Source: Lachnospiraceae bacterium A4 (GTDB lineage Bacteria; Bacillota; Clostridia; Lachnospirales; Lachnospiraceae). Taken from it: a stretch of 64,000 bases of DNA. Positions 1 to 64,000 of the stretch are shown one piece after another (the stretch's first letter is position 1; the number at the start of each line of letters is the position of its first letter). The notes beneath the pieces were generated by a model. That model did no database searches and was not told the DNA's origin. It was given only the letters and a program-made list of their open reading frames with translations. The stretch is taken from positions 22,409-86,408 of the forward strand of contig KE159566.1 in NCBI GenBank assembly GCA_000403215.2. The letters run 5' to 3'. The position numbers were made by a program, and so were the translations under genes.

Positions 1-42
1 TTCAAAGTGGCATAAAACATTTTCAATAAAATTCATCATAAT

Positions 43-146
43 CGTATGGTTAACCACTGGAAAGTATGGTAAACTCATACATGAAATAACTCTTTCAGTG
101 GTTTATATCTTTCTTAAGTGTTGCAACTTAAAGATACCATAAATCC
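43..146. other. Cluster of inverted repeats in AT-rich intergenic DNA
   Basis: Three inverted repeats lie close together. AACCACTGGAAAG at 52-64 pairs with CTTTCAGTGGTT at 92-103 with one bulge. GTATG/CATAC at 64-80 sits inside its loop. CTTTCTTAAGT / ACTTAAAG flank a GTTGCA loop at about 109-133. Nothing in the first 240 bases reads as a gene. The hairpins could be a terminator region, a structured RNA or a site for a DNA-binding protein; the sequence does not decide. Confidence 0.4.
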
Positions 147-242
147 ATACGAAAGGGTTATTTTTTTTATTGAGAACTTTCAACTCATAAGAATTAGAAT
201 ATATATTTGAATAAAAGGGATCTCTGATATCTCACGAAACTC

Positions 243-413
243 TCATTTTTTCTTTTTGGAATCTGGACATTTTCCTGACAACTGTTTTTGAAACCACTGG
301 TACGACTGATAGCCATTTACCATGCACTGCGGACATGGATTTTTTACAGTCTGTATCAATCCCAGTGTATACGGACATTTGTGGCAGGGTTTCTTTTTTA
401 AATCGTTCATCAT
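243..413 (-). CDS. Small cysteine-rich protein of unknown function
   Basis: A 56-residue protein starting at the ATG preceded by GGGAGGAAGAA; a longer reading to 485 has no comparable ribosome binding site. It has a CHKCPY pair, a second CPQC pair and one further cysteine (GKCPD) before a lysine tail, so a small metal-binding (zinc-ribbon-like) fold is plausible, with CxxC spacing typical of such knuckles. No membrane segment or signal peptide is visible. I do not recognise the family. Its neighbours are other uncharacterised accessory genes, all on the minus strand. Confidence 0.55.
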   Translation of the reverse strand: MMNDLKKKPCHKCPYTLGLIQTVKNPCPQCMVNGYQSYQWFQKQLSGKCPDSKKKK

Positions 414-623
414 TTCTTCCTCCCTGAAAAAATAAAACAACGCCTCCCGTTCTGGGAAGCGTCTTGATATACCACCTTTTATCATCTATTAAAATATTTA
501 CTCATATAAAGTTTTGTATATACCATCTTGTGCTATAGACTAACACTTCGTTCTATACCATAGAATAAAGCTTTTTCATAAAAGCTAAGCAACTTGCTCT
601 AACCTTTAATACGAATTTTGAAG

Positions 624-1076
624 TTATCTAAAGAAGTACTTAATAAATTTAAACAGCTTATGATATTTCAATAACATAATTACCAGTGATAAGGGTAACA
701 AAATTATACCAATATCCAACCCCAAAATAACTATATTGTGCACTTCCATAAATGGGCTTATATCCACATAATAATCCTCTTTAAAAATTAACGATGAAAA
801 CAGTTTCAAAATAAAACATGCAATGCCTGTGTAAAAGAATAAACTAATCACACGTTCCGTCTTTTTATCAATAAGATAAGTAATGTGGTGCAGTATAATA
901 TATACTATTCCCACTAGCATTACAGTACAACAGGTAAAATAGCTCAATTCTCCCCAGAATATCCATTTAAATTCATGTAATACTGCGCCAAGAATCAGAA
1001 AAATCATACTAATTTTAAAGAAAAATCCTAATTTCTTGGTTTTTGTCCTAACTTTTTTCGGATAGGTTATCCCCAT
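624..1076 (-). CDS. Hypothetical integral membrane protein
   Basis: A 150-residue protein with a basic N-terminus (PKKVRTKTKK) followed by four hydrophobic segments, at roughly residues 17-37, 42-62, 80-98 and 113-135, and a basic C-terminus. This suggests a four-helix membrane protein with both ends in the cytoplasm. AGGAG lies seven bases before the ATG. I do not recognise the family and see no catalytic motif. It stands alone between two other unknown genes in the accessory segment. The low GC fits horizontally acquired cargo, but that is inference. Confidence 0.55.
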   Translation of the reverse strand: MGITYPKKVRTKTKKLGFFFKISMIFLILGAVLHEFKWIFWGELSYFTCCTVMLVGIVYIILHHITYLIDKKTERVISLFFYTGIACFILKLFSSLIFKEDYYVDISPFMEVHNIVILGLDIGIILLPLSLVIMLLKYHKLFKFIKYFFR

Positions 1077-1179
1077 AATATTTTCTCCTATAACATAATC
1101 TTTATGCCAACTTTAGACTGCATAGATTTAACCACTTTTAAAAGTATCTTTTCATCACAATACAGTATTTACAAAACAG

Positions 1180-1500
1180 CTATCCTTCATATCCTTTCGG
1201 ATATTTAATATCAATGTACGGGCGATCATTGGGATTCTTTATCTTTACACGCATGATTTCCTTATGACATTCATTAAGCTGCTTTCTGATTGTTTCGAGC
1301 TGCTCCCTCGTCTGCGGAACAATGTATTTTTCGGAACCCGCATCAATCAAGGCAATATACCATTCAACCACTTCCAATTTGTGAAGGCAATATGACGAAA
1401 GCATCTGCTTGTCATTAAAATCTCTGATTGCTTCCGTTTCAATCTGGATATATGATACCACATCATATGAAATTCTTTTCAGTTTCTTTTTCCATGCCAT
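1180..1500 (-). CDS. Hypothetical helical protein
   Basis: A 106-residue soluble protein, mostly predicted alpha-helix by eye, with a lysine-rich start (MAWKKKLKR) and an ending rich in proline and glycine (NPNDRPYIDIKYPKGYEG). The ATG is preceded by GAAAGGA. No known domain is recognised. It sits among other accessory genes near a putative terminator hairpin and a small zinc-binding protein. The function is unknown; the compact length and charged helices would fit a regulatory or binding role, but nothing in the sequence proves that. Confidence 0.5.
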   Translation of the reverse strand: MAWKKKLKRISYDVVSYIQIETEAIRDFNDKQMLSSYCLHKLEVVEWYIALIDAGSEKYIVPQTREQLETIRKQLNECHKEIMRVKIKNPNDRPYIDIKYPKGYEG

Positions 1501-1697
1501 TTTATATATATCCTTTCTGCAATAATTGTGTGATCTCGGAAACTCTCAATACTTATTTTTTAAGATTTTAAACTCACAGTTTCATCTGTATTTTTCACTC
1601 TTATTTTGTAATGTTTTCCCTTTGCACAAATTCTGATTCTCAGAAATTTCTTTACTGTTTTCATAAATAACTTGGCAGACAGCTATAAATGTGTGAC

Positions 1698-1727
1698 TGT
1701 TTTCGCTGATAGTTCCAGCGAAAACAA
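1698..1727. terminator. Hairpin, possible terminator
   Basis: GTTTTCGCTG and CAGCGAAAAC form a ten-base-pair stem around an ATAGTTC loop. The flanking T-run is weak (ATCCTTTGTTTT on the plus strand), so efficient termination is uncertain. It lies in the 1501-1784 gap, which otherwise shows no gene. Confidence 0.4.
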
Positions 1728-1784
1728 TCCTTTGTTTTATAAACGCCTTATCATTTTACATATAAAACAAAGAAGGACACATCT

Positions 1785-1847
1785 ATGTTCAAACACGAAC
1801 TATGGCAAAACCACGATGAGTACAGAACCATTGTCAATATTATATGA
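1785..1847 (+). CDS. 20-codon orphan ORF, possible truncated gene start
   Basis: An ATG preceded by AGAAGGACACATCT opens a 20-residue peptide starting MFKHELWQNHDEY and closing with TGA at 1845-1847. The good ribosome binding site and ordinary amino-acid mix resemble the first codons of a real gene whose remainder has been lost. The reading stops exactly where the convergent zinc-ribbon gene ends. It could also be a functional micropeptide or chance. I do not recognise the sequence. Confidence 0.3.
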   Translation: MFKHELWQNHDEYRTIVNII

Positions 1848-2072
1848 CTAAAGCTTATTCCACTGATGGTTTCCACCATTTGAGCAACCATTTGCATTTG
1901 GGTATAATTTACTGTAAATTAATATTCCACATTTCCTACACTGATACCGGGTGTTCCCACATTCTCCCAAATTATTCCACTGATGGCTTCCACCATTTGG
2001 GCAACCATTTGCATTTGGGTATGATTCATTGCTAATTAATGTTCCGCATTTTCTGCACTGATAGTTTTTCAT
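1848..2072 (-). CDS. Tandemly duplicated zinc-ribbon-like small protein
   Basis: A 74-residue protein made of two near-identical units of about 39 residues. Each has YQCRKCG, then YPNANGC and GGxHQWN, giving a CxxC...C...H set of likely zinc ligands. The duplication is clear in the DNA: the segment beginning TTATTCCACTGATGG near 1855 recurs near 1972, an offset of 117 bases. The N-terminal MKN leads straight into the first unit. The fold is probably a small metal-binding ribbon; partner and role are unknown. Similar C/H-rich modules occur in many proteins, so function cannot be assigned. Confidence 0.6.
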   Translation of the reverse strand: MKNYQCRKCGTLISNESYPNANGCPNGGSHQWNNLGECGNTRYQCRKCGILIYSKLYPNANGCSNGGNHQWNKL

Positions 2073-2416
2073 GACTCATTTTCTCCTTTCAAAAATTTTG
2101 AATAAATCTATAAAGATATATTCCAATATCTTTACTTATAACCTAGACTCCCAGCAAAAATTATAACAACGAAAACCCCTTTAAATTCAATAATTTTATG
2201 GCATAGAAAAATTTTGTTATTTACAATATTATAACAACAAGATTTTGATCAAACTCCAGTAAAAACAATGTGTTAAAGGCGTTGTAATAATAAACGACGG
2301 GATTTTAGATTATAATATGATATTAACTCATTTACCACGTTCTGTCAATATAAATACCACATATAGATGTTTCTTCCTTTATATTGCCATCTGTATAATA
2401 AACTTGGGGTGATAAT
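2073..2416. other. AT-rich intergenic region between divergent genes
   Basis: 344 bases between the minus-strand zinc-ribbon gene and the plus-strand XRE gene, probably holding both promoters. TATAAT occurs near 2311-2316 on the plus strand, but no convincing -35 box stands at the right distance. No ORF with a ribosome binding site is seen. Confidence 0.4.
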
Positions 2417-2752
2417 ATGGACTATAAGAGGTTAGGCGCCAGAATACGTGAGGAACGTCTGCGCTTAAATCTGACACAGGCACAGCTTGCAGAAGCAATC
2501 GACATATCTGATACTTATATGGGAGCAATTGAAAGGGGAGAACGGAGCCTCACATTAGATACGCTTGTAAGGCTCGTTAACAGGCTTGGCGTTACGATTG
2601 ATTATTTGCTGTCCGATTCTGTTATGGACTCTGATGCCAATATCATAGAACAATTTAAACAAATCATTGACTGCCAGCCATTAGAACGCAAACAACTGGC
2701 AATCAATGTATTGCGTGCAGTCTTTTCTTACTTTGAAAACGAGAATACATGA
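2417..2752 (+). CDS. XRE-family helix-turn-helix transcriptional regulator
   Basis: A 111-residue protein with a canonical Cro/CI HTH at about residues 5-62 (GARIREERLRLNLTQAQLAE, then YMGAIERGERSLTLDTL). A C-terminal helical extension of about 45 residues probably dimerises it. GGGGTGATAAT precedes the ATG. Such small XRE proteins commonly control mobile or accessory genes. It runs convergently into the ribbon-helix-helix-like gene with only four bases between the stops. Family assignment is firm; target genes are unknown. Confidence 0.85.
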   Translation: MDYKRLGARIREERLRLNLTQAQLAEAIDISDTYMGAIERGERSLTLDTLVRLVNRLGVTIDYLLSDSVMDSDANIIEQFKQIIDCQPLERKQLAINVLRAVFSYFENENT

Positions 2753-2756
2753 CAGA

Positions 2757-2975
2757 TTATTCCAATTCTATTTTTCCAGTGCGAAGATTTCTCACAGAGT
2801 CTACATCATCTAACAGATGTTTTACAGCCACATTGACAAGCTGTTCAACTGATATGGAATATTCGACTGACAGTGTATGTAACCTGTCATATAACATAGG
2901 ATTTGTGAGTGGAACCATAAAATTCTCTTTCAAGTTTTGGCTTTCATTATTATTATCCTTATTTTTAATATTCAT
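2757..2975 (-). CDS. Small ribbon-helix-helix-like protein
   Basis: The chosen start is the ATG after AAGGAGGTTCAAA, giving 72 residues; an upstream in-frame reading to 3155 would overlap radC and the terminator at 2997-3026. A polar N-terminus (NIKNKDNNN) is followed by FMVPL and two helices (YDRLHTLSVEYSISVEQLVN), the pattern of a strand-helix-helix (RHH/CopG-like) DNA-binding or accessory protein. This is inferred from residue pattern only. It lies just downstream of radC on the same strand, separated by a hairpin. Confidence 0.5.
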   Translation of the reverse strand: MNIKNKDNNNESQNLKENFMVPLTNPMLYDRLHTLSVEYSISVEQLVNVAVKHLLDDVDSVRNLRTGKIELE

Positions 2976-2996
2976 TTTGAACCTCCTTAAAACGAA

Positions 2997-3026
2997 AATT
3001 CCCGCACCAGTTCTGGCGTGGGAATT
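2997..3026 (-). terminator. Rho-independent terminator after radC
   Basis: AATTCCCGCACC and GGCGTGGGAATT form the stem around AGTTCT. On the minus strand it is followed by TTTTCGTTTT. It separates radC (ends 3109) from the small RHH-like gene (starts 2975). Confidence 0.65.
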
Positions 3027-3108
3027 ATTTTTACTATATTTACTTTTCCAAATCCTGATCAAAGTCCTCTTTCCAGTCTGGCATGAACCTCTTTCTCCCC
3101 CATTTGCC

Positions 3109-3570
3109 TTATAAGATTCCGTTTTCCATAAAACTGTAATACTCACTGCCGCCAATAATAATATGGTCTAAAAGCGCAATACCCAAAAGTCTGCCCAATT
3201 CGTTAAACGCTTTTGTCACTTCTATGTCCTGCCTGCTGGGTTCTGTATCGCCAGAAGGGTGATTATGACATAGAATAATGCTTGATGCACCAATCAGCAA
3301 TGCCCTGATAAACACTTCTCTTAGATTCATGCTGGTCATATTCACAGTACCTTTTGAGATAAGGAAAACTCCAATAAGTTTTTTCTTGTTGTTTAACGCG
3401 AGCATATAACAGTGTTCCTCACCCATTGTATTTAAAGATACTATCGTATTGAGCAGTTCTGTTACAATATTTACTTCACGGATATCAACTGTTTTGTAGT
3501 TTACCGCTCTTTCTTTTATAAGGACTGTCTTGTAATCTTCTATTCTGGTATCATAAAAATTGATTCTCAT
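3109..3570 (-). CDS. radC: RadC-family JAB/MPN domain protein
   Basis: A 153-residue protein containing the metal-binding JAMM-type motif: a glutamate at GEEH (about residue 51), then CHNHPSGDTEPS followed by an aspartate at about residue 113. This is the RadC domain without the N-terminal helix-hairpin-helix region of chromosomal RadC (about 225 residues). Short RadC proteins of this kind are typical of plasmids, integrative elements and prophages. Despite the historical name, a DNA-repair role is not established. AAAGG precedes the ATG. It is downstream of a 184-residue accessory protein on the same strand, probably cotranscribed. Confidence 0.85.
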   Translation of the reverse strand: MRINFYDTRIEDYKTVLIKERAVNYKTVDIREVNIVTELLNTIVSLNTMGEEHCYMLALNNKKKLIGVFLISKGTVNMTSMNLREVFIRALLIGASSIILCHNHPSGDTEPSRQDIEVTKAFNELGRLLGIALLDHIIIGGSEYYSFMENGIL

Positions 3571-3608
3571 AATGTAAAACCTTTCCCTTCTCTGCCGTAG
3601 CTGCTGCC

Positions 3609-4163
3609 TTATACGCTACACTTTCCATTCTTCTTTCCTTCCCCGTTCTGTTTAAAAGACTTTTCTTTCCTTGTTGCATTATCCCTTACAATTACTTGCG
3701 GATATTTTTTCAGTAATTCATCTTTCCGATGCAGTGCTGCTTCCATATCGCAGCAGGTATATCCCCATTCACAACGCTTTCCTTTTTCATCAAGTGCATA
3801 AACATCTACACCTTCCCAAGTAAAATCGTCAAGGTGTTCATTGACATAGGTATGTTCCTCAATAATAAAATCTGCCAGTAATCCCGCCATTGTGTGCATT
3901 GCATCATTACTTTCATGCAGCGTTTTAAATATGCCTATTCTTTGTTTTTTAATGTTGGCTGAATATTCTATCCAAATATCAAGATAAATACCCTCATTTC
4001 CACCATAAGCAAGTTTACTGCCTAATTCATACTCATAAGTTGTAATAGAAACAGGACTGCCTGCTGCATGACCATATTCAAGAATATCTGGGATTCTGCC
4101 TTTCTCTTTTAGAATGTCAAAGGCCTTGTTAAATAGTTCTTCTGTTGTCATTGGTTTTGTCAT
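3609..4163 (-). CDS. Hypothetical accessory protein upstream of radC
   Basis: A 184-residue soluble protein of mixed alpha/beta character. GGAGG stands nine bases before the ATG. The C-terminal third is lysine-rich (TRKEKSFKQNGEGKKNGK). No catalytic motif or known domain is recognised. It is 38 bases upstream of radC, so the two probably share a transcript, and a hairpin at 4189-4222 separates it from the Rpn-type gene. By context it belongs to a mobile-element accessory set. Confidence 0.55.
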   Translation of the reverse strand: MTKPMTTEELFNKAFDILKEKGRIPDILEYGHAAGSPVSITTYEYELGSKLAYGGNEGIYLDIWIEYSANIKKQRIGIFKTLHESNDAMHTMAGLLADFIIEEHTYVNEHLDDFTWEGVDVYALDEKGKRCEWGYTCCDMEAALHRKDELLKKYPQVIVRDNATRKEKSFKQNGEGKKNGKCSV

Positions 4164-4188
4164 CGTTCAAATCCTCCTAAAAATACAA

Positions 4189-4222
4189 TAAGAAGCATTC
4201 CAGTTGTCCGAAATGCTTCTTA
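4189..4222 (-). terminator. Terminator after the Rpn-type gene
   Basis: AAGAAGCATT and AAATGCTTCTT make a strong stem around CCAGTTGTCCG. On the minus strand it is followed by ATTGTATTTTT. It lies between the Rpn-type gene (ends 4283) and the downstream hypothetical gene. Confidence 0.65.
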
Positions 4223-4282
4223 TTTTTGATCAAATTTTAAATTATATTCCATTACAGTATAAATCAGCCAATACTCATGATA

Positions 4283-5206
4283 CTATACAGGCTGTTTTCC
4301 AAACGTTGCTAAATATATTTTTGCCTTTTCTAATGACAATCCAGCCTTATTCTGTAATCTCTCAAGAATGACATTATCCTCAATTCCATCTTCCTGACCT
4401 AATTCAACAATCATTTGAGCTTTGCTCTGCTTGATTACTCGTTCAGATTCCGTTTCAATTATCGTTCCACCCATAATATTCACCAACCTTTCTTCATTTT
4501 TATTCCCATTTGTTATATGTGTAATAATAGTATTTACAAATCCCATCAGATCTGCTATCTCATAATCCGATAGTTCATTCTCCCGATGCAGTCGAATCAT
4601 CTCGTCCCGAAAATACATCAGATCATCTACTGCCCGATTGACTGATCCCCCTGATGAAATGGTCTGCTCATATCGTGCAATATAAAACGGTATATATGGA
4701 AACAGCCTCTTTTCAATGATATACTCCTTGGTTAAGTTCTCTAATACTACGTTATCTGATATATAATCAACCGTCTGACCATTTGGAAACGTAAAAGTAA
4801 TTGTTGTCGTTTTCGGCGTTTTGTCTGTCTTTTTGATATAAATAACAGAAAACTGCGGCATTGGAATCGTTGCGTGACCAATATCCCATGTTGCAGACTG
4901 TCTGGCAACAATAAAAGCATATTCCGCTATCCTGATTGCCATAGAACCATCATCATAACTCTGACACTCCAACAGATATATTTCTCCCCCAATCCTAATT
5001 AGAAAATCTGATATCTGTTCTTCTATCTTCCTGCTTCCGTCCTCCGTTTCATTTTCAGTGATATACCCCTCTGAGGGTAAAACTTCCACTTTCGCATTCG
5101 TTGGATAATTTCTGTGAAATATGTCGTTGATAACAGAAATAAACAATCTCTTGTGTTTCATCTTCATCGTCTTAAACACGTTGTCATAATCTGGTGTTTT
5201 TTTCAT
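4283..5206 (-). CDS. Rpn-family PD-(D/E)XK nuclease/transposase-like protein
   Basis: A 307-residue protein of the Rpn (recombination-promoting nuclease, transposase_31-like) group. The N-terminus MKKTPDYDNVFKTM is typical. The nuclease core reads ISDFLIRIGGEIYLLECQS, with an aspartate (about residue 67) and the glutamate-x-glutamine that replaces E-x-K in many members (about residue 80). Rpn proteins cleave DNA and stimulate RecA-independent transfer in E. coli; their natural role is unclear and they occur as multi-copy families in gut Firmicutes. AAAGGAG precedes the ATG and it has its own terminator. Confidence 0.8.
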   Translation of the reverse strand: MKKTPDYDNVFKTMKMKHKRLFISVINDIFHRNYPTNAKVEVLPSEGYITENETEDGSRKIEEQISDFLIRIGGEIYLLECQSYDDGSMAIRIAEYAFIVARQSATWDIGHATIPMPQFSVIYIKKTDKTPKTTTITFTFPNGQTVDYISDNVVLENLTKEYIIEKRLFPYIPFYIARYEQTISSGGSVNRAVDDLMYFRDEMIRLHRENELSDYEIADLMGFVNTIITHITNGNKNEERLVNIMGGTIIETESERVIKQSKAQMIVELGQEDGIEDNVILERLQNKAGLSLEKAKIYLATFGKQPV

Positions 5207-5509
5207 CTGTTACTCCTTTCCTTTCTTTATATTATAGCATGTAAATGTAGAAGCGCAATTATATTTTTGACAGTGCTCCAACCAGAACATTATTAATTCA
5301 ATTTTATGTGCGGATTTCACTTTAATACTGTAAGAGCAGTTTTCATCTCCTTTCTCCAACTAACTCCATTCTAAAATGATATAGATATGAAAACATCTAA
5401 ATTCGTCTAAGATTGAACCAACAAATCCCCATGCCATATTTGGCACAGGGATCATTATTAAATGTCATAAAAAGAATATATATCTATAAATCTCCTATAT
5501 TCGACACTC
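5207..5509. other. Intergenic region between tniQ and the Rpn-type gene
   Basis: About 300 AT-rich bases. It holds the likely promoter of the Rpn-type gene and the hairpin at 5425-5452. No gene and no copy of the TTTCCCAAAAA motif seen on the tnsA side is found here, so I cannot place a second transposon end in it. Confidence 0.45.
5425..5452 (-). terminator. Hairpin downstream of tniQ
   Basis: ATCCCCATGCCA and TGGCACAGGGAT pair around TATT. On the minus strand it is followed by a weak T-run (TTGTT). It is the probable end of the tns transcript. Confidence 0.5.
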
Positions 5510-6847
5510 TCATTCTATTAAGGCTATGATTTGATCAATCGTATCCTTATCTGTGTGCTTCATCAGATAAGGAATCGTTGATTCAAAATTCTTCTTTTTC
5601 ACCCCCGATATCTTTCTGATATCAGTCCAACAGAAATCCTCTCCACTTTCTTTCAATCTTTTATACGCCCAAATGATCTTCCTCGCCCAGTTTTCAGGAT
5701 ATGGTTCTGTATACCTTTCGAAAATAGCCTTACATTTCGGCATATTTTGTAACTGCTGTCCCAAAAGCCCCAGTTCACGATACACAAGCCTTTCTGAAAC
5801 ACGTTCTGGTTTGCCGTTTTCATTAGCAGTTCCACTATATATACCCTCTGCTATCTTTTCCAACACAGGAGCATTTTCTGTATCCAGCAAATCCCAATCT
5901 ACAGGAACACTGTCTTTCATATAATGACTGTTTTGCTCCTGTTTAATCTTTTCTGCTGTCAAAGAAGGCAATGTTAATTCTTCCAGCTTGATTCCTAAGA
6001 AAAAAGCAGTCTGGCAGGTAACAAAAAAATCAAATCCACTCCCTAACAACGTTCTTTGAATCTGGTATATACTTGCTAGGCTGCATATTCCCATTTTACT
6101 GTAAAATTTATTCATATCCTCAGCAAGCATCTTTGTATGCCTGCTTCGTCCCGATGGTTTCAAATACTTCGTCCGGCTCATTCCGTCATATAAAATCGAG
6201 CTGATTGGAATATTATTCTCAAAATCCATCATAGCATCAAATACTAAATTGAAATATGCCGCATACTGATTCATCAATATATTATCTTCAAAAACAGCTT
6301 CGTTCTGGCATATATGGTTTTCTGCCGGACAAAATGTAAAGCTCTGTTCATTCTTTGCCGGAACATCTGATTCTATAAGTTTACACTTATGCTTTGCACA
6401 CGTACATATACTTCTAATCTGGTGCTTTCTATGCCAGTACGCTTCACCATAGGTTTCTCTATCCTCTTTGGCACATAATGGACAATACCGCAAATATCGC
6501 TCCCCTTCATTTCTGGGAAGAATAGGAAGCAAATAATGTATATCACAAAAATCATGTTTCAGATGGTATAGTGCCTTTTTCTTTTGCTCCAGCGGTATAA
6601 AACGTGCATACTGCGGATACATGGTATGATTGAAAATCAACTTATCCAAAGAATATATTTGTTCAATCTGTTTCTTAGCTTCGGGATTCAGATTGCCGAT
6701 AAATTCCTTGCTTGCATTATCAGATCTTTTGCAGAATAATTCCTGCATCGCTATCCTGTGAGAAAAACAGCCAGAGTGGACATAGTATCTGCAAAACCAA
6801 CTGTACACCAGTTCATCAGGATATATGACTGGAAAGTAAACAATCAT
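5510..6847 (-). CDS. TniQ/TnsD-family target-selection protein of a Tn7-like transposon
   Basis: A 445-residue protein with the TniQ N-terminal signature (FPVIYPDELVYSWFCRY) and a zinc-binding region at about residues 118-152 (RYCPLCAKED ... YWHRKHQIRSICTCAKHKC). The C-terminal half is helical and fits a TnsD-type DNA-recognition extension. TnsD proteins bind a conserved chromosomal site and recruit TnsC. Its ATG overlaps the tnsC stop by four bases (ATGA), so translation is probably coupled. No cas gene is nearby, so protein-directed rather than RNA-directed targeting is inferred. Confidence 0.85.
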   Translation of the reverse strand: MIVYFPVIYPDELVYSWFCRYYVHSGCFSHRIAMQELFCKRSDNASKEFIGNLNPEAKKQIEQIYSLDKLIFNHTMYPQYARFIPLEQKKKALYHLKHDFCDIHYLLPILPRNEGERYLRYCPLCAKEDRETYGEAYWHRKHQIRSICTCAKHKCKLIESDVPAKNEQSFTFCPAENHICQNEAVFEDNILMNQYAAYFNLVFDAMMDFENNIPISSILYDGMSRTKYLKPSGRSRHTKMLAEDMNKFYSKMGICSLASIYQIQRTLLGSGFDFFVTCQTAFFLGIKLEELTLPSLTAEKIKQEQNSHYMKDSVPVDWDLLDTENAPVLEKIAEGIYSGTANENGKPERVSERLVYRELGLLGQQLQNMPKCKAIFERYTEPYPENWARKIIWAYKRLKESGEDFCWTDIRKISGVKKKNFESTIPYLMKHTDKDTIDQIIALIE

Positions 6848-8088
6848 ACTGCCACCTCCACGACTGTCATATGTTCCTTCAACAGCTTCACAATATCCAT
6901 ATTTTCATTTTTAGCTGTAACTACCAAATCAGCGATTGTAAATTCTACTTTATTCACATCCTTTTCTGGAAGATTTACATCCTTAACAGCTGCTTTTCTT
7001 TTTGGCTTGGTAGTCTGTTTTTTCTGTTTCGGGTGTATAAATCCATGCAGCATAGACAGCCGCTGCTGATATGCTTCGTTTAAGGATTCCAGATTCAGAA
7101 CTTCTTTACCGTTGAGAATGGCTATTTCCTGTGCATCATGAATAAGGGAAACGACGACCGATATATTGCCAGAAGTATGTTCATAGAGCCATTCCATGAC
7201 TGCATCTGTTATCTCTGTTTTCTGCTTCACATACTGATAAGAAAATACCGTTTCACAAAATTTCCTGAAATTTGTCCCATACTCCATAACATCATACCGT
7301 AATCCCAATGACCTGCGGGCAAGCTGCACCGCCTGTTCAAAAAATACTGCACTCTCAGGTGTCCCCACCATACAGATTGATATGCCGCTGTTATTGATAA
7401 GCTGTGTAAGCATTCCTACAAGGCTTCTGCCATTTTTGCTGCTGCATACGTTCTGAATCTCATCCACTATCAGCAATCCGATATGGTTTAATGCCACCTG
7501 ACTTACATTTCCGATCAGCATATCCGTTGTCGTTCTCGCACGTAATGCATTCTGATAATATTTTCCGTCTATGACTTCATCTACTTTCCTGAGAATCTCC
7601 AGCAGCAGCCCTTTCACAGAAGAATCAAAGGGACACTGGACACAGATACAGGGAATAATCTTCGAATATGGATTCTCCACTTCAATCACATGATTTTCGG
7701 TAATCAGCGCAATTGCCCTGCTGATCGCTGAACTTTTGCCAGTACCAGATGCGCCGATAATTGTAAAGCTATCAGAACCTCCTATAATACCTCTGTACTC
7801 CTGCTGCATAACAGCTTTGTAATTCTGATTCTGCTGTTGTACTGCTAGTTTTGTTCCTTTCTTTTGTAACGACCGCAGCAGTGCCAGATACAGTTTGCTA
7901 TAGATTTCCAATGACATTTGAGATGGGACGTAAATTCTGTAGAGAGCAGAAAGTTCCATAAGACGTACAGGAACATCCGCATTACGAATGTCAGCACTGT
8001 ACTCTGGCAGCACTTCCAACGCAGACAGTAAGTCATCCCCTGATTTCATTGCTGGCAGAATGTTAATAATATCTGAAAGATTAGTCAT
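6844..8088 (-). CDS. tnsC: TnsC/TniB-family AAA+ ATPase
   Basis: A 414-residue AAA+ ATPase with Walker A IGASGTGKSS at residues 111-120 and Walker B LLIVDEIQN beginning at about 205. TnsC-type proteins couple target recognition by TniQ/TnsD to the transposase and mediate target immunity. The C-terminal 80 residues are lysine-rich (PKQKKQTTKPKRK) and may contact TnsB or TnsA. The gene overlaps tnsB at its start and tniQ at its end, making a tight tnsB-tnsC-tniQ operon. All ATPase motifs are intact. Confidence 0.88.
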   Translation of the reverse strand: MTNLSDIINILPAMKSGDDLLSALEVLPEYSADIRNADVPVRLMELSALYRIYVPSQMSLEIYSKLYLALLRSLQKKGTKLAVQQQNQNYKAVMQQEYRGIIGGSDSFTIIGASGTGKSSAISRAIALITENHVIEVENPYSKIIPCICVQCPFDSSVKGLLLEILRKVDEVIDGKYYQNALRARTTTDMLIGNVSQVALNHIGLLIVDEIQNVCSSKNGRSLVGMLTQLINNSGISICMVGTPESAVFFEQAVQLARRSLGLRYDVMEYGTNFRKFCETVFSYQYVKQKTEITDAVMEWLYEHTSGNISVVVSLIHDAQEIAILNGKEVLNLESLNEAYQQRLSMLHGFIHPKQKKQTTKPKRKAAVKDVNLPEKDVNKVEFTIADLVVTAKNENMDIVKLLKEHMTVVEVAV

Positions 8089-9910
8089 GCTTTCTTCCCT
8101 CCTCCATAAAATCCTGATGACACCTTCTCTGTTCCCTTTTCCTTGTGCTGCGGATATCTTTTATATTCACATCTGTATGAACACAAGCATTACCAGCAAC
8201 AGTCTCAATATGCTGTGCTAGGTCAATCTGTGCCTGTAAATTATTTCTCATTTCACCTTTTGTAATATTCCTCTGACTGTCCTGAAGTTCCTTTACTGCT
8301 CCAAGGTCTTTTCCCTCGAAACGTGATTCTATCAGATTAAATTCTGTATATATTCCATTTTCCAAGACCCAAACAAAGGTCACATCTTCTGGATTATAAG
8401 CCACTGTCACTATACTGCCGGATAGATACTGTTCTGTATAGCCCTCACAATAATACCGCAGCCTGTTTACTTTCAGACCTGTCCGGTCGAATCTTCCTGT
8501 TGTTCTCGGCAGCAGCGTTAATACCAGCTCTTTATTTTGTACAGCTATCAGATTAGCCCCTATCTGTGATTTCCCCCATTCCCAAATACAGGATGCATAG
8601 GGTTTTACTTTATCGGCAATCATGACTTCGGTATAGGGAAAGTTCTTTATAATCCGCCGGGAATTATAATAGATAATACAATGAAGAATAATCTTCTCAA
8701 AGTCCATCATGGTCAGACAGGCATCTTTGCGGTAATCATGTGCCCCACGTTCCTGATAATCCGGCTCAATTACACCTTTTCCTTTCAGATATTTCTTATA
8801 TAAATCCTGTATCAGATCAAAGAATTTCTCTACCTGTCCTTTCAGTTCTGGTCTGTACGATGGAAGATTGACCACAGTAACCCCAAGCTCTGCAATCTGC
8901 TCAAAGTTCTCCGACTTATACTCACTCCCCATATCGGTAACAAACGTGGCTGGCAGCATGTCACAGTCCCAATCTTTTTTCTGAACCGAAATACCAAAGC
9001 GGCTGCACCACTCACATTTATCAGATATGATATTCAGCATTAGTCCTCTAAGACTGTACACCCCACCTTCCCATGAAAGGGAATATCCACAGCACAGACT
9101 GCTAAAGGCATCAATACAGGCTGTTAAAATCGGTCTGCCAACCAAACTTCCTGTATCATTGACAAGATAAATGTCACAAACAGTAGCGTCCAGCATCCCT
9201 ACACCAACAGATGAAGCAAACTCCCGTACTCCTTCGCCTGTAAGGGGTCTGTTATTCCTCTGATAGTTCTTTAATCCATCTCTGGAAATATAGAAGTTCT
9301 GCATCTTCCTTGTCTTACGGTAGAAATATCGAAACTGATAAAATGACGGATATTCTTCTGCCAATATTCCCATTGCATCACAATACTTCTCTTTGAGCAT
9401 CATTGTATATGCAGTCATAAGAGACTGCTTTTTTGTGGTATAGAAAAACCTGTTTAACGCCCAGCGCATATGTTTCTCATCCTGTGTCAGCTCCCTGTTA
9501 TCCTGACGTTTCTTCGGAGCAAGAGCAGTTATGTCCATATGAACCAGATAACAGCAGAGATAACTTCTAACTGTCTGCTTTGATATCTTATTTTCTGCTG
9601 CTATACTGCCAATCAACTGTGACCGCACACTTTCATCTGCAATGAAAGACAGAATTGGTGCAATCATCGTATACCGCTCATACATAATCTTCCTCTGCTC
9701 TGCATCCAAAGTATCGGCATCAGCTATAGTAATTCCTATAACCTCTGACAATTCATCTTCAATACATTCGGTATAAGATTTTAAAGACTCCAATTCCACC
9801 CATACAGGCATGGTCTGTTTCTTACAGTCTATAATCAGAACCCACTTTTCCTGAATCTCCAACACTCGAACAATCCTGCTGCCAGAACGGAGTAAATCAT
9901 ACTTCTTCAT
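8081..9910 (-). CDS. tnsB: TnsB-family DDE transposase
   Basis: A 609-residue Mu/Tn7-type transposase. The start is the ATG of MKKYDLLRSG at 9910; 19 further in-frame codons upstream belong to the overlapping tnsA reading. The catalytic triad is visible: D241 (MLDATV), D326 (FVTDMGSEY) and E361 (KGQVEKFFD), in an rve-type core, followed by a C-terminal beta-barrel region. TnsB binds the transposon ends and joins 3' strands to target DNA. The frame is intact, so the enzyme could act at least in trans or in cut-deficient, replicative form now that tnsA is broken. Confidence 0.88.
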   Translation of the reverse strand: MKKYDLLRSGSRIVRVLEIQEKWVLIIDCKKQTMPVWVELESLKSYTECIEDELSEVIGITIADADTLDAEQRKIMYERYTMIAPILSFIADESVRSQLIGSIAAENKISKQTVRSYLCCYLVHMDITALAPKKRQDNRELTQDEKHMRWALNRFFYTTKKQSLMTAYTMMLKEKYCDAMGILAEEYPSFYQFRYFYRKTRKMQNFYISRDGLKNYQRNNRPLTGEGVREFASSVGVGMLDATVCDIYLVNDTGSLVGRPILTACIDAFSSLCCGYSLSWEGGVYSLRGLMLNIISDKCEWCSRFGISVQKKDWDCDMLPATFVTDMGSEYKSENFEQIAELGVTVVNLPSYRPELKGQVEKFFDLIQDLYKKYLKGKGVIEPDYQERGAHDYRKDACLTMMDFEKIILHCIIYYNSRRIIKNFPYTEVMIADKVKPYASCIWEWGKSQIGANLIAVQNKELVLTLLPRTTGRFDRTGLKVNRLRYYCEGYTEQYLSGSIVTVAYNPEDVTFVWVLENGIYTEFNLIESRFEGKDLGAVKELQDSQRNITKGEMRNNLQAQIDLAQHIETVAGNACVHTDVNIKDIRSTRKREQRRCHQDFMEEGRKHD

Positions 9911-10060
9911 CAATGACCACACCCCAATCCATAACACCATGCCTGAGCCAGTATTCTCTTGAAGCATCCAGCAGTTTCACCGTCATAGGCTTCATCAAAA
10001 ATTTACGAAATACACACTCTCTTACCATCAAATCTCCGTCTGACTGAACGTCCATTAAGC

Positions 10061-10077
10061 CCCCAGCAGAGCTGGGG
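10061..10077. repeat. Left subterminal hairpin of the IS200-type element
   Basis: CCCCAGC-AGA-GCTGGGG, a perfect seven-base-pair stem 17 bases inside the left junction with tnsA. It matches the right hairpin in loop sequence. Confidence 0.75.
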
Positions 10078-10161
10078 AGAATAGAGTGAGCAGTAGCGAT
10101 CCCTAAAGTACCAAAAATAAAACCTCCATGTTATCATAGATTTGGGTCTAGGCAACCTAAT

Positions 10162-10169
10162 CAACAATA
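10162..10169. repeat. 8-bp target duplication (left) of the IS6-like element
   Basis: CAACAATA directly precedes the left terminal repeat. The same eight bases follow the right terminal repeat at 12088-12095. Eight base pairs is the normal target duplication of the IS6 family. Confidence 0.9.
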
Positions 10170-10259
10170 GGTAGTGTCAAATAATCTATGAAAAAACTGA
10201 GTCAAAAAAATAGGCTCGAATGAACCTCGAAAATTGCAGATATTAGTGTTTTTAAGACC

Positions 10260-10370
10260 TTGGGGCGTTGCCCCAAACCCCACAAGGGACTCGTCCCTTG
10301 ACCCATTGGCGGGCTCTGCCCGCACCCGTCCTCGCCGGATGGCAGGAAAAGGGCGCAGTCGCCCCCTTTT
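10260..10370. repeat. Array of four GC-rich hairpins in the IS6-like element
   Basis: Four successive short-loop hairpins: TTGGGGC/GCCCCAA (10260-10276), AAGGGAC/GTCCCTT (10284-10299), GCGGGC/GCCCGC (10309-10323) and AAAAGGGCG/CGCCC..TTTT (10347-10370). The GC content is far above the surrounding DNA. It follows the transposase stop on the minus strand, so it may end or protect the transcript. No credible coding frame is seen here. Confidence 0.6.
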
Positions 10371-10465
10371 CTGCTGGACAGGATTATCCGTGAGCTTTTT
10401 GTCAATAGACTTTCGCGGCATATCCTCACAGGCGGCGCGGCCGCCTGCTGCGGTATTCCACGGTT

Positions 10466-11938
10466 CTATTGACAACAGCTTCGCTCCGTCTGTGCAGTAC
10501 CGTTTTTCTGCATATTCAGGATGGTCTGCTGCCCGAGGAAGATGAGCATCTGCCATTTGCCGGGCATGTTGTCAGCGCCCTGCAGCATCTCCACTTCGTT
10601 GAGGACGTTGTATTTATTGTGTTTATGAGGGCGCAGGAAGTTATAGTAAGCGACCCAGAGCGCCAGATCATAGTTGGCACCGTCGATGCTGTCAAAGCCG
10701 TTTGTATGGCGGTAAGAGGCTTTATAAGTTCGGTTCAGGCGTTCGATCATCTGCTTGAATGGCCGGTATTCGGTAGAAACAGCATCGTCGTTGGTAAGTC
10801 CAATGACCTGGGTGATTTTAAATGTAAAGTCTCTGCCCAGCTTTTTTACGAACTCCATTGCGGCAAGAGGATACGCACTGTATCCGTCCGCAATGAACTT
10901 GAAGTTCTCCGGCAGTTTTGTAAGGTTCCGGAATGCCATACGCATTGCGAGGATACAGGGGCCTGCGCCGCGGTTATCAGACACCTGATAGCCGATGATG
11001 GAGCGTGTTGCAGCGTTCATGATGAGCCAGACGTAGTTTTTGATGCCACGGATTTTGATGTATGTCTCATCAGCCGTGAACACGTCCCCTTTTTCGTAGG
11101 GGTACTGGTCAACAAAGGGCTTGACGCAGATGGCGGCAGTTTTACAGTAGTTGGCGATCTGCTGGTGGGAGATGCTGATGTTGTAAAGGTCTTTCAAAGC
11201 CTGTGAGGTCTTGCGCAGGGAAAGGCCGAGATTGACATGGAGTGTGAGGCACAGGGACATGACATGGGCGTTATGCTTACTGAATTTGAGGGAAGAGGCA
11301 TTCCTGGGGAGTGTATTTAAGTCCATACTGAAAAAATCCATCGTGAACTCACGGTAGATGTAGTGGAGCTTGTATTTATTTTTTCCATAGTCCTCATCGA
11401 GATCAGCCCTGTCAACTTTCTTGAGGTTATGAAGGTAATAGGGACATTTCGGGTTTACGCATTTATGGACGATAAAGTGCTTTCGGTCTTTCTTTGGGAC
11501 AAGTGCATTGCCGCAGTGGGGACAGCGCAGCTTAACACAGGAGAAGCGGCTTTCTGAAGGAGAAAACCTCGCAGCACAGACTTTGCAGAGGATCTGACCC
11601 TTCGAGCCATTGTTTTTGTAAAGGAATGGTTTCGGGGCATTGCAGCGTGGGCAGGAGCAGTCATCAGGGATGTCGCACTCTGAACGTCGGCTGACAGGGC
11701 GTATTTTCCTGCCATAGCGTTTTTCGTAGTAAGGGATAAGCTCTTTATAAGTCCAGTCCTGACGAAAGTCAGTGATAAGGGGGAGTTCGTCGATCTTGAA
11801 CTTCTGGTATTTTGGGGAATGGGAATCATCAAAGGCCCACTGCCTAATGGGGATGTATCTGCATACGAAGTTGATCAGCCAGCAGTTTTGCTGGTAAAGA
11901 AACTGAATCAAAGAGAGTAAATAGGGAATAATATCCAT
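10466..11938 (-). CDS. IS6-like DDE transposase
   Basis: The preferred start is the ATG of MDIIPYLLSL at 11938 with AAAGGAAA upstream; a 22-residue longer reading to 12004 is possible. The protein (490 residues) begins with a hydrophobic helix. Zinc-ribbon-like CxxC pairs follow (CPRCNAP, CKVCAARF, CPHCGN, NPKCPYY), then a DDE core with VFTADETYI, FIADGYSAY and MIERLNRTYKASYRHTNG as the D, D and E segments. The frame is intact. The core resembles IS6/IS240 transposases, fused here to an unusually long N-terminal region. Confidence 0.82.
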   Translation of the reverse strand: MDIIPYLLSLIQFLYQQNCWLINFVCRYIPIRQWAFDDSHSPKYQKFKIDELPLITDFRQDWTYKELIPYYEKRYGRKIRPVSRRSECDIPDDCSCPRCNAPKPFLYKNNGSKGQILCKVCAARFSPSESRFSCVKLRCPHCGNALVPKKDRKHFIVHKCVNPKCPYYLHNLKKVDRADLDEDYGKNKYKLHYIYREFTMDFFSMDLNTLPRNASSLKFSKHNAHVMSLCLTLHVNLGLSLRKTSQALKDLYNISISHQQIANYCKTAAICVKPFVDQYPYEKGDVFTADETYIKIRGIKNYVWLIMNAATRSIIGYQVSDNRGAGPCILAMRMAFRNLTKLPENFKFIADGYSAYPLAAMEFVKKLGRDFTFKITQVIGLTNDDAVSTEYRPFKQMIERLNRTYKASYRHTNGFDSIDGANYDLALWVAYYNFLRPHKHNKYNVLNEVEMLQGADNMPGKWQMLIFLGQQTILNMQKNGTAQTERSCCQ

Positions 11939-12087
11939 AAGCAATGATTTTCCTTTCAGTGTTTGTGGGTTGGTAATAGTATTTACACAAAAAAGGGAGG
12001 TCATTGCTTTTTCTTTTGAAAAAGTGGTGTAATCCTTGAAAATATGGGGTTTGTAATAAAAAACATAGAGGTAGATTTGACACTACC

Positions 12088-12095
12088 CAACAATA
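12088..12095. repeat. 8-bp target duplication (right) of the IS6-like element
   Basis: CAACAATA directly after the terminal CACTACC, matching 10162-10169. Confidence 0.9.
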
Positions 12096-12111
12096 GCAGG
12101 AGGTATCTATA

Positions 12112-12522
12112 ATGGATAATCAGATTTTAGCACATACCAAGTATAATTGCACGTATCATATTGTTTTTATTCCGAAATATCGCCGGAAAGTAATGTATGG
12201 GAAGATTGGGAAAGAGGTTGGCGAGATATTGTCCACAGTATGTAAAATCACAGGAGTAAAATTGATAAAAGGCGGAGTATGTCCAAACCATGTACATCTG
12301 TATGTTTCGATTCCGCCCAAGATGAGTATCTCGGAAGTGATGTCAAAATTGAAAGGAAAGAGTGCCCTGATGATATTTGACCGACACCCAGAATACAGGG
12401 ACAAGTATGGCAGACATTTTTGGGCAAGAGGATATTATGCCGAGACGATTGGGCAAGTGAACGAAGAGACAATCAAAAAGTACATCGAAGAGCAGGAGGA
12501 ATGCAGTAGAATAGAAGGATAA
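12112..12522 (+). CDS. tnpA: IS200/IS605-family TnpA transposase (HUH Y1)
   Basis: A 136-residue TnpA of the IS200 type. The HUH metal motif reads CPNHVHLYVSIPPK at about residues 60-73, and the catalytic tyrosine is expected in the segment YYAETIGQVNEETIKKY near residue 120. AGGAGG lies before the ATG. The protein starts MDNQILAHTKYNCTYHIVF, as in intact family members, so it is complete. There is no tnpB/IscB accessory gene, which fits IS200 rather than IS605. Its promoter region now begins inside the IS6-like element, so its expression may be altered. Confidence 0.92.
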   Translation: MDNQILAHTKYNCTYHIVFIPKYRRKVMYGKIGKEVGEILSTVCKITGVKLIKGGVCPNHVHLYVSIPPKMSISEVMSKLKGKSALMIFDRHPEYRDKYGRHFWARGYYAETIGQVNEETIKKYIEEQEECSRIEG

Positions 12523-12561
12523 AGAGCCTCTTTTAAGAGGCAGCCAAGTACCAGAGGTTAG

Positions 12562-12626
12562 TGAAATACTGCCTATAGGCAGCACCGAAAAAGGGGTTGC
12601 TTAGACACCGCCTATAGGCGGTACCG
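12562..12626. repeat. Paired palindromic repeats in the IS200 3' region
   Basis: Two related units, TGCCTATAGGCAGCACCG near 12569 and CGCCTATAGGCGGTACCG near 12609, each a self-complementary GCCTATAGGC core followed by ACCGAAAAA. They lie between tnpA and the right subterminal hairpin and probably form RNA or single-strand DNA hairpins. Confidence 0.55.
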
Positions 12627-12653
12627 AAAAATGCCCCGGAGGGGTTCATCCAA

Positions 12654-12674
12654 ACCACCGGCAGAGCCGGTGGT
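12654..12674. repeat. Right subterminal hairpin of the IS200-type element
   Basis: ACCACCGGC-AGA-GCCGGTGGT, a perfect nine-base-pair stem with the same AGA loop as the left hairpin, 18 bases inside the junction with the 5' part of tnsA. Confidence 0.75.
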
Positions 12675-12929
12675 CAAGCCGTATGGCTGTGATTTGACAC
12701 AGACAAAATCCGATGTGTATTCTCCTGCATCAAGCCCATCCAGTAAAACATTACATCTGATCTCCTGAATCCCGTTATTCGCCTGTAGCAGATCGGCATA
12801 AGCGTACTGGATCGCATCATACGTTTTGCACACCTCCCCGCACTTTTCAATCATCCGCTTTTCACATCGCCCTTTAAAGTTCTTTTTTCTCATCCTTGCA
12901 AAACCTCCCATATGGGAACATCCTGCCGC

Positions 12930-13064
12930 TTTCCCAAAAACAACTCCCAAAAACAAAATGAATCCTCTTTTGGGGAATTGAAGCCTGCACTTTTTGGGAA
13001 ATGAATAATCTACAATCCTCTGTTTATAAGAGTTTCAAGACAATCATCACTTTCCCAAAAACGC
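12930..13064. repeat. TTTCCCAAAAA-type repeats, candidate TnsB sites at the transposon end
   Basis: Three forward copies (TTTCCCAAAAACAA at 12930, CTCCCAAAAACAAA at 12944, TTTCCCAAAAACGC at 13050) and two inverted copies (TTTTGGGGAA near 12969, TTTTTGGGAAA near 12991) fall within 135 bases. The cluster lies just upstream of tnsA on the side facing ppdK. Multiple transposase-binding repeats at each end are a hallmark of Tn7-like elements. The first copies overlap the possible tnsA leader. Assignment as binding sites is inference. Confidence 0.55.
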
Positions 13065-13082
13065 AATCAGGAAATATCACCA

Positions 13083-13332
13083 TGTCGTAGGGCACTGTAA
13101 TTTATTCTATAAAGGGCAATCTTGTTTATCCACTTTATCCTGCTAAAGCGTGCCCCCTACTCCATGGTGATTGTGCGCGGATTATTCCCTGAATCCAGTG
13201 TTTATGCAAGGAAAGGATAGTTCGCAGAACAAAAAAACGACCTTGCATTTCTTTTTGCAAAGTCGTTTTTTTCTATGTCGGGGGCTATGTGATTTTGCCC
13301 TTTTCAGAATAAATTACAGTGCCCTACGACAT
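13083..13332. repeat. 250-bp inverted-repeat element between ppdK and the Tn7-like end
   Basis: An outer inverted repeat of about 38 bases: ATGTCGTAGGGCACTGTAAT at 13082-13101 onward, with its complement ending CCTACGACAT at 13332. Only a few mismatches occur across the arm, up to AAAGGGCAA. Weaker inner copies in opposite orientation lie at about 13152-13169 (GTGCCCCCTACTCCATGG) and 13274-13288 (ATGTCGGGGGCTATG), so two local hairpins can compete with one long stem. The centre holds the ppdK terminator. No target duplication is evident. It may be a MITE-like element or a pair of transposon-end sequences. Confidence 0.6.
13231..13272. terminator. Bidirectional terminator downstream of ppdK
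   Basis: AAAAAAACGACCTTGCA and TTGCAAAGTCGTTTTTTT pair around TTTCTTT. A-tract and T-tract flank both sides, so it can end transcription in either direction. It is about 75 bases after the ppdK stop. Confidence 0.75.
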
Positions 13333-13346
13333 CGAACTTGCATTCG

Positions 13347-15983
13347 CTAGTTCTGGCTGATCGCCGCCTGCGCCGCCGCCAATCTAGCAATAGGCACTCT
13401 AAACGGTGAGCAAGACACATAATCGAGTCCAATCTTATGGCAGAACTCTACGGAAGAAGGATCTCCACCGTGCTCGCCGCAGATACCTACATGAAGCTTC
13501 GGATTTACTGGCTTGCCGAGTTTCAGAGAAAGCTCCATCAACTTGCCGACACCTGTCTGGTCAAGCTTTGCGAACGGATCATTCTCGAAGATCTTTGTGT
13601 CATAGTAAGCATTTAAGAACTTACCAGCATCGTCTCTTGAGAAACCGAATGTCATCTGTGTCAGATCGTTTGTACCGAAGCAGAAGAAATCAGCCTCCTT
13701 AGCGATCTCATCTGCTGTGAGCGCTGCTCTTGGAATTTCGATCATTGTACCTACTTCATACTCTAACTCAATGCCTGCTGCTGCGATTTCAGCATCTGCT
13801 GTCTCAACAACAACTTTCTTAACAAATTTAAGCTCTTTTACTTCACATACAAGAGGAATCATAATCTCAGGCTTCACGTTCCAGTCAGCATGAGCTTTCT
13901 TTACCTCGATTGCCGCACGGATTACAGCCTTTGTCTGCATCTTGGCAATTTCAGGATAGGTTACAGCAAGACGGCATCCTCTGTGACCCATCATCGGGTT
14001 GAACTCATGGAGGGAAGCAATCAGTGTCTTGATTTCCTCTACGGATTTACCCTGTGCGTTTGCAAGCTTCTCGATGTCCGCTTCATCTGTAGGAACAAAC
14101 TCATGAAGAGGCGGATCAAGGAATCTGATTGTAACAGGATTTCCTTCAAGAGCCTCATACAGTGCCTTGAAGTCACTCTGCTGGTAAGGAAGAATCTTCT
14201 CAAGCGCTGCTTCTCTCTCCTCTACTGTGTCAGAACAGATCATCTCGCGGAATGCTGCGATTCTGTCCTCTTCAAAGAACATATGTTCTGTACGGCAGAG
14301 ACCGATACCTTCTGCACCAAGCTCTCTTGCTTTCTTTGCATCTGCCGGTGTGTCTGCATTTGTTCTTACCTTCAATGTTCTATACTTGTCAGCCCATGCC
14401 ATAACTCTGCCGAACTCGCCAGCGATCTGTGCATCAACTGTCGGAATCTGACCATCGTAAATGTTACCAGTTGTACCGTCGATTGAGATGAAATCTCCCT
14501 CATGGTACTCTTTTCCTGCCAATGTGAACTTCTTGTTCTCCTCATCCATAGCGATGTCGCCGCATCCAGATACACAGCATGTACCCATACCACGTGCAAC
14601 TACGGCTGCGTGTGATGTCATACCGCCGCGGACTGTCAGGATACCCTGAGAAGCCTTCATACCAGTGATATCTTCTGGTGATGTCTCAAGACGTACAAGG
14701 ACAACCTTCTCGCCTCTTGCATTCCAGTTCTCAGCATCTTCTGCTGTAAACACGATCTTACCGCATGCAGCACCCGGTGAAGCGCCAAGTCCCTTGCCAG
14801 CCGGTGTAGCAGCCTTCAATGCTGCGGCATCAAACTGAGGATGCAGTAATGTATCAAGGTTACGAGGGTCAATCATAGCGACTGCCTCAGCCTCTGTCTT
14901 ATGTCCCTCATCTACTAAATCGCAGGCAATCTTCAAAGCTGCCTGTGCTGTTCTCTTACCATTGCGGCACTGTAACATATAGAGCTTCTTGTTCTCAACT
15001 GTGAACTCCATATCCTGCATGTCATGATAGTGGTTCTCGAGTGTCTCGCAAACCTTGATGAACTCTGCATATGCCTCTGGGAACTCCTGCTCCATCTGCA
15101 CAATCGGCATCGGTGTACGAACACCTGCAACAACGTCCTCGCCCTGTGCATTCTTTAAGAACTCACCCATGAGCTTCTTCTCGCCTGTAGCCGGATCACG
15201 TGTAAATGCTACACCTGTACCAGACTCATCATTTAAGTTACCAAATACCATCGGCATTACGTTTACAGCCGTACCCCATGAATAAGGAATATCGTTGTCA
15301 CGACGGTATACGTTTGCACGAGGGTTGTCCCATGAACGGAATACAGCCTCGATCGCAAGCTTTAACTGCTCTACAGGATCAGAAGGGAAGTCCTTGCCAA
15401 GCTGGTTCTTGTACTCAGCCTTGAACTGCTCTGCCAGTGTCTTTAAATCTGCTGCTGTGAGGTCTACGTCGTACTGAACGCCCTTCTCCTCTTTCATCTT
15501 GTCAATCAGCTGCTCAAAATATTTCTTACCAACTTCCATAACAACGTCTGAGAACATCTGGATGAAACGTCTGTAAGAGTCATATACAAAACGCTCGAAT
15601 GCAGGATCAGAATTGCCCTTGATCATCGCATCAACCACTTCGTCATTTAAGCCAAGGTTTAAGATCGTATCCATCATACCGGGCATAGATGCACGTGCAC
15701 CTGAACGTACAGATACAAGTAAAGGATTCTTCAGATCGCCAAATTTCTTTCCGTTTACCTCTTCCATCTCTTTTACGCCAGCCATAGCCTGAGCCATGAT
15801 CTCGTCATTGATCTTACGTCCGTCTTCATAATACTGCGTACAAGCTTCTGTTGTGATTGTGAACCCCTGTGGTACAGGGAGTCCGATGCTTGTCATCTCC
15901 GCAAGGTTTGCACCCTTTCCGCCGAGAAGATTACGCATGCTCATGTCGCCTTCTTTGAATGAATATACCCACTTTTTACTCAT
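13347..15983 (-). CDS. ppdK: Pyruvate, phosphate dikinase
   Basis: An 878-residue enzyme interconverting pyruvate, ATP and phosphate with phosphoenolpyruvate, AMP and pyrophosphate, central to PEP metabolism in anaerobes. The N-terminal ATP-grasp domain begins WVYSFKEGDMSMRNLLGGKG. The swivelling domain has the phosphohistidine motif GGMTSHAAVVARGMG (near residue 455). The C-terminal PEP/pyruvate barrel ends with GICGEHGGDPSS, whose cysteine is catalytic (near 831). Length and motifs match the clostridial enzyme, so it is complete. Its 3' end faces the tnsA side of the Tn7-like module, as glmS does in Tn7. Confidence 0.97.
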   Translation of the reverse strand: MSKKWVYSFKEGDMSMRNLLGGKGANLAEMTSIGLPVPQGFTITTEACTQYYEDGRKINDEIMAQAMAGVKEMEEVNGKKFGDLKNPLLVSVRSGARASMPGMMDTILNLGLNDEVVDAMIKGNSDPAFERFVYDSYRRFIQMFSDVVMEVGKKYFEQLIDKMKEEKGVQYDVDLTAADLKTLAEQFKAEYKNQLGKDFPSDPVEQLKLAIEAVFRSWDNPRANVYRRDNDIPYSWGTAVNVMPMVFGNLNDESGTGVAFTRDPATGEKKLMGEFLKNAQGEDVVAGVRTPMPIVQMEQEFPEAYAEFIKVCETLENHYHDMQDMEFTVENKKLYMLQCRNGKRTAQAALKIACDLVDEGHKTEAEAVAMIDPRNLDTLLHPQFDAAALKAATPAGKGLGASPGAACGKIVFTAEDAENWNARGEKVVLVRLETSPEDITGMKASQGILTVRGGMTSHAAVVARGMGTCCVSGCGDIAMDEENKKFTLAGKEYHEGDFISIDGTTGNIYDGQIPTVDAQIAGEFGRVMAWADKYRTLKVRTNADTPADAKKARELGAEGIGLCRTEHMFFEEDRIAAFREMICSDTVEEREAALEKILPYQQSDFKALYEALEGNPVTIRFLDPPLHEFVPTDEADIEKLANAQGKSVEEIKTLIASLHEFNPMMGHRGCRLAVTYPEIAKMQTKAVIRAAIEVKKAHADWNVKPEIMIPLVCEVKELKFVKKVVVETADAEIAAAGIELEYEVGTMIEIPRAALTADEIAKEADFFCFGTNDLTQMTFGFSRDDAGKFLNAYYDTKIFENDPFAKLDQTGVGKLMELSLKLGKPVNPKLHVGICGEHGGDPSSVEFCHKIGLDYVSCSPFRVPIARLAAAQAAISQN

Positions 15984-16133
15984 TGTTTTTCTCCTTTACT
16001 GAATTGCTTACTTTTCATTTGGTGCCTTCGTCATCCTAAGCACACCGCATGTATAAATGATAAACATAATATGGCTAATTGTCAAGAATTTATCAAGGAA
16101 ATTTATAAAAAATTGTTATTTTTTTCCTATCTA

Positions 16134-17048
16134 TTACAGCTTCATGATCTTTCTCTCCTCTTTGTCATACAAATATAACGAATACGAGAGTATTTCTTCT
16201 GCGCTGACTTGTGTATCATTGATTTCTTTGATCATATTTTTGATCTCGCTGCTCTCCTCAAGATGTGCTGTCGGCAGAAGCAAAAGCTCATGTACAGACG
16301 ATGGAATGATATAAAAGCTGCTGCCCACAGCTTCTGCAAAATCCCGGACCAGATTCGGATACAGCATACAGGCCGCACCTTCGACTCTGCGTTGATTGCT
16401 GAGCACATACATCGGGACATTGTCCGAAAATGCTTCTTCTCTGTACTCAGCAAATTCTTCTGGATTCTCCGCTCTCGTGATCTCACACAGCACCTCGAAC
16501 ATGCTTTTGATCTCATATTTCTGAAGCCGCTGTGTGTTTTCTTTTGCTGCCTGATACAGCTTCTCCACCGAGACATCCCACAGTTTCAGATGCACATTAT
16601 GTATCAGTATTGACGCCGTGCCAATGTCCTCCTGCGCAACCATGCATTGAAAAACGATAGACAAATCCAGAAATTCGATGTGCGGGAGATCCTCGAGCAG
16701 CTCTTTGTTTTTCTCTGTGTTGATCAGCTTGTAGACGATGCGGTCCTTCACGCGCTCATAGTCCAGAAAATACCGCATATCGACGCTCTGGTTGACTTTG
16801 TTTCTGTGATAGGTATCCATCACATCATTCACGACATTGAGCAGTGTTGCCCTGCCCTTCATATATTCTTCATAGTAATTGTTGAGATAGATGGTTGGCG
16901 AGATATTGCTGTCATCCTGCGTCACCGTGAGGCCCCTCAGCACAACGCCATTGTTTTTTGTGACATCATTGAGCCGCACTTTATAGCAGTCTCCTGTCCT
17001 TCTCTCTACTTCCTCCCGCACCAATGTTGTAAAATAGGTAAATTCCAT
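16134..17048 (-). CDS. DUF5688 family protein
   Basis: A 304-residue soluble protein beginning MEFTYFTTLVREEVERRTGD, with YEEYMKGRATLLNVVNDVMDTY in the N-terminal third. This matches the DUF5688 family, common and multi-copy in Lachnospiraceae. Members have no assigned biochemical role. The C-terminal part resembles a small globular domain (FYIIPSSVHELLLLP, ending KEERKIMKL). No transmembrane segment or signal peptide is present. It stands alone between efp and ppdK on the same strand. Function is unknown. Confidence 0.75.
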   Translation of the reverse strand: MEFTYFTTLVREEVERRTGDCYKVRLNDVTKNNGVVLRGLTVTQDDSNISPTIYLNNYYEEYMKGRATLLNVVNDVMDTYHRNKVNQSVDMRYFLDYERVKDRIVYKLINTEKNKELLEDLPHIEFLDLSIVFQCMVAQEDIGTASILIHNVHLKLWDVSVEKLYQAAKENTQRLQKYEIKSMFEVLCEITRAENPEEFAEYREEAFSDNVPMYVLSNQRRVEGAACMLYPNLVRDFAEAVGSSFYIIPSSVHELLLLPTAHLEESSEIKNMIKEINDTQVSAEEILSYSLYLYDKEERKIMKL

Positions 17049-17207
17049 GTTGATTCATACTCCTTTTTCTGATTTTTTTGATAGACAATCCCCTCCTCTG
17101 TGCACCGAATGCTGCCTCGCAGAGAACGCAAAAAAAGACAACAAGAAAAACGCGCTAAAACCATTTCTCTCATTGTCTTATCTCATCTCTGATTCATTTA
17201 CGATAGA

Positions 17208-17765
17208 TTATACTCTTGACAGATATTCGCCTGTTCTAGTGTCAATCTTAATCACATCATTTGTCTCAACAAACAGCGGTACATACACTGTCGCACCTGT
17301 CTCCACTGTCGCCGGCTTGGTCGCGCCTGTCGCTGTATCTCCCTTAAAGCCCGGCTCTGTGTCTGAGATCGTAAGCTCTACAAACAAAGGCGGCTCAATC
17401 GCAAACACATTACCGTTGTGTGAGCATACCTTGACCATCTCATTTTCCTTGACAAACTTGAGCGCATCGCCCACCTTGTCCGCATTGAGACCAATCTGTT
17501 CATAGTTCTCTGTATCCATAAAATAGAATAAATCGCCATCTGCGTACAAGTACTGCATCTCTTTTCTGTCGATACGCGCCTGAGGACACTTCTCTGTCGG
17601 TCTGAAAGTTTTCTCCACAACGCCGCCGCTGATAATGTTTTTGAGCTTTGTTCTGACAAAAGCTGCGCCTTTACCGGGCTTTACATGCTGAAATTCAATG
17701 ATCTGATAGATGCTGTTCTCATACTCTATCGTAATACCATTTCTGAAATCTCCTGCTGATATCAT
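17208..17765 (-). CDS. efp: Translation elongation factor P
   Basis: A 185-residue EF-P with the KOW-like N-terminal domain ([20 protein letters not shown]; loop [13 protein letters not shown] holding the lysine or tip residues near position 32) and two OB-fold domains ending [16 protein letters not shown], the family signature. EF-P relieves ribosome stalling at consecutive prolines. It follows the aro genes on the same strand; an aroQ-efp arrangement is common in Firmicutes. The length is normal. No EpmA/YmfI-type modification gene is seen in the window. Confidence 0.95.
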
Positions 17766-17847
17766 AAAAACTATTCCTCCTAATATTCACTTTTCACGTT
17801 TACAATCCGCTAACCATTTTATAACAAATTCAGCAAAATTTCAACTA

Positions 17848-18285
17848 TTATTTTTGACATTTCGCAAGGATAAAGTCAATCGCCATGCCATAGCCCTCCA
17901 AACCCTGCCCGTAAATTTGGTGGTCGCACACCTCCTTGGTGACGGAAATGCGCCGAAACTCCTCTCTCTTAGTGATGTCCGAGATATGAATTTCCACCTT
18001 AGGGACTGTGATGCTGGCAAGTGCATCACGAATAGCGTATGAATAGTGCGTAAATGCCCCCGGATTGATGACAATGCCCTCTGTGCCGTCAAAATAAGCT
18101 TCTTGTATTCGGTCTATAATGGCTCCCTCATGATTGGACTGAAAGCATTCAATCTCACAGCCTGACGCGGACGCCTTATTTTGTATCATATCCACAAGAC
18201 TCTGATAGTTCTGCGTCCCGTAAATTCCTTTTTCCCTGATTCCTAGAAAATTCAGATTCGGTCCGTTAATCACTAATAATTTCAT
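17848..18285 (-). CDS. aroQ: 3-dehydroquinate dehydratase, type II
   Basis: A 145-residue type II dehydroquinase (shikimate pathway step 3). Signature segments are NGPNLNFLGIREKGIYG (active-site tyrosine loop), CEIECFQSNHEGAIID, INPGAFTHYSYAIRDAL and VEIHISDITKREEFRR (catalytic histidine). Type II enzymes are dodecameric and about 145-150 residues, as here. It directly follows aroK, and GAAAGGACGGC stands before its ATG. The yqeG-aroE-aroK-aroQ order suggests one operon leading to efp. Confidence 0.95.
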   Translation of the reverse strand: MKLLVINGPNLNFLGIREKGIYGTQNYQSLVDMIQNKASASGCEIECFQSNHEGAIIDRIQEAYFDGTEGIVINPGAFTHYSYAIRDALASITVPKVEIHISDITKREEFRRISVTKEVCDHQIYGQGLEGYGMAIDFILAKCQK

Positions 18286-18307
18286 ATTCTGCCGTCCTTT
18301 CCATTAT

Positions 18308-18817
18308 TTATGCGTCATTCTTCACACACTGTTCAGCCACCTCGGACTGTTTCAGCGCATCGACATCAAGAATCAGCACCGCGCCCTCCTCGTACAAGGG
18401 TCCACGCGCCGCGATCATCTCCTCAATCCGCCTCATGGGATCATCGCACTGCAGCAATGGTCTGGTGGTGTCCCCCTTGATTCGATTGTAGATTGTCGCT
18501 GGGCTGGCCTTCAGGTACACTACCCTGCCAAGCTTTGATAAAAGCTGCCTGTTCTCTGCACGCAGGGGCATACCGCCGCCAGTTGACAGAACAATACGTT
18601 CTCTTTTCTCATCAATCAACTGCCTTAACAGCGCTGTCTCCATATCCCGAAATGCCTGTTCCCCCTCTGTCGCGAAGATCTCATTAATACTCCTGCGTTG
18701 TTGCTGCACAATCATCTCGTCCGTATCCAAAAAGGTATACGCCTTTAATTTGGCGACATTTTTTCCAACCGTCGTCTTGCCGCTTCCCATATAACCTGTC
18801 AGAATAATATTTTCCAT
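18308..18817 (-). CDS. aroK: Shikimate kinase
   Basis: A 169-residue kinase (start chosen at MENIILTGYM, with GGGGA six bases upstream; four more in-frame codons are possible). The P-loop is GYMGSGKTTVG; TDEMI and STGGGMPLR are the shikimate-binding segments, and TRPLL is in the lid. It phosphorylates shikimate at the 3-hydroxyl before EPSP synthase. The gene sits between aroE and aroQ on the same strand with short spacers. Confidence 0.93.
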   Translation of the reverse strand: MENIILTGYMGSGKTTVGKNVAKLKAYTFLDTDEMIVQQQRRSINEIFATEGEQAFRDMETALLRQLIDEKRERIVLSTGGGMPLRAENRQLLSKLGRVVYLKASPATIYNRIKGDTTRPLLQCDDPMRRIEEMIAARGPLYEEGAVLILDVDALKQSEVAEQCVKNDA

Positions 18818-18873
18818 CTGTATCCCCATTCACACCAATATCGCATACTTCATCCATTATAAGAATTTTCTGC

Positions 18874-19770
18874 TTACACATACAGTTTGTCTTTTATTGC
18901 CTGATACACTTTCTCTGCACTTTCTTTGGTCACTTTGCAGCCTGTCCACATCTCAAAGGCATCAATTCCCTGATACAGCAGCATTTTCAGCCCATTGTAC
19001 GCCACACCGCCGTTGGCGGTGACAAGGCTCATAAATTTAGTCTCCCAAGGCGTATAAATCAGATCATATCCATATTTGACATAATGATAAAAATCGCCGT
19101 CCTCAAGGACTGCCTCCGCTGTCTTTGGCGCAAGACCTACGCTGGTGCACTGTATCACGATGTATCTGTGCTCTGCCCCTGTCAGAAGCTTTGGATATTC
19201 ACTGAGCGCCATCGCTGACACACAATTCTTCCCATACCTGCTAAGGGCTTCGTTGACCTTTGCCGCGACTTCCTCTGCTTTCGCGGCGTCTCGATTTAAT
19301 AAATACACCTTTTTTGCGTCGCTGCTCGCACACTCGAATGCGGCTGCCCGCCCCGCACCGCCTGCGCCAAGTATGATGACCTCCTCCCCTTTGAGCGAGA
19401 TCCCCTCCTCGTGCATGGCGCGCCAAAGCCCGCCCATATCTGTATTATAGCCGATAAAACCTTCCTTGTCTTCCCGCGCGTCATGCACAAGTGTATTGAC
19501 CGCCCCGGCTGCTGCCGCACGCTGTTCCACCTCCGTCAGATAAGGAAGCACCGCATTTTTGTAAGGTACTGTGACATTCATTCCGCAAATATTTAATCCG
19601 TATGCCCCTCTGAGCGCAGTCTCAATCTGTCCTTCTGCCACATGAAACGGCACATACACCATATCAAGGCCAAGCGCATCGGCAAACATGCCATGCATAA
19701 GCGGTGACAGTGAATGCTCTATTGGATTTCCCATAATTCCATACACTTTTGTTTTTCCGTTAATTTCCAT
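18874..19770 (-). CDS. aroE: Shikimate dehydrogenase
   Basis: The start is taken at MEINGKTKVYG; a reading ten codons longer to 19800 is also possible and would nearly touch yqeG. About 298 residues. GNPIEHSLSPLMHG is the shikimate-binding N-terminal motif, NVTVPYK holds the catalytic lysine, and LGAGGAGRAAAFECA is the NADP-binding glycine loop. The C-terminal GLKMLLYQGIDAFEMW is typical. It reduces 3-dehydroshikimate to shikimate. It lies between yqeG and aroK in a shikimate operon. Confidence 0.93.
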   Translation of the reverse strand: MEINGKTKVYGIMGNPIEHSLSPLMHGMFADALGLDMVYVPFHVAEGQIETALRGAYGLNICGMNVTVPYKNAVLPYLTEVEQRAAAAGAVNTLVHDAREDKEGFIGYNTDMGGLWRAMHEEGISLKGEEVIILGAGGAGRAAAFECASSDAKKVYLLNRDAAKAEEVAAKVNEALSRYGKNCVSAMALSEYPKLLTGAEHRYIVIQCTSVGLAPKTAEAVLEDGDFYHYVKYGYDLIYTPWETKFMSLVTANGGVAYNGLKMLLYQGIDAFEMWTGCKVTKESAEKVYQAIKDKLYV

Positions 19771-19806
19771 CTGTAACGCCCCTTCTTCTATGTTCATCAA
19801 ACGTAT

Positions 19807-20322
19807 CTATTTTTTCACAGACTGCTTCTTGCAAGCGTGCTTGTAACAGATCAGCACGATTTTTTCCAAATACCGTTTCAGCACGATCTGTATCTCTTCT
19901 TTGGGGTGAATTGGCTTGACCAGAATCGCGTATATCCCCGCCTTGTTTGCTCCCCACACATCCGTAAAAATCTGGTCGCCCACAAACAATGTATTTCTAT
20001 TATCCGTTCCCATATTCTTCATAGCCTGTCTGTACTTCTCAGGCTTTGGCTTGCCCGCCTTGTAAATATACGGCGCCTCCACCGCATCACAGAACATCTT
20101 CACGCGCGGTTCTTTGTTGTTGGAGAGCATTGTCACCTTGTAGCCGATACTTTTCAGACGCCGAAACAGTGCCAGCGCGCGCTCGTCTGCCGGAAGCCCA
20201 TGCGGCACCAGTGTATTGTCAATATCAAAAATAATTCCCCTGTAACCCTGTCTGTACATTTTCTCGAAATCAATCTGATACGCAGAATCCAGATATTCTT
20301 TCGGATAAAAACATTCCAGCAT
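19807..20322 (-). CDS. yqeG: YqeG family HAD-type phosphatase
   Basis: A 171-residue HAD-superfamily phosphatase, subclass IIIA. Motif I is FDIDNTLVPHG, motif II includes LSNNK, and motif III/IV is FVGDQIFTDVWGANKAG. The ATG at 20322 is preferred over an adjacent TTG (GAGGAGG upstream). In B. subtilis yqeG precedes yqeH and aroE in one transcript; here it leads directly into aroE. The physiological substrate is unknown. Confidence 0.9.
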   Translation of the reverse strand: MLECFYPKEYLDSAYQIDFEKMYRQGYRGIIFDIDNTLVPHGLPADERALALFRRLKSIGYKVTMLSNNKEPRVKMFCDAVEAPYIYKAGKPKPEKYRQAMKNMGTDNRNTLFVGDQIFTDVWGANKAGIYAILVKPIHPKEEIQIVLKRYLEKIVLICYKHACKKQSVKK

Positions 20323-20388
20323 CAAACAATCCTCCTCATGCGGTGCTTACACACCCTTTGTCTCAAAAGCGGGATACTTTCCTAACCA

Positions 20389-21150
20389 TCACAAATTCGC
20401 TGCATCGAGAAGAAGCCGGGTGTACTCGGCTGCCGGATGCTGATACACCTCCTCAACCTTCCCCTGTTCGAGAATCTCCCCGCTCTTCATAATGAGAACC
20501 CTGTCACACATCTGGTAGACGACCCGCAGATCATGTGAGATGAAAAGTATGGAAATCCCCAACTCCCTATGAAGCTTTAATAATAGCCGGATAATCTGCG
20601 CCTGTATCGTCACATCCAGCGCGGATACCGGCTCATCAGCGATCAAAAAATCCGTATCACACAGAAGTGCAGCCGCGATCGCAACACGCTGCCGCTGTCC
20701 GCCGGAAAGCTCTGTGGGATAGTGGTCCTTTAGCTTCGCATCAAGCCCCACCCGCTCAAGCATCTGATCGACCTTTGCCACCCGCGCTTCTTTTGACAGC
20801 CTGCCCTCCCCCTTTTTCATGCGGAGCGGCTCCTCCAAAATCCACCCTATTTTCTTCGATGGATTGAGTGAGCTGTACGGGTCCTGAAAAACCATCTGCG
20901 GATTGGGACAATCCAAAGAAATCTCGCCGTCATACTGCTTCTGCATTCCAAGAATCGCCTTCGCAAGAGAGGTTTTCCCACAGCCGCTCTCACCGACAAG
21001 GCCTAAGATTTCCCCCTTTTTCATCACAAAGCTCACGTCCTTTAGCACATGCTGCACATTTTTTTCCGCTCTCTGGCGAAAACGCGCAGACAGGCTTTCT
21101 TTATTTTTATAATAGACATTTAATTTCTCAACGCTTAAAATAGTATCCAT
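20389..21150 (-). CDS. Peptide ABC transporter ATPase, OppF/DppF-like
   Basis: A 253-residue ATP-binding subunit. Walker A is [15 protein letters not shown], the ABC signature [12 protein letters not shown], Walker [13 protein letters not shown] and the switch ISHDL. It lacks the long C-terminal oligopeptide extension of OppD, as expected for OppF-like partners of dipeptide/nickel transporters. It follows the OppD-like gene by 22 bases. The cognate permeases and binding protein lie 4 kb upstream, beyond a PadR cassette. Confidence 0.9.
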
Positions 21151-21172
21151 AATCCCCCTCTGCAGCGCGCCG

Positions 21173-21976
21173 TCACACCAACTTCTCTAATTTGGGTATG
21201 GCGCTGATCAGCTTGATCGTATAGTCCTCTTTCGGACTGTAAAATATTTCCTCTGTCCTTCCTGTCTCTACCATGCTGCCGTTATGCATCACAATCACCC
21301 TGTCACACAGGCGCTTCACCAGACTAAGATCATGTGAGATAAATAAAACTGCCATCTTTTTTTCCTGATTGAGCCGCTGTAAAAGCTTCACAATCTGCAA
21401 CTGTATGGTCACATCGAGCGCTGTCGTCGGCTCGTCGGCAATCAGAAGCTTCGGCTCACAGATCATCGCGGAAGCGATCATCACACGCTGGCGCATACCG
21501 CCAGAGAGCTCATGCGGATATTTTTTATAGACAAGCTGCGGATTGTCAAGCTCTACCTCCTCAAGCGCCTTGATGACACGCATATACCGTTCCTCCTTGG
21601 ACAACTCCGGTCTATGTATGCGAAGGCTCTCCTCCACCTGCCAGCCGATGCGCTTGACCGGATTTAAGGATGTCATGGGTTCCTGAAAGACAATGCCAAT
21701 CTGATTCCCCTGAAGCTGCCGCAGCGTCTCGCGGTCTGTATGTAGCAGCTCGTTCCCTTCAAAGAGGATTTTCCCCTCCATTTTCATGTCATGACGCCTC
21801 AACAGTCCCGCAATCGCCATCGCGGTCATGGATTTTCCCGAACCGGATTCGCCGACAATTCCTAGAATTTCTCCCTGATGCAGCACCATGTTCAACTGAT
21901 TCACGACACGTTCTGGCACATCATGATCATGAAATTCTATATTCAGATTTTCTACTTTTAACAATATCTGTTCCAT
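21173..21976 (-). CDS. Peptide ABC transporter ATPase, OppD/DppD-like
   Basis: A 267-residue ATPase with Walker [18 protein letters not shown]-loop [11 protein letters not shown], signature [12 protein letters not shown] and Walker [13 protein letters not shown]. It pairs with the OppF-like gene to power peptide (or metal-chelate) uptake. GAAGGAGACAG precedes the ATG. A terminator at 22050-22078 separates it from the upstream protease gene, so oppD-oppF probably use their own promoter. Confidence 0.9.
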
Positions 21977-22049
21977 CTGTCTCCTTCACTATAAATGATC
22001 TGTCATGCCAACACTTTGATACGTTCCTTATTCTACCACAGTATACACG

Positions 22050-22078
22050 AAAAATCCATGCAAAATTTACATGGATTT
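22050..22078 (-). terminator. Terminator overlapping the end of the CPBP protease gene
   Basis: AAATCCATG and CATGGATTT pair around TAAATTTTG; on the minus strand the stem is followed by TTTTTCG. Its 5' arm includes the last codons of the protease gene. Confidence 0.65.
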
Positions 22079-22864
22079 ATACACGGAACGCCTGTAATAT
22101 ATCAACAAGCCAATCATCATAAGAATATTGATAAAAAATACGATAATGCTGCCCTCCATCTTGCAGTTCCCGCCTGTTAGAATTTCACTCCCCTCGAAAA
22201 CTCCCATAAAAACATGCGGATAATCCTCTGCCAAGGAAACCCCACCCAAAATGACAGCGCCTATGCCATTCCAGACAAAATGCATCATGATGGGTGTGAT
22301 CAATGATTTTGTACCTTCAAGCACAATTGTCATCAAAAAGCTCATTGTCAGAACATTGCATACAGGAATCAGTCCCGCCTCAAATGCACCGCCATGCAAT
22401 ACTGTAAATACTGCCGACGACACACAGGCGGCGGCGAGCACATTATAATTTGTCCTGATCATCTGATACAAATATCCACGCACAAGCAATTCCTGCATGA
22501 TTGTATTGATCAAGACGGAGACAAGCCATAACCACAATCCCCTGACATCTATATGGCCTGTTATTCTAAATGCGCCGATCCCAGCCATGATCAAGAACGG
22601 AATGCCTACCCAGATCACGCCGCCTGCCACTCCTGTAACACTGTTCTTTATCAGATTGGTACTAGGAAAAATGCAGATTTTTCTTTTTTCTGCAAGCCAA
22701 AAGCAATAACTGACTGCTGCCGTACACAGAAGGGGAAGCAGCTCTGCCCAAAATCTCCAGACAGCAGGATTTTCATTCTTTGGTGCTGCGAGAACGCTGA
22801 CAAGCAGTGCCCATCCAACCATAAACAGGAGTGCTTTCAATATCGTAAGTCCCAATTTTTTCAT
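22067..22864 (-). CDS. CPBP family intramembrane glutamic endopeptidase
   Basis: A 265-residue polytopic membrane protein of the CAAX-protease/bacteriocin-processing (Abi) family. Motif 1 reads MQELLVRGYLYQ, with the E-x-x-x-R retained but the preceding position glutamine instead of the usual second glutamate. Motif 2 is FTVLHGG and motif 3 is MHFVWNGIG. About seven to eight hydrophobic segments span the chain. Family members cleave or bind membrane peptides; the substrate here is unknown. It ends the PadR cassette. Confidence 0.82.
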   Translation of the reverse strand: MKKLGLTILKALLFMVGWALLVSVLAAPKNENPAVWRFWAELLPLLCTAAVSYCFWLAEKRKICIFPSTNLIKNSVTGVAGGVIWVGIPFLIMAGIGAFRITGHIDVRGLWLWLVSVLINTIMQELLVRGYLYQMIRTNYNVLAAACVSSAVFTVLHGGAFEAGLIPVCNVLTMSFLMTIVLEGTKSLITPIMMHFVWNGIGAVILGGVSLAEDYPHVFMGVFEGSEILTGGNCKMEGSIIVFFINILMMIGLLIYYRRSVYKSM

Positions 22865-22892
22865 AATTCCTTTCTCTTATCCTTTCTCGCTG

Positions 22893-23714
22893 CTACTTTG
22901 TTTGATAACGAAGTCTTATGTTTCCCATGCTGGCGCTGGCTTCGAGCTTTCCGGCATCACCTGACTGACGGTACTTCGTCCCCTCATTCTGGTCATTGAC
23001 ACGCACCGCCCCCATTTCCGTTTCCAGTTCTATTCCAAAGTTGTCAAGGTTCTGGTTCACGTTAATAGACGTATCGCCCATAGCGTTGTCTGCGCTCAAA
23101 TTCTGAAAAGTACAGCCTTCTATTTGAATGGAACCCATATCATTATCCACCTCAGACTCGCCAAGCTCGGTATCTTTTACTATAATTTCGCCCATACTGG
23201 TGTTGAGCGTTGACTCGTCAAAGCTGCATTTTTTAAAGGTGAAGCTCCCCATATTAGTCAGCGCATCACAGGCGGAGGCGGTGATTCCCTCCACGCTGAT
23301 ACTTCCCATCGAGACCTTGATCTCCATGTTCTTCATCTCCGCTTCTTCCGGCACTGTCAATGTCATGTCGCACCGTTCATTTCTCATTCCTCCCCACCAT
23401 GCCCTTTTGGGCATTTTCTGCTTGATGTGAAGCGCGTGATCCTTTACTTCATACTCCAGTTTGAGCGTATCTGTATACTCACCGTGGAGATAAAATTTCT
23501 TTCCCGTCTCAATTGACAAATCAATCATATCCGCATCGACATAAATCGCATCAAAAGCGTCCAAATCTGAGCTTGCCCTCGTGATTCGATCGTCTCCAAA
23601 GCGAAAACCTCCCCGCAAGCTAAAGATGCCATAATAGTGAAAAGTACCGCCGACAACACAGCACACTGTAATAATTGTCAGGACTGTCATCCATATATTT
23701 TTCTTCATACTCAT
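22893..23714 (-). CDS. DUF4097 beta-repeat adhesin-like/envelope protein
   Basis: A 273-residue protein with one N-terminal membrane anchor (residues about 5-27) and an extracellular right-handed beta-repeat (DUF4097/DUF4098 type) with recurring MGSI, MGEI, MGDT and MGNI turns. AGGAGG precedes the ATG. In Firmicutes these proteins often follow a PadR regulator and a DUF1700 protein, as here, in loci connected with envelope stress. The exact role is unknown. Confidence 0.8.
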   Translation of the reverse strand: MSMKKNIWMTVLTIITVCCVVGGTFHYYGIFSLRGGFRFGDDRITRASSDLDAFDAIYVDADMIDLSIETGKKFYLHGEYTDTLKLEYEVKDHALHIKQKMPKRAWWGGMRNERCDMTLTVPEEAEMKNMEIKVSMGSISVEGITASACDALTNMGSFTFKKCSFDESTLNTSMGEIIVKDTELGESEVDNDMGSIQIEGCTFQNLSADNAMGDTSINVNQNLDNFGIELETEMGAVRVNDQNEGTKYRQSGDAGKLEASASMGNIRLRYQTK

Positions 23715-23757
23715 ATTTTCCTCCTAGCATAAAAGCGATCAATACGTATCCTGTGCA

Positions 23758-24723
23758 CTACCAAATTGCACGAATCAACTGTTGTACCACTGCGGCAATC
23801 ACCCACACAATCCATGTGATGTGCCAGTCAAAACTCAAAAAGCTCCAGCACAGATAGATACAGGTCACGGTCGGCCAGTAGACAGACATCATCTGCGATA
23901 CAGTATTATTTTTATAGTTTACCTGTTTTTGTGACGGCACAAAGCTGCCTCCCATCGTATCGCTTTTGTTTAATGAAAGAAGTGTTGTAAATCCTGCATT
24001 CACATTTCCCGCCGCCACGAACAGAAATACCCCGATTCCGATCAACACAAACATCAAGACAGGACCCATTCCAATTCTTCCTGAAAACAGGCTGGTGACA
24101 ATCACCACTGGCAGCACACTCAGAATACACAAAATAACGCCAATGGTGATCATCATCGCATGTGTCACGCGAAAACTCTCCCGCCGGTTGTGAACGTACT
24201 CTGCTGTCGCAAAATCCACACTGCATCCTCTTTTCTTCAAAAATTTCCATTTTCCCATGACAAAACCTGAATACATAAACAGTGCCACTGCTGCCGCAAT
24301 CGACAAAAACATAAAGCACATGGCATAGAGCCCGCCGCGCAAGCTCCAACTGCTATCCAGCAGATATCCGCAGCAGCTAATAATGCACAGCAGTACGCCG
24401 AGTGCCACCGTACAGGCAGTGTGTGCCTTGTCATGCAGATACTCCTTGGCCTCTGCGAGCGTGACATACCGCAGATTCCCTGCCTGTTTCTGATTCTCCT
24501 GCAACACAAAATTGCTGATGCCAAGCTCCTCCGCAAGCTCGTCAAGGTTGCCAAACTCGGAAATCACGATGCCGACTGCCTCGTTTTCTGTCTTGCCATC
24601 CTTGATTAGCTCTGTATATTTGTCCTCCATCATCTGCCACAACTCATTTTTGGCCTTCTGTACCTCAAGTGTAATCGGAAGTCTTGCAAACATTGTCTCC
24701 AGATAATTCCTGATTGTCTCCAT
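23758..24723 (-). CDS. Permease-prefix (HAAS/DUF1700-like) membrane protein
   Basis: The start chosen is METIRNYLETM (GGAGGGG nine bases upstream, inside the end of the PadR gene), giving 321 residues. The N-terminal helical domain (about 1-75, with DGKTENEAVGIVISEFGN) is the permease prefix/HAAS fold, followed by six or seven hydrophobic segments. Such proteins are normally encoded right after a PadR regulator; here the genes overlap by six codons or fewer, implying coupling. Molecular role is unknown. Confidence 0.78.
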   Translation of the reverse strand: METIRNYLETMFARLPITLEVQKAKNELWQMMEDKYTELIKDGKTENEAVGIVISEFGNLDELAEELGISNFVLQENQKQAGNLRYVTLAEAKEYLHDKAHTACTVALGVLLCIISCCGYLLDSSWSLRGGLYAMCFMFLSIAAAVALFMYSGFVMGKWKFLKKRGCSVDFATAEYVHNRRESFRVTHAMMITIGVILCILSVLPVVIVTSLFSGRIGMGPVLMFVLIGIGVFLFVAAGNVNAGFTTLLSLNKSDTMGGSFVPSQKQVNYKNNTVSQMMSVYWPTVTCIYLCWSFLSFDWHITWIVWVIAAVVQQLIRAIW

Positions 24724-24727
24724 ACGC

Positions 24728-25072
24728 TCATACCCCTCCATCCTCTTTGATAAACTTCTCTACAACTTCCTTTGTCAGTGTCCACTCCGCACATTTCTCA
24801 CGGTAATACTGCCTGCCCTGCTCTGTGATTCTATAATATGTTCTGCGCTTCCCATTGATGGCAGCATTCTCAGAAAAGGCTTCGACAAAGCCATTTTTTT
24901 CCAGCCTAGTAAACGCGGAATAGAGCGTAGTCTCCTTGATCACATACTTTTCATCTGTCAGACTCTTGATTTTCTTTGAAATCTCATAGCCATACGAGGG
25001 CGCCTCCCACAGCAGATACAGAATCATCGTGTCATTGTATCCGCGTATGATGTCGCTGCTGATACTCCCCAT
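24728..25072 (-). CDS. PadR family transcriptional regulator
   Basis: A 114-residue PadR-type winged-helix protein. The start is the ATG after GGGAGGTTTGTT (MGSISSDIIRGYNDTMILYL); an upstream reading to 25135 would start inside the operator region. The motif sequence SYGYEISKKI ... TLYSAFTRLEKNGFV is the winged helix, and the C-terminal helix dimerises. PadR proteins usually repress their own operon and respond to a drug or stress signal. The promoter and a cluster of inverted repeats directly upstream support autoregulation. Confidence 0.9.
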   Translation of the reverse strand: MGSISSDIIRGYNDTMILYLLWEAPSYGYEISKKIKSLTDEKYVIKETTLYSAFTRLEKNGFVEAFSENAAINGKRRTYYRITEQGRQYYREKCAEWTLTKEVVEKFIKEDGGV

Positions 25073-25130
25073 AACAAACCTCCCTTCAATACAGTTCTCA
25101 AGTGCTCTCTGTCTTATCTCCGACAGACAA

Positions 25131-25192
25131 TGCAACGACTGTCATTGATACGTCTATCGTTGCTACGATAATCATTGCTACGTTTGTCGTAG
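25131..25192 (-). promoter_or_regulatory. Candidate PadR operator cluster
   Basis: Perfect palindromes TATCGT-TGCT-ACGATA (25155-25170) and CTACG-TTTGT-CGTAG (25178-25192), plus related half-sites CAACGACTGTCATTG (25133-25147) and ATACGTCTA. They fill the stretch from just downstream of the -10 box to the start of the PadR gene. This location would let bound repressor block initiation. Confidence 0.6.
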
Positions 25193-25196
25193 TATT

Positions 25197-25225
25197 AGCA
25201 TAGCACAGAATATTTTTCCTGTCAA
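25197..25225 (-). promoter_or_regulatory. Promoter of the PadR cassette
   Basis: Minus strand TTGACA (25225-25220), a 17-base spacer, and TATGCT (25202-25197). This is a near-consensus vegetative promoter directly followed by the palindrome cluster. Confidence 0.75.
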
Positions 25226-25263
25226 CAGCTTTATGACAGAATAATATGGGACTGTAAACAAAA

Positions 25264-25306
25264 AAAGCAGGAAAATAACCGAAGGCTTTGGTTCTTTTCC
25301 TGCTCA
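25264..25306 (-). terminator. Terminator after the oppABC-like genes
   Basis: On the minus strand AGCAGGAAAAGAACC and GGTTATTTTCCTGCT pair around AAAGCCTTC and are followed by TTTTTTTG. It ends the binding protein-permease transcript before the PadR promoter. Confidence 0.75.
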
Positions 25307-25372
25307 TAAATGTTTACTTAAAATTTATATACCGATACAAAAGTATCTATATTCCCAGATACCACTGCCGCA

Positions 25373-26170
25373 TCACTTTCCTCCCCTGTCTGCAAGAAGC
25401 GACAGCCCCAGCACCATCAATATAATCATCAGCCCCGGAAACAGTGCATACCACGGCGCAGAAAAAAGATACGTCTGCGACTCGGACAACATACTTCCAA
25501 GACTTGCGCTGGGCGGCTGGACACCAATTCCCAGATAGCTCATGCCCGCCTCGGCAAGCACGGCATTGTTAAAGCCGATCATAATGGAGGAGGTCAGCAC
25601 CGGCATGGCATTGGGCAGAATATGCACAAAGATCATGCGAAGCTGCCCCACACCGGCAAGCCTTGCACTCTTCACATAATCCATCTCTCTGTATTTGATA
25701 AATTCTCCTCTGACGATGCGGGCAAAACTCGGTATGAATGCAATGCCCAGCGCACCGATCACATTGTATTTGCCTGTGCCAAAAATACTGACAAAAACCA
25801 GCGCCAGCAGGATACTCGGAAAGGCAAACACCACATCGTTTACGCGCATCAGCACCTCGTCCAGCAAGCCGCCAAAATATCCCGTAAATGCCCCCACAAT
25901 CACACCGCAGACCGTTCCAATCGAAACAGTAGCCACGGCGATCACAAATGTGTTGCCCATACCCTTGAGCACCCTTGAAAATATATCCCGCCCGAAATTG
26001 TCACACCCCATCAGATGCTTGAAAGACGGCGCCGCCAGCTTCGCAGCGCTGTCCATCTTTGTGATGTCATACGGCGTGTGGACAAAACCGATCAATATCA
26101 ATAACAGCATCGCACCTGTTATCACAAGACCTATGATGAAATTGGGCGAATAGATCTTTTTCCTTTTCAC
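25373..26170 (-). CDS. Peptide ABC transporter permease, OppC/DppC-like
   Basis: A 265-residue permease; start taken as GTG (VKRKKIYSPNF) with GGAGG six bases upstream, rather than an in-frame reading to 26230 overlapping the previous gene. An N-terminal membrane segment, a short extracellular loop with HLMGCDNFGRDIFSRVLKG, and the EAA-like cytoplasmic loop ARLAGVGQLRMIFVHILPNA are typical of OppC. It pairs with the upstream OppB-like permease to form the channel. Confidence 0.88.
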   Translation of the reverse strand: MKRKKIYSPNFIIGLVITGAMLLLILIGFVHTPYDITKMDSAAKLAAPSFKHLMGCDNFGRDIFSRVLKGMGNTFVIAVATVSIGTVCGVIVGAFTGYFGGLLDEVLMRVNDVVFAFPSILLALVFVSIFGTGKYNVIGALGIAFIPSFARIVRGEFIKYREMDYVKSARLAGVGQLRMIFVHILPNAMPVLTSSIMIGFNNAVLAEAGMSYLGIGVQPPSASLGSMLSESQTYLFSAPWYALFPGLMIILMVLGLSLLADRGGK

Positions 26171-26207
26171 GTAAAACCTCCATGATTCCGCTGCGCAGAA
26201 ACTCATA

Positions 26208-27146
26208 CTACACACTGATACGCGGGTCAATCAACTGATAGACCACATCCACAAGAAAGTTTGTCACAATTACCACAAAAGCAATCAGCACAATAATTGC
26301 CTCCACTACCGGATAATCTCTGTAGGATATGGAGGTCAGCAGAATGCGCCCGATGCCCGGTATATTAAACACCTGTTCAATGACAATGCTTCCCACAAGC
26401 ATGTCCGCAAGCGTCATTCCCCACAGCGTAATCACAGGAATCATGGCATTTCGAAGAACATGTCTATATAAAACCTTATTGGTATTGTTTCCTTTACTGT
26501 AAGCCGTCCGCACATAATCCTTCTTCGACTCCTCAATACAGGAGCTCCGCAACAGCTTGACCGACATGGCGATCTTTGGCAGCGCGATTGCAAAACATGG
26601 GAAAATAATATATGCAAGAAATCCCCAGAAATCTGTCTCATAGGAGACAAACCCGCCGGGCGTAAATAATTTTAAGATCAGACCAAAAAAGTACGTGATT
26701 AAAATCCCCATAAAAAAGTGCGGAACCGACATCACAATCTGGTTGAGCGCCATGACGATACGGTCAATCCGCCTGCCGCTGTGCTTCGCCGTGTATATGC
26801 CGATTGGCAGCGAGATCATCACCATGATCATAAAAGAAATGACTGCCATCACCACGGTAATCGGCAGCTTGGACACAATCATGTCCGCAACGGGCAGATG
26901 ATACTTGTACGAAGTACCAAAATCACCGCTCACAAAATGAACAAGCCACTCCAGATACCGTTCCAGAAACGGTCTGTTTAACCCGAGCTGCTCGCGAAGC
27001 GCCGCCAGACTCTCCGGCGTGGCATCCGTTCCCAGTGCAGCGAGCGCCGCATCTCCCGGTATCAGATCAAAAGCAAGATAGACGAGGAACGAAATACACA
27101 AAAGCGTGATGATCATTGCTGCCAGCTTTTTCCCAATGTATCTCAT
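26208..27146 (-). CDS. Peptide ABC transporter permease, OppB/DppB-like
   Basis: A 312-residue permease with six hydrophobic segments. RYIGKKLAAMIITLLCISFL is the usual OppB N-terminus, LREQLGLNRPFLERYLEWL the periplasmic-type loop, and the EAA loop reads AYSKGNNTNKVLYRHVLRNA. It follows the binding protein gene by 65 bases and precedes the OppC-like gene. Confidence 0.9.
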   Translation of the reverse strand: MRYIGKKLAAMIITLLCISFLVYLAFDLIPGDAALAALGTDATPESLAALREQLGLNRPFLERYLEWLVHFVSGDFGTSYKYHLPVADMIVSKLPITVVMAVISFMIMVMISLPIGIYTAKHSGRRIDRIVMALNQIVMSVPHFFMGILITYFFGLILKLFTPGGFVSYETDFWGFLAYIIFPCFAIALPKIAMSVKLLRSSCIEESKKDYVRTAYSKGNNTNKVLYRHVLRNAMIPVITLWGMTLADMLVGSIVIEQVFNIPGIGRILLTSISYRDYPVVEAIIVLIAFVVIVTNFLVDVVYQLIDPRISV

Positions 27147-27211
27147 ATCCTCGTCTCCTTTTATTTATCTATGAATTATAAATCCCCAATCACAACAGTT
27201 TTTGCCTTGCA

Positions 27212-28861
27212 TTACTGTACATCTAATTTCGAGAAATCCTGAATATATAACGGATAGAATGTATACCCGGTAAAGCCCTTTCTGACTGCGACCAGCTCGC
27301 ACATATCCTGAATATAGACATTCGCAGCCGTCTCTGCAAGGATTGTCTCGCATTTCTTATATGCCTCCGTTGCCTTCTCGTCATCCATCACTGCTTCTGC
27401 AGCAAGCGCTTCCTTGTAGGCAGCATCATATTCCTGATTGTTATAATTAATAAAATTATTATGTGCATCTGAGCGGAATCTGCTGAGCATCGCACCCGCA
27501 GTCAGCGTCGATGCGTCCACTCCGACCAGCGTCGCCTCAAAATCACGTCCCTGATACACATCATTGAGCCATGTCTCCCACTCGATAAGCTCAATATTTG
27601 CTGTGACATTGATCTGCTTTAACTGCTCTGCAACCACCTGCGCAGTATCAACATGCTGCTGATAGTTCGAAGGCACCTTCATCGTAAAGCTGAATCCATC
27701 TGCATAGCCCGCCTCGCCAAGAAGCGCTTTCGCCTTCTCGAGATCTGTCGTGTACAGGTCGTTCAACTCCTCGACATAGTATTTCCCAAAGGCAGGGAAC
27801 ATACTGCTTCCGACAAGTGTTCCTTTTCCCTCCGACACAAAGTCGAGAATCTCCTGCTTGTTTACTGCATAGCACAGCGCCTGCCGCACCTTCTCATTGT
27901 CAAACGGCGCTGCCGCGTTGTTGAGGTACATTGCCTGAACGAGATTCATCGTACCCTCAAGCACTTCAAAGTCATCGCCAAGCTCTGCCGCCTGTGCCGT
28001 GGAAATTCTTGCGACCAAATCCACAGCGCCGCCCTCGAGATTCATGACAATCGAATCGGAATCGGCGAGCACTTTCAGCGTGATATCCTTGATATGAGCC
28101 GGTTCTCCCCAGTACCCGTCAAACCGCTCCAGCACCACATTTTCCTGTAGTGAACGTGACACAAACTTGTATGGACCTGTCCCGACAGGATTTGTCTGCA
28201 AGTCTGTCACGTCCGCCGGAACGATGGCAGCCTCCACTGTTGACAGAATCGCCATAAATGGACTGCTCGACTCCTTCAGTGTGATGACAACGGTGCGCTC
28301 GTCAGGCGTCTCCACGCTCACGATATTAGAAAACGCCGATATAACAGGCTCTCCCCCATTAAGACCGGCGCAGGTTTCAATCGAATATTTTACGTCCGCC
28401 ACAGTCACAGGATTTCCATTGTGAAATTGGATTCCATCTCTCAACGTGAATGTATACACAAGTCCGTCCTCGGACATGGTATAGTCACTTGCTACTGCGG
28501 GAACCAGATTGCCCTCGCTGTCCGGCTTATACAAGCCCTCATAGATATTGTAGAGGATTTCCTGTGTACCTGCTCCTTGTGATAAGCTTGGCACCAGACT
28601 GTCCAAATCCTGCGGGATACCTATGGTAATGTGTGATGCATCGTTCTCCGTATCATTCGCTTCGCCCGGCACCTCTGATGAAGTGTCCGTCTCGGCATTC
28701 GCCACGGTATTTGCCTCACTGCTGTTTGCGGCAGACGTGTCTGCAATCTGTGTAGAGTCTCCAGCCGCCTTATCACCTGAGCATCCGCTCAGTGCAACAG
28801 TCAGTGTAAGCAACATACTCGCAAAAAGAACTTTTCCAAACTTTTGTCCTCTTTTTGTCAT
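27212..28861 (-). CDS. Peptide-binding lipoprotein, SBP family 5 (OppA/DppA-like)
   Basis: A 549-residue extracellular solute-binding protein. A lipoprotein signal (LTVALSGC, cysteine near residue 27) is followed by a serine/threonine/glutamate-rich linker, then the SBP_bac_5 fold (GIPQDLDSLVPSLSQG near the start, RDGIQFHNGNPVTVADVKYS in the middle). It captures peptides or related ligands for the OppB/C-like permeases. It is the first gene of its transcript. The ligand cannot be read from sequence. Confidence 0.9.
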   Translation of the reverse strand: MTKRGQKFGKVLFASMLLTLTVALSGCSGDKAAGDSTQIADTSAANSSEANTVANAETDTSSEVPGEANDTENDASHITIGIPQDLDSLVPSLSQGAGTQEILYNIYEGLYKPDSEGNLVPAVASDYTMSEDGLVYTFTLRDGIQFHNGNPVTVADVKYSIETCAGLNGGEPVISAFSNIVSVETPDERTVVITLKESSSPFMAILSTVEAAIVPADVTDLQTNPVGTGPYKFVSRSLQENVVLERFDGYWGEPAHIKDITLKVLADSDSIVMNLEGGAVDLVARISTAQAAELGDDFEVLEGTMNLVQAMYLNNAAAPFDNEKVRQALCYAVNKQEILDFVSEGKGTLVGSSMFPAFGKYYVEELNDLYTTDLEKAKALLGEAGYADGFSFTMKVPSNYQQHVDTAQVVAEQLKQINVTANIELIEWETWLNDVYQGRDFEATLVGVDASTLTAGAMLSRFRSDAHNNFINYNNQEYDAAYKEALAAEAVMDDEKATEAYKKCETILAETAANVYIQDMCELVAVRKGFTGYTFYPLYIQDFSKLDVQ

Positions 28862-29026
28862 GTCTTTTACTCCTTTTCATATGCTTTATTTAATTTTTCC
28901 AGTATGGACGAACTCTATGCTTCTGCGTCCGCATACGCACAAAGCGCCATATCAACATATAAAGTACAGTCACGACACTGCGTGTACCGCCTTTTATGTT
29001 CTGTTAAATTTTATAAGAATCCATAC

Positions 29027-29064
29027 AAAAAAACAAGTCATTTTTTGAAATAACCTTGTTTTTT
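29027..29064 (-). terminator. Terminator after the amidase gene
   Basis: AAAAAACAAG and CTTGTTTTTT arms flank a loop of about 18 bases; on the minus strand a T-run follows directly. It lies 20 bases past the amidase stop. Confidence 0.6.
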
Positions 29065-29085
29065 ATTGTATACAATCCCTGCCGC

Positions 29086-30081
29086 CTATTCACGCAGAAA
29101 CAAATCAATGCCGTTTGCGATACCGTCAACGATTTTATACTGGTATTCATCGGTTGCGAGCAGTTTATCCTCCGTCGTGTTGGTCATGTACCCCATCTCT
29201 ACAATTGTGACGGGAACCTGGCACCAGTTGATGCCGCTCATTGTGTCCGTCTCCCAGACACGCTCTTTTTTCGCACCGGTGCTCGCTGCCATCTCATCTA
29301 ATACATATGTTGAAAGTGCCTTGCTGTCTTGGTAAAAATCTTTGTTGTATGGATTTGATGCAGTCTGGCAAATGGTCATCATTCCGTTTGCCCTGGCATT
29401 TGTCGAACCATTCGCATGGATACGGATAAACGCATCTGCATTGTTTTCATTTGCAATCTGCGCACGTTCCGAATTGCTGATATTGACATCATTCGTCTCC
29501 CTGCACATGATGACCTCGTATCCCCTGCTCACCAACTCCTCCCGAAGTTTTAACGCGACAGACAGATTGAGCTCGTATTCCGGCAGTCCTGTACTGACTC
29601 CAGCCGTTCCGCCTGACACCTTTATCTTCATCTCTGCAGCGCCAAGACCGATTGGTTCCTTTGACGTATCTGCCTTTGCCTGATGTCCTGCATCTATCAC
29701 GATCAGTTTGCCATTCGTGACCATCTTTTCATCGGTCAGAAAATCCTCTCTTATATATCCTGCTCCACCCTGATACTGAATTTGATACCAGCCCATATCA
29801 TAGCCAACTGCGACTACCTCCGTATTCCTTGACAGTACCCCAAGCACATCTGAAGCCGTTGAATTGGCAGCCCTGCAATTTACGTTGTCCGTTGTATAAA
29901 GCGTAACAGGCACAAAGGCTGGAAGTTCCGTATGCATCTGCTGAACAGACTCCTCAGCTTCCGCCATGCTCTCAGCAATCTGTACGTTTTCCATAGCTTC
30001 TACAGAAACTTCTTTATTTCCGCAGCCAAAACACAATATGCAGGCTGCGCCCAAAATCAGGCTGAATTTTTTCATCTTCAT
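29086..30081 (-). CDS. N-acetylmuramoyl-L-alanine amidase lipoprotein with SH3 domain
   Basis: About 331 residues from the ATG after GGGGGG (30081); an extended reading to 30129 is possible. The N-terminal [13 protein letters not shown] is a lipobox. Residues about 75-125 form a bacterial SH3 domain ([17 protein letters not shown]). The Amidase_3 catalytic domain has [10 protein letters not shown], a glutamate at LPEYELNL and RIHANGSTN, ending [17 protein letters not shown]. The enzyme cleaves the stem peptide from glycan in peptidoglycan, probably at the cell surface. All zinc ligands of the family are present. Confidence 0.9.
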
Positions 30082-30197
30082 CAATCCCCCCATCTCCTTC
30101 TCATACTCAACTTCCGTCTCCGGTTTCAAAGCAATTATAGCAGATTATCCGTGCGGGTTCAACAGAACAAGCGCCAAGAAATGTCTATGACAAAAAA

Positions 30198-30236
30198 GTG
30201 GATTACATTGACTTTTTTATAATCAATGTAATCCAC
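30198..30236 (-). terminator. Terminator after glnN
   Basis: GTGGATTACATTGA and TCAATGTAATCCAC form a perfect 14-base-pair stem. On the minus strand it is followed by TTTTTTG. Confidence 0.85.
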
Positions 30237-30263
30237 TCCCTGTTCCTTCTCATTCATTTTCCA

Positions 30264-32375
30264 CTATACTTCAAACATCAGATCACCATATGTAGGAATC
30301 GGCCAAACCGTGCTGTCCACCACCATCTCAAGCTGATCAATCGGTGCGCGGAGTGCATCCATCGCCACCTTTACCACATCTTTATAGTAAAATGCCTGCT
30401 CTTTTGCGTCGGCAATCACAGATGCCTTTGCCTCCACCTCCTTCAAGGTGTTGAGCGCCTTTTTCGCCTCTGCCAGCAGTTTATCCACCTCTAGGAGCAT
30501 CTCGATCTGCGCCGCAGCGCCAGCGCCAGCCTCCTTGATGGCAATGACGGAATTTGCCAGCTCTCCCGCGTAGGAAGCCACCGCAGGAATAATATCCTTC
30601 CCTGCCATGTCGATCATCGTAAGCGCCTCAATATTGATTGTTTTGGCATAGGTCTCATAAATAATCTCCTCGCGGGATTCCAGCTCAACTCTTGTGAAGA
30701 TGCCAAACTTCTCAAACAGCGCAACTGCCTTGTCTGTCGTGATGGTCGAAGCAGCCTCAATCATAGACTTAATGTTGGGCAGTCCGCGCCGTTCTGCCTC
30801 CGCCACCCACTCGTCAGAGTATCCGTCCCCGTTAAAAATAATGCGCTGATGTGCGGTCATGTATTCCTTGATGAGATCATGCACCGCCAGATCAAAATCG
30901 TCCGCCTTCTCCAGTCTGTCAGCCGTCTCGCAGAAAGCCTCGGCAACAATCGCATTCAAGGTTGTATTGGGGCTTGCAATCGAGTCCGCCGAACCTACCA
31001 TACGGAACTCAAACTTATTTCCCGTAAACGCAAACGGCGAAGTTCTGTTTCTGTCCGTCGCATCCTTCTCAAAATCAGGCAGCGTCGATACACCCGTTTC
31101 AAGCTTTCCGCCCTGCTTTACCTTTGCAGCATCTCCTGTCTCCACAAGCTGACGCACCACGTCCTCGAGCTGATCGCCAAGAAATATAGATATAATCGCA
31201 GGCGGCGCCTCATTTGCACCAAGTCTGTGGTCATTTCCCACATCGGACGCCGACTGGCGCAGCAAATCTCCGTGTCTGTCCACTGCCCTCAATATACAGG
31301 CAAGCACCAGCAGGAACTGAATATTTTTATTCGGCGTGTCGCCCGGGTCCAGCAGATTCTCGCCGTTGTCCGTCGTGATCGACCAGTTGTTATGCTTGCC
31401 GGAACCGTTCACCCCCGCATAAGGCTTCTCATGGAGGAGGCACCTTAGGTCATGTTTGTAGGCAACTCTTTTCATCGCCTCCATCACGAGCTGGTTATGG
31501 TCTACAGCGATATTTGCCGTCTCATAAATCGGTGCCAGCTCATGCTGTGCAGGCGCAACCTCGTTGTGCTGTGTCTTTGCGGTGACGCCCAGCTTCCAGA
31601 GCTCCTCGTTCAGATCCTTCATGTATGCGCCGACACGCTCCTTGATGACGCCAAAGTAATGGTCCTCCATCTCCTGCCCTTTTGGCGCCGGTGCGCCAAA
31701 CAGCGTGCGTCCCGCAAACATCAAGTCCTTTCGCTGCATATAGAGATCCTTGTCTACTAAGAAATACTCCTGCTCCGGCCCCACAGATGCCGTGACCTTC
31801 GTCGCCTCCTTGTTGCCAAACAGCTTTACGATCCGAAGCGCCTGCTCACTCAGCGCCTCCATAGAACGAAGCAGCGGTGTTTTCTTGTCGAGCGCCTCGC
31901 CTGTATAAGAACAGAATGCTGTCGGTATACAGAGAATCACGCCGCAGCCGGACTCTTTCAAAAATGCCGGAGAGGTGATATCCCACGCCGTATAGCCTCT
32001 CGCCTCAAAGGTTGCGCGCAGTCCGCCCGACGGAAAAGACGAAGCATCTGGTTCTCCTTTGATGAGCTCTTTTCCTGAAAATTCCATCAGCATCTTGCCC
32101 TCTGCATCCGGGTGCGACACAAACGAATCATGCTTCTCAGCCGTAATGCCTGTGAGCGGCTGGAACCAGTGTGTGTAATGTGTTGCGCCATTCTCCACCG
32201 CCCAGTCCTTCATCGCCTTTGCCACGACATCCGCTGTCGTCATGGAAAGCTCCCCGCCGTATTCCATGACCCGCTTTACTTCCAAAAATACTTTGCGGGT
32301 AAGCCGCTCTTTCATCTTCTCAAGGGTAAAGACCTTCTCCCCAAAGATTTTTTCGACGTTTAATGCTTCGCTCAT
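30264..32375 (-). CDS. glnN: Glutamine synthetase, type III
   Basis: A 703-residue GSIII, the long dodecameric class found in Bacteroides, cyanobacteria and Clostridia. Landmarks are [12 protein letters not shown], a glutamate-rich metal site [36 protein letters not shown] and [20 protein letters not shown]. It condenses ammonia with glutamate using ATP. A terminator hairpin in its leader (32419-32451) suggests control by premature termination. GAGGAAAT precedes the ATG. It is monocistronic, with a strong terminator after it. Confidence 0.96.
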
Positions 32376-32418
32376 ATTGATTTCCTCGCTTTCTATGATT
32401 CATGACACAAGTAAAAAA

Positions 32419-32451
32419 GTTCCAAAAAAAGAGATAATTCTTTTTTGGAAC
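32419..32451 (-). promoter_or_regulatory. Terminator hairpin in the glnN leader, candidate attenuator
   Basis: GTTCCAAAAAA and TTTTTTGGAAC pair around about 11 bases; on the minus strand the stem is followed by TTTTTTAC, then 44 bases to the glnN start. Immediately upstream, GAAC-AAAGGT-GTTC forms a small hairpin whose 3' arm overlaps the terminator 5' arm, so the two structures exclude each other. Another complete terminator (32570-32600) already ends the upstream gene, so this one belongs to glnN. Confidence 0.55.
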
Positions 32452-32569
32452 ACCTTTGTTCTCGAGATCATGATATCAAATTTTGAATCGTTACGTTTTT
32501 GCATTTCATATTCTTCATGCCTAATTTCTTTTACTTTTTATACAATAATATATCTCAGCAAAAAAATCA

Positions 32570-32600
32570 AGACTTTCTTATAAAATTTTTAAGAAAGTCT
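32570..32600 (-). terminator. Terminator after the U32 peptidase gene
   Basis: AGACTTTCTTA and TAAGAAAGTCT pair around AAAATTTTA; on the minus strand TGATTTTTTTG follows. Confidence 0.75.
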
Positions 32601-32622
32601 ATCTAAAATGTTGTGTTAACGG

Positions 32623-33894
32623 CTATTTACCTGCATTCCGCGCATTCTCCACACGCATCAAATCATACGGTTCGGGCTTGTCTGAAAGCGCTGCATACAA
32701 AATCTGCCGCGAGTGCGGGCAGCTCTCCACGGGCTCTCCCTCCTCATTGTACATCGCAAGCACTGTTGTGCGGATATTGCGCCCGTCCGGCTTCATCAGC
32801 TCGATCGTATCCCCCACGCAGAATTTGTTCTTCTGCTCGAATTTCGCACAGCCGCGCGCGTCCACAGACTCCACGATGCCAAGATATACGTATTCATTGA
32901 CATAGGTGTTGCTGTCATAAATCTGTGTATTTTCATCTGGTTTCCCAAAATAAAATCCCGTCGTAAACTGGCGGTAGGTGCATTTGGCAATCTCCGTTTT
33001 ATACCATTCCATATTCTTACGATAAATTTCCTCCGACACAAAAAAGTCGTCAATCGCCTTCCTGTACGTGCGCGCCACACATGCCACATAGAGCGCCGTC
33101 TTCATGCGCCCCTCTATTTTCAGGCTGTCAATCCCTGCCCCTACGATCTCAGGGATATATTCAATCATACACAAATCTTTGGAGTTAAAAATGTAGGTCC
33201 CGCGCTCGTTCTCATAGACTGGAAAATACTCATTTGGGCGCGTCTCCTCAACGACTGCATATTTCCAGCGGCACGGATGCGTACATGCCCCCTGATTGGC
33301 ATCCCGCCCTGTAAAGTAATTAGACAACAGACACCTTCCAGAATAGGAAATGCACATCGCTCCATGGATGAAGCTCTCAATCTCCATCTCCTCCGGTATT
33401 TTATCACGTATCTGCCTGATCTCCGCCAGCGAAAGTTCCCTTGCAGACACGACACGTCTCGCCCCTTGCTGCCACCAGAATTGATAGGTCATATAGTTCG
33501 TGTTGTTTGCCTGCGTGGAAATATGAAGCTCTATCTCCGGGCAGACCTCCTTTGCGATCAGAAACATCCCCGGGTCCGAGATAATGAGCGCATCCGGCTT
33601 CATCTCCCTCAACTCCGCAAAATAGCGCGCTGCCCCTTCTAAGTCCTCATTGTGCGCAAGGATATTTGCCGTCACGTACACCTTCACGTCATGCGCATGC
33701 GCAAAGCGGATTCCCTCTGCCATCTCCGCGCTCGAAAAATTCTTGGCCTTGGCGCGAAGCCCAAACGCCTCCCCGCCGATATACACAGCGTCCGCCCCGA
33801 AAACCACCGCCGTCTTTAACACCTCAAGACTGCTTGCCGGCACGAGAAGCTCTGGTTTTCCTGCTCTTTTACCGCTCATTCTATTATGGTTCAT
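32623..33894 (-). CDS. Peptidase U32 family protein
   Basis: About 423 residues from ATG at 33894 (a GTG at 33909 is an alternative overlapping the previous gene). KPELLVPASSLEVLKTAVVFGADAVYIGG is the TIM-barrel start of U32, KIEGRMKTA and CxHPCRWKY (cysteine-rich) are further hallmarks, and a small C-terminal barrel follows. Bacterial U32 proteins include collagenase-like enzymes and RlhA/TrhP RNA hydroxylation factors. The yrrN/yrrO position after the O-methyltransferase favours the tRNA-modification (TrhP-like) group, but this is inference. Confidence 0.88.
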   Translation of the reverse strand: MNHNRMSGKRAGKPELLVPASSLEVLKTAVVFGADAVYIGGEAFGLRAKAKNFSSAEMAEGIRFAHAHDVKVYVTANILAHNEDLEGAARYFAELREMKPDALIISDPGMFLIAKEVCPEIELHISTQANNTNYMTYQFWWQQGARRVVSARELSLAEIRQIRDKIPEEMEIESFIHGAMCISYSGRCLLSNYFTGRDANQGACTHPCRWKYAVVEETRPNEYFPVYENERGTYIFNSKDLCMIEYIPEIVGAGIDSLKIEGRMKTALYVACVARTYRKAIDDFFVSEEIYRKNMEWYKTEIAKCTYRQFTTGFYFGKPDENTQIYDSNTYVNEYVYLGIVESVDARGCAKFEQKNKFCVGDTIELMKPDGRNIRTTVLAMYNEEGEPVESCPHSRQILYAALSDKPEPYDLMRVENARNAGK

Positions 33895-33905
33895 GTTTTG
33901 ACTGC

Positions 33906-34586
33906 TCACTCTTTTTTATCCCCCATTTCCTTCCCTGTCTGTGCGCTTCGTTTCGCGGAGAGCGCCACCCCGTCCGCTATGGGCAGAATCGTCGTCTCCA
34001 GCTCCTCACAGTGCGTCAGTTCGTACAGATACGCGCGCATTCTGTTATGAATCGTGCGGTTCCTGCGAATTACGGCATACTTCGACTCCATCAGCTCTCC
34101 ATCCTGTAAGATATTGTCTGATACCAGCAGTCCTGTCGGCGACAACAGCCTTCTAATGTCTGGCAGAAAATGAATATACTGCCCCTTCGCCGCATCCATA
34201 AAAATCAAATCAAACGCGCCGTCCTGCTTCATGGACGCAAGAATTTCAGCCGCATCGCCCTCAAGCAGTGTAATGCAGTCGGATTTGCCCGCCTTCTCGA
34301 AATTCTCCTTCGCAAGCGGTATGCGTTTCTCATACTTTTCAATCGTCGTAATATGGCATCCCTTTGGCGCATATTCACTCATCAGCAGCGCCGAAAACCC
34401 GATTGCCGTCCCAACCTCCAGGATTTGCACAGGACGCCCCCACGTGACCAGAAGCCTCAACAGACTCTGCATCTGCGGTCTGATAATCGGCACATTCGTC
34501 TCTTTTGCATACCGCTCTAACGCGTCAAGATACGCTGGTTTTTCGCTGTCAAAAGAATGTATAAACGTCAGCATTCTCTCCTCCAT
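33906..34586 (-). CDS. SAM-dependent O-methyltransferase, YrrM-like
   Basis: A 226-residue class I methyltransferase (start at MEERMLTFIHSF, six bases after CGGAGG). Motif I is LEVGTAIGFSALLMSEY, motif II region HITTIEKYE and the metal-linked acid is in LIFMDAAKGQY. It resembles the catechol-O-methyltransferase-like family. The B. subtilis homologue YrrM (TrmR) methylates 5-hydroxyuridine in tRNA, which fits the adjoining U32 gene. The two genes overlap by one to four bases. Confidence 0.88.
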   Translation of the reverse strand: MEERMLTFIHSFDSEKPAYLDALERYAKETNVPIIRPQMQSLLRLLVTWGRPVQILEVGTAIGFSALLMSEYAPKGCHITTIEKYEKRIPLAKENFEKAGKSDCITLLEGDAAEILASMKQDGAFDLIFMDAAKGQYIHFLPDIRRLLSPTGLLVSDNILQDGELMESKYAVIRRNRTIHNRMRAYLYELTHCEELETTILPIADGVALSAKRSAQTGKEMGDKKE

Positions 34587-34609
34587 CATTCTCCTCCGTT
34601 CCAAATCAA

Positions 34610-34630
34610 AAAGGGCAGCCGCTGCCCTTT
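34610..34630 (-). terminator. Weak terminator or attenuator after the MltG-like gene
   Basis: AAAGGGCAG and CTGCCCTTT pair around CGG, followed on the minus strand by TTGATTT. It sits directly after the MltG-like stop and could reduce read-through into the methyltransferase gene. Confidence 0.5.
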
Positions 34631-34633
34631 CGA

Positions 34634-35014
34634 TCACTCGTCCTCCTCTTCGTCGCCGCACAGTATTTCAAGCATTTCCTCCGCATTCATCGCTGTACTC
34701 AGCTCATAGGTGCCGGGTTTTAAGTCCTTTTTCCTGTAATCAGAAAGCAGATCATAAATGTAGAACACGTTCGCATCCTTGACCAGCCCCTTCTGCTCAA
34801 GCATCTTGGCAAGCTCTCTGTTTCCCAATCCTTCGGAGATCACCACACTGACCGTTCTGCCCTCTCCCTCACTCAAGGGCGCATCGGCAAATACCTGAAA
34901 TCCGAAATCATATGCGTATACTGCGAGCCGGAACACTGCGACAATGATCACCGCTGCCACCGCAATTTTAATGATCGTCGCAGAGACCGCCCCCAAGAAC
35001 TGTTTTACATCCAT
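34634..35014 (-). CDS. MltG-like (YceG) N-terminal fragment protein
   Basis: A 126-residue membrane protein with one N-terminal membrane helix (about 12-34) and the LysM-like beta-alpha unit of MltG (VSVVISEGLGNRELAKMLEQ, NVFYIYDLLSDY, LKPGTYELSTAMNAEEML). It lacks the catalytic YceG domain with its essential glutamate, being one third of the usual 330-380 residues. It sits where mltG (yrrL) normally stands next to yrrM. It ends in GDEEEDE. It may be a regulatory remnant or a distinct short family; lytic activity is not expected. Confidence 0.7.
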   Translation of the reverse strand: MDVKQFLGAVSATIIKIAVAAVIIVAVFRLAVYAYDFGFQVFADAPLSEGEGRTVSVVISEGLGNRELAKMLEQKGLVKDANVFYIYDLLSDYRKKDLKPGTYELSTAMNAEEMLEILCGDEEEDE

Positions 35015-35050
35015 ATCCTTTCCTCCCTGCCTAAGCTCTGGCTTCGCTCG

Positions 35051-36724
35051 CTATACCTCCATAATAATCGGAAGTATCATAGGGCGTCTCTTTGTCTTTT
35101 TCCACACAAACTCACTCAGCGTATCCTTGATCGTCCCTTTGATTTTGCCCCAGTCTGTGATATTTTTCTTGAGACATCCAAGCACTGCCTTCTCAATCAG
35201 TTTGCGCGCCTCGTCAAGAAGCTCGTCTGACTCCTTGACGTACACAAAGCCCCTCGAGACGATATCCGGCCCTGCAAGCAGCTCTCCCGACGCGCCGTCC
35301 AGCGACAGCACCACGATCAAGATGCCGTCCTCCGCAAGATGCTGCCTGTCCCTAAGCACCACATTGCCGACATCTCCGACGCCAAGCCCGTCCACAAGCA
35401 CCGCGCCGACAGGCACCTTGCCAGTGATGCCCGCGCTGTTGTCGTCCAGCGACAGCACGTCACCAGACTGCAGGATAAAGACATCGTCCTTGTCGATGCC
35501 CAAGTCCATCGCAATCTTTGCCTGCGCCTTTAAATGCTTGTACTCACCGTGCACTGGAACCGCATATTTGGGCTTTGTGAGCGTGTAGATTAACTTGATT
35601 TCCTCCTGACAGGCATGTCCGGAGACATGTGTATCCTGAAAAATCACATCGGCGCCTTTTTTGAACAGCTCGTTAATCACCTTTGTGACCGCCTTCTCGT
35701 TGCCCGGAATCGGATTGGAGGAAAAGATTACCGTGTCGCCCTTTCCGATCGAAATTTTCTTATGCATACCGCTCGCCATACGGCTGAGCGCCGCCATACT
35801 CTCGCCTTGGCTTCCCGTCGTGATAATGACAGTCTTGTCCTTTGGATAATTTTTGAGCCGCTCAATATCAATCACCGTGTTCTCCGGGATGCTGATGCGG
35901 TTGAGATTCGAAGCCGTCTCTATGATATTCACCATGCTTCTTCCCTCAACCACCACCTTTCTGCCGAATTTATCTGCGGTGTTGATAATCTGCTGTACCC
36001 TGTCCACATTGGACGCAAAGGTCGCAATGATGATTCTGGTCTTTTTATGTTCCTCAAACAGCATATCAAAAACCGGCCCCAATTTTTTTTCAGAAGGCGT
36101 AAACCCCTGCCGCTCTGCGTTGGTGCTGTCGCACATCAGTGCCAGCACGCCCTTCTTGCCAAGCTCTGCAAAGCGCTGCAAGTCGATCGCATCGCCGTAC
36201 ACAGGGGTATAATCTACCTTGAAATCTCCCGTGTGCACCACAATGCCTGCCGGCGAGTAGATCGCAAGCGCAGCCGCGTCCACGATACTGTGATTCGTCT
36301 TGATAAACTCAATCCTGAAGCAGCCAAGATTGATATTCTGTCCGAATTTGACCACCTTCCTGCGCACATTGTGTATCAGATTGTGCTCGGTCAGCTTATT
36401 TTCAATAATCCCCATCGTCAGCTTTGTGGCATATACTGGCACATTGAGCTCCTTTAGCACGTATGGCAGCGCGCCGATATGATCCTCGTGCCCGTGTGTG
36501 ATCACAAATCCCTTCACTTTATCCTGATTATTTTTCAGGTAAGTGACATCCGGTATCACGAGATCCACGCCCAGCATATCATCTGCCGGGAAGCTCAGAC
36601 CGCAATCCACCACAACAATACTGTCTTCATACTCAAAGGCAGTAATGTTCATTCCAATCTGCTCAAGACCTCCCAATGGTATGATCTTCAGCTTTGACGT
36701 ATTTTGTTGTTTATTCTGTTTCAA
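35051..36724 (-). CDS. rnj: Ribonuclease J
   Basis: A 557-residue metallo-beta-lactamase/beta-CASP nuclease. The start is TTG (GGAGG upstream, MKQNKQQN). HGHEDHIGALPY is the metal site, DTEH-like VHTGDFKVDYTP and the beta-CASP motif TTGSQGESMAALSRMASG follow. VHGEYKHLKAQAKIA is near the C-terminal metal ligand. The enzyme acts as 5' exonuclease and endonuclease in mRNA and rRNA processing. It is downstream of DUF1292 and ruvX. Confidence 0.95.
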   Translation of the reverse strand: MKQNKQQNTSKLKIIPLGGLEQIGMNITAFEYEDSIVVVDCGLSFPADDMLGVDLVIPDVTYLKNNQDKVKGFVITHGHEDHIGALPYVLKELNVPVYATKLTMGIIENKLTEHNLIHNVRRKVVKFGQNINLGCFRIEFIKTNHSIVDAAALAIYSPAGIVVHTGDFKVDYTPVYGDAIDLQRFAELGKKGVLALMCDSTNAERQGFTPSEKKLGPVFDMLFEEHKKTRIIIATFASNVDRVQQIINTADKFGRKVVVEGRSMVNIIETASNLNRISIPENTVIDIERLKNYPKDKTVIITTGSQGESMAALSRMASGMHKKISIGKGDTVIFSSNPIPGNEKAVTKVINELFKKGADVIFQDTHVSGHACQEEIKLIYTLTKPKYAVPVHGEYKHLKAQAKIAMDLGIDKDDVFILQSGDVLSLDDNSAGITGKVPVGAVLVDGLGVGDVGNVVLRDRQHLAEDGILIVVLSLDGASGELLAGPDIVSRGFVYVKESDELLDEARKLIEKAVLGCLKKNITDWGKIKGTIKDTLSEFVWKKTKRRPMILPIIMEV

Positions 36725-36748
36725 AATGAACCTCCTATAATATTTTTA

Positions 36749-37009
36749 TTAGATTAGGTCAATGTCGTCCAGCATATTTTCAAAAACACCCGCCACAGCC
36801 GCAAGTTCCTCTTCTTCCGCAACCATATGATAAACCTGCTCGTCGCCGTCTGCTTCGGGGGAAGCCTTCAAAATATATGCTTCGCCATCCTCCTCTTCTT
36901 CCGCATCTGTCACCAGAATATAATTCACCCCGCCAATGGTTGTCTGCTCCAGGACATAAAAATCCACCTCGGCATCTTCCCCGTCTGGCTTAAAGGTAAT
37001 TCTCTCCAT
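36749..37009 (-). CDS. DUF1292 family protein (YrzB-like)
   Basis: An 86-residue, very acidic beta-rich protein. RITFKPDGEDAEVDFYVLEQ and YILVTDAEEEEDGEAYILKA are the family signature. Its gene is fixed between ruvX and mltG/rnj in Firmicutes. No enzymatic motif is present; function is unknown. The ATG begins two bases after the ruvX stop. Confidence 0.88.
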   Translation of the reverse strand: MERITFKPDGEDAEVDFYVLEQTTIGGVNYILVTDAEEEEDGEAYILKASPEADGDEQVYHMVAEEEELAAVAGVFENMLDDIDLI

Positions 37010-37011
37010 TA

Positions 37012-37452
37012 TTATTGTCCAAACCTTTCCTTATTTTTCAGATAGTCCAAATATCCCTGTAAAATAAAAACTGCCGCTATCCTGTCAACGTGCTCTTTCC
37101 GCTCTTCACGTCTTATACCGGCTTCTATCATCGCTTTATCTGCTGCAACTGTGGTCAAACGTTCATCCCATAGCTGTACATTCAGACCTGTCCTTCTCTC
37201 AAGCATTTCCTTGAAGGCATTCGTCTTTTCCGCCCGTTCTCCCTCTGTGTCGTTCATATTCTTAGGATAACCCAGCACGATTTCATCTACCTCGTACTCT
37301 ACAATCAATTCCTCAATTCTTGCCAAGGTCTGACGCAGCTTGCTCTCAGACTTTCTGCGTACAATCTCAATTCCCTGCGCTGTGATCAGCAGCGGGTCGC
37401 TGACTGCCACCCCCACTGTCTTTGCCCCAAAGTCAAGTCCCATTTTTCTCAT
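37012..37452 (-). CDS. ruvX: RuvX/YqgF-type Holliday-junction resolvase-like nuclease
   Basis: A 146-residue RNase H-fold protein. The start is [19 protein letters not shown] with GGAG before it; a longer reading overlaps ireB. The first acidic residue is D in [22 protein letters not shown] and [11 protein letters not shown] complete the active site. YqgF proteins process 16S pre-rRNA and can resolve Holliday junctions. It overlaps or abuts ireB and DUF1292. Confidence 0.9.
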
Positions 37453-37472
37453 GTGTCTCTCCGTACTCAAAC

Positions 37473-37760
37473 CTAAAACCGTCCCGTTCTGTTCCATCCC
37501 GCATTGCGGATATACGAACGGAGCATCTCCTCCACAAGCTCGTCCCGCTCTACCTTCATAATCATGGCTCTCGCACCCTTATGGCTTGTGATATAAGTCG
37601 GGTCCCCTGACATGATATATCCTACGATCTGATTTACTGGATTGTACCCTTTCTCTGTAAGAGCAGCATAGACAGAAGCGATCACATCTTTGACAGAGGC
37701 GGCTTCGCCGAGATCCTCCGGCATGATCTGTATGAATTGTGTACGTGTTAAATCTTCCAT
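37473..37760 (-). CDS. ireB: IreB family regulatory phosphoprotein
   Basis: A 95-residue protein with [43 protein letters not shown]-type C-terminal half characteristic of IreB/UPF0297 (YrzL). In Enterococcus, IreB is a substrate of the Ser/Thr kinase IreK and influences cephalosporin resistance; threonines near DLTRTQF match the phosphorylated N-terminus. GGAAGGAGC precedes the ATG. It heads the ireB-ruvX-DUF1292 cluster. Confidence 0.92.
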
Positions 37761-37854
37761 TCTCTATGCTCCTTCCAATTGATGAGCTTCCGTATTTTTG
37801 CACTGTTGTATTTATCATAACTTAATTCAGCACAAAATTCAAGAGTTAGTACAA

Positions 37855-37899
37855 AAGTCTTTTTATCAGAAGTCTTTTTATCAGGAGTCTTTTTATCAA
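37855..37899. repeat. Three tandem 15-bp repeats after mtaB
   Basis: AAGTCTTTTTATCAG twice, then GAGTCTTTTTATCAA, end to end, beginning two bases past the mtaB stop. On the minus strand this reads TGATAAAAAGACTT repeated, which may serve as a loose terminator or be simple slippage. Confidence 0.6.
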
Positions 37900-37900
37900 T

Positions 37901-39190
37901 TCAATCCATCAGCAGAATATCATCTTGCAGAAATGCACTGATTTTCCCTGTCACCAGTTGGTTTTCCAGCATTTGATCCTGCCCCCTGCAAGCCACCTTC
38001 ACATACTCCCTGGTGTGTCCAAGCCAGTATTCCTTTTCATGAATATATTTTTTTTCCTCAAACAGCACCTCCGCATTCCTTCCAATATATGAAGCGCGAT
38101 ATGCCTTCGAAGCCCGAAGCTCAATTGCCTGCAGCACGTTACTGCGGTGCGTTTTGACCTCCTCTGGCACCTGCGCTGGCATCACTGCCGCCTTGGTTCC
38201 CCGTCTCTTGGAATATTTAAAGATGTGCATCTCATAAAATCCGATATCCTCCACAAACTTTCTGGTAATCTCAAACTCCTGTTCCGTTTCTCCCGGAAAG
38301 CCCACAATCACATCTGTCGTGACTGCCGGATTGCCAAAAAACCTGCGCAGCAGCAGGACTCCTCTTGCGTACTCCTCTGCGGTGTAATGGCGGTTCATGC
38401 GCTTTAGTACGCTGTCACAGCCGCTTTGGAGTGACAGATGAAAATGGGGACACAGATGCGCTATTGCAGAGAGTCCTCTTGCAAAGTCCTCTGTGACAAT
38501 GCGCGGTTCGAGAGAGCCAAGGCGGATTCGTTCCACCCCCTCGATGGAATCAATCGCCTGCACCAGCGAGAGCAGCTCCTCCATTCCATATGAGCTAATA
38601 TGGATCCCCGTCAACACAAACTCTTTGTATCCTGCTGCCGCAAGTCCTCGTATCTCCTCAAGGACAGACTCCTTTTTCCGGCATCTGACGCGACCGCGCG
38701 CATAGGGTATCATGCAGTATGTACAAAACTGGCTGCACCCGTCCTGTATCTTGATATATGCCCGCGTGTGCTCTGCGGTCGAGGTAATCTGCATCTCCTC
38801 ATACTCCGCGGTATGGCTGAGATCTATCACACTTTCCTGCGCTGTCCCTTCCATGTAAGCCTCAAGAATTTTGACCAAATCCTTTTTTTTGTTGTTGCCG
38901 ATCAAGAGGTCTACGGCACTGTCCGCCTCCAGCGTCTGCGTGTCTGACTGGACATAACAGCCGACTGCCACGACAATTCCCTCCGGGTTCGTCTTTTTCG
39001 CGCGGTGCAGCATCTGCCTGCTCTTTCTGTCCGCAATATTGGTAACGGTACAGGTATTGACGATATAGATATCTGCCTTATCCTCAAATGGCACAAGCTG
39101 GTATCCTTGCGCCTGCAGGGCTTGCAGCATGGCGTCCATCTCGTAGGAATTTACTTTGCAGCCCAGGTTGTGATATGCTACTGTTTTCAT
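37901..39190 (-). CDS. mtaB: tRNA t6A37 methylthiotransferase
   Basis: A 429-residue radical SAM methylthiotransferase. The N-terminal UPF0004 domain supplies three cysteines (HNLGCKVNSYE, VNTCTVTN, AVGCYVQSD). The radical SAM cluster is CSQFCTYCMIPYARG, and a TRAM domain lies at the C-terminus. It converts t6A to ms2t6A in tRNA. GAAAGGAC precedes the ATG. In B. subtilis it follows rsmE in the dnaJ neighbourhood; here thiI, nifS and an HPr-like gene separate them. Confidence 0.94.
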   Translation of the reverse strand: MKTVAYHNLGCKVNSYEMDAMLQALQAQGYQLVPFEDKADIYIVNTCTVTNIADRKSRQMLHRAKKTNPEGIVVAVGCYVQSDTQTLEADSAVDLLIGNNKKKDLVKILEAYMEGTAQESVIDLSHTAEYEEMQITSTAEHTRAYIKIQDGCSQFCTYCMIPYARGRVRCRKKESVLEEIRGLAAAGYKEFVLTGIHISSYGMEELLSLVQAIDSIEGVERIRLGSLEPRIVTEDFARGLSAIAHLCPHFHLSLQSGCDSVLKRMNRHYTAEEYARGVLLLRRFFGNPAVTTDVIVGFPGETEQEFEITRKFVEDIGFYEMHIFKYSKRRGTKAAVMPAQVPEEVKTHRSNVLQAIELRASKAYRASYIGRNAEVLFEEKKYIHEKEYWLGHTREYVKVACRGQDQMLENQLVTGKISAFLQDDILLMD

Positions 39191-39381
39191 TGTTTCTATA
39201 GTCCTTTCTTGATTTTAAAATAATTCCTTTATCATACTATCATTTTCAGAAGGTGAATTTTCATATCATAATTACACAAATATTCCTCCGCATAATAAAC
39301 AACTTTTAGCAGGAATGTCAATTTGTACATATTTTTATCTTATTTTCGTCAATTTTCATGACAACTGTTTTTTATCTGTGG

Positions 39382-39410
39382 TTGACTTTTCCACAGTTTC
39401 CCTTTATTAT
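39382..39410 (+). promoter_or_regulatory. Promoter of the HPr-like gene
   Basis: TTGACT (39382-39387), 17 bases, TATTAT (39405-39410), followed by AGGAGG and the ATG at 39445. Confidence 0.7.
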
Positions 39411-39444
39411 TAAAAGGAAGGGATAATAAAAGGAGGTAGTCAGA

Positions 39445-39675
39445 ATGAAAACAGTTCAGATTTCTTTAAACTCTATTGATAAGGTAAAGTCTTTCGTTAA
39501 CGATATCACAAAGTTCGATTATGATTTTGACCTTGTTTCAGGCAGATACGTGATTGATGCAAAGTCTATCATGGGAATCTTTAGCTTGGACCTGTCTAAG
39601 CCTATTGATTTAAATATCCATGCTGAGGGCGGCACAGACGAGGTTATGGAAATATTGAAACCTTATTTAGTATAA
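39445..39675 (+). CDS. HPr-like protein without the active-site histidine
   Basis: A 76-residue HPr-fold protein. The regulatory segment DAKSIMGIFSLDLSKP (serine at about 41) matches HPr Ser46, and GGTDEVMEILKPYLV the C-terminal helix. The segment that should hold GIHARPA reads NSIDKVKSF, so the PEP-phosphorylated His15 is missing. Loss of His15 with retention of Ser46 is the pattern of B. subtilis Crh, a catabolite-repression co-effector. That function is inference here. It has its own promoter, AGGAGG and terminator, and is one of few plus-strand genes. Confidence 0.82.
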   Translation: MKTVQISLNSIDKVKSFVNDITKFDYDFDLVSGRYVIDAKSIMGIFSLDLSKPIDLNIHAEGGTDEVMEILKPYLV

Positions 39676-39742
39676 TACTTGTATCATACTTACTATTGTT
39701 TCAAGCCAATACATAGCTGTATCTTGTCCAGTTTGAGCATTT

Positions 39743-39774
39743 ACCGGGTACATTACATGCACCCGGTTTTTGTT
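39743..39774 (+). terminator. Terminator after the HPr-like gene
   Basis: ACCGGGT and ACCCGGT pair around ACATTACATGC, followed by TTTTTGTTTT. Confidence 0.75.
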
Positions 39775-39797
39775 TTGCGCATATGAAAATTCGAACT

Positions 39798-40979
39798 TTA
39801 GTACGCGATCTCTATCACTTCGTCTGTGTTCAGTGCGGTCTCCACCAGCTCGTCTATCTTTTCCTCGAGATTTCTCTCATGGATTCGTATCACATTGAGA
39901 TTTGGCTTTGTCACGGGATGTTTTGCCACAAAGATGGTGCAGCAGTCCTCATAGGGCTGGATTGAGGTCTCATAGGTATCAATCTTTTCAGAGACCTCCA
40001 CAATCTCCTGTTTGTCAAAACCAATCAGCGGCCTGTATACCGGTATGGTGCACACATCGTTTGTCGCCATCAAAGACTGCATGGTCTGGGACGCCACCTG
40101 TCCGATACTCTCACCGGTAATCAAACCCAGACAGCCGCTCTTCCTGGCAATCTCCTCGGCAATCCGCATCATATAGCGGCGCATAATGATTGTCAGTTCA
40201 TCGTGCGGACACTGATCGTAAATATAGAGCTGAATATCCGTGAAATTAATGATATGCAGTTGTATCGGGCCGCTGTATTTGGATACAATCCGCGCAAGGT
40301 CCATGACCTTCTGCGTCGCGCGCTCGCTTGTATACGGCGGCGCATTGAAATACACCGCGTCAAGCTTCACACCGCGCTTTGCGATCATATACCCTGCTAC
40401 TGGCGAGTCGATTCCGCCCGACAGCAGCAGCATTCCCCTTCCGTTTGTCCCGACAGGAAGCCCGCCGGGACCCGGTATCACGGTCGAATAGATATATATT
40501 TTTTCACGCACCTCTATGCGCAGCAGAACCTCCGGCTTGTGCACGTCAACACGCAGTTCTGGGTATGCCTTTAACAGCGCCTCCCCAATGTCACAGTTTA
40601 TCTCCATCGAATTTTTCGGATAATTTTTCCGCGCCCTGCGCGCCTCGACTTTAAAGGTAAACTTCTTGTCATGATATACCTTGCCGATATAATCAATCAC
40701 GTCCGCGCAGAGCTTCTCAAATCCCTCATCCTCCACATGGACAACGGGACAGATGCCGGTCACGCCAAACACAGTCTGTAGCTGCTCCACGGTCTCCTCA
40801 TAATCAAACGCCGCGCGCGCGTTGACATAGATTCTTCCCTGTGACTTGGTGACTTCAAACGTACCGTCGCAGCGCGTCAGTGCATAGCGGATCTGATCAC
40901 ACAATTTATCCTCAAACAGATACCGGTTCTTTCCCTTCACGCCAATCTCTGCGTACTTTATTAAAAACGATTTGTACAT
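39798..40979 (-). CDS. thiI: tRNA 4-thiouridine synthase
   Basis: A 393-residue ThiI starting MYKSFLIKYAEIGVKGKNR after GGAGG. It carries ferredoxin-like and THUMP domains, then the PP-loop LLSGGIDSPVAGYM. GESIGQVASQTMQS and PYEDCCTIFV (with paired cysteines) follow. It ends without a rhodanese domain, as in Bacillus ThiI, so a partner desulfurase must supply sulphur; nifS next to it fits. It makes s4U8 in tRNA and can contribute to thiazole synthesis. Confidence 0.95.
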   Translation of the reverse strand: MYKSFLIKYAEIGVKGKNRYLFEDKLCDQIRYALTRCDGTFEVTKSQGRIYVNARAAFDYEETVEQLQTVFGVTGICPVVHVEDEGFEKLCADVIDYIGKVYHDKKFTFKVEARRARKNYPKNSMEINCDIGEALLKAYPELRVDVHKPEVLLRIEVREKIYIYSTVIPGPGGLPVGTNGRGMLLLSGGIDSPVAGYMIAKRGVKLDAVYFNAPPYTSERATQKVMDLARIVSKYSGPIQLHIINFTDIQLYIYDQCPHDELTIIMRRYMMRIAEEIARKSGCLGLITGESIGQVASQTMQSLMATNDVCTIPVYRPLIGFDKQEIVEVSEKIDTYETSIQPYEDCCTIFVAKHPVTKPNLNVIRIHERNLEEKIDELVETALNTDEVIEIAY

Positions 40980-41042
40980 AGCTTCCTCCATGATATTTCT
41001 GTGCGGAGAAGGTCCTCAGTTCTCCTGTAAAAAGTATTCATA

Positions 41043-42200
41043 TTATTTGCGGGTGTATCTTCTGAGTGCAGGCAGCAGCTCACTCAGGCACTTTACGGTG
41101 TAGTCAATCTCTGTCTCTGTCGTGTACAGGCTAAAGCTGAACCGCAGTGTCGCGTCAAGATACTGCTTCTCCACCCCGATTGCCTTGAGCGTCGCCGAAA
41201 CCGACGGCTTATTTGACGAGCACGCACTGCCCGCGGACACATAAATCCCTTTGTCCTCCAGCGCGTGCAGCATCACTTCGCTGCGCACACCCTGTATGGA
41301 GACACTCACCACATGCGGCGCACCATCGCGCCCCACAGGCCCGTTGAGCCGTATGCCCTCAAGCGCACTCACCCCTTTTACAAAGCGCTCTTTGATCTTG
41401 TATAAGTATTCGATCTTTTCATCAAACTCTGAAAAGACTTCCTCGATTGCCTTTGCCATGCCGGCGATGCCCGGAACATTCTCGGTGCCAGAGCGCATTC
41501 CCTTCTGCTGTCCGCCGCCAAAGATAATCGGCCGCACTTTAGCCTTCTCATTGATGTACAGAAAGCCAACACCCTTGGGACCATGAAGCTTGTGGGCGCT
41601 GACTGTCAACAGATCGATATGCATACGTTTCGGATAAATCCTGCACTTCCCAAATCCCTGAACAGCGTCCACATGAAACAGGGTGCTGGGATTCATGCGC
41701 TTGATCAGCTCTCCTGCCTGCTCAATCGGCTGAACAGCACCTACCTCGTTATTCGTATGCATAATTGACACCAGAATTGTGTTTTTGGTCATTGCCCGTT
41801 CCAGATCGGCAAGGGAAATCACGCCCTTTGCATTCACTGGAAGGTATGTCACAGAAAACCCCTGCTCCTCAAGATAAGCACAGGTCTGCAACACTGCCGG
41901 ATGCTCTATGCGGGTCGTGATGATGTGCCGTCCCGCCCGGTAATTTGCATATGCGCTGCCGATCAGCGCAATATTGTCCGACTCCGTTCCGCCTGATGTA
42001 AAAAGTATTTCCTTTTCCTGTACTTTCATGCATTTTGCAATGACTTCTTTGGCATAGCGCACGTACTTCTCGCTCTCCACACCTTTTTTATGCAGGCTTG
42101 AGGGATTTCCGTACTCATCGCACATGATTCTTGTCATGAGCGCAGCGACTTCCGGCAGACATTTGGTCGTCGCCGAATTGTCAAGATAAACTTCCATCAT
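41043..42200 (-). CDS. nifS: Cysteine desulfurase (NifS/IscS type)
   Basis: About 385 residues from ATG (MMEVYLDNSATTKCLPEV), with GAAGG upstream; a GTG two codons earlier has poor spacing. The PLP lysine is in TVSAHKLHGPKGVG and the active-site cysteine in YVSAGSACSSNKP. It transfers sulphur from cysteine, here most likely to ThiI, whose gene follows by about 60 bases (the YrvO/NifZ-ThiI arrangement of Firmicutes). Confidence 0.94.
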   Translation of the reverse strand: MMEVYLDNSATTKCLPEVAALMTRIMCDEYGNPSSLHKKGVESEKYVRYAKEVIAKCMKVQEKEILFTSGGTESDNIALIGSAYANYRAGRHIITTRIEHPAVLQTCAYLEEQGFSVTYLPVNAKGVISLADLERAMTKNTILVSIMHTNNEVGAVQPIEQAGELIKRMNPSTLFHVDAVQGFGKCRIYPKRMHIDLLTVSAHKLHGPKGVGFLYINEKAKVRPIIFGGGQQKGMRSGTENVPGIAGMAKAIEEVFSEFDEKIEYLYKIKERFVKGVSALEGIRLNGPVGRDGAPHVVSVSIQGVRSEVMLHALEDKGIYVSAGSACSSNKPSVSATLKAIGVEKQYLDATLRFSFSLYTTETEIDYTVKCLSELLPALRRYTRK

Positions 42201-42354
42201 ATTCACACCTTCAAACGTATATTACCTAAAATAGTACTCATATTTATATAAATATGCAGTTTTGGCGCATTTGTGATAAAAATCACGCCTATACAACATA
42301 TTCCATCATAACAGAAGCACCCTGCTTGTGCAATAAAAACTTGATGACACAAGT

Positions 42355-43113
42355 TCAGGACTCAAGCCGGTACATAATCCATGCCATAACTGTCATTCCC
42401 GCCGTCTCAGTGCGCAGAATCCGCCTGCCCAGCGTGACAGGCTTCATGCCATAATCCATGGCCGCCTGTAGCTCGGACTCCTCAAACCCCCCCTCAGGGC
42501 CGATAAATACAGCGACGGACTGCCCCGGTTCTAAATGGTCGATAATCTGTCTCGTCCCCGCCATGCCTGACGCGCCGTCCAGTGTCTCCTCCATCTCGTA
42601 GGGCACCAGCCTGACCTCCATATGCGCTGCATACGCCAACGCCTCCTGATAACTTATGACCTCGTGCACCCTCGGCACAATGGCGCGGCGGCTCTGCTTG
42701 GCAGCTGCCTGCGCAATCCCCTGCCACCTTGCTGTTTTGGCGGCTGCCTTCTTTGCGTCGAGCTTCACCACACAGCGCTTCATCGCGACGGGGACAATCT
42801 CATACACTCCCAGCTCTACCAGCTTCTGAATGATCAACTCCATCTTGTCCCCCTTGGGCAGCCCTTGAAACAGCACCACTCTCGAGGGTAATTCCACGCC
42901 GTCCTCCTTGATAAAACGCAGCGAACACACCACCTCGGTCTCTGTGATTTCCTCGATCCCGCACCGGTAATCCCTGCCGTCCATACCATTGCTGATGCTG
43001 ACTTCATCACCCGGCTTGAGGCGGATTACATTCTTAATATGCTTTACATCTTCCCCTGTGATAATGACACGCTTGTCACAAATTTGCGAGGGCTCCACAA
43101 AAAAATGATACAT
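42355..43113 (-). CDS. rsmE: 16S rRNA m3U1498 methyltransferase
   Basis: A 252-residue SPOUT methyltransferase. N-terminal PUA-like domain (HVKNVIRLKPGDEVSISNG-like) and C-terminal knot with IGPEGGFEESELQAAM and LGRRILRTETAGM, the SAM-binding signature. It modifies U1498 in the decoding region. It follows prmA in the ancestral order, but a nucleoside phosphorylase gene now lies between. GAGGAAAAGG precedes the ATG. Confidence 0.94.
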   Translation of the reverse strand: MYHFFVEPSQICDKRVIITGEDVKHIKNVIRLKPGDEVSISNGMDGRDYRCGIEEITETEVVCSLRFIKEDGVELPSRVVLFQGLPKGDKMELIIQKLVELGVYEIVPVAMKRCVVKLDAKKAAAKTARWQGIAQAAAKQSRRAIVPRVHEVISYQEALAYAAHMEVRLVPYEMEETLDGASGMAGTRQIIDHLEPGQSVAVFIGPEGGFEESELQAAMDYGMKPVTLGRRILRTETAGMTVMAWIMYRLES

Positions 43114-43137
43114 GGCCTTTTCCTCAATTCTTTGTAA

Positions 43138-43923
43138 TCAATTTTCTACAAACTCAAGCAGCGCTTCCAGTGTCACACGGAAAATCCGCTCTCGCGCGGA
43201 CAGATTCTCATTCCAGCACCTGTCATCGTACTCTTCATTTCCCACCAGAATATCTCCGCTGTACAATAACTGCCCAAAGACTTTCCCGCGGTACTGGGCA
43301 ATTGCCGCCATCGCAGAACACTCCATCTCAACTGCCTGACAGCCCTGCTTGATTCTGTGCTCCACCATCTCTTTTGTCTCGCGGTAAAATCCATCTGTAG
43401 ACCACGTAGTACATTTGATATATGGAAGCTGGTGCTTTGCCAATACCCGTTCAAAAACCTGCACAGGCACCTCATTTAAGTCAATATATCGGCTGGGCGG
43501 CAGATATTTATAAGAAGCCCCCTCGTCCCGCAGCGCGCGGACAGGCAGAATGATATCTCCCGCCGGAATGTCCGCCAGCACCCCGCAGCCTCCGCAGCAC
43601 AGCAATACCTCAACGCCTGCGCCAAATAACCAGTCTGTCATCATCGCGATGGAGGCAGAACCCACAACCGCCTGAATGACACAGATTTCCACCTCTTTAT
43701 ACTGTAATTTATACAGGTGAAATTTTCGCATCTCTGAGATATACGTACCGATCATCTCCCCATGATACTGCTCCACAAATGCGTCAAGCACCTCCTGAAA
43801 AAATGTCATAAGGCACAGACGCGGAAAAGGCCCCTTCTCCTGTCCCCCTCTGCATACTGGGTCAATCACTGCATTCTTTTCTGTACTGTACTCTAATATT
43901 GGAAATTCATTTTCTACAATCAT
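43138..43923 (-). CDS. Nucleoside phosphorylase (PNP_UDP_1 family)
   Basis: A 261-residue nucleoside phosphorylase. GSASIAMMTDWLFGAGVEVLLC and the GGCGVLADIPAGDIILP segment form the phosphate/base pocket, and VEMECSAMAAIAQYRG holds the ribose-binding Glu-Met-Glu. It probably splits uridine or a related nucleoside with phosphate. AGGAGG precedes the ATG. It lies between prmA and rsmE, probably a later insertion into that cluster. Confidence 0.88.
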   Translation of the reverse strand: MIVENEFPILEYSTEKNAVIDPVCRGGQEKGPFPRLCLMTFFQEVLDAFVEQYHGEMIGTYISEMRKFHLYKLQYKEVEICVIQAVVGSASIAMMTDWLFGAGVEVLLCCGGCGVLADIPAGDIILPVRALRDEGASYKYLPPSRYIDLNEVPVQVFERVLAKHQLPYIKCTTWSTDGFYRETKEMVEHRIKQGCQAVEMECSAMAAIAQYRGKVFGQLLYSGDILVGNEEYDDRCWNENLSARERIFRVTLEALLEFVEN

Positions 43924-43984
43924 TTGTTTCCTCCTATAATTCTCTTACACCTGTTCTTTGACTTTATTTCTATGGCGCAGGCTC

Positions 43985-44953
43985 TCATGCCGGCTTGCGC
44001 GCCGTGACACTCACCCACTCGCCCTGCGCTGTGACCTCGAGCACTTCAAGTCCTGCCGCCTCCACGGCATCGCGCACTGTCTGTTCCTTGTTGTCAATAA
44101 TGCCGGAGGTAATGTACACGCCGCCCGGCTTTAACTGGCTGACAATCACCGGCGTGAGCAGAACAAGCACGTCTGCCAGAATATTTGCGACAACAATGTC
44201 ATATTTCTCAAAGCCAGCTTGTTCTTGTATGGACTTGTCCGTGATAATGTTACCGATCATCATCTCAAAGCGCTTGGGGTCAATCTGGTTTGCCTCCATA
44301 TTTTCCCGCACCGCCTCCGCCGCGCAGGGGTCAAGGTCTGTGCCCACCGCATGTCTGATTCCATACATCAGCGCGATTATCGAGAGAATCCCGCTGCCTG
44401 TCCCCACATCAAGCAGCTCGGTCTCCGGCGTGATATACTTTTTGAGCTGGCGGATACAAAGCTGTGTCGTCTCATGCATTCCTGTTCCAAATGCCGTTCC
44501 CGGATCAATATGAAGAATTTTCTTGTCCCTGTCCTCTGGGCGGACCTCCTCCCACGATGGTATCACCAGCAAGTCATCAATATAGAACTGGTGAAAAAAC
44601 TGCTTCCAGTTGTTAATCCAGTCAATATCCTCCGTCTCGGAGACCATAATTGAACCTTCACCAATTTCCATAAATTCACGGAGCCCGTCAAGTTCTCTGC
44701 GGATACTGGCAGTTATCTCGTCCGCATCGACCGGATTCTCGTCACACACCTCGACAAAAAAGCTCAGGTACGCAATTCCGTCGTCCTCCGGTCCATCTGG
44801 AAGAATGTCTACGAACATTTGTTCTTTTTCCAGCGGTGTGAGCGGAACCTTGTCCTCAATCTGAGCACCCTCCAGACCAATGTCATAAAGCGTACTGATA
44901 ATAACGTCCTCCGCATCCGTGATCGTCTTAATCGTAAATTTTTTCCACTTCAT
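43985..44953 (-). CDS. prmA: Ribosomal protein L11 methyltransferase
   Basis: A 322-residue enzyme. An N-terminal L11-binding domain precedes the class I methyltransferase with LLDVGTGSGILSIIALMYG (motif I) and VVANILADVLVLLTP (the N-I-L-A-D motif). DPGTAFGTGMHETTQLC is the characteristic loop. It trimethylates L11 lysines. GAGGAGG precedes the ATG. In many Firmicutes it follows dnaJ directly; here the exosortase pair separates them. Confidence 0.95.
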   Translation of the reverse strand: MKWKKFTIKTITDAEDVIISTLYDIGLEGAQIEDKVPLTPLEKEQMFVDILPDGPEDDGIAYLSFFVEVCDENPVDADEITASIRRELDGLREFMEIGEGSIMVSETEDIDWINNWKQFFHQFYIDDLLVIPSWEEVRPEDRDKKILHIDPGTAFGTGMHETTQLCIRQLKKYITPETELLDVGTGSGILSIIALMYGIRHAVGTDLDPCAAEAVRENMEANQIDPKRFEMMIGNIITDKSIQEQAGFEKYDIVVANILADVLVLLTPVIVSQLKPGGVYITSGIIDNKEQTVRDAVEAAGLEVLEVTAQGEWVSVTARKPA

Positions 44954-44997
44954 GTAAATGCCTCCTCTGCTGCTGTACTACTGGTGTACGCAAAAAA

Positions 44998-45043
44998 ACT
45001 TCTGTGTGAATGATCTCTTTCTTTATCATATCACACAGAAGTT
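44998..45043 (-). terminator. Terminator after the exosortase gene
   Basis: AACTTCTGTGTGA and TCACACAGAAGTT arms form a 13-base-pair stem; on the minus strand TTTTTGCG follows. It isolates the exosortase pair from prmA. Confidence 0.75.
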
Positions 45044-45050
45044 CTGATTG

Positions 45051-45815
45051 CTATGAAATCTTTTCAAGCGTACCCGAAAAATTCTTTGCCAAATAAACAA
45101 CTTTTTGAAAAATCCAAACCAGTAGCAAGAGCATAACACACACGCCCGCCACAAGCGCTGCATACTGCCAGAAACCAGCCCAGTCCCTGCGGTACCATCT
45201 TCCCAGCGCCGGAAGCCCCAGCACCATCACCGCATACCAGAATACAGGTGCCAAAAGCTGCCTTGACGTGTTTTGCTGCACTGTCCCTGTACCGCTCAAA
45301 AAGCGTCTGCACAAGCTCCCCGCCAGCTTATAAATGACAAAAAGCATTGAAAAATAAACGGTGGTGCCAATCACTGTATGAAGCCGCGCTGCCGTCATGC
45401 CCGCCGGCACAAGGCTGTACTCTGATAAGACAAGCGGCAGATAAATAGACACTGTAATCCTGATTCCATTTACAAAAACCGTTGCGATATAGGCAAACAT
45501 CGCGCTAAAGCCAAGCCAGCAGATTTTCTTTCCCATTGTATCCAGTTTATGCGTAAACGAAAAGACCATCATGACAAATGCAGTCAGCAAAAAGCGAACA
45601 CCAGAGCAGGACGGCGCAATGATAAAGCGGTATTCATGGCTCACATAGCCGACGTGCGCTGTCTTTTCAAAAGCAATGCCGCTCAGGATTTGCACCCACC
45701 CTGTCGTCGGCGCCAAAATCCATGAGAGCAGCCCGCTGTCTGCGGTGCGGTAAAAAAGCTTGACTGCAAGCACCGCCAAAACTGCCGGAATATAAATGAC
45801 CAGATTCTTTTTCAT
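45051..45815 (-). CDS. xrtK: Exosortase K-like transpeptidase/protease
   Basis: A 254-residue membrane protein with about seven hydrophobic segments. The exosortase/archaeosortase triad is visible: cysteine in IIAPSCSGVRFLL, arginine in FVNGIRITVSIY and histidine in ARLHTVIGTTV. Exosortases cleave C-terminal PEP-CTERM-like signals and may transfer the protein to another molecule. Exosortase K is, from memory, the variant described in Firmicutes. GGAGGCTTCGC precedes the ATG. It follows the VIT/VWA gene by 28 bases, so both are likely one operon ending at the terminator. Confidence 0.85.
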   Translation of the reverse strand: MKKNLVIYIPAVLAVLAVKLFYRTADSGLLSWILAPTTGWVQILSGIAFEKTAHVGYVSHEYRFIIAPSCSGVRFLLTAFVMMVFSFTHKLDTMGKKICWLGFSAMFAYIATVFVNGIRITVSIYLPLVLSEYSLVPAGMTAARLHTVIGTTVYFSMLFVIYKLAGSLCRRFLSGTGTVQQNTSRQLLAPVFWYAVMVLGLPALGRWYRRDWAGFWQYAALVAGVCVMLLLLVWIFQKVVYLAKNFSGTLEKIS

Positions 45816-45842
45816 GCGAAGCCTCCTAACCAGTGTATTATT

Positions 45843-48095
45843 TTACGCTGTCTTTTTGCGCAGAAGCCTCCTGACACATGGCAGCTGTAAGAGCAAAATC
45901 AGTACCAGTGCCGCCGCCATCATGAGTTCCCCGGGCTCTGAGCCAAACAGATAACCGCCTAACGCAAAATTTGATACCTCCAGCGGCAGGGAAAGCGGCT
46001 GTTTCACATCCTTGCTGTTTTTGTCCGGATTGCGCACCGTCTCCGTCACAGCGATAAAGGACGTATACGGTGTGAGCATACTGTACGTCAGTCCCAGCCT
46101 TGTCACTTCCGCCTTCACATCAGGATTGTCGTTGCTGAGTCCGTAATCTGTCAGGCGCTCAATGCGCTTCTGCGCCCACAGATAACTGAGTACCTCGCTC
46201 TCCATGGACACCGCCAAGACAAGCTGGTTGTCAGACTTTGCACTGGACTGCACTGCGCCATTGATATCCAAAACCGTATTGACGCCTGAAACTTCTGACG
46301 GTTTTGAAGGCTGGTTATTGGAAAACCTGTCATTTACAGCTGCCGCATTCACGCCAAATAAGTCCGCAGCAGCTTTCATTTCTGCACTGTTAATCTGCGC
46401 AGTCTTTTGGTTTGGCAGTTTTGAATTGACCATCCTCACTGCCGCGCTGTTATCAATCGAAATCGTCTGCACATAGTCGCTGCTTCCCGTCTTACCTGTT
46501 ATCTGTACACTGCCTGCCGGCTCTCCGCGCCATTTTCCAAGAAGCACGATGGGTCTTTGTGCAAACAGCGTCGGAAGGACAGACGGCTCCACATCATACA
46601 CATAAAACCCGTCAAATTTCACCTGTATATCGGTCAAAACAGGCGATTGTATATAGGTCTTAAAGCGCTCGGCGGTATCTGATGCCTCTTCCTTCTGCGT
46701 CACCACAAAGGGTTCTCCCTGTCCGGTCTTTGCAATCCCTTCGATTAGATAGCGGTTCACACCTCTGCCGATGCCAAACGGGAAGAAATCAGCATCGCCG
46801 ATATGCTGGTGAATGATCTCAAAAATCTCCTCCTCGCCGTAGATATAACCGTCCGTAATGATGACAATGCTTCTCGAGACCTCCTCACTGGCTGGTATTG
46901 CGAGCGCGTCCCGAAGCGCCGGCGCAAGCTCTGTACCGCCGCCGCCCTCCTGATCATCAATCATCTTGACAGCCCGCTGAATATTTTCTAAGCTTGCCGG
47001 AAGTGACTTGTCTGCCATCTGAACCGAAGCGCCGGAAAACAGTACCAGATTAAAGGTGTCCGTCTCCCGAAGGTCAGACACAAGCTTCTTGATCAGTTCT
47101 TTTGCAGTGTCCAAGGGATACCCTGACATAGAGCCGGAGACGTCCAGCACAAAAATATACTCTCTCGGCGGAATATCCTCTGTCTCAAACCGCTCAGGCG
47201 GCTGTACCATCAGCATAAAAAAATTCTCATCGTCACTGGTATTGAGCATCATTCCTGTCGAAATCTCCTGCCCTGTCATTTTGTAATCCAGTATAAAATC
47301 CCGATTGCCTGCATAGTCAGAGGTATCCGCAAGCGATACGGCCGCCTTTGTATTTTGATCCCACTGGACAGAAATCTCATGAGAGCTGCTGGCAAGCTCT
47401 GTGATTGGCACCGCCGCGGACAAATTGACATGAATGTCATACTGGTCTTTGGCTTCTGTACCCTCTGGCAGATACGGCATCGCCGTCCACTCATCGCGCG
47501 TTCCGCAGTCATCAAGGACAGGTCCCACATACCTGGGTCCTACGACAGTCGGATAGACAAATTGATAGATTCCGTCTGTGGGTGTGATTAACTCCGTGTA
47601 GTGAAGGTCAATCGAAACATTGTCGCCGGGCATAATATTTGCAATATTCATTGTAAATACATTCGGTCGCTCTTCTGACAATAAGGACGCGCTCTTTCCC
47701 TCCTCCTTTGCCTGTTCAAACTCCTCCTTTGCCTCTTCCTTCTCCTTGATCTTCGCAGTGATTAACTGATCGCCAATCTGCATCTGCATACCGTGAACGG
47801 TCACTTTGGTGGAAGCCGGAAACACATAACAGGCATTAATCGGACTATTTCCTTCATTTGCGTAAGACTGCCGCACATGAATGTCCGCGATCATGCCATT
47901 GATCTCTGCAATCACGTTGGTTTTCTTTAACGGGAAACTATCCACATTCACCTCCGTGGACTCTACATAAAAATAGGGCGCACCGGTCTTGTCCTCTTCC
48001 TTTTTCTCTTCCTCTGCATGAGCGGAATACACAGGAAGCATCACCAAGAGAAGCAACACACCGAAAAAACATAATTGTCTTTTGTAACTTTTCAT
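45843..48095 (-). CDS. VIT and VWA domain surface protein with exosortase-type sorting tail
   Basis: A 750-residue exported protein. A signal peptide (residues 1-27, ending AHAEEE), a VIT (inter-alpha-trypsin) domain at about 40-170, and a VWA domain with the MIDAS start FVLDVSGSMSGYPLD at about 318 follow. The tail reads YLFGSEPGELMM, a hydrophobic segment and RRLLRKK: a tripartite sorting signal with an SEP-type motif. The adjoining exosortase probably processes this tail. VIT/VWA proteins bind ligands or matrix; the actual ligand is unknown. Confidence 0.88.
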   Translation of the reverse strand: MKSYKRQLCFFGVLLLLVMLPVYSAHAEEEKKEEDKTGAPYFYVESTEVNVDSFPLKKTNVIAEINGMIADIHVRQSYANEGNSPINACYVFPASTKVTVHGMQMQIGDQLITAKIKEKEEAKEEFEQAKEEGKSASLLSEERPNVFTMNIANIMPGDNVSIDLHYTELITPTDGIYQFVYPTVVGPRYVGPVLDDCGTRDEWTAMPYLPEGTEAKDQYDIHVNLSAAVPITELASSSHEISVQWDQNTKAAVSLADTSDYAGNRDFILDYKMTGQEISTGMMLNTSDDENFFMLMVQPPERFETEDIPPREYIFVLDVSGSMSGYPLDTAKELIKKLVSDLRETDTFNLVLFSGASVQMADKSLPASLENIQRAVKMIDDQEGGGGTELAPALRDALAIPASEEVSRSIVIITDGYIYGEEEIFEIIHQHIGDADFFPFGIGRGVNRYLIEGIAKTGQGEPFVVTQKEEASDTAERFKTYIQSPVLTDIQVKFDGFYVYDVEPSVLPTLFAQRPIVLLGKWRGEPAGSVQITGKTGSSDYVQTISIDNSAAVRMVNSKLPNQKTAQINSAEMKAAADLFGVNAAAVNDRFSNNQPSKPSEVSGVNTVLDINGAVQSSAKSDNQLVLAVSMESEVLSYLWAQKRIERLTDYGLSNDNPDVKAEVTRLGLTYSMLTPYTSFIAVTETVRNPDKNSKDVKQPLSLPLEVSNFALGGYLFGSEPGELMMAAALVLILLLQLPCVRRLLRKKTA

Positions 48096-48268
48096 TTTCT
48101 TGTACCTGCCTTTCTCATTATCTTTTCAGAACTGCTTATACGCATCTGCTGATGTTATATATTTATGGTACAATCAAAATTCATCAAAGTTGTATCGTTC
48201 CTGCATCAAAAAAGCATCTTTTTTGCATCAAAGTTGTAACATTTTCGAGGAATGCCTGTTTGCATAAA

Positions 48269-48318
48269 AAGACCCATGCGGGATACTGTATAAAAATACT
48301 TTATCCTGCATGAGTCTT
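48269..48318 (-). terminator. Terminator after dnaJ
   Basis: AAGACCCATGCGGGATA and TATCCTGCATGAGTCTT pair around a 16-base loop; on the minus strand TTTTATGC follows. Confidence 0.75.
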
Positions 48319-48332
48319 ATTCTGCGCGGTTT

Positions 48333-49517
48333 CTATTTATTGAAAAGTCCCTTGCGCTTTTTCTCTTTCTTATCCTTCTCATTGCTCTGGTCGCTGTTTT
48401 CCATGTTCTTGACAGCCTCAAGACTGTTTCCCGTCTCCCTGTCAAACTCGCGCAGCAGATCTTTTGCCTCACTCGAAAGTCTGTCTGGCACCTGCACCAC
48501 CAAAGTCACATAATGGTCGCCGCGGATATCTTTATTCCGAAGCGACGGAACGCCCTTTCCGCGCAGTCTGACACGCGTGTCAGTCTGGGTGCCCGCCTTC
48601 ACATCATAGACAACCCTGCCGTCCACTGTATCAATCAGCACCTCGCCGCCAAGCGCCGCCACCGCGAAGGATACTGGCACGGTGGAGAAGATGTTCATAT
48701 CCTGTCTCTGGAAGATCGGATGTCTGTCAACAACCACCTCCACCAGCAGATCACCTCTGGGACCGCCGTTAACACCCGGCTCACCCTTATCCCGGATCCG
48801 CACGCTCTGTCCGTTGTCAATACCTGCCGGAATCGACACCTGTATCTTCTTTCTGCTTGCTATATAGCCACTTCCATGACAGTCAGGACACTTTTCCTTG
48901 ATCGTCTTGCCAGAACCACCGCAGTCCGGGCAGACCGATGCATTTCGGATAATGCCGAACGGGGTCTTGCTCTGTGTCACCACCTGACCGCGCCCGCCGC
49001 AGCGGTGGCAAGTCTCCGGTGAAGTACCGGGTTTTGCGCCGTTGCCGTTACACGTCTTACAGGTGTCTTTGAGATTCAGCTCCAGTTCTTTGTCAATACC
49101 AAACACTGCCTCCTCAAAGGTAATTCTCACACTGGTGCGGATATTGGCACCCTTCATCGGTCCATTGTTCCTTGCGCTGCTTCTGCCGCCGCCAAAGAAG
49201 TCCCCAAAAATATCCCCAAAGATATCAGAGAAATCTGCTCCGCCGAAGTCAAATCCGCCAAAGCCGCCTGCACCGCCGCCCTCAAAAGCGGCGTGTCCAA
49301 ACTGGTCATACTGGCGTCTCTTGTCAGGATCACTTAATACGGCATAGGCCTCTGATGCTTCCTTGAATTTCTTCTCAGCCTCAGCGTCACCCGGATTCAT
49401 ATCGGGGTGATATTTCTTGGCAAGCTGTCTGTATGCTTTTTTGATACTGGCATCGTCTGCGCCACGCTCAACGCCTAACACCTCATAATAATCTCTCTTC
49501 TGCTCTGCCATGTTCAT
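48333..49517 (-). CDS. dnaJ: Chaperone protein DnaJ
   Basis: A 394-residue DnaJ. The J domain has the HPD motif ([10 protein letters not shown]), then a Gly/Phe region, four zinc-binding repeats ([32 protein letters not shown]), two C-terminal substrate domains and a lysine-rich tail ([10 protein letters not shown]). The start could also be the ATG two codons later ([13 protein letters not shown]). It is the last gene of the hrcA operon and stimulates DnaK ATPase. Confidence 0.96.
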
Positions 49518-49528
49518 CCATGCCTTTC

Positions 49529-51415
<1,887 letters not shown>

Positions 51416-51458
51416 CTACTTATCTATGAAATCATATTAATAAATAATTTGCATCATT

Positions 51459-52103
51459 CTATTGAACCACTGCCACCATACTGTGCCGCACCACACTGTC
51501 GCGGTACGTATACCCCTTTTGAAGCTCTTGTGCAATCATTCCAGATTCATACTCCTCGCTCTCCACCTGCATCACCGCATTGTGCAGCTCTGGATTAAAC
51601 TCACAGCCTACCGCCTCGATTGGCTTTACTTCAAGTTTTTCCAGCTCTGTGATCAACTGCTTATACACCATGTTCATTCCCTCTGCAAAGGGCTGCTTCA
51701 TCTCCTCCTCGGACAGTGCCGCAAGTCCCCGCTCGAAGTTATCCACAACCGGCAGGATTTTCTCAACGACACTCTTTGCGCCAGTCTCAAACATCGCAGA
51801 TTTCTCTTTCTCAGAGCGCTTTCTGAAATTGTCAAATTCCGCCATCTGCCGCTTTACCCGGTCCTCAAGCTCATCGACCTTCTCCTGAAGCTTGTTGGTC
51901 TTTTCTTTCTTTTCTTTTCCTAAGAAGGACTTCTTTTTGGGCTTCTCCTCCGCTGTCTCAACCTCAGATTCAGACGCTTCCCCGGAGGTTTGATCCTGCT
52001 CTGCGTCCTCTGGCGCTGCCTCTTTTGCATCTGCCTCATCAACGTTGTCTGGTGTTACATCTTCCGTAGTTTGTTCTTCTAATTCCTTTTCTTCCACAAC
52101 CAC
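51459..52103 (-). CDS. grpE: Nucleotide exchange factor GrpE
   Basis: About 214 residues from a GTG start (VVVEEKELEEQ) placed five bases after AAAGGA; a TTG six codons upstream is the alternative. A long acidic N-terminus (EDVTPDNVDEADAKEAAPED) is followed by a coiled coil with AEFDNFRKRSEKEKSAM and a C-terminal beta domain ending GYTYRDSVVRHSMVAVVQ. It releases ADP from DnaK. Confidence 0.95.
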   Translation of the reverse strand: MVVEEKELEEQTTEDVTPDNVDEADAKEAAPEDAEQDQTSGEASESEVETAEEKPKKKSFLGKEKKEKTNKLQEKVDELEDRVKRQMAEFDNFRKRSEKEKSAMFETGAKSVVEKILPVVDNFERGLAALSEEEMKQPFAEGMNMVYKQLITELEKLEVKPIEAVGCEFNPELHNAVMQVESEEYESGMIAQELQKGYTYRDSVVRHSMVAVVQ

Positions 52104-52143
52104 ATGTTTCCTTTCTGTCAAAATATTCTTCTATTCATGAATC

Positions 52144-53205
52144 CTAAGTTCTGCCATCTTCCTTTTTGTAGATGGTATCAAGCTGGCTTTTTAATGTTTT
52201 CAATGTGCTGATTACCCTGTCGTAATCCATACGCCGCGGACCGATAATGCCAATCGTCCCTTTCATGCCCTCCTCAAGCTCATACGTCGCCGTCACAACG
52301 CTACAGTCCTTCATGGTCTTGACCGGGGTCTCGTTGCCGATATAAACCTGTATGCCCGTTCCGGTCTCGTCCGTGAGCGTATCCTGCACCAGCTCGCTGA
52401 GAAGCTGCTTCTCCTCAAAGGTCGTAATCAGCTCGCTCGCCCTCTGCTGATCAGCAAGCTCTGGATATTTGAAGATATTGTTCGCACCGCTTGTATAAAT
52501 CTCGACGTGCTCGCCGTCCTTGATGACTGCTGCCACCGCATCCATCACCTCTGAGATAATCCCTGCATGAATGCCTGCCTGCTGCTTGAGATTTAAAATC
52601 ATTGCAAGATTGATTTCCTCGATTGGAAGTCCGTTTAAATTCGTGTTTAACAAAATATTGAGCTTTAGAAGCGCCTCATCATCGAGCATCTGCTCTACAG
52701 AAATCATTTCATTTTTGATGACGTTTCCCTCGACAACAATCGTTGTCAGAAGCTGCCTTGCATCCACTCTCGAGAGCTGTATAAATTTCAGCTTGTTTCC
52801 CCTGACCTGCGGCGCTGAGATCATGGTCGCGTAGTTCGTGTTCGCGGCAAGCATTCTCGCCATCTGCTTGAGCACTGCCTCCATCTTATCCTCGCGGTCA
52901 AGAAGCATTTTCTGAAGCTCCTTCACCTCCTGCGTCGCCTGACTGAGCTGTTCCTCCTTCTCAATCATCATCTGGTCCACATAGAGGCGGTAGCCCTTAT
53001 CGGAGGGAATACGCCCCGCCGAAGTGTGCGGCTGTATGATATATCCCAGTTCCTCAAGGTCCGACATCTCATTGCGGATTGTAGCAGAGCTTAGATTTAA
53101 GTCCGTATACTTGGAAATGGTTCTGCTTCCCACCGGTTCTCCCGTCTCAAGATAATTGCGGATAATCGCCTGCAATATCTTTCGCTTTCGCTCGTCTAAA
53201 TCCAA
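52144..53205 (-). CDS. hrcA: Heat-inducible transcription repressor HrcA
   Basis: Preferred start TTG at 53205 (LDLDERKRKILQAIIRN), 353 residues, matching the family's usual length; GGGAG lies upstream. A longer ATG reading would begin inside the CIRCE operator, so it is rejected. The winged helix is EPVGSRTISKY ... SSATIRNEMSDLEELGYI, followed by the GAF-like dimer domain. HrcA binds CIRCE and represses hrcA-grpE-dnaK-dnaJ. Confidence 0.95.
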   Translation of the reverse strand: MDLDERKRKILQAIIRNYLETGEPVGSRTISKYTDLNLSSATIRNEMSDLEELGYIIQPHTSAGRIPSDKGYRLYVDQMMIEKEEQLSQATQEVKELQKMLLDREDKMEAVLKQMARMLAANTNYATMISAPQVRGNKLKFIQLSRVDARQLLTTIVVEGNVIKNEMISVEQMLDDEALLKLNILLNTNLNGLPIEEINLAMILNLKQQAGIHAGIISEVMDAVAAVIKDGEHVEIYTSGANNIFKYPELADQQRASELITTFEEKQLLSELVQDTLTDETGTGIQVYIGNETPVKTMKDCSVVTATYELEEGMKGTIGIIGPRRMDYDRVISTLKTLKSQLDTIYKKEDGRT

Positions 53206-53251
53206 CCTGCCACACTCCCTTCTTTTATGGTATGCTGTCATTTTTATTTTG

Positions 53252-53278
53252 TTAGCACTCATTATAATGGAGTGCTAA
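53252..53278. promoter_or_regulatory. CIRCE operator of the hrcA operon
   Basis: TTAGCACTC-N9-GAGTGCTAA, perfect match to the consensus inverted repeat bound by HrcA. It lies between the promoter and the hrcA start. Confidence 0.97.
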
Positions 53279-53292
53279 TATTTACATATACT

Positions 53293-53321
53293 AAATTACT
53301 ACTTTCAGATTTTATTGTCAA
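53293..53321 (-). promoter_or_regulatory. Promoter of the hrcA-grpE-dnaK-dnaJ operon
   Basis: Minus strand TTGACA (53321-53316), 17 bases, TAATTT (53298-53293), immediately upstream of CIRCE so that HrcA would block initiation. Confidence 0.75.
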
Positions 53322-53355
53322 CAATCTTTTTCATTTTATTTATTAATAAATTATA

Positions 53356-53380
53356 AAAAGTACCCTAAAAGGATACTTTT
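53356..53380 (-). terminator. Terminator after the ABC-2 exporter genes
   Basis: AAAAGTA and TACTTTT pair around CCCTAAAAGGA, with TTTT continuing on the minus strand. It precedes the hrcA promoter. Confidence 0.6.
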
Positions 53381-53392
53381 TACTGCCGGACA

Positions 53393-54193
53393 CTAATTCC
53401 CCGCGCTCTCATACACCTGCGTCCCGCGGTGAAACAGCGCATATGCAATCCACCAGAACACAAAGGCAATACCGCACTCAATGACGACGACGCCCGCCGA
53501 AGTGTCCGCCTTCATGAAAAAGCTTGCGGGCAGATACGCCACAAACGCAAACGGAATCACCCATGTAATCAAGAATCGAACACCCTTTGAGTAAATCTCT
53601 GTAGGATATTTTGCAAAGTTTGCCATGTCATAGGCAATCTGCAAAAATGGCCCGCTCACCTTCAGCCAGAATGCCAGTGACGCAAAGAATAACTTAATGG
53701 ACGTGTAAATCAACGCCCCCGCAAAGATGGATACAAAAAACAACGCAACGTGCAGTCCATCCACAATCACAATTCCTTTTGTGAGAGAACGCACGACAAG
53801 AATCGTGCCAATCAGCAGCTCTCCAAGGGCATCAGGCTGTAGCTTCTCCGCGATTACCTGAAAAAAGATATTCATCGGGCGCAGCATATAGCGGTCAAAA
53901 TCCCCGTTGATGACCAGACGGTATGCCACAAGCCAGATATTATCCGTAAACAGATGGTCAATCCCCCGCGGAATCTGCGCAAAACCATAAATAAAAATCA
54001 ACTGGTCGAGCGTCCAGCCCTGCAAATCCGGAATCTGCTGGAACACCAGATATAAAAAGGCAATTCCCATAACCTGCGTAAAGAAAAAGCCAAGCAGCCC
54101 AATCAGAAAATCAACCCGCGACTGCATGATGGTCTTTAAAAACTGCGCCACCAAAACCCTGTACAGCCGCAGATACCGTTTTACTGTATTCAT
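53393..54193 (-). CDS. ABC-2 family exporter permease (COG3694 type)
   Basis: About 266 residues from the ATG after GGAGGGAAT (MNTVKRYLRLYRVLVAQFLK); an 11-codon longer reading is unsupported. Six hydrophobic segments are visible and MLRPMNIFFQVIAEKLQPDALGE is characteristic of ABC-2 permeases encoded with COG4586/COG4587 partners. It follows the other permease by 40 bases. The export substrate is unknown. Confidence 0.82.
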   Translation of the reverse strand: MNTVKRYLRLYRVLVAQFLKTIMQSRVDFLIGLLGFFFTQVMGIAFLYLVFQQIPDLQGWTLDQLIFIYGFAQIPRGIDHLFTDNIWLVAYRLVINGDFDRYMLRPMNIFFQVIAEKLQPDALGELLIGTILVVRSLTKGIVIVDGLHVALFFVSIFAGALIYTSIKLFFASLAFWLKVSGPFLQIAYDMANFAKYPTEIYSKGVRFLITWVIPFAFVAYLPASFFMKADTSAGVVVIECGIAFVFWWIAYALFHRGTQVYESAGN

Positions 54194-54234
54194 ATTCCCT
54201 CCTTCAACAAAAAAAACTGTTAGCACTTCTCACA

Positions 54235-55053
54235 CTAGCCCCCAAGAACCACCAGCCGTTTCGTCACCTGCCGCCAGATCAGGCTCCCTGCCACATACAG
54301 AAACACCACCCACGCCGCCTGCCGAAGCATCATAAACACAAGTGTCTCTCCAGTATATTTTCCAAGATAAATCATAACCGGCGTATAAACCATCGAGGAA
54401 AACGGCAGAAAGTCAAACACCCGCTGCATCGCGGCAGGAAAAAAGCTAATCGGAATCAACTGTCCTGTCAGGAACCCCAAAAGCGCCTCCTTTGCCATCC
54501 GCATTCCGAAAATATAGGTGGTAAAAAAAGCAAGCATCCCAAAGCAGAAATCAAACAGCACATAAATCAAGAAACTCATGACACAGCTAACCAGATACAG
54601 GAAAATACCCGCGATGCTCACAGGCGCAAGCCCCAGTACCTTTATTTTATAGATTTCCAGTCCAATCCAGATCAGGACAGAAGGAACCAGAAACCGATAG
54701 ACCATGTTTCCGGAAGCCATCGCAATCAGACTCAGCCGGTAGTCAATCGGCTTGATCAAGTTCATCGCAACGGTGCCCTTTACCACATCATCACTGACGA
54801 TCGTTGAAATTGATGCCGTGACAATAGACGCCGTGACGTAGACCATAAAGACATAGACCACCATTTCGCTCTGTGTCAGCCCGCCAATCACTTCCTTCTC
54901 CGAGCTTCCATAGATCGCCATCCACAGATAATAGCTGATAAACGAGCCAAACAGATGCACCAGAATAAACAGGTAAAACGCCCCCTTGTAGGCAAGCTGC
55001 CGCTTCAGCTCATTTGCCGCAAACGGCAGATAAATCCTCAATCCTTTTCTCAT
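54235..55053 (-). CDS. ABC-2 family exporter permease (COG4587 type)
   Basis: A 272-residue membrane protein with six hydrophobic segments; the N-terminus RKGLRIYLPFAANELKRQLAYKGAF and IVSDDVVKGTVAMNLIKPIDYRL are typical. Its start overlaps the ATPase stop by four bases, so the genes are coupled. It forms a heteromeric channel with the next permease. Confidence 0.84.
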   Translation of the reverse strand: MRKGLRIYLPFAANELKRQLAYKGAFYLFILVHLFGSFISYYLWMAIYGSSEKEVIGGLTQSEMVVYVFMVYVTASIVTASISTIVSDDVVKGTVAMNLIKPIDYRLSLIAMASGNMVYRFLVPSVLIWIGLEIYKIKVLGLAPVSIAGIFLYLVSCVMSFLIYVLFDFCFGMLAFFTTYIFGMRMAKEALLGFLTGQLIPISFFPAAMQRVFDFLPFSSMVYTPVMIYLGKYTGETLVFMMLRQAAWVVFLYVAGSLIWRQVTKRLVVLGG

Positions 55054-56087
55054 GCTGCCCCTCCCACGCCATGATTGTAAATTTCTTTTACAATCTCAGC
55101 AAGCTCTGTCTCCTGAATCTGTATATCTTTAACCTCGGCGACTGCCATGACTGCCGAAAGAAGCTGCGGCACTTGCAGCTTGTGTTTGTCAAAGGTCACG
55201 CTGAGCGTACTGTTTTCCAGATTCAATGCCATAGAACACTCCGTCTCCTGCACGCCCAGAAGTTCATGCAGGCAAAGCCCTTTTATTTTTTCAGGCTGCT
55301 TTACCTCCATAGAAACTTTTCGCTTGGTTCCATAGGTGTCCTTCAGCTCACAGAGCGAACCATCATATATTTTTCTTCCCTCGTCGATAATCATAATGCG
55401 GCTGCACAACTCCTCAATGTCACCGATATCATGCGTTGTCAGAATGACGGTGGTCTGGTATTTCTCATTGATTTCCTTAATCGCCTTTCGGATATTGTCC
55501 TTCACGACCAGATCAAGACCAATCGTCGGCTCGTCCAGATAGAGCACCTTGGGATTATGAAGGAGCGCCGCCCCCAAATCCGCACGCATTCGCTGTCCGA
55601 GCGAGAGCGTCCGCACGGGTCTGTCAAAAAAGTCCTGCAGCGCTAGAACCCTGTTCAAAAATTCCATCTGTTCGGCATACGCTGTATCGGATACATTATA
55701 GATTTCTTTTAAAATCGTGAAGGATTCACTCAGCGGCAAATCCCACCACAATTGTGTCCTTTGACCAAAAACAACCCCGATATTTTGTGCATTTTCCTTG
55801 CGGCTGCGGCTTGGATTGATGCCTGCCACAGTACAAGTTCCCTTTGTCGGCACCAAAATTCCGGTCATCATCTTGATCGTCGTGGACTTCCCCGCGCCGT
55901 TGCTTCCAATATAACCGACAATCTCACCGGTATCAATGGAAAACGAGATATCGTCCACTGCCGTCTTTATGACCTTTTCTGCGGAAAACAGACCCTTTAC
56001 TGCGCCGCGCAGCCCCGGATATTTCTTGGGTGCGACAAAATCCTTTGAAATATGGTTTACTTCTATCATGTGGCTTACTTTTTTCAT
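55050..56087 (-). CDS. ABC-2 exporter ATP-binding protein (COG4586 type)
   Basis: A 345-residue ATPase. Walker A GYIGSNGAGKSTTIK, signature LSLGQRMRADLGAALLH, Walker B VLYLDEPTIGLD and switch TTHDIGDI are all intact. A C-terminal regulatory extension of about 100 residues follows. GGAGGATTCCG precedes the ATG. The trio resembles daunorubicin-type or O-antigen-independent exporters, but cargo is unknown. Confidence 0.92.
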   Translation of the reverse strand: MKKVSHMIEVNHISKDFVAPKKYPGLRGAVKGLFSAEKVIKTAVDDISFSIDTGEIVGYIGSNGAGKSTTIKMMTGILVPTKGTCTVAGINPSRSRKENAQNIGVVFGQRTQLWWDLPLSESFTILKEIYNVSDTAYAEQMEFLNRVLALQDFFDRPVRTLSLGQRMRADLGAALLHNPKVLYLDEPTIGLDLVVKDNIRKAIKEINEKYQTTVILTTHDIGDIEELCSRIMIIDEGRKIYDGSLCELKDTYGTKRKVSMEVKQPEKIKGLCLHELLGVQETECSMALNLENSTLSVTFDKHKLQVPQLLSAVMAVAEVKDIQIQETELAEIVKEIYNHGVGGAA

Positions 56088-56287
56088 CGGAATCCTCCCT
56101 CCTCAAACTTGTGTTCTTGATTTTAATGCATTCTTTATAAAATGTCAAGTTTTTACAACCTACATTTACTTTTGCTAGATACTTTTATGCCATAAAAACA
56201 GGACTCCTAAACACCTGTCATTCATAATCTCTGCCATCGCCTCATAGAATGTAGAAATGATTCAGAAGGAGACCCCTTTTCAAGAGT

Positions 56288-56545
56288 ATGAAAGATTATA
56301 TTGAAGAACGAGCGATCAATATTGCTGTCTATATTATTGACAATAACGCGACCGTGCGGCAGACTGCCAAAGCATTTGGAGTGAGCAAATCCACAGTACA
56401 TAAAGACGTTACCTCCCGGCTCATGCAGGTCAATCCTACGCTTGCCAAACAGGCGCGGTCCGTGCTGGATGTAAACAAGTCTGAGCGTCATATCAGGGGA
56501 GGACTTGCCACCCGCGAAAAATATGCACATCAAAAAAGCGAGTAG
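56288..56545 (+). CDS. spoIIID: Stage III sporulation transcriptional regulator SpoIIID
   Basis: An 85-residue SpoIIID with the helix-turn-helix TVRQTAKAFGVSKSTVHKDV and the conserved basic C-terminus ERHIRGGLATREKYAHQK. It acts in the mother cell to adjust sigma-E regulon expression. AGAAGGAGA stands about 16 bases before the ATG, farther than usual. It is strong evidence that the organism is or descends from an endospore former. Confidence 0.96.
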   Translation: MKDYIEERAINIAVYIIDNNATVRQTAKAFGVSKSTVHKDVTSRLMQVNPTLAKQARSVLDVNKSERHIRGGLATREKYAHQKSE

Positions 56546-56568
56546 GGGGAATCATCTCCCTCCTACTC
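56540..56568. terminator. Terminator between spoIIID and the NlpC/P60 gene
   Basis: GAGTAGGGGGA and TCCCTCCTACTC pair around ATCATC. Both genes converge on it. T-runs are modest (CTGCTCTGTTCTC on the plus strand). Confidence 0.55.
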
Positions 56569-56583
56569 TGCTCTGTTCTCTTC

Positions 56584-57867
56584 TCACACCACTCTGCGCA
56601 CACATAAAATATCGCGGTAAAGTGCATTGCTGATCTTAATTCCTGTCTTGGCGGAGCTTGCGTGGACAATCTTGCCGTTACCTATATATATTGCCACATG
56701 TCCCGGATAGCATATGATATCTCCCGGTTCCGCCGACGCATAGCTTACCTCTTTCCCGACGCTCCGCTGGGAAGTCGAGTTTCTCGGAAGGCTGTAGCCA
56801 AATGCCTTGTAGACAGACTGCGTAAAGCCAGAACAATCCGCCCCTTTTGTGAGGCTCGTGCCGCCTGCCACATAGGGGTTTCCCACAAATCCACAAGCAT
56901 AGTTTGCAATTTCTTTGCCTTTGGCGCTTCCGTTTGACGATGCGACTGTGTCCTTTCCAGCAGCCACTTTGGAACCATTATCATTGGCGGGAGGCGTGTC
57001 ACGGTCCGCATCACTATTTTCATTATTGTTATTGTTTTTCTTTGCCTCTTCTTCCCGCCGTTTGCGTTCCTCCTCCTCTTTGCGTTTGCGTTCTTCTTCC
57101 TCTTTGCGTTTACGTTCCTCCTCGGCTTTTCTGCGCTCTTCCTCCTCAATCTTTTTGATCTGTGCATTCCGCTGTTTAATCTGTGTCTTATAAATCTCCG
57201 CCTGCTGCTTCGCCTTGCTGATCTGCACTGCATAATCTGCACTGATCGCCTCGAGCTCTGAGCGTGCCTCCTCGACGCTGACACGCTCTTCCTCAAGCCC
57301 TTCCTGTACCGCTTCAAGCTCTGATTCCTCTATTTCAAGCGTTTCCTTCAGCGTTTCAACATTTTGGCGCGCAATCTGATAATTGACAAAGACCTTCTTG
57401 TCATACTCGTGCATCTTCTCCACATAATCTGCCTTGTTGAGCATATCCTGCATAGATGAGGAGCTGAATATAATATCCAAAAAAGAAGTTTCTCCGCTCT
57501 CATACATTGCTTTGACCCGAATTTTCATTGCCTCATACTGCTTGCGCTCGACCTTCTGTGCCTCCTCAAGGTCAAGCTTTGCCTGCTCGATCTGCGCCTT
57601 TTTTGCCTCGATCTCTTCTTCAAGAAGGCTGATGCTTGCCATAATCTCCGCAATCTCATTGCTGAGTGTCTCGATCTCTGCATCAATGCCCTCCTGCTCA
57701 CCTTCAAGCTCATTGACTTGATCGTCAATATCCTCTAACCGGTCCTGATCATTCTGATTCTGCTGTTTCAAGACATCTTTTTCTGTCGCCTGCACCTGAC
57801 AGGGTCCCTTAAAAAACACTGCCACACACAATCCAATTGTCAGCAGCCGCCTGTACCCTTTTTTCAT
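56584..57867 (-). CDS. CwlO/PcsB-like NlpC/P60 peptidoglycan hydrolase
   Basis: A 427-residue secreted protein: signal peptide (1-27), a long coiled coil (about 30-225, with repeated EEERKRKEEEERKRR), a low-complexity linker of asparagine, and a C-terminal NlpC/P60 domain. The catalytic cysteine lies in KGADCSGFTQSVYKAFG and the histidine in PGHVAIYIGNG. The coiled coil usually docks on an FtsEX-type complex that activates hydrolysis. GGGGAAAA precedes the ATG. Confidence 0.92.
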   Translation of the reverse strand: MKKGYRRLLTIGLCVAVFFKGPCQVQATEKDVLKQQNQNDQDRLEDIDDQVNELEGEQEGIDAEIETLSNEIAEIMASISLLEEEIEAKKAQIEQAKLDLEEAQKVERKQYEAMKIRVKAMYESGETSFLDIIFSSSSMQDMLNKADYVEKMHEYDKKVFVNYQIARQNVETLKETLEIEESELEAVQEGLEEERVSVEEARSELEAISADYAVQISKAKQQAEIYKTQIKQRNAQIKKIEEEERRKAEEERKRKEEEERKRKEEEERKRREEEAKKNNNNNENSDADRDTPPANDNGSKVAAGKDTVASSNGSAKGKEIANYACGFVGNPYVAGGTSLTKGADCSGFTQSVYKAFGYSLPRNSTSQRSVGKEVSYASAEPGDIICYPGHVAIYIGNGKIVHASSAKTGIKISNALYRDILCVRRVV

Positions 57868-57932
57868 GTGTATTTTCCCCTTTTTCTATTGTCTGAACCT
57901 GCATATTTCACGCGAAACATTTGAAGCTTGTA

Positions 57933-59171
57933 CTAAGATTCCGTTGATGCCTCTGCCGTCTCAGTTGGTTCTGTTTCCTTGATCTCTTCCGTCTCCTGCA
58001 CTTCCTCCTCGATTGTGACAAGCTCCATCAACCGCTCTACCACCTGATCCTGGACAATGGACATTCGGTACGTGGCATATCCAACCTCACTGACCAGTTC
58101 TTCTCCAGAGGTGTATCCATACTCCGCAGCCTCCTCGTCTGCCTTTTTGGAAATCATGTCCTCGGTAATCTCGATCCCCTCAGCTCTTGACACCGCTTCC
58201 ATTACCAGATACTGTTTGACTGTATCTGTAAACATCTCATTCATTTGTGCATTGTACTGTTCCATCGTGACACCATATGCATTCGTCACAAACGTCTCAA
58301 GGTCCATATTGTACATTGCCTTCGCCAGCGATTCAAGATAATGGTTATAGTTCTGTGCCTCCTCCTCGACCAGATAATCAGGAATCGACTTCACTGTGCT
58401 TTCCTCCACAACCTTCTGCACCACCGCACTTTTTGCATTGGCGTTATAAGCCTCCTCTGCGTTCTTCTCCACCTCAGACTTTCCGGCTTCCCAGACCTCC
58501 TCCTTCGTCTTGTAAGAAAGTCCCATTTCTGCCATCTCCTCTGGTGTCACTGTCTCATACGATGCGGCGCCCTCAATGCCGTTGACTGTAACGGTAAATA
58601 CAACCGCCTGTCCTGCCAGGTCCTCACTGGGATAATTCTCTGGAAAAGTCAGGTTCAAATCAACGGTCTCGCCGGGCATCACGCCGATTAACCCATCTTC
58701 AAACCCCGGAATAAAAGACCCCGAACCGATCGCAAGCCTGTAGCCCGATGCTGTGCCTCCCTCAAATGCCACACCATCCTTTTTGCCCACATAGTCGATA
58801 TCGGCGACATCCCCCTCCTTGATCGCTCTGGTGGTAATCTTTCCTATTAAAAGCCTGCTGTTGATATAGCTCTCGATACTCTCCTCATCCACCGCCGGGC
58901 GCATAGCCGTCACCTTGAGATTCTTGTAATCCGCAAGTGTCACATACTCATCAATGTTCAAATCCTGAAATCCTACATAGCCTTCCCGCTCACTTACAGG
59001 CTCAGGCTCTGTCGTCTCCTCCTGTGCATCTGTGTCCTTCTCACTTTCGTCTACTGTCTGGGTTGTCTGTAAAGTCTCCTGTGCATTCTCATCAGCTTTT
59101 TTCTCCCCGCAGGCGCTCACACCCAAGATCAGTACACCCGCCGTACACATCAATGCCAATTTCTTTTTCAT
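57933..59171 (-). CDS. FKBP-type peptidyl-prolyl isomerase lipoprotein, trigger factor-like
   Basis: About 412 residues from ATG (MKKKLALMCTAG) with GGAAGG upstream; a TTG seven codons earlier is weaker. A lipobox (LGVSACG), an acidic linker (about 25-65), an FKBP domain (VADIDYVGKKDGVAFEGG, SFIPGFEDGLIGVMPGE, VFTVTVNGIE) and a helical C-terminal domain of trigger factor type follow. It is probably an extracytoplasmic folding factor rather than ribosome-bound Tig. Confidence 0.88.
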   Translation of the reverse strand: MKKKLALMCTAGVLILGVSACGEKKADENAQETLQTTQTVDESEKDTDAQEETTEPEPVSEREGYVGFQDLNIDEYVTLADYKNLKVTAMRPAVDEESIESYINSRLLIGKITTRAIKEGDVADIDYVGKKDGVAFEGGTASGYRLAIGSGSFIPGFEDGLIGVMPGETVDLNLTFPENYPSEDLAGQAVVFTVTVNGIEGAASYETVTPEEMAEMGLSYKTKEEVWEAGKSEVEKNAEEAYNANAKSAVVQKVVEESTVKSIPDYLVEEEAQNYNHYLESLAKAMYNMDLETFVTNAYGVTMEQYNAQMNEMFTDTVKQYLVMEAVSRAEGIEITEDMISKKADEEAAEYGYTSGEELVSEVGYATYRMSIVQDQVVERLMELVTIEEEVQETEEIKETEPTETAEASTES

Positions 59172-59365
59172 AATTAATATTCCTTCCTTCAAAAATAGAT
59201 TCTGTTAGATTCTATCCACCCTCATGAACTATATGATAACATCATCACACCAAAAAGACAACGAAAAATGGCAATGAAATCGACAGAGTTTCTTGCACTT
59301 TCTGACATTTAATGTTAAAATCCTTATTATCAGATATCAATAAAACAGAAAGGTAATGATTTCAA

Positions 59366-59836
59366 ATGGCAGTAAAAATTTTAATTGCAATTCTTGTCAT
59401 TTTCGTGATACTGTTGGTAGTCCTTTATTTTGTCGGCAAAAAGCTGCAAAAAAAGCAGGCTGAGCAGCAGGCTCAGATCGAGGCCGCCAAACAGACCGTC
59501 ACGATGCTCATCATTGACAAAAAGAAGCTCAAATTAAAGGAGGCCGGGCTTCCTGCTGCGGTGCTCGAACAGACGCCCAAGTACATGCGGCGCGCCAAAT
59601 TTCCGATTGTCAAAGCCAAAGTAGGACCTCAGATTTTATCCTTAATCTGTGATGCCTCGATCTTTGACATCATACCTGTCAAAAAGGAAGTCAAGGCGAC
59701 CGTCAGCGGCATCTATATCACGGACGTAAAGGGCATCCGCGGCAAACTCAACACCGCCCCCGCCAAGAAAAAGGGCAAATTCAAAAGCTGGGTTGAAAAA
59801 ATGCAGGAAAAGGCAGGTGCCAAGCCTCTCAAATAA
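59366..59836 (+). CDS. Basic single-pass membrane protein of unknown function
   Basis: A 156-residue protein: one N-terminal membrane helix (residues 3-25, AILVIFVILLVVLYFVG), a glutamine/lysine-rich helix (KKLQKKQAEQQAQIEAAKQ) and a basic globular region of about 100 residues (KYMRRAKFPIVKAKVGPQIL). Its predicted charge is strongly positive. GAAAGG lies upstream. No named family is recognised, though the shape is common in Lachnospiraceae. It has its own strong terminator. Confidence 0.65.
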   Translation: MAVKILIAILVIFVILLVVLYFVGKKLQKKQAEQQAQIEAAKQTVTMLIIDKKKLKLKEAGLPAAVLEQTPKYMRRAKFPIVKAKVGPQILSLICDASIFDIIPVKKEVKATVSGIYITDVKGIRGKLNTAPAKKKGKFKSWVEKMQEKAGAKPLK

Positions 59837-59876
59837 GGAATTGTCGGTTAATACCGATTTTTAAGCTCTGAATCTT

Positions 59877-59943
59877 AAAATACGAATCTCCCATAAAAAC
59901 CAGTGTTTTTAATACCTGGCCTTCTGTGGGAAATTCGTATTTT
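59877..59943 (+). terminator. Terminator after the basic membrane protein gene
   Basis: AAAATACGAAT and ATTCGTATTTT close a long stem with an inner CCAG/CTGG hairpin, followed by TTTTCTTTT. Confidence 0.75.
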
Positions 59944-60087
59944 TTCTTTTCTGTATGTATTTCAGGACGCAAAAACCTTAGCTGCATTTTTGAACGTGCA
60001 CTTTTTCTAAACAGCCTTTTCTTCCGTTTCTCCTGTCCATTCAGCATGTGGATCAGATTTTTCTAAAGCTTCAGGATTTCATTGTGA

Positions 60088-60756
<669 letters not shown>

Positions 60757-60847
60757 AGCAAAACGGAAATAGCGGAGTTACCCAAACATCAGAAAGAACC
60801 CCGGAACGAAAAAGGCAACCTTTAAGATTGTCCGTACCGCCGTCAAC

Positions 60848-61431
60848 ATGAATGATGTAACATGTACCAATTCCGAAAGCTTTCGCGAAATGGAGTTTGT
60901 CAAGGGCGGATGCACACCGTACCCGGTACTGACTTACGACGGTTATACGCTCCGGGCAGGGACGGACTACACCATTTCCTACAAGAATAATAAAAAGGCT
61001 GGCGCCACGGCGAAAATTGTCGTGAGCGGAAAAGGGAACTTTAAGGGAAAAAGGGAATTTGGCTTTACTGTCAGACAGAAGGACATCTCCAAGGTTTCCA
61101 TGTATACGCCCAACGTGCCCTACACCGGAAAGAAAATAAATACCAGAGCAAACCGATACTGACAGATTCCGACGGAACACGGCTGAAAGTTAATACGGAC
61201 TATACTGGCAGAGCCATTACCAACTCGAAAGAGGATATCAAGTCTGCAACAATCAAGGTGGCGGGCACAACGTCACCGCTTACCTATGGAGAGGATTACG
61301 AAGTAGTATCCTACAGCAAAAACGTGAAAAAGGGAACGGCAACTGCCGTACTTTGCGGCAAAGGAAAATACTGCGGAGAGAAATCCGTAAAATTTAAGAT
61401 TGTCAGCAGAAATATCCAATCCGACAAATAA
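60848..61431 (+). pseudogene. Fragment of a repeat-rich surface protein, frameshifted
   Basis: The first reading (60848-61162) has TYDGYTLRAGTDYTISYKNN and VVSGKGNFKGKREFGFTV; the second, in another frame, has LTYGEDYEVVSYSKNVKKG and VLCGKGKYCGEKSVKFKI and stops at 61429-61431. Both match the beta-sandwich repeat (DGxxL..GxDYxVSYxNNxxxGTA...GxGNYxG) of clostridial surface proteins. The shift lies at about 61130-61160. No promoter or signal peptide remains, so this is a displaced gene tail. Confidence 0.75.
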
Positions 61432-61446
61432 GTATACCAAATCTGA

Positions 61447-61478
61447 CGGCTGCACAAGTGTCTTGTGCAGCCGTTTTT
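61447..61478 (+). terminator. Terminator after the surface-protein fragment
   Basis: CGGCTGCACAAG and CTTGTGCAGCCG pair around TGT, followed by TTTTTATG. It probably was the native terminator of the surface-protein gene. Confidence 0.85.
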
Positions 61479-61553
61479 ATGCATTTTTACCGCTTTTCAA
61501 ACCGCTCAGCCAGACAGCTCTGGTTACCGCAGCCCGATGCCCCCTTTATTCCT

Positions 61554-62102
61554 CTATTCAGTTCCAAACTGATATTCCCGTATCTCACAATTTCGAATGC
61601 CAAACGCTGCATATTCTTCATTTCCCATATCATAAAAATAGGAATGCACCACTCTGGCAATACCATTGTGCGCCACCAGCAGATATGTCTTCTCTCCTGC
61701 CTGCGCCCTGAGTTCGTCCAACAGATTATAAATGCGCTGCGCCAGATGCAGCATCGTCTCCCCACCCTCAAAATGATGGATAAAACTCTTTTTGGCTTCC
61801 TGAAATTCCGCCCCGTCTCTGGGCGTGGACTCATACTTTCCAAAATTCTGCTCTGTCAGACGCCGTTCTTCCCGCGCCGGAATCCCTGTGATCTCTGCAA
61901 CCGCCAGCGCAGTGTCCCGCGCCCTGATTAACGGCGAATACAAAATCTCGTCAATGGACAGACGTTCCTCCAAAATCTGTTTCCCAAGAATCTGTGCCTG
62001 TTCTCTGCCAAACGCTGTCAGTGCGATATCCGTCGCCCCACAAATCTTATTCTCTACATTCCAAATGGTTTGACCGTGTCTTGTGAAGTATAGATGTGCC
62101 AT
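61554..62102 (-). CDS. Histidine phosphatase family protein (phosphoglycerate mutase-like)
   Basis: A 182-residue phosphatase from MAHLYFTRHGQTIWN; a TTG three codons upstream is an alternative. FTRHGQT holds the phosphorylated histidine, SPLIRARDTAL the second arginine, and LLVAHNGIARVVHSYF the second histidine. FGKYESTPRDGAEF is the substrate loop. It is short for glycolytic mutases and lacks the C-terminal tail, so a small-phosphoester phosphatase is likelier. Confidence 0.85.
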   Translation of the reverse strand: MAHLYFTRHGQTIWNVENKICGATDIALTAFGREQAQILGKQILEERLSIDEILYSPLIRARDTALAVAEITGIPAREERRLTEQNFGKYESTPRDGAEFQEAKKSFIHHFEGGETMLHLAQRIYNLLDELRAQAGEKTYLLVAHNGIARVVHSYFYDMGNEEYAAFGIRNCEIREYQFGTE

Positions 62103-62828
62103 CTTCTCCAAACCTTTCTTTTTCGTATTTTTCTATATTTCCATAGCATCAAATCAAGCGGCCGCCATATCTTCTACTCTCGAATGATACAACGACCGCT
62201 TTACTGCTCTTCAATATTCAATTTTTTTCCTCTTTCCCGGATCCTTTCATCCGTACATATTCTTTGATTTTACCTTACCTGTTGCATTTTCTTGAATCCT
62301 CTTTCACTGGATTCTTTTTCTTACACACAAATCTTTTGTTTCCTGAATGCTCTTGTTCTTTTAACCTTATTTTCTAACTTCTACTTTGAAATACACTTCT
62401 TAATCTTCTATGCTTTGCTATAAAGATAGCTGCATCTTTTCGTTCTCATATCTATTAAGGGATCCTATCCAACCTGTATCCGTTAGAATCTAGGTTTCTG
62501 CGATTGCCAAGGGACTCATCTCCTTTCCATATGTACGCTTTATCTCGATTGTTACAGGTTTCCGAATGCTGCACTTGTTTTATCAAATGCTTTACAAAAG
62601 CTTTTTTTGTATCTTGATCCTTTTATCTTTGGTATATCTACAATTTATCTTTTGTAATCTAGCTTCGTCACCATCTTTGGTACTTCCTTTGTCTAGTTCT
62701 CCTGTGGAACTATCCTTTGTACCTTATTTTTCCTCTTCCTTTGTGTAATTGTATAGTAACACTTCTTTCCTGTGATTGCAAGTGTTTTTGCAAATTTTAT
62801 CAAATATTGTCGAATTTGCCACATTCTA
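62103..62828. other. Gene-free, strongly strand-biased region
   Basis: 726 bases with no credible gene. The minus strand is markedly purine-rich, with recurring TACAAAGGA/TACCAAAGAT-type motifs at about 62640-62740. A weak promoter-like TTGCAA-N17-TACTAT reads on the minus strand near 62750-62785. In the CarD frame, after stops, residues such as TKDSSTGELDKGSTKDGDE read open for about 40 codons without a start. It could be a long leader of the phosphatase gene or a decayed coding region. Confidence 0.4.
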
Positions 62829-63164
62829 TCAGCTATTTTGCACAATCATTTTGTTGTTTTCTGTCAATCGCTCTCCATTTTTACTATTTTCAATCACATA
62901 CTGTACTTCACCTTTCACCAGTGTATCCTTCTTCTCATAATCTGGTTCTTTTTGCACTGCTACTGCCTCCTGCAATGTCATCAGCCTCCTGAGCTGTACC
63001 GTATGGTTTTCCACAGGTATGTATGCCTTTTTCTTCCGCTCTGCAACAGACCGCAGCAAGTAATATTGATAGGTGTCCTTTTTGTTATCCGCGAGTTTTA
63101 CAATATCATCGACGACGCACACGCCAATCGTCTCACTATATATAATATCTTTTTTTTGAAACAA
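62829..63164 (-). CDS. Short CarD-like transcription regulator
   Basis: Start taken as TTG (LFQKKDIIYSETIGVCVVDD) behind GGAGGGATAACG; 111 residues. The N-terminal half is the CarD/CdnL/TRCF RNA-polymerase-interacting Tudor-like fold (FQKKDIIYSETIGVCVVDDI, YQYYLLRSVAERKKKAYIPVEN). The C-terminal DNA-binding helices of full CarD (about 160 residues) are largely missing. It follows the coiled-coil gene by about 20 bases, so the two form a small operon. Confidence 0.7.
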   Translation of the reverse strand: MFQKKDIIYSETIGVCVVDDIVKLADNKKDTYQYYLLRSVAERKKKAYIPVENHTVQLRRLMTLQEAVAVQKEPDYEKKDTLVKGEVQYVIENSKNGERLTENNKMIVQNS

Positions 63165-63183
63165 CGTTATCCCTCCAGAATCT

Positions 63184-63762
63184 TTACATGCGCAGCGAAT
63201 CAAGATCGCGCATAATCTCCTTGTCTGTCCTGCTCAGAAACTGTGCCTTGTATGCCAGACGCCTGTCCACCTTATTGACCGTTGCCGCCAGATATTCAAA
63301 GCCCGCGTCCATCCGCCTTCCAGAACGCTTGATGTCAATCCTAAGCTCCCGCACATTGCTGGTCAGGCAATCCAGTCTGTTTTCCATACGGTTCAGCTTG
63401 ATCTCCATCTTATCCTGGCGGACTTCCATACGGTCAAAACGCTCCTCGAGACTGCCAAAGCGCTCTTCGAGGTTATCAAAGCGCTCTTCGAGATTATCAA
63501 GACGCGTTTCCATATGATCCAGCCGATCTTCCACTTTGTCGAGACGATTTTCCACTTTATCAAGACGCACTTCTACATTTTCAAGACGAGTCTCTACGTT
63601 TTCAAGACGCACTTCTACATTCTCAAGACGCACTTCTACATTTTCAAGACGGTTGTCTATTTTTTCAAGATGTCCTTCTATATTGTTGAGTCTGCTGTCC
63701 AGTGGCTGAAATTTTAAATCCATTAATTGTGCAATTGCCTGTAAATCCTTTTCTTCTAACAT
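63184..63762 (-). CDS. Heptad-repeat coiled-coil protein
   Basis: 192 residues from the ATG after AAGGAGGATAT (MLEEKDLQAIAQLMDLKFQ). Residues about 20-135 consist of more than a dozen seven-residue units of RLENVEV / RLDKVEN / RFDNLEE type, a perfect long parallel coiled coil. The C-terminus is basic (RRLAYKAQFLSRTDKEIMRD). No membrane segment is present. The 21-bp DNA periodicity at about 63450-63665 can vary in copy number. Function is unknown; a scaffold or phage-tail-fibre-like role is possible. Confidence 0.65.
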   Translation of the reverse strand: MLEEKDLQAIAQLMDLKFQPLDSRLNNIEGHLEKIDNRLENVEVRLENVEVRLENVETRLENVEVRLDKVENRLDKVEDRLDHMETRLDNLEERFDNLEERFGSLEERFDRMEVRQDKMEIKLNRMENRLDCLTSNVRELRIDIKRSGRRMDAGFEYLAATVNKVDRRLAYKAQFLSRTDKEIMRDLDSLRM

Positions 63763-64000
63763 ATATCCTCCTTGTAGCGCTCTCCTCACTGTTAAATCCC
63801 ACTTTAGCAGAAAAAATTTTTTCTGTCCACTCGAAATGTAAAAACTAGCACAACAATTTTTATTTTGTGATATTTTTATATCTATATTGATTTTTTAAGC
63901 GATATTTTTAGTAAAACTATATAAATCCCCCCAAAGCATCCCCGCGTCCGTGTGCATAAAAATAACATCATACCCGCCCGGAATGATGTTATTTTACCGC

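Follow-up and report, generated by a model that had tools for sequence, protein, structure and literature searches.

A small tnsA gene of a Tn7-like transposon behind ppdK, split by an IS200 copy that itself carries an IS6-like element

Three mobile elements lie nested in the window, the whole stretch of 64,000 nucleotides of DNA from the gut bacterium Lachnospiraceae bacterium A4 that was analysed: an IS6-like element sits in the leader of an IS200 copy, which in turn sits in tnsA of a Tn7-like transposon. This nesting, read from the letters in an earlier note, is borne out by the element boundaries, an 8-bp duplication, and profile matches. The nesting itself is ordinary and looks recent. 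The broken gene is, judging by its sequence, a member of a widespread, very small enzyme family with an active site unlike the textbook one.

The innermost element (10170..12087, minus strand, 1918 bp) is bounded by perfect 13-bp inverted repeats, GGTAGTGTCAAAT/ATTTGACACTACC, and is directly adjoined by two copies of the 8-bp duplication CAACAATA (plus strand, left copy at 10162..10169, right copy at 12088..12095). It encodes a 512-aa DDE transposase (10466..12004, minus strand) that matches PF13610 (DDE_Tnp_IS240) at 1.8e-9 and scores 76.1 bits with the NCBIfam model transpos_IS6 (NF033587), under the cut-off of 125, which makes "IS6-like" the right wording. A second, 100% identical copy is located elsewhere in the same genome, and a 92% identical copy on contig C7 has no matching 8-bp flanks. 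The surrounding IS200 copy (10044..12692, plus strand) comprises 723 bp once the nested element and one duplicate are subtracted, a length read from boundaries that are uncertain by 1 nt (a shared base). Hairpins lie near both of its ends, no target duplication is seen in tnsA, and its Y1 transposase TnpA (136 aa; 12112..12522, plus strand) matches PF01797 (Y1_Tnp) at 2e-42 and the NCBIfam IS200 model NF033573 at 154.3 bits (cut-off, 55). The empty IS6-like site that the earlier note had proposed to look for is present in the same genome, where five other IS200 copies span it uninterrupted. Four of these, on contigs C34, C6, C3, and C11, are 97-99% identical and contain CAACAATA once at this site, the C11 match ending before the right end of the element; the fifth, on C37 (92%), reads CTACAATA. 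No other IS200 copy in the genome carries the insert. Because independent intact copies exist, a chance origin of the 13-bp repeats and the 8-bp duplication is implausible.

The IS200 copy adjoins both pieces of tnsA, an N-terminal piece of 67 codons (12693..12893, minus strand) and a C-terminal piece of 48 codons plus stop (9897..10043, minus strand). As had been claimed, removal of both inserts leaves the junction in frame, and the two pieces abut without loss; neither contains a stop or a frameshift. Pfam returned nothing meaningful for the two pieces. The search for an unsplit gene suggested in the earlier note succeeds in 79 of 80 named relatives (L082 included), which carry a tnsA of the same family upstream of tnsB; the remaining relative, L072, gave no match in the mere 108 bp available upstream of its tnsB. 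The relatives' genes align across the split junction without a gap, most of them reading [CV]-x-K-x-[DN]-G, with K67 in at least 90% of 45 rows. The proposal that TnsA was lost recently has indirect support: the pieces are free of stops and frameshifts, their dN/dS is 0.03-0.11 in six comparisons with finite dS (two more had saturated dS), and a 100% identical IS6-like copy exists. These dN/dS values are for the most part a record of the period preceding the break.

The downstream frames had been described as open, and all three lack internal stops and show low dN/dS: tnsB, the transposase gene (609 aa; 8081..9910, minus strand; Mu-transpos_C, 3.3e-6), tnsC, encoding a TniB-like AAA ATPase (414 aa; 6844..8088, minus strand; PF05621, 2.9e-13), and a tniQ/tnsD-like target selector gene of the ppdK type (445 aa; 5510..6847, minus strand; PF06527, 6e-21). 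In TnsB, D241, D326, and E361 are invariant in six rows and were taken by eye as the DDE triad. The element is classed as Tn7-like on the presence of TnsB with the AAA ATPase TnsC and of a TniQ/TnsD selector, and on its insertion at a fixed position past a conserved gene. Of ten proteins submitted to PADLOC, one matched helix-turn-helix models and another weakly matched DrmC.

The attachment site is the 3' end of ppdK, the gene for pyruvate phosphate dikinase (13347..15983, minus strand; TIGR01828, 1380 bits), which adjoins the element in 12 named relatives as well. The right end is a 249-bp terminal cassette (13083..13331, minus strand) with the terminus TGTCGTAGGGCA... at 13331 and an inverted copy of it ending at 13083. 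Three exact TTTTTGGGAAA boxes (12930-12940, 12991-13001, and 13051-13061) are candidate TnsB sites, and similar boxes are found in relatives. A reading of the 249-bp inverted-repeat unit as an unrelated miniature element was rejected because the same cassette forms the right end of ppdK and guaA insertions alike and also the left end in Sporomusa ovata and Pelosinus propionicus; in more distant guaA elements, a similar terminus was found, and the full cassette pattern was not. A search for the terminus in 14 other genomes gave no match in two (G248 and G249). The 5 bp flanking the right end (13332..13336, TTCGA on the minus strand) are the presumed target duplication; the same bases occur at the unoccupied site of L156, from the same genus, and the left partner was not found in this assembly. 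Two-ended 5-bp duplications are seen in S. ovata (AAAGA) and P. propionicus (TAATA, with the ends on two contigs).

Insertion distances are nearly fixed. All 13 ppdK insertions lie 32-34 nt from the AAAQA motif, at a distance of 6 to 17 from the ppdK stop, and 21 of 22 guaA insertions lie 6-7 bp from the stop, the exception being L107; the distances of L049, L055, L092, L095, L100, and L112 were re-read by eye, as the automatic search had taken an earlier match, and that of L113 is as computed. The nearest TniQ has the same target in 30/30 loci, a set restricted to loci with a ppdK or guaA label and a TniQ match over 300 aa, and one clear case shows a change of TniQ accompanied by a change of target. 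The target labels come from visual inspection of the neighbours' C-termini, with an NCBIfam check for the window, L048 (ppdK), L067, L111, L074 (guaA), L075, and L031. The terms "guaA" and "dikinase" are absent from the main text of PMC8649781 and PMC10293859 as far as it was accessible, and neither ppdK nor guaA was encountered as a described Tn7-like site in a search of partly accessible literature.

The intact TnsA of this clade is a single-domain protein of about 115 aa. It has the PD-(D/E)XK fold of the TnsA catalytic domain, the model aligning to 1f1z 32-167 only. Of 45 members, 29 match PF08722 with E-values no higher than 1, the best being 2.3e-5; the L082 protein reaches 22.4 bits, below the cut-off of 26.5, and Pfam gave no match for the L047 protein. 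The C-terminal domain PF08721 is absent from the 115-aa protein and is carried by the long TnsA of L027. Solved structures searched with a profile of the small TnsA gave chance matches only.

The positions of the catalytic residues of Tn7 TnsA (E63, D114, and K132) were located in 74 rows, a set without L065, L090, L107, and L097 (length), L072 (no match), and L082 (found later). The tnsA of L097, dropped by length, proved intact. Of the canonical Glu-Asp-Lys set, the small TnsA keeps the Asp only: Asp62 is invariant, as is Glu76 (74/74 each), the position of Glu63 holds Gln (69), Met (4), or Gly (1), and that of Lys132 holds Val (65), Ile (5), Leu (2), Cys (1), or Thr (1). The Lys column was set by spacing, Val78 falling at the Lys site by its distance from the Asp and to a conserved Trp; profile-profile alignment places Tn7 Lys132 opposite a gap rather than Val78, and no Lys occupies the site under either reading, but Arg80 (71/74) or Lys85 (72/74) could take its place. 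Five long TnsA proteins keep Glu, Asp, and a Lys, the last read by eye from the alignment rows because gaps shifted the automatic Lys132 column. The Asp-to-Lys spacing is 16 residues in L037 and L038, 15 in L027 and L135, 18 in Tn7, and, by residue numbers, 16 in PseCAST according to the accessible part of PMC13228271, which names a Glu/Asp/Lys triad for TnsA catalysis. Without the canonical Glu and Lys, a cut-and-paste role cannot simply be carried over from Tn7 to the small TnsA.

The arrangement as a whole very probably arose by successive insertion. The Tn7-like transposon would have entered the site behind ppdK, its own ppdK-type TniQ being the most likely guide; an IS200 copy would then have entered tnsA between codons 67 and 68, and the IS6-like element would later have entered the IS200 leader by ordinary 8-bp-duplicating transposition. 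This order, the one given in the earlier note, is supported as the most economical reading. A full TnsA could then no longer be made, and TnsB, TnsC, and TniQ, with their open frames, still could. If a left end exists, TnsB could join 3' ends at ppdK sites without TnsA-dependent 5'-end release, and the products, to judge from Tn7 and its TnsA-less relatives, would be cointegrates or abortive joinings. A limitation to replicative joining, as suggested earlier, is not substantiated in this genome, where a single tnsB of this kind and a single right end are present and no replicative product was seen; the likelier state of the copy for now is complete or near-complete immobility. Single-strand excision is open to IS200-type elements, and TnpA, whose gene was left intact by the nested insertion, as were the end hairpins, could in principle cut the IS200 copy out and so restore tnsA.

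The order of events does not follow from the nesting by itself. The IS6-like element may have entered an IS200 copy elsewhere, the composite of ~2.65 kb, with its intact end hairpins and tnpA, then moving into tnsA as a unit, but the five other IS200 copies lack the insert and no second composite was found in the genome, and we regard this course as improbable. Near-identical copies of both insertion sequences elsewhere in the genome could also have led to contigs being misjoined at these repeats, making the split an assembly artefact; the exact 8-bp duplication and the abutment of the tnsA pieces on one contig speak against this, and it is very hard to credit. Greater weight is due to the view that the transposon is a dead remnant whose left end is gone, so that the break has no consequence, as nothing moves. 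Two pattern searches of the assembly for a left end (up to three mismatches) returned the right-end pair or nothing, the element is present as a single copy, and the stretch beyond tniQ holds transposase copies and phage-like genes. However, tnsB, tnsC, and tniQ remain open with low dN/dS, and a gap in the assembly may hide the left end, since contig C40 starts about 35.7 kb from the right end; near that contig start, the gene at C40:6627-7640 is 60% identical to the gene preceding the left end in L053. A dead remnant is a real possibility, though one that we consider less likely than not.

It is also conceivable, if rather unlikely, that TnsA of this clade is a non-cutting structural partner, the clade being replicative anyway and the IS200 copy having removed a helper only. 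Other residues at the positions of the Tn7 catalytic Glu and Lys in all 74 rows, and the retention of both in the five long proteins, favour such a role. The invariance of Asp62 and Glu76, however, suggests that metal binding is kept, and PMC1189080, in its accessible part, describes PD-(D/E)XK enzymes whose Lys has migrated or been replaced. Tentatively, and at slightly less than even confidence, we propose a large Tn7-like clade, mostly from Clostridia and Negativicutes, with a minimal 115-aa TnsA in which Gln-Asp-Glu-Val replaces Glu-Asp-x-Lys, with 5'-end release by a different chemistry or none, and with homing to ppdK or guaA by an exchangeable TniQ.

Under the successive-insertion history, the nest is a clean tnsA knock-out in an otherwise open transposon, and the intact relatives provide a natural pair for the effect of TnsA loss. 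The clade offers compact TnsABC-TniQ systems aimed at two main housekeeping genes, which are useful for studying site recognition by TniQ. Should the small TnsA, with its changed active site, prove to cut, it would represent a different way of releasing 5' ends; should it not cut, transposition of these elements would be replicative even though they carry tnsA.

Similar to other members of the IS200/IS605 family with tnpA only, the IS200 copy combines a Y1 transposase and end hairpins with the lack of a visible target duplication, and nothing about it is unusual apart from its nested element. The IS6-like element shares the DDE domain, short inverted repeats, and 8-bp duplication of the IS6 family (IS240-type DDE transposases) and differs in its size and sub-threshold NCBIfam score, family members being typically shorter than 512 aa and 1918 bp. 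Like the TnsA-less Tn7-like elements (type V-K CAST and the Tn5053 group), the transposon now has no full TnsA, and a serine resolvase gene that may or may not belong to the element (PF00239; C40:13108-13794) lies on the same contig; unlike in those elements, no cointegrate is seen, and the clade does have tnsA, which an insertion has broken in this copy. With Tn7 of E. coli (TnsABC+D, attTn7/glmS), it shares the gene order tnsA-tnsB-tnsC-tniQ/tnsD, insertion at a set distance past the coding end of a conserved gene, ends of the form TGT...ACA, the 5-bp duplication of its two-ended relatives, and the fold of the TnsA catalytic domain. The differences from Tn7 are the small TnsA, which lacks the C-terminal domain and holds other residues at the Glu63 and Lys132 positions, the choice of ppdK or guaA as the target, and the second, inverted terminus copy that lies about 250 bp inward from the ends.

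The IS6-like element at the centre of the nest spans 10170–12087 (1918 bp), carries perfect 13-bp inverted repeats and is flanked on each side by CAACAATA. Its 512-residue transposase matches the IS240-type DDE domain and scores 76.1 bits with the IS6 model, against a cut-off of 125. The element is inserted in an IS200 element whose transposase (12112–12522) scores above the curated cut-off and whose boundaries, taken from the flanks of other copies and from the tnsA frame, lie at 10044 and 12692, give or take one base, in agreement with the proposed length of 723 bp; hairpins form within the outermost 60 bases at either end of this copy (z-scores −2.59 and −3.99). Five other IS200 copies in the genome lack the nested element: CAACAATA is present once in the copies on contigs C34, C6, C3 and C11 (97–99% identity; the C11 match ends short of the right end), and CTACAATA occupies the corresponding site of the C37 copy (92%). 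The 8-bp duplication around the IS6-like element is thus demonstrated by uninterrupted copies. Two further copies of the IS6-like element are found in the assembly (6.96 Mb, 40 contigs), one on C12 (100% identical), which abuts N on one side, and one on C7 (92%), whose 8-bp flanks do not match each other. A lone IS200 left end (C1:746637–746734), near which no further IS200 part was matched, has flank letters identical to those of the C6 copy.

The IS200 element in turn interrupts tnsA; all three nested elements described in the earlier note are present within 9897–12893. The remaining genes of the Tn7-like transposon, tnsB (8081–9910), tnsC (6844–8088) and tniQ (5510–6847), all on the minus strand, contain no internal stops and are open, as had been claimed. 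When the species-genome collection was scanned by pattern, 116 relatives of TnsB were recovered, the best 80 of which come almost throughout from genomes titled as Bacillota, with one (L098) from a metagenome-assembled genome labelled Sulfurospirillaceae. In 79 of these 80, tnsB is preceded by a tnsA of ~115 residues; L072, in which only 108 bp are present upstream of tnsB, gives no tnsA match. Letter for letter, the TnsA of a same-genus genome (L128) equals that of the Lachnospiraceae record L050, in keeping with the assignment of the window to this family. The relatives align without gaps across the IS200 insertion point, confirming the length of the restored CVKSDGDLM junction, and a shift of the IS200 boundary by three bases would encode Q instead of K67, a residue found in at least 90% of the 45 alignment rows. 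An ATG contributed by the end of IS200 opens a 52-residue reading frame (9897–10055) that runs in frame through the C-terminal tnsA piece.

Damage to tnsA is seen in three of the 79 relatives: a deletion in L065, an in-frame stop in L107 and an in-frame fusion to tnsB in L090. The stop in L107 (Propionispira arboris, 7667–8011) is at codon 107, the invariant Trp of the 45-row alignment. The single frame of L090 (922–3003) looks by eye as if a deletion had occurred between two LVID-coding stretches, and could be either genuine or a fault of the draft genome; the two genes are separate in its close relative L111. An additional open reading frame lies between intact tnsA and tnsB in L082 (6651–8001).

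Both window tnsA pieces are free of stops and frameshifts, and their dN/dS values relative to L045 and L046 (0.04–0.11) are about as low as those of tnsB and tnsC relative to L045 and L048 (0.09–0.13). Since synonymous sites approach saturation in some of these comparisons and most of the signal dates from before the gene was split, this result is only consistent with the recent loss of TnsA that had been proposed. The proposed order of insertion, Tn7-like, then IS200, then IS6-like, is the most economical reading.

The terminus of the window element is at position 13331, with the ppdK stop (13347) 15 bp away. Each of the 13 ppdK loci compared, the window included, has a terminus beginning TGTCG 32–34 nt past an AAAQA-coding motif near the end of ppdK; measured from the stop codon, the spacing ranges between 6 and 17 bp (L049 and L055 read by eye). 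Such a constant spacing relative to a coding motif would be expected if a TnsD-like protein recognized the site. In 21 of 22 guaA loci, the terminus lies 6–7 bp past the guaA stop (L092, L095, L100 and L112 read by eye) and starts with TGT, or TAT in four; the guaA end of L107 lacks the usual terminus. Empty ppdK sites in two same-genus genomes, L156 (...GGTTCGATAAAATTG) and L152, continue through the insertion point. Within the window right end, the terminus is repeated in inverted orientation 249 bp inside, and TTTTTGGGAAA occurs seven times in the window with at most one mismatch (shuffle mean, 2.61), its three exact matches all falling within 12930–13061. The same kind of cassette is seen at the left end in Sporomusa ovata, in which the two ends, ~47.6 kb apart, each have AAAGA beside them; the corresponding pentamer in Pelosinus propionicus, where the two ends fall on separate contigs, is TAATA. 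No left end of the window element was found in its genome in a search allowing up to three mismatches. Contig C40, on which the window lies, starts ~35.7 kb from the right end, and close to its start is a gene with 60% identity to the gene preceding a left end in L053; it is therefore possible that the left end falls within an assembly gap. In L053 (6952–7479), a left-end and a right-end cassette, separated by 4 bp, are arranged head to tail, suggestive of two elements (L053 and L054, same contig) in tandem behind one ppdK.

Targets were labeled from the C termini of neighboring proteins, and family models were run on samples of them, giving ppdK (window, L048), guaA (L067, L111, L074), gpmI (L075) and fba (L031). 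The nearest TniQ has the same target for all 30 labeled TniQ proteins (21 guaA, 9 ppdK), most of which agreement could stem from shared descent. An informative case is L063, which combines a TnsB 91.6% identical to that of the ppdK element L060 with a TniQ that is 68.5% identical to the guaA type and 31.6% to the ppdK type, and it is inserted at guaA, an arrangement that fits a choice of target by TniQ.

Beyond tniQ, the same contig carries a phage- or plasmid-like region (L021, 13108–18661) encoding a serine resolvase, a Rad52-like protein, a YqaJ exonuclease and DUF932; the resolvase gene (C40:13108–13794) is only a candidate part of the Tn7-like element. DUF5688 proteins are encoded on both sides, beyond ppdK (window 16134–17048) and on the far side of tniQ (L021 14444–15487). 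Three related transposase genes lie within ~9 kb (L021 2048–3583, 4762–6234 and 9675–11210); the first, the only one run against Pfam, and the third appear near-identical by eye in the list of reading frames.

The observation in the earlier note is correct in every measured detail, and its reading of the structure holds as well. Such a nest of insertions is as such ordinary; the small TnsA found throughout the clade, with its altered active site, and the ppdK and guaA targets with TniQ exchange merit closer attention. The genome holds no second copy of this small TnsA; a distant Tn7-like element on C14, with a TnsB 31% identical to that of the window, has a long, canonical TnsA that clearly matches Tn7 TnsA (2.4e-40). 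Since no second copy of the window element is present in the genome either, no movement after the break is evident, and we estimate that at present this copy moves hardly or not at all. Repair of tnsA through IS200 excision may be possible, and the replicative joining suggested earlier would be possible in principle. In Tn7, TnsA frees the 5′ ends, and relatives without TnsA produce cointegrates that are resolved by a resolvase or by recombination (PMC11406308, PMC8649781).
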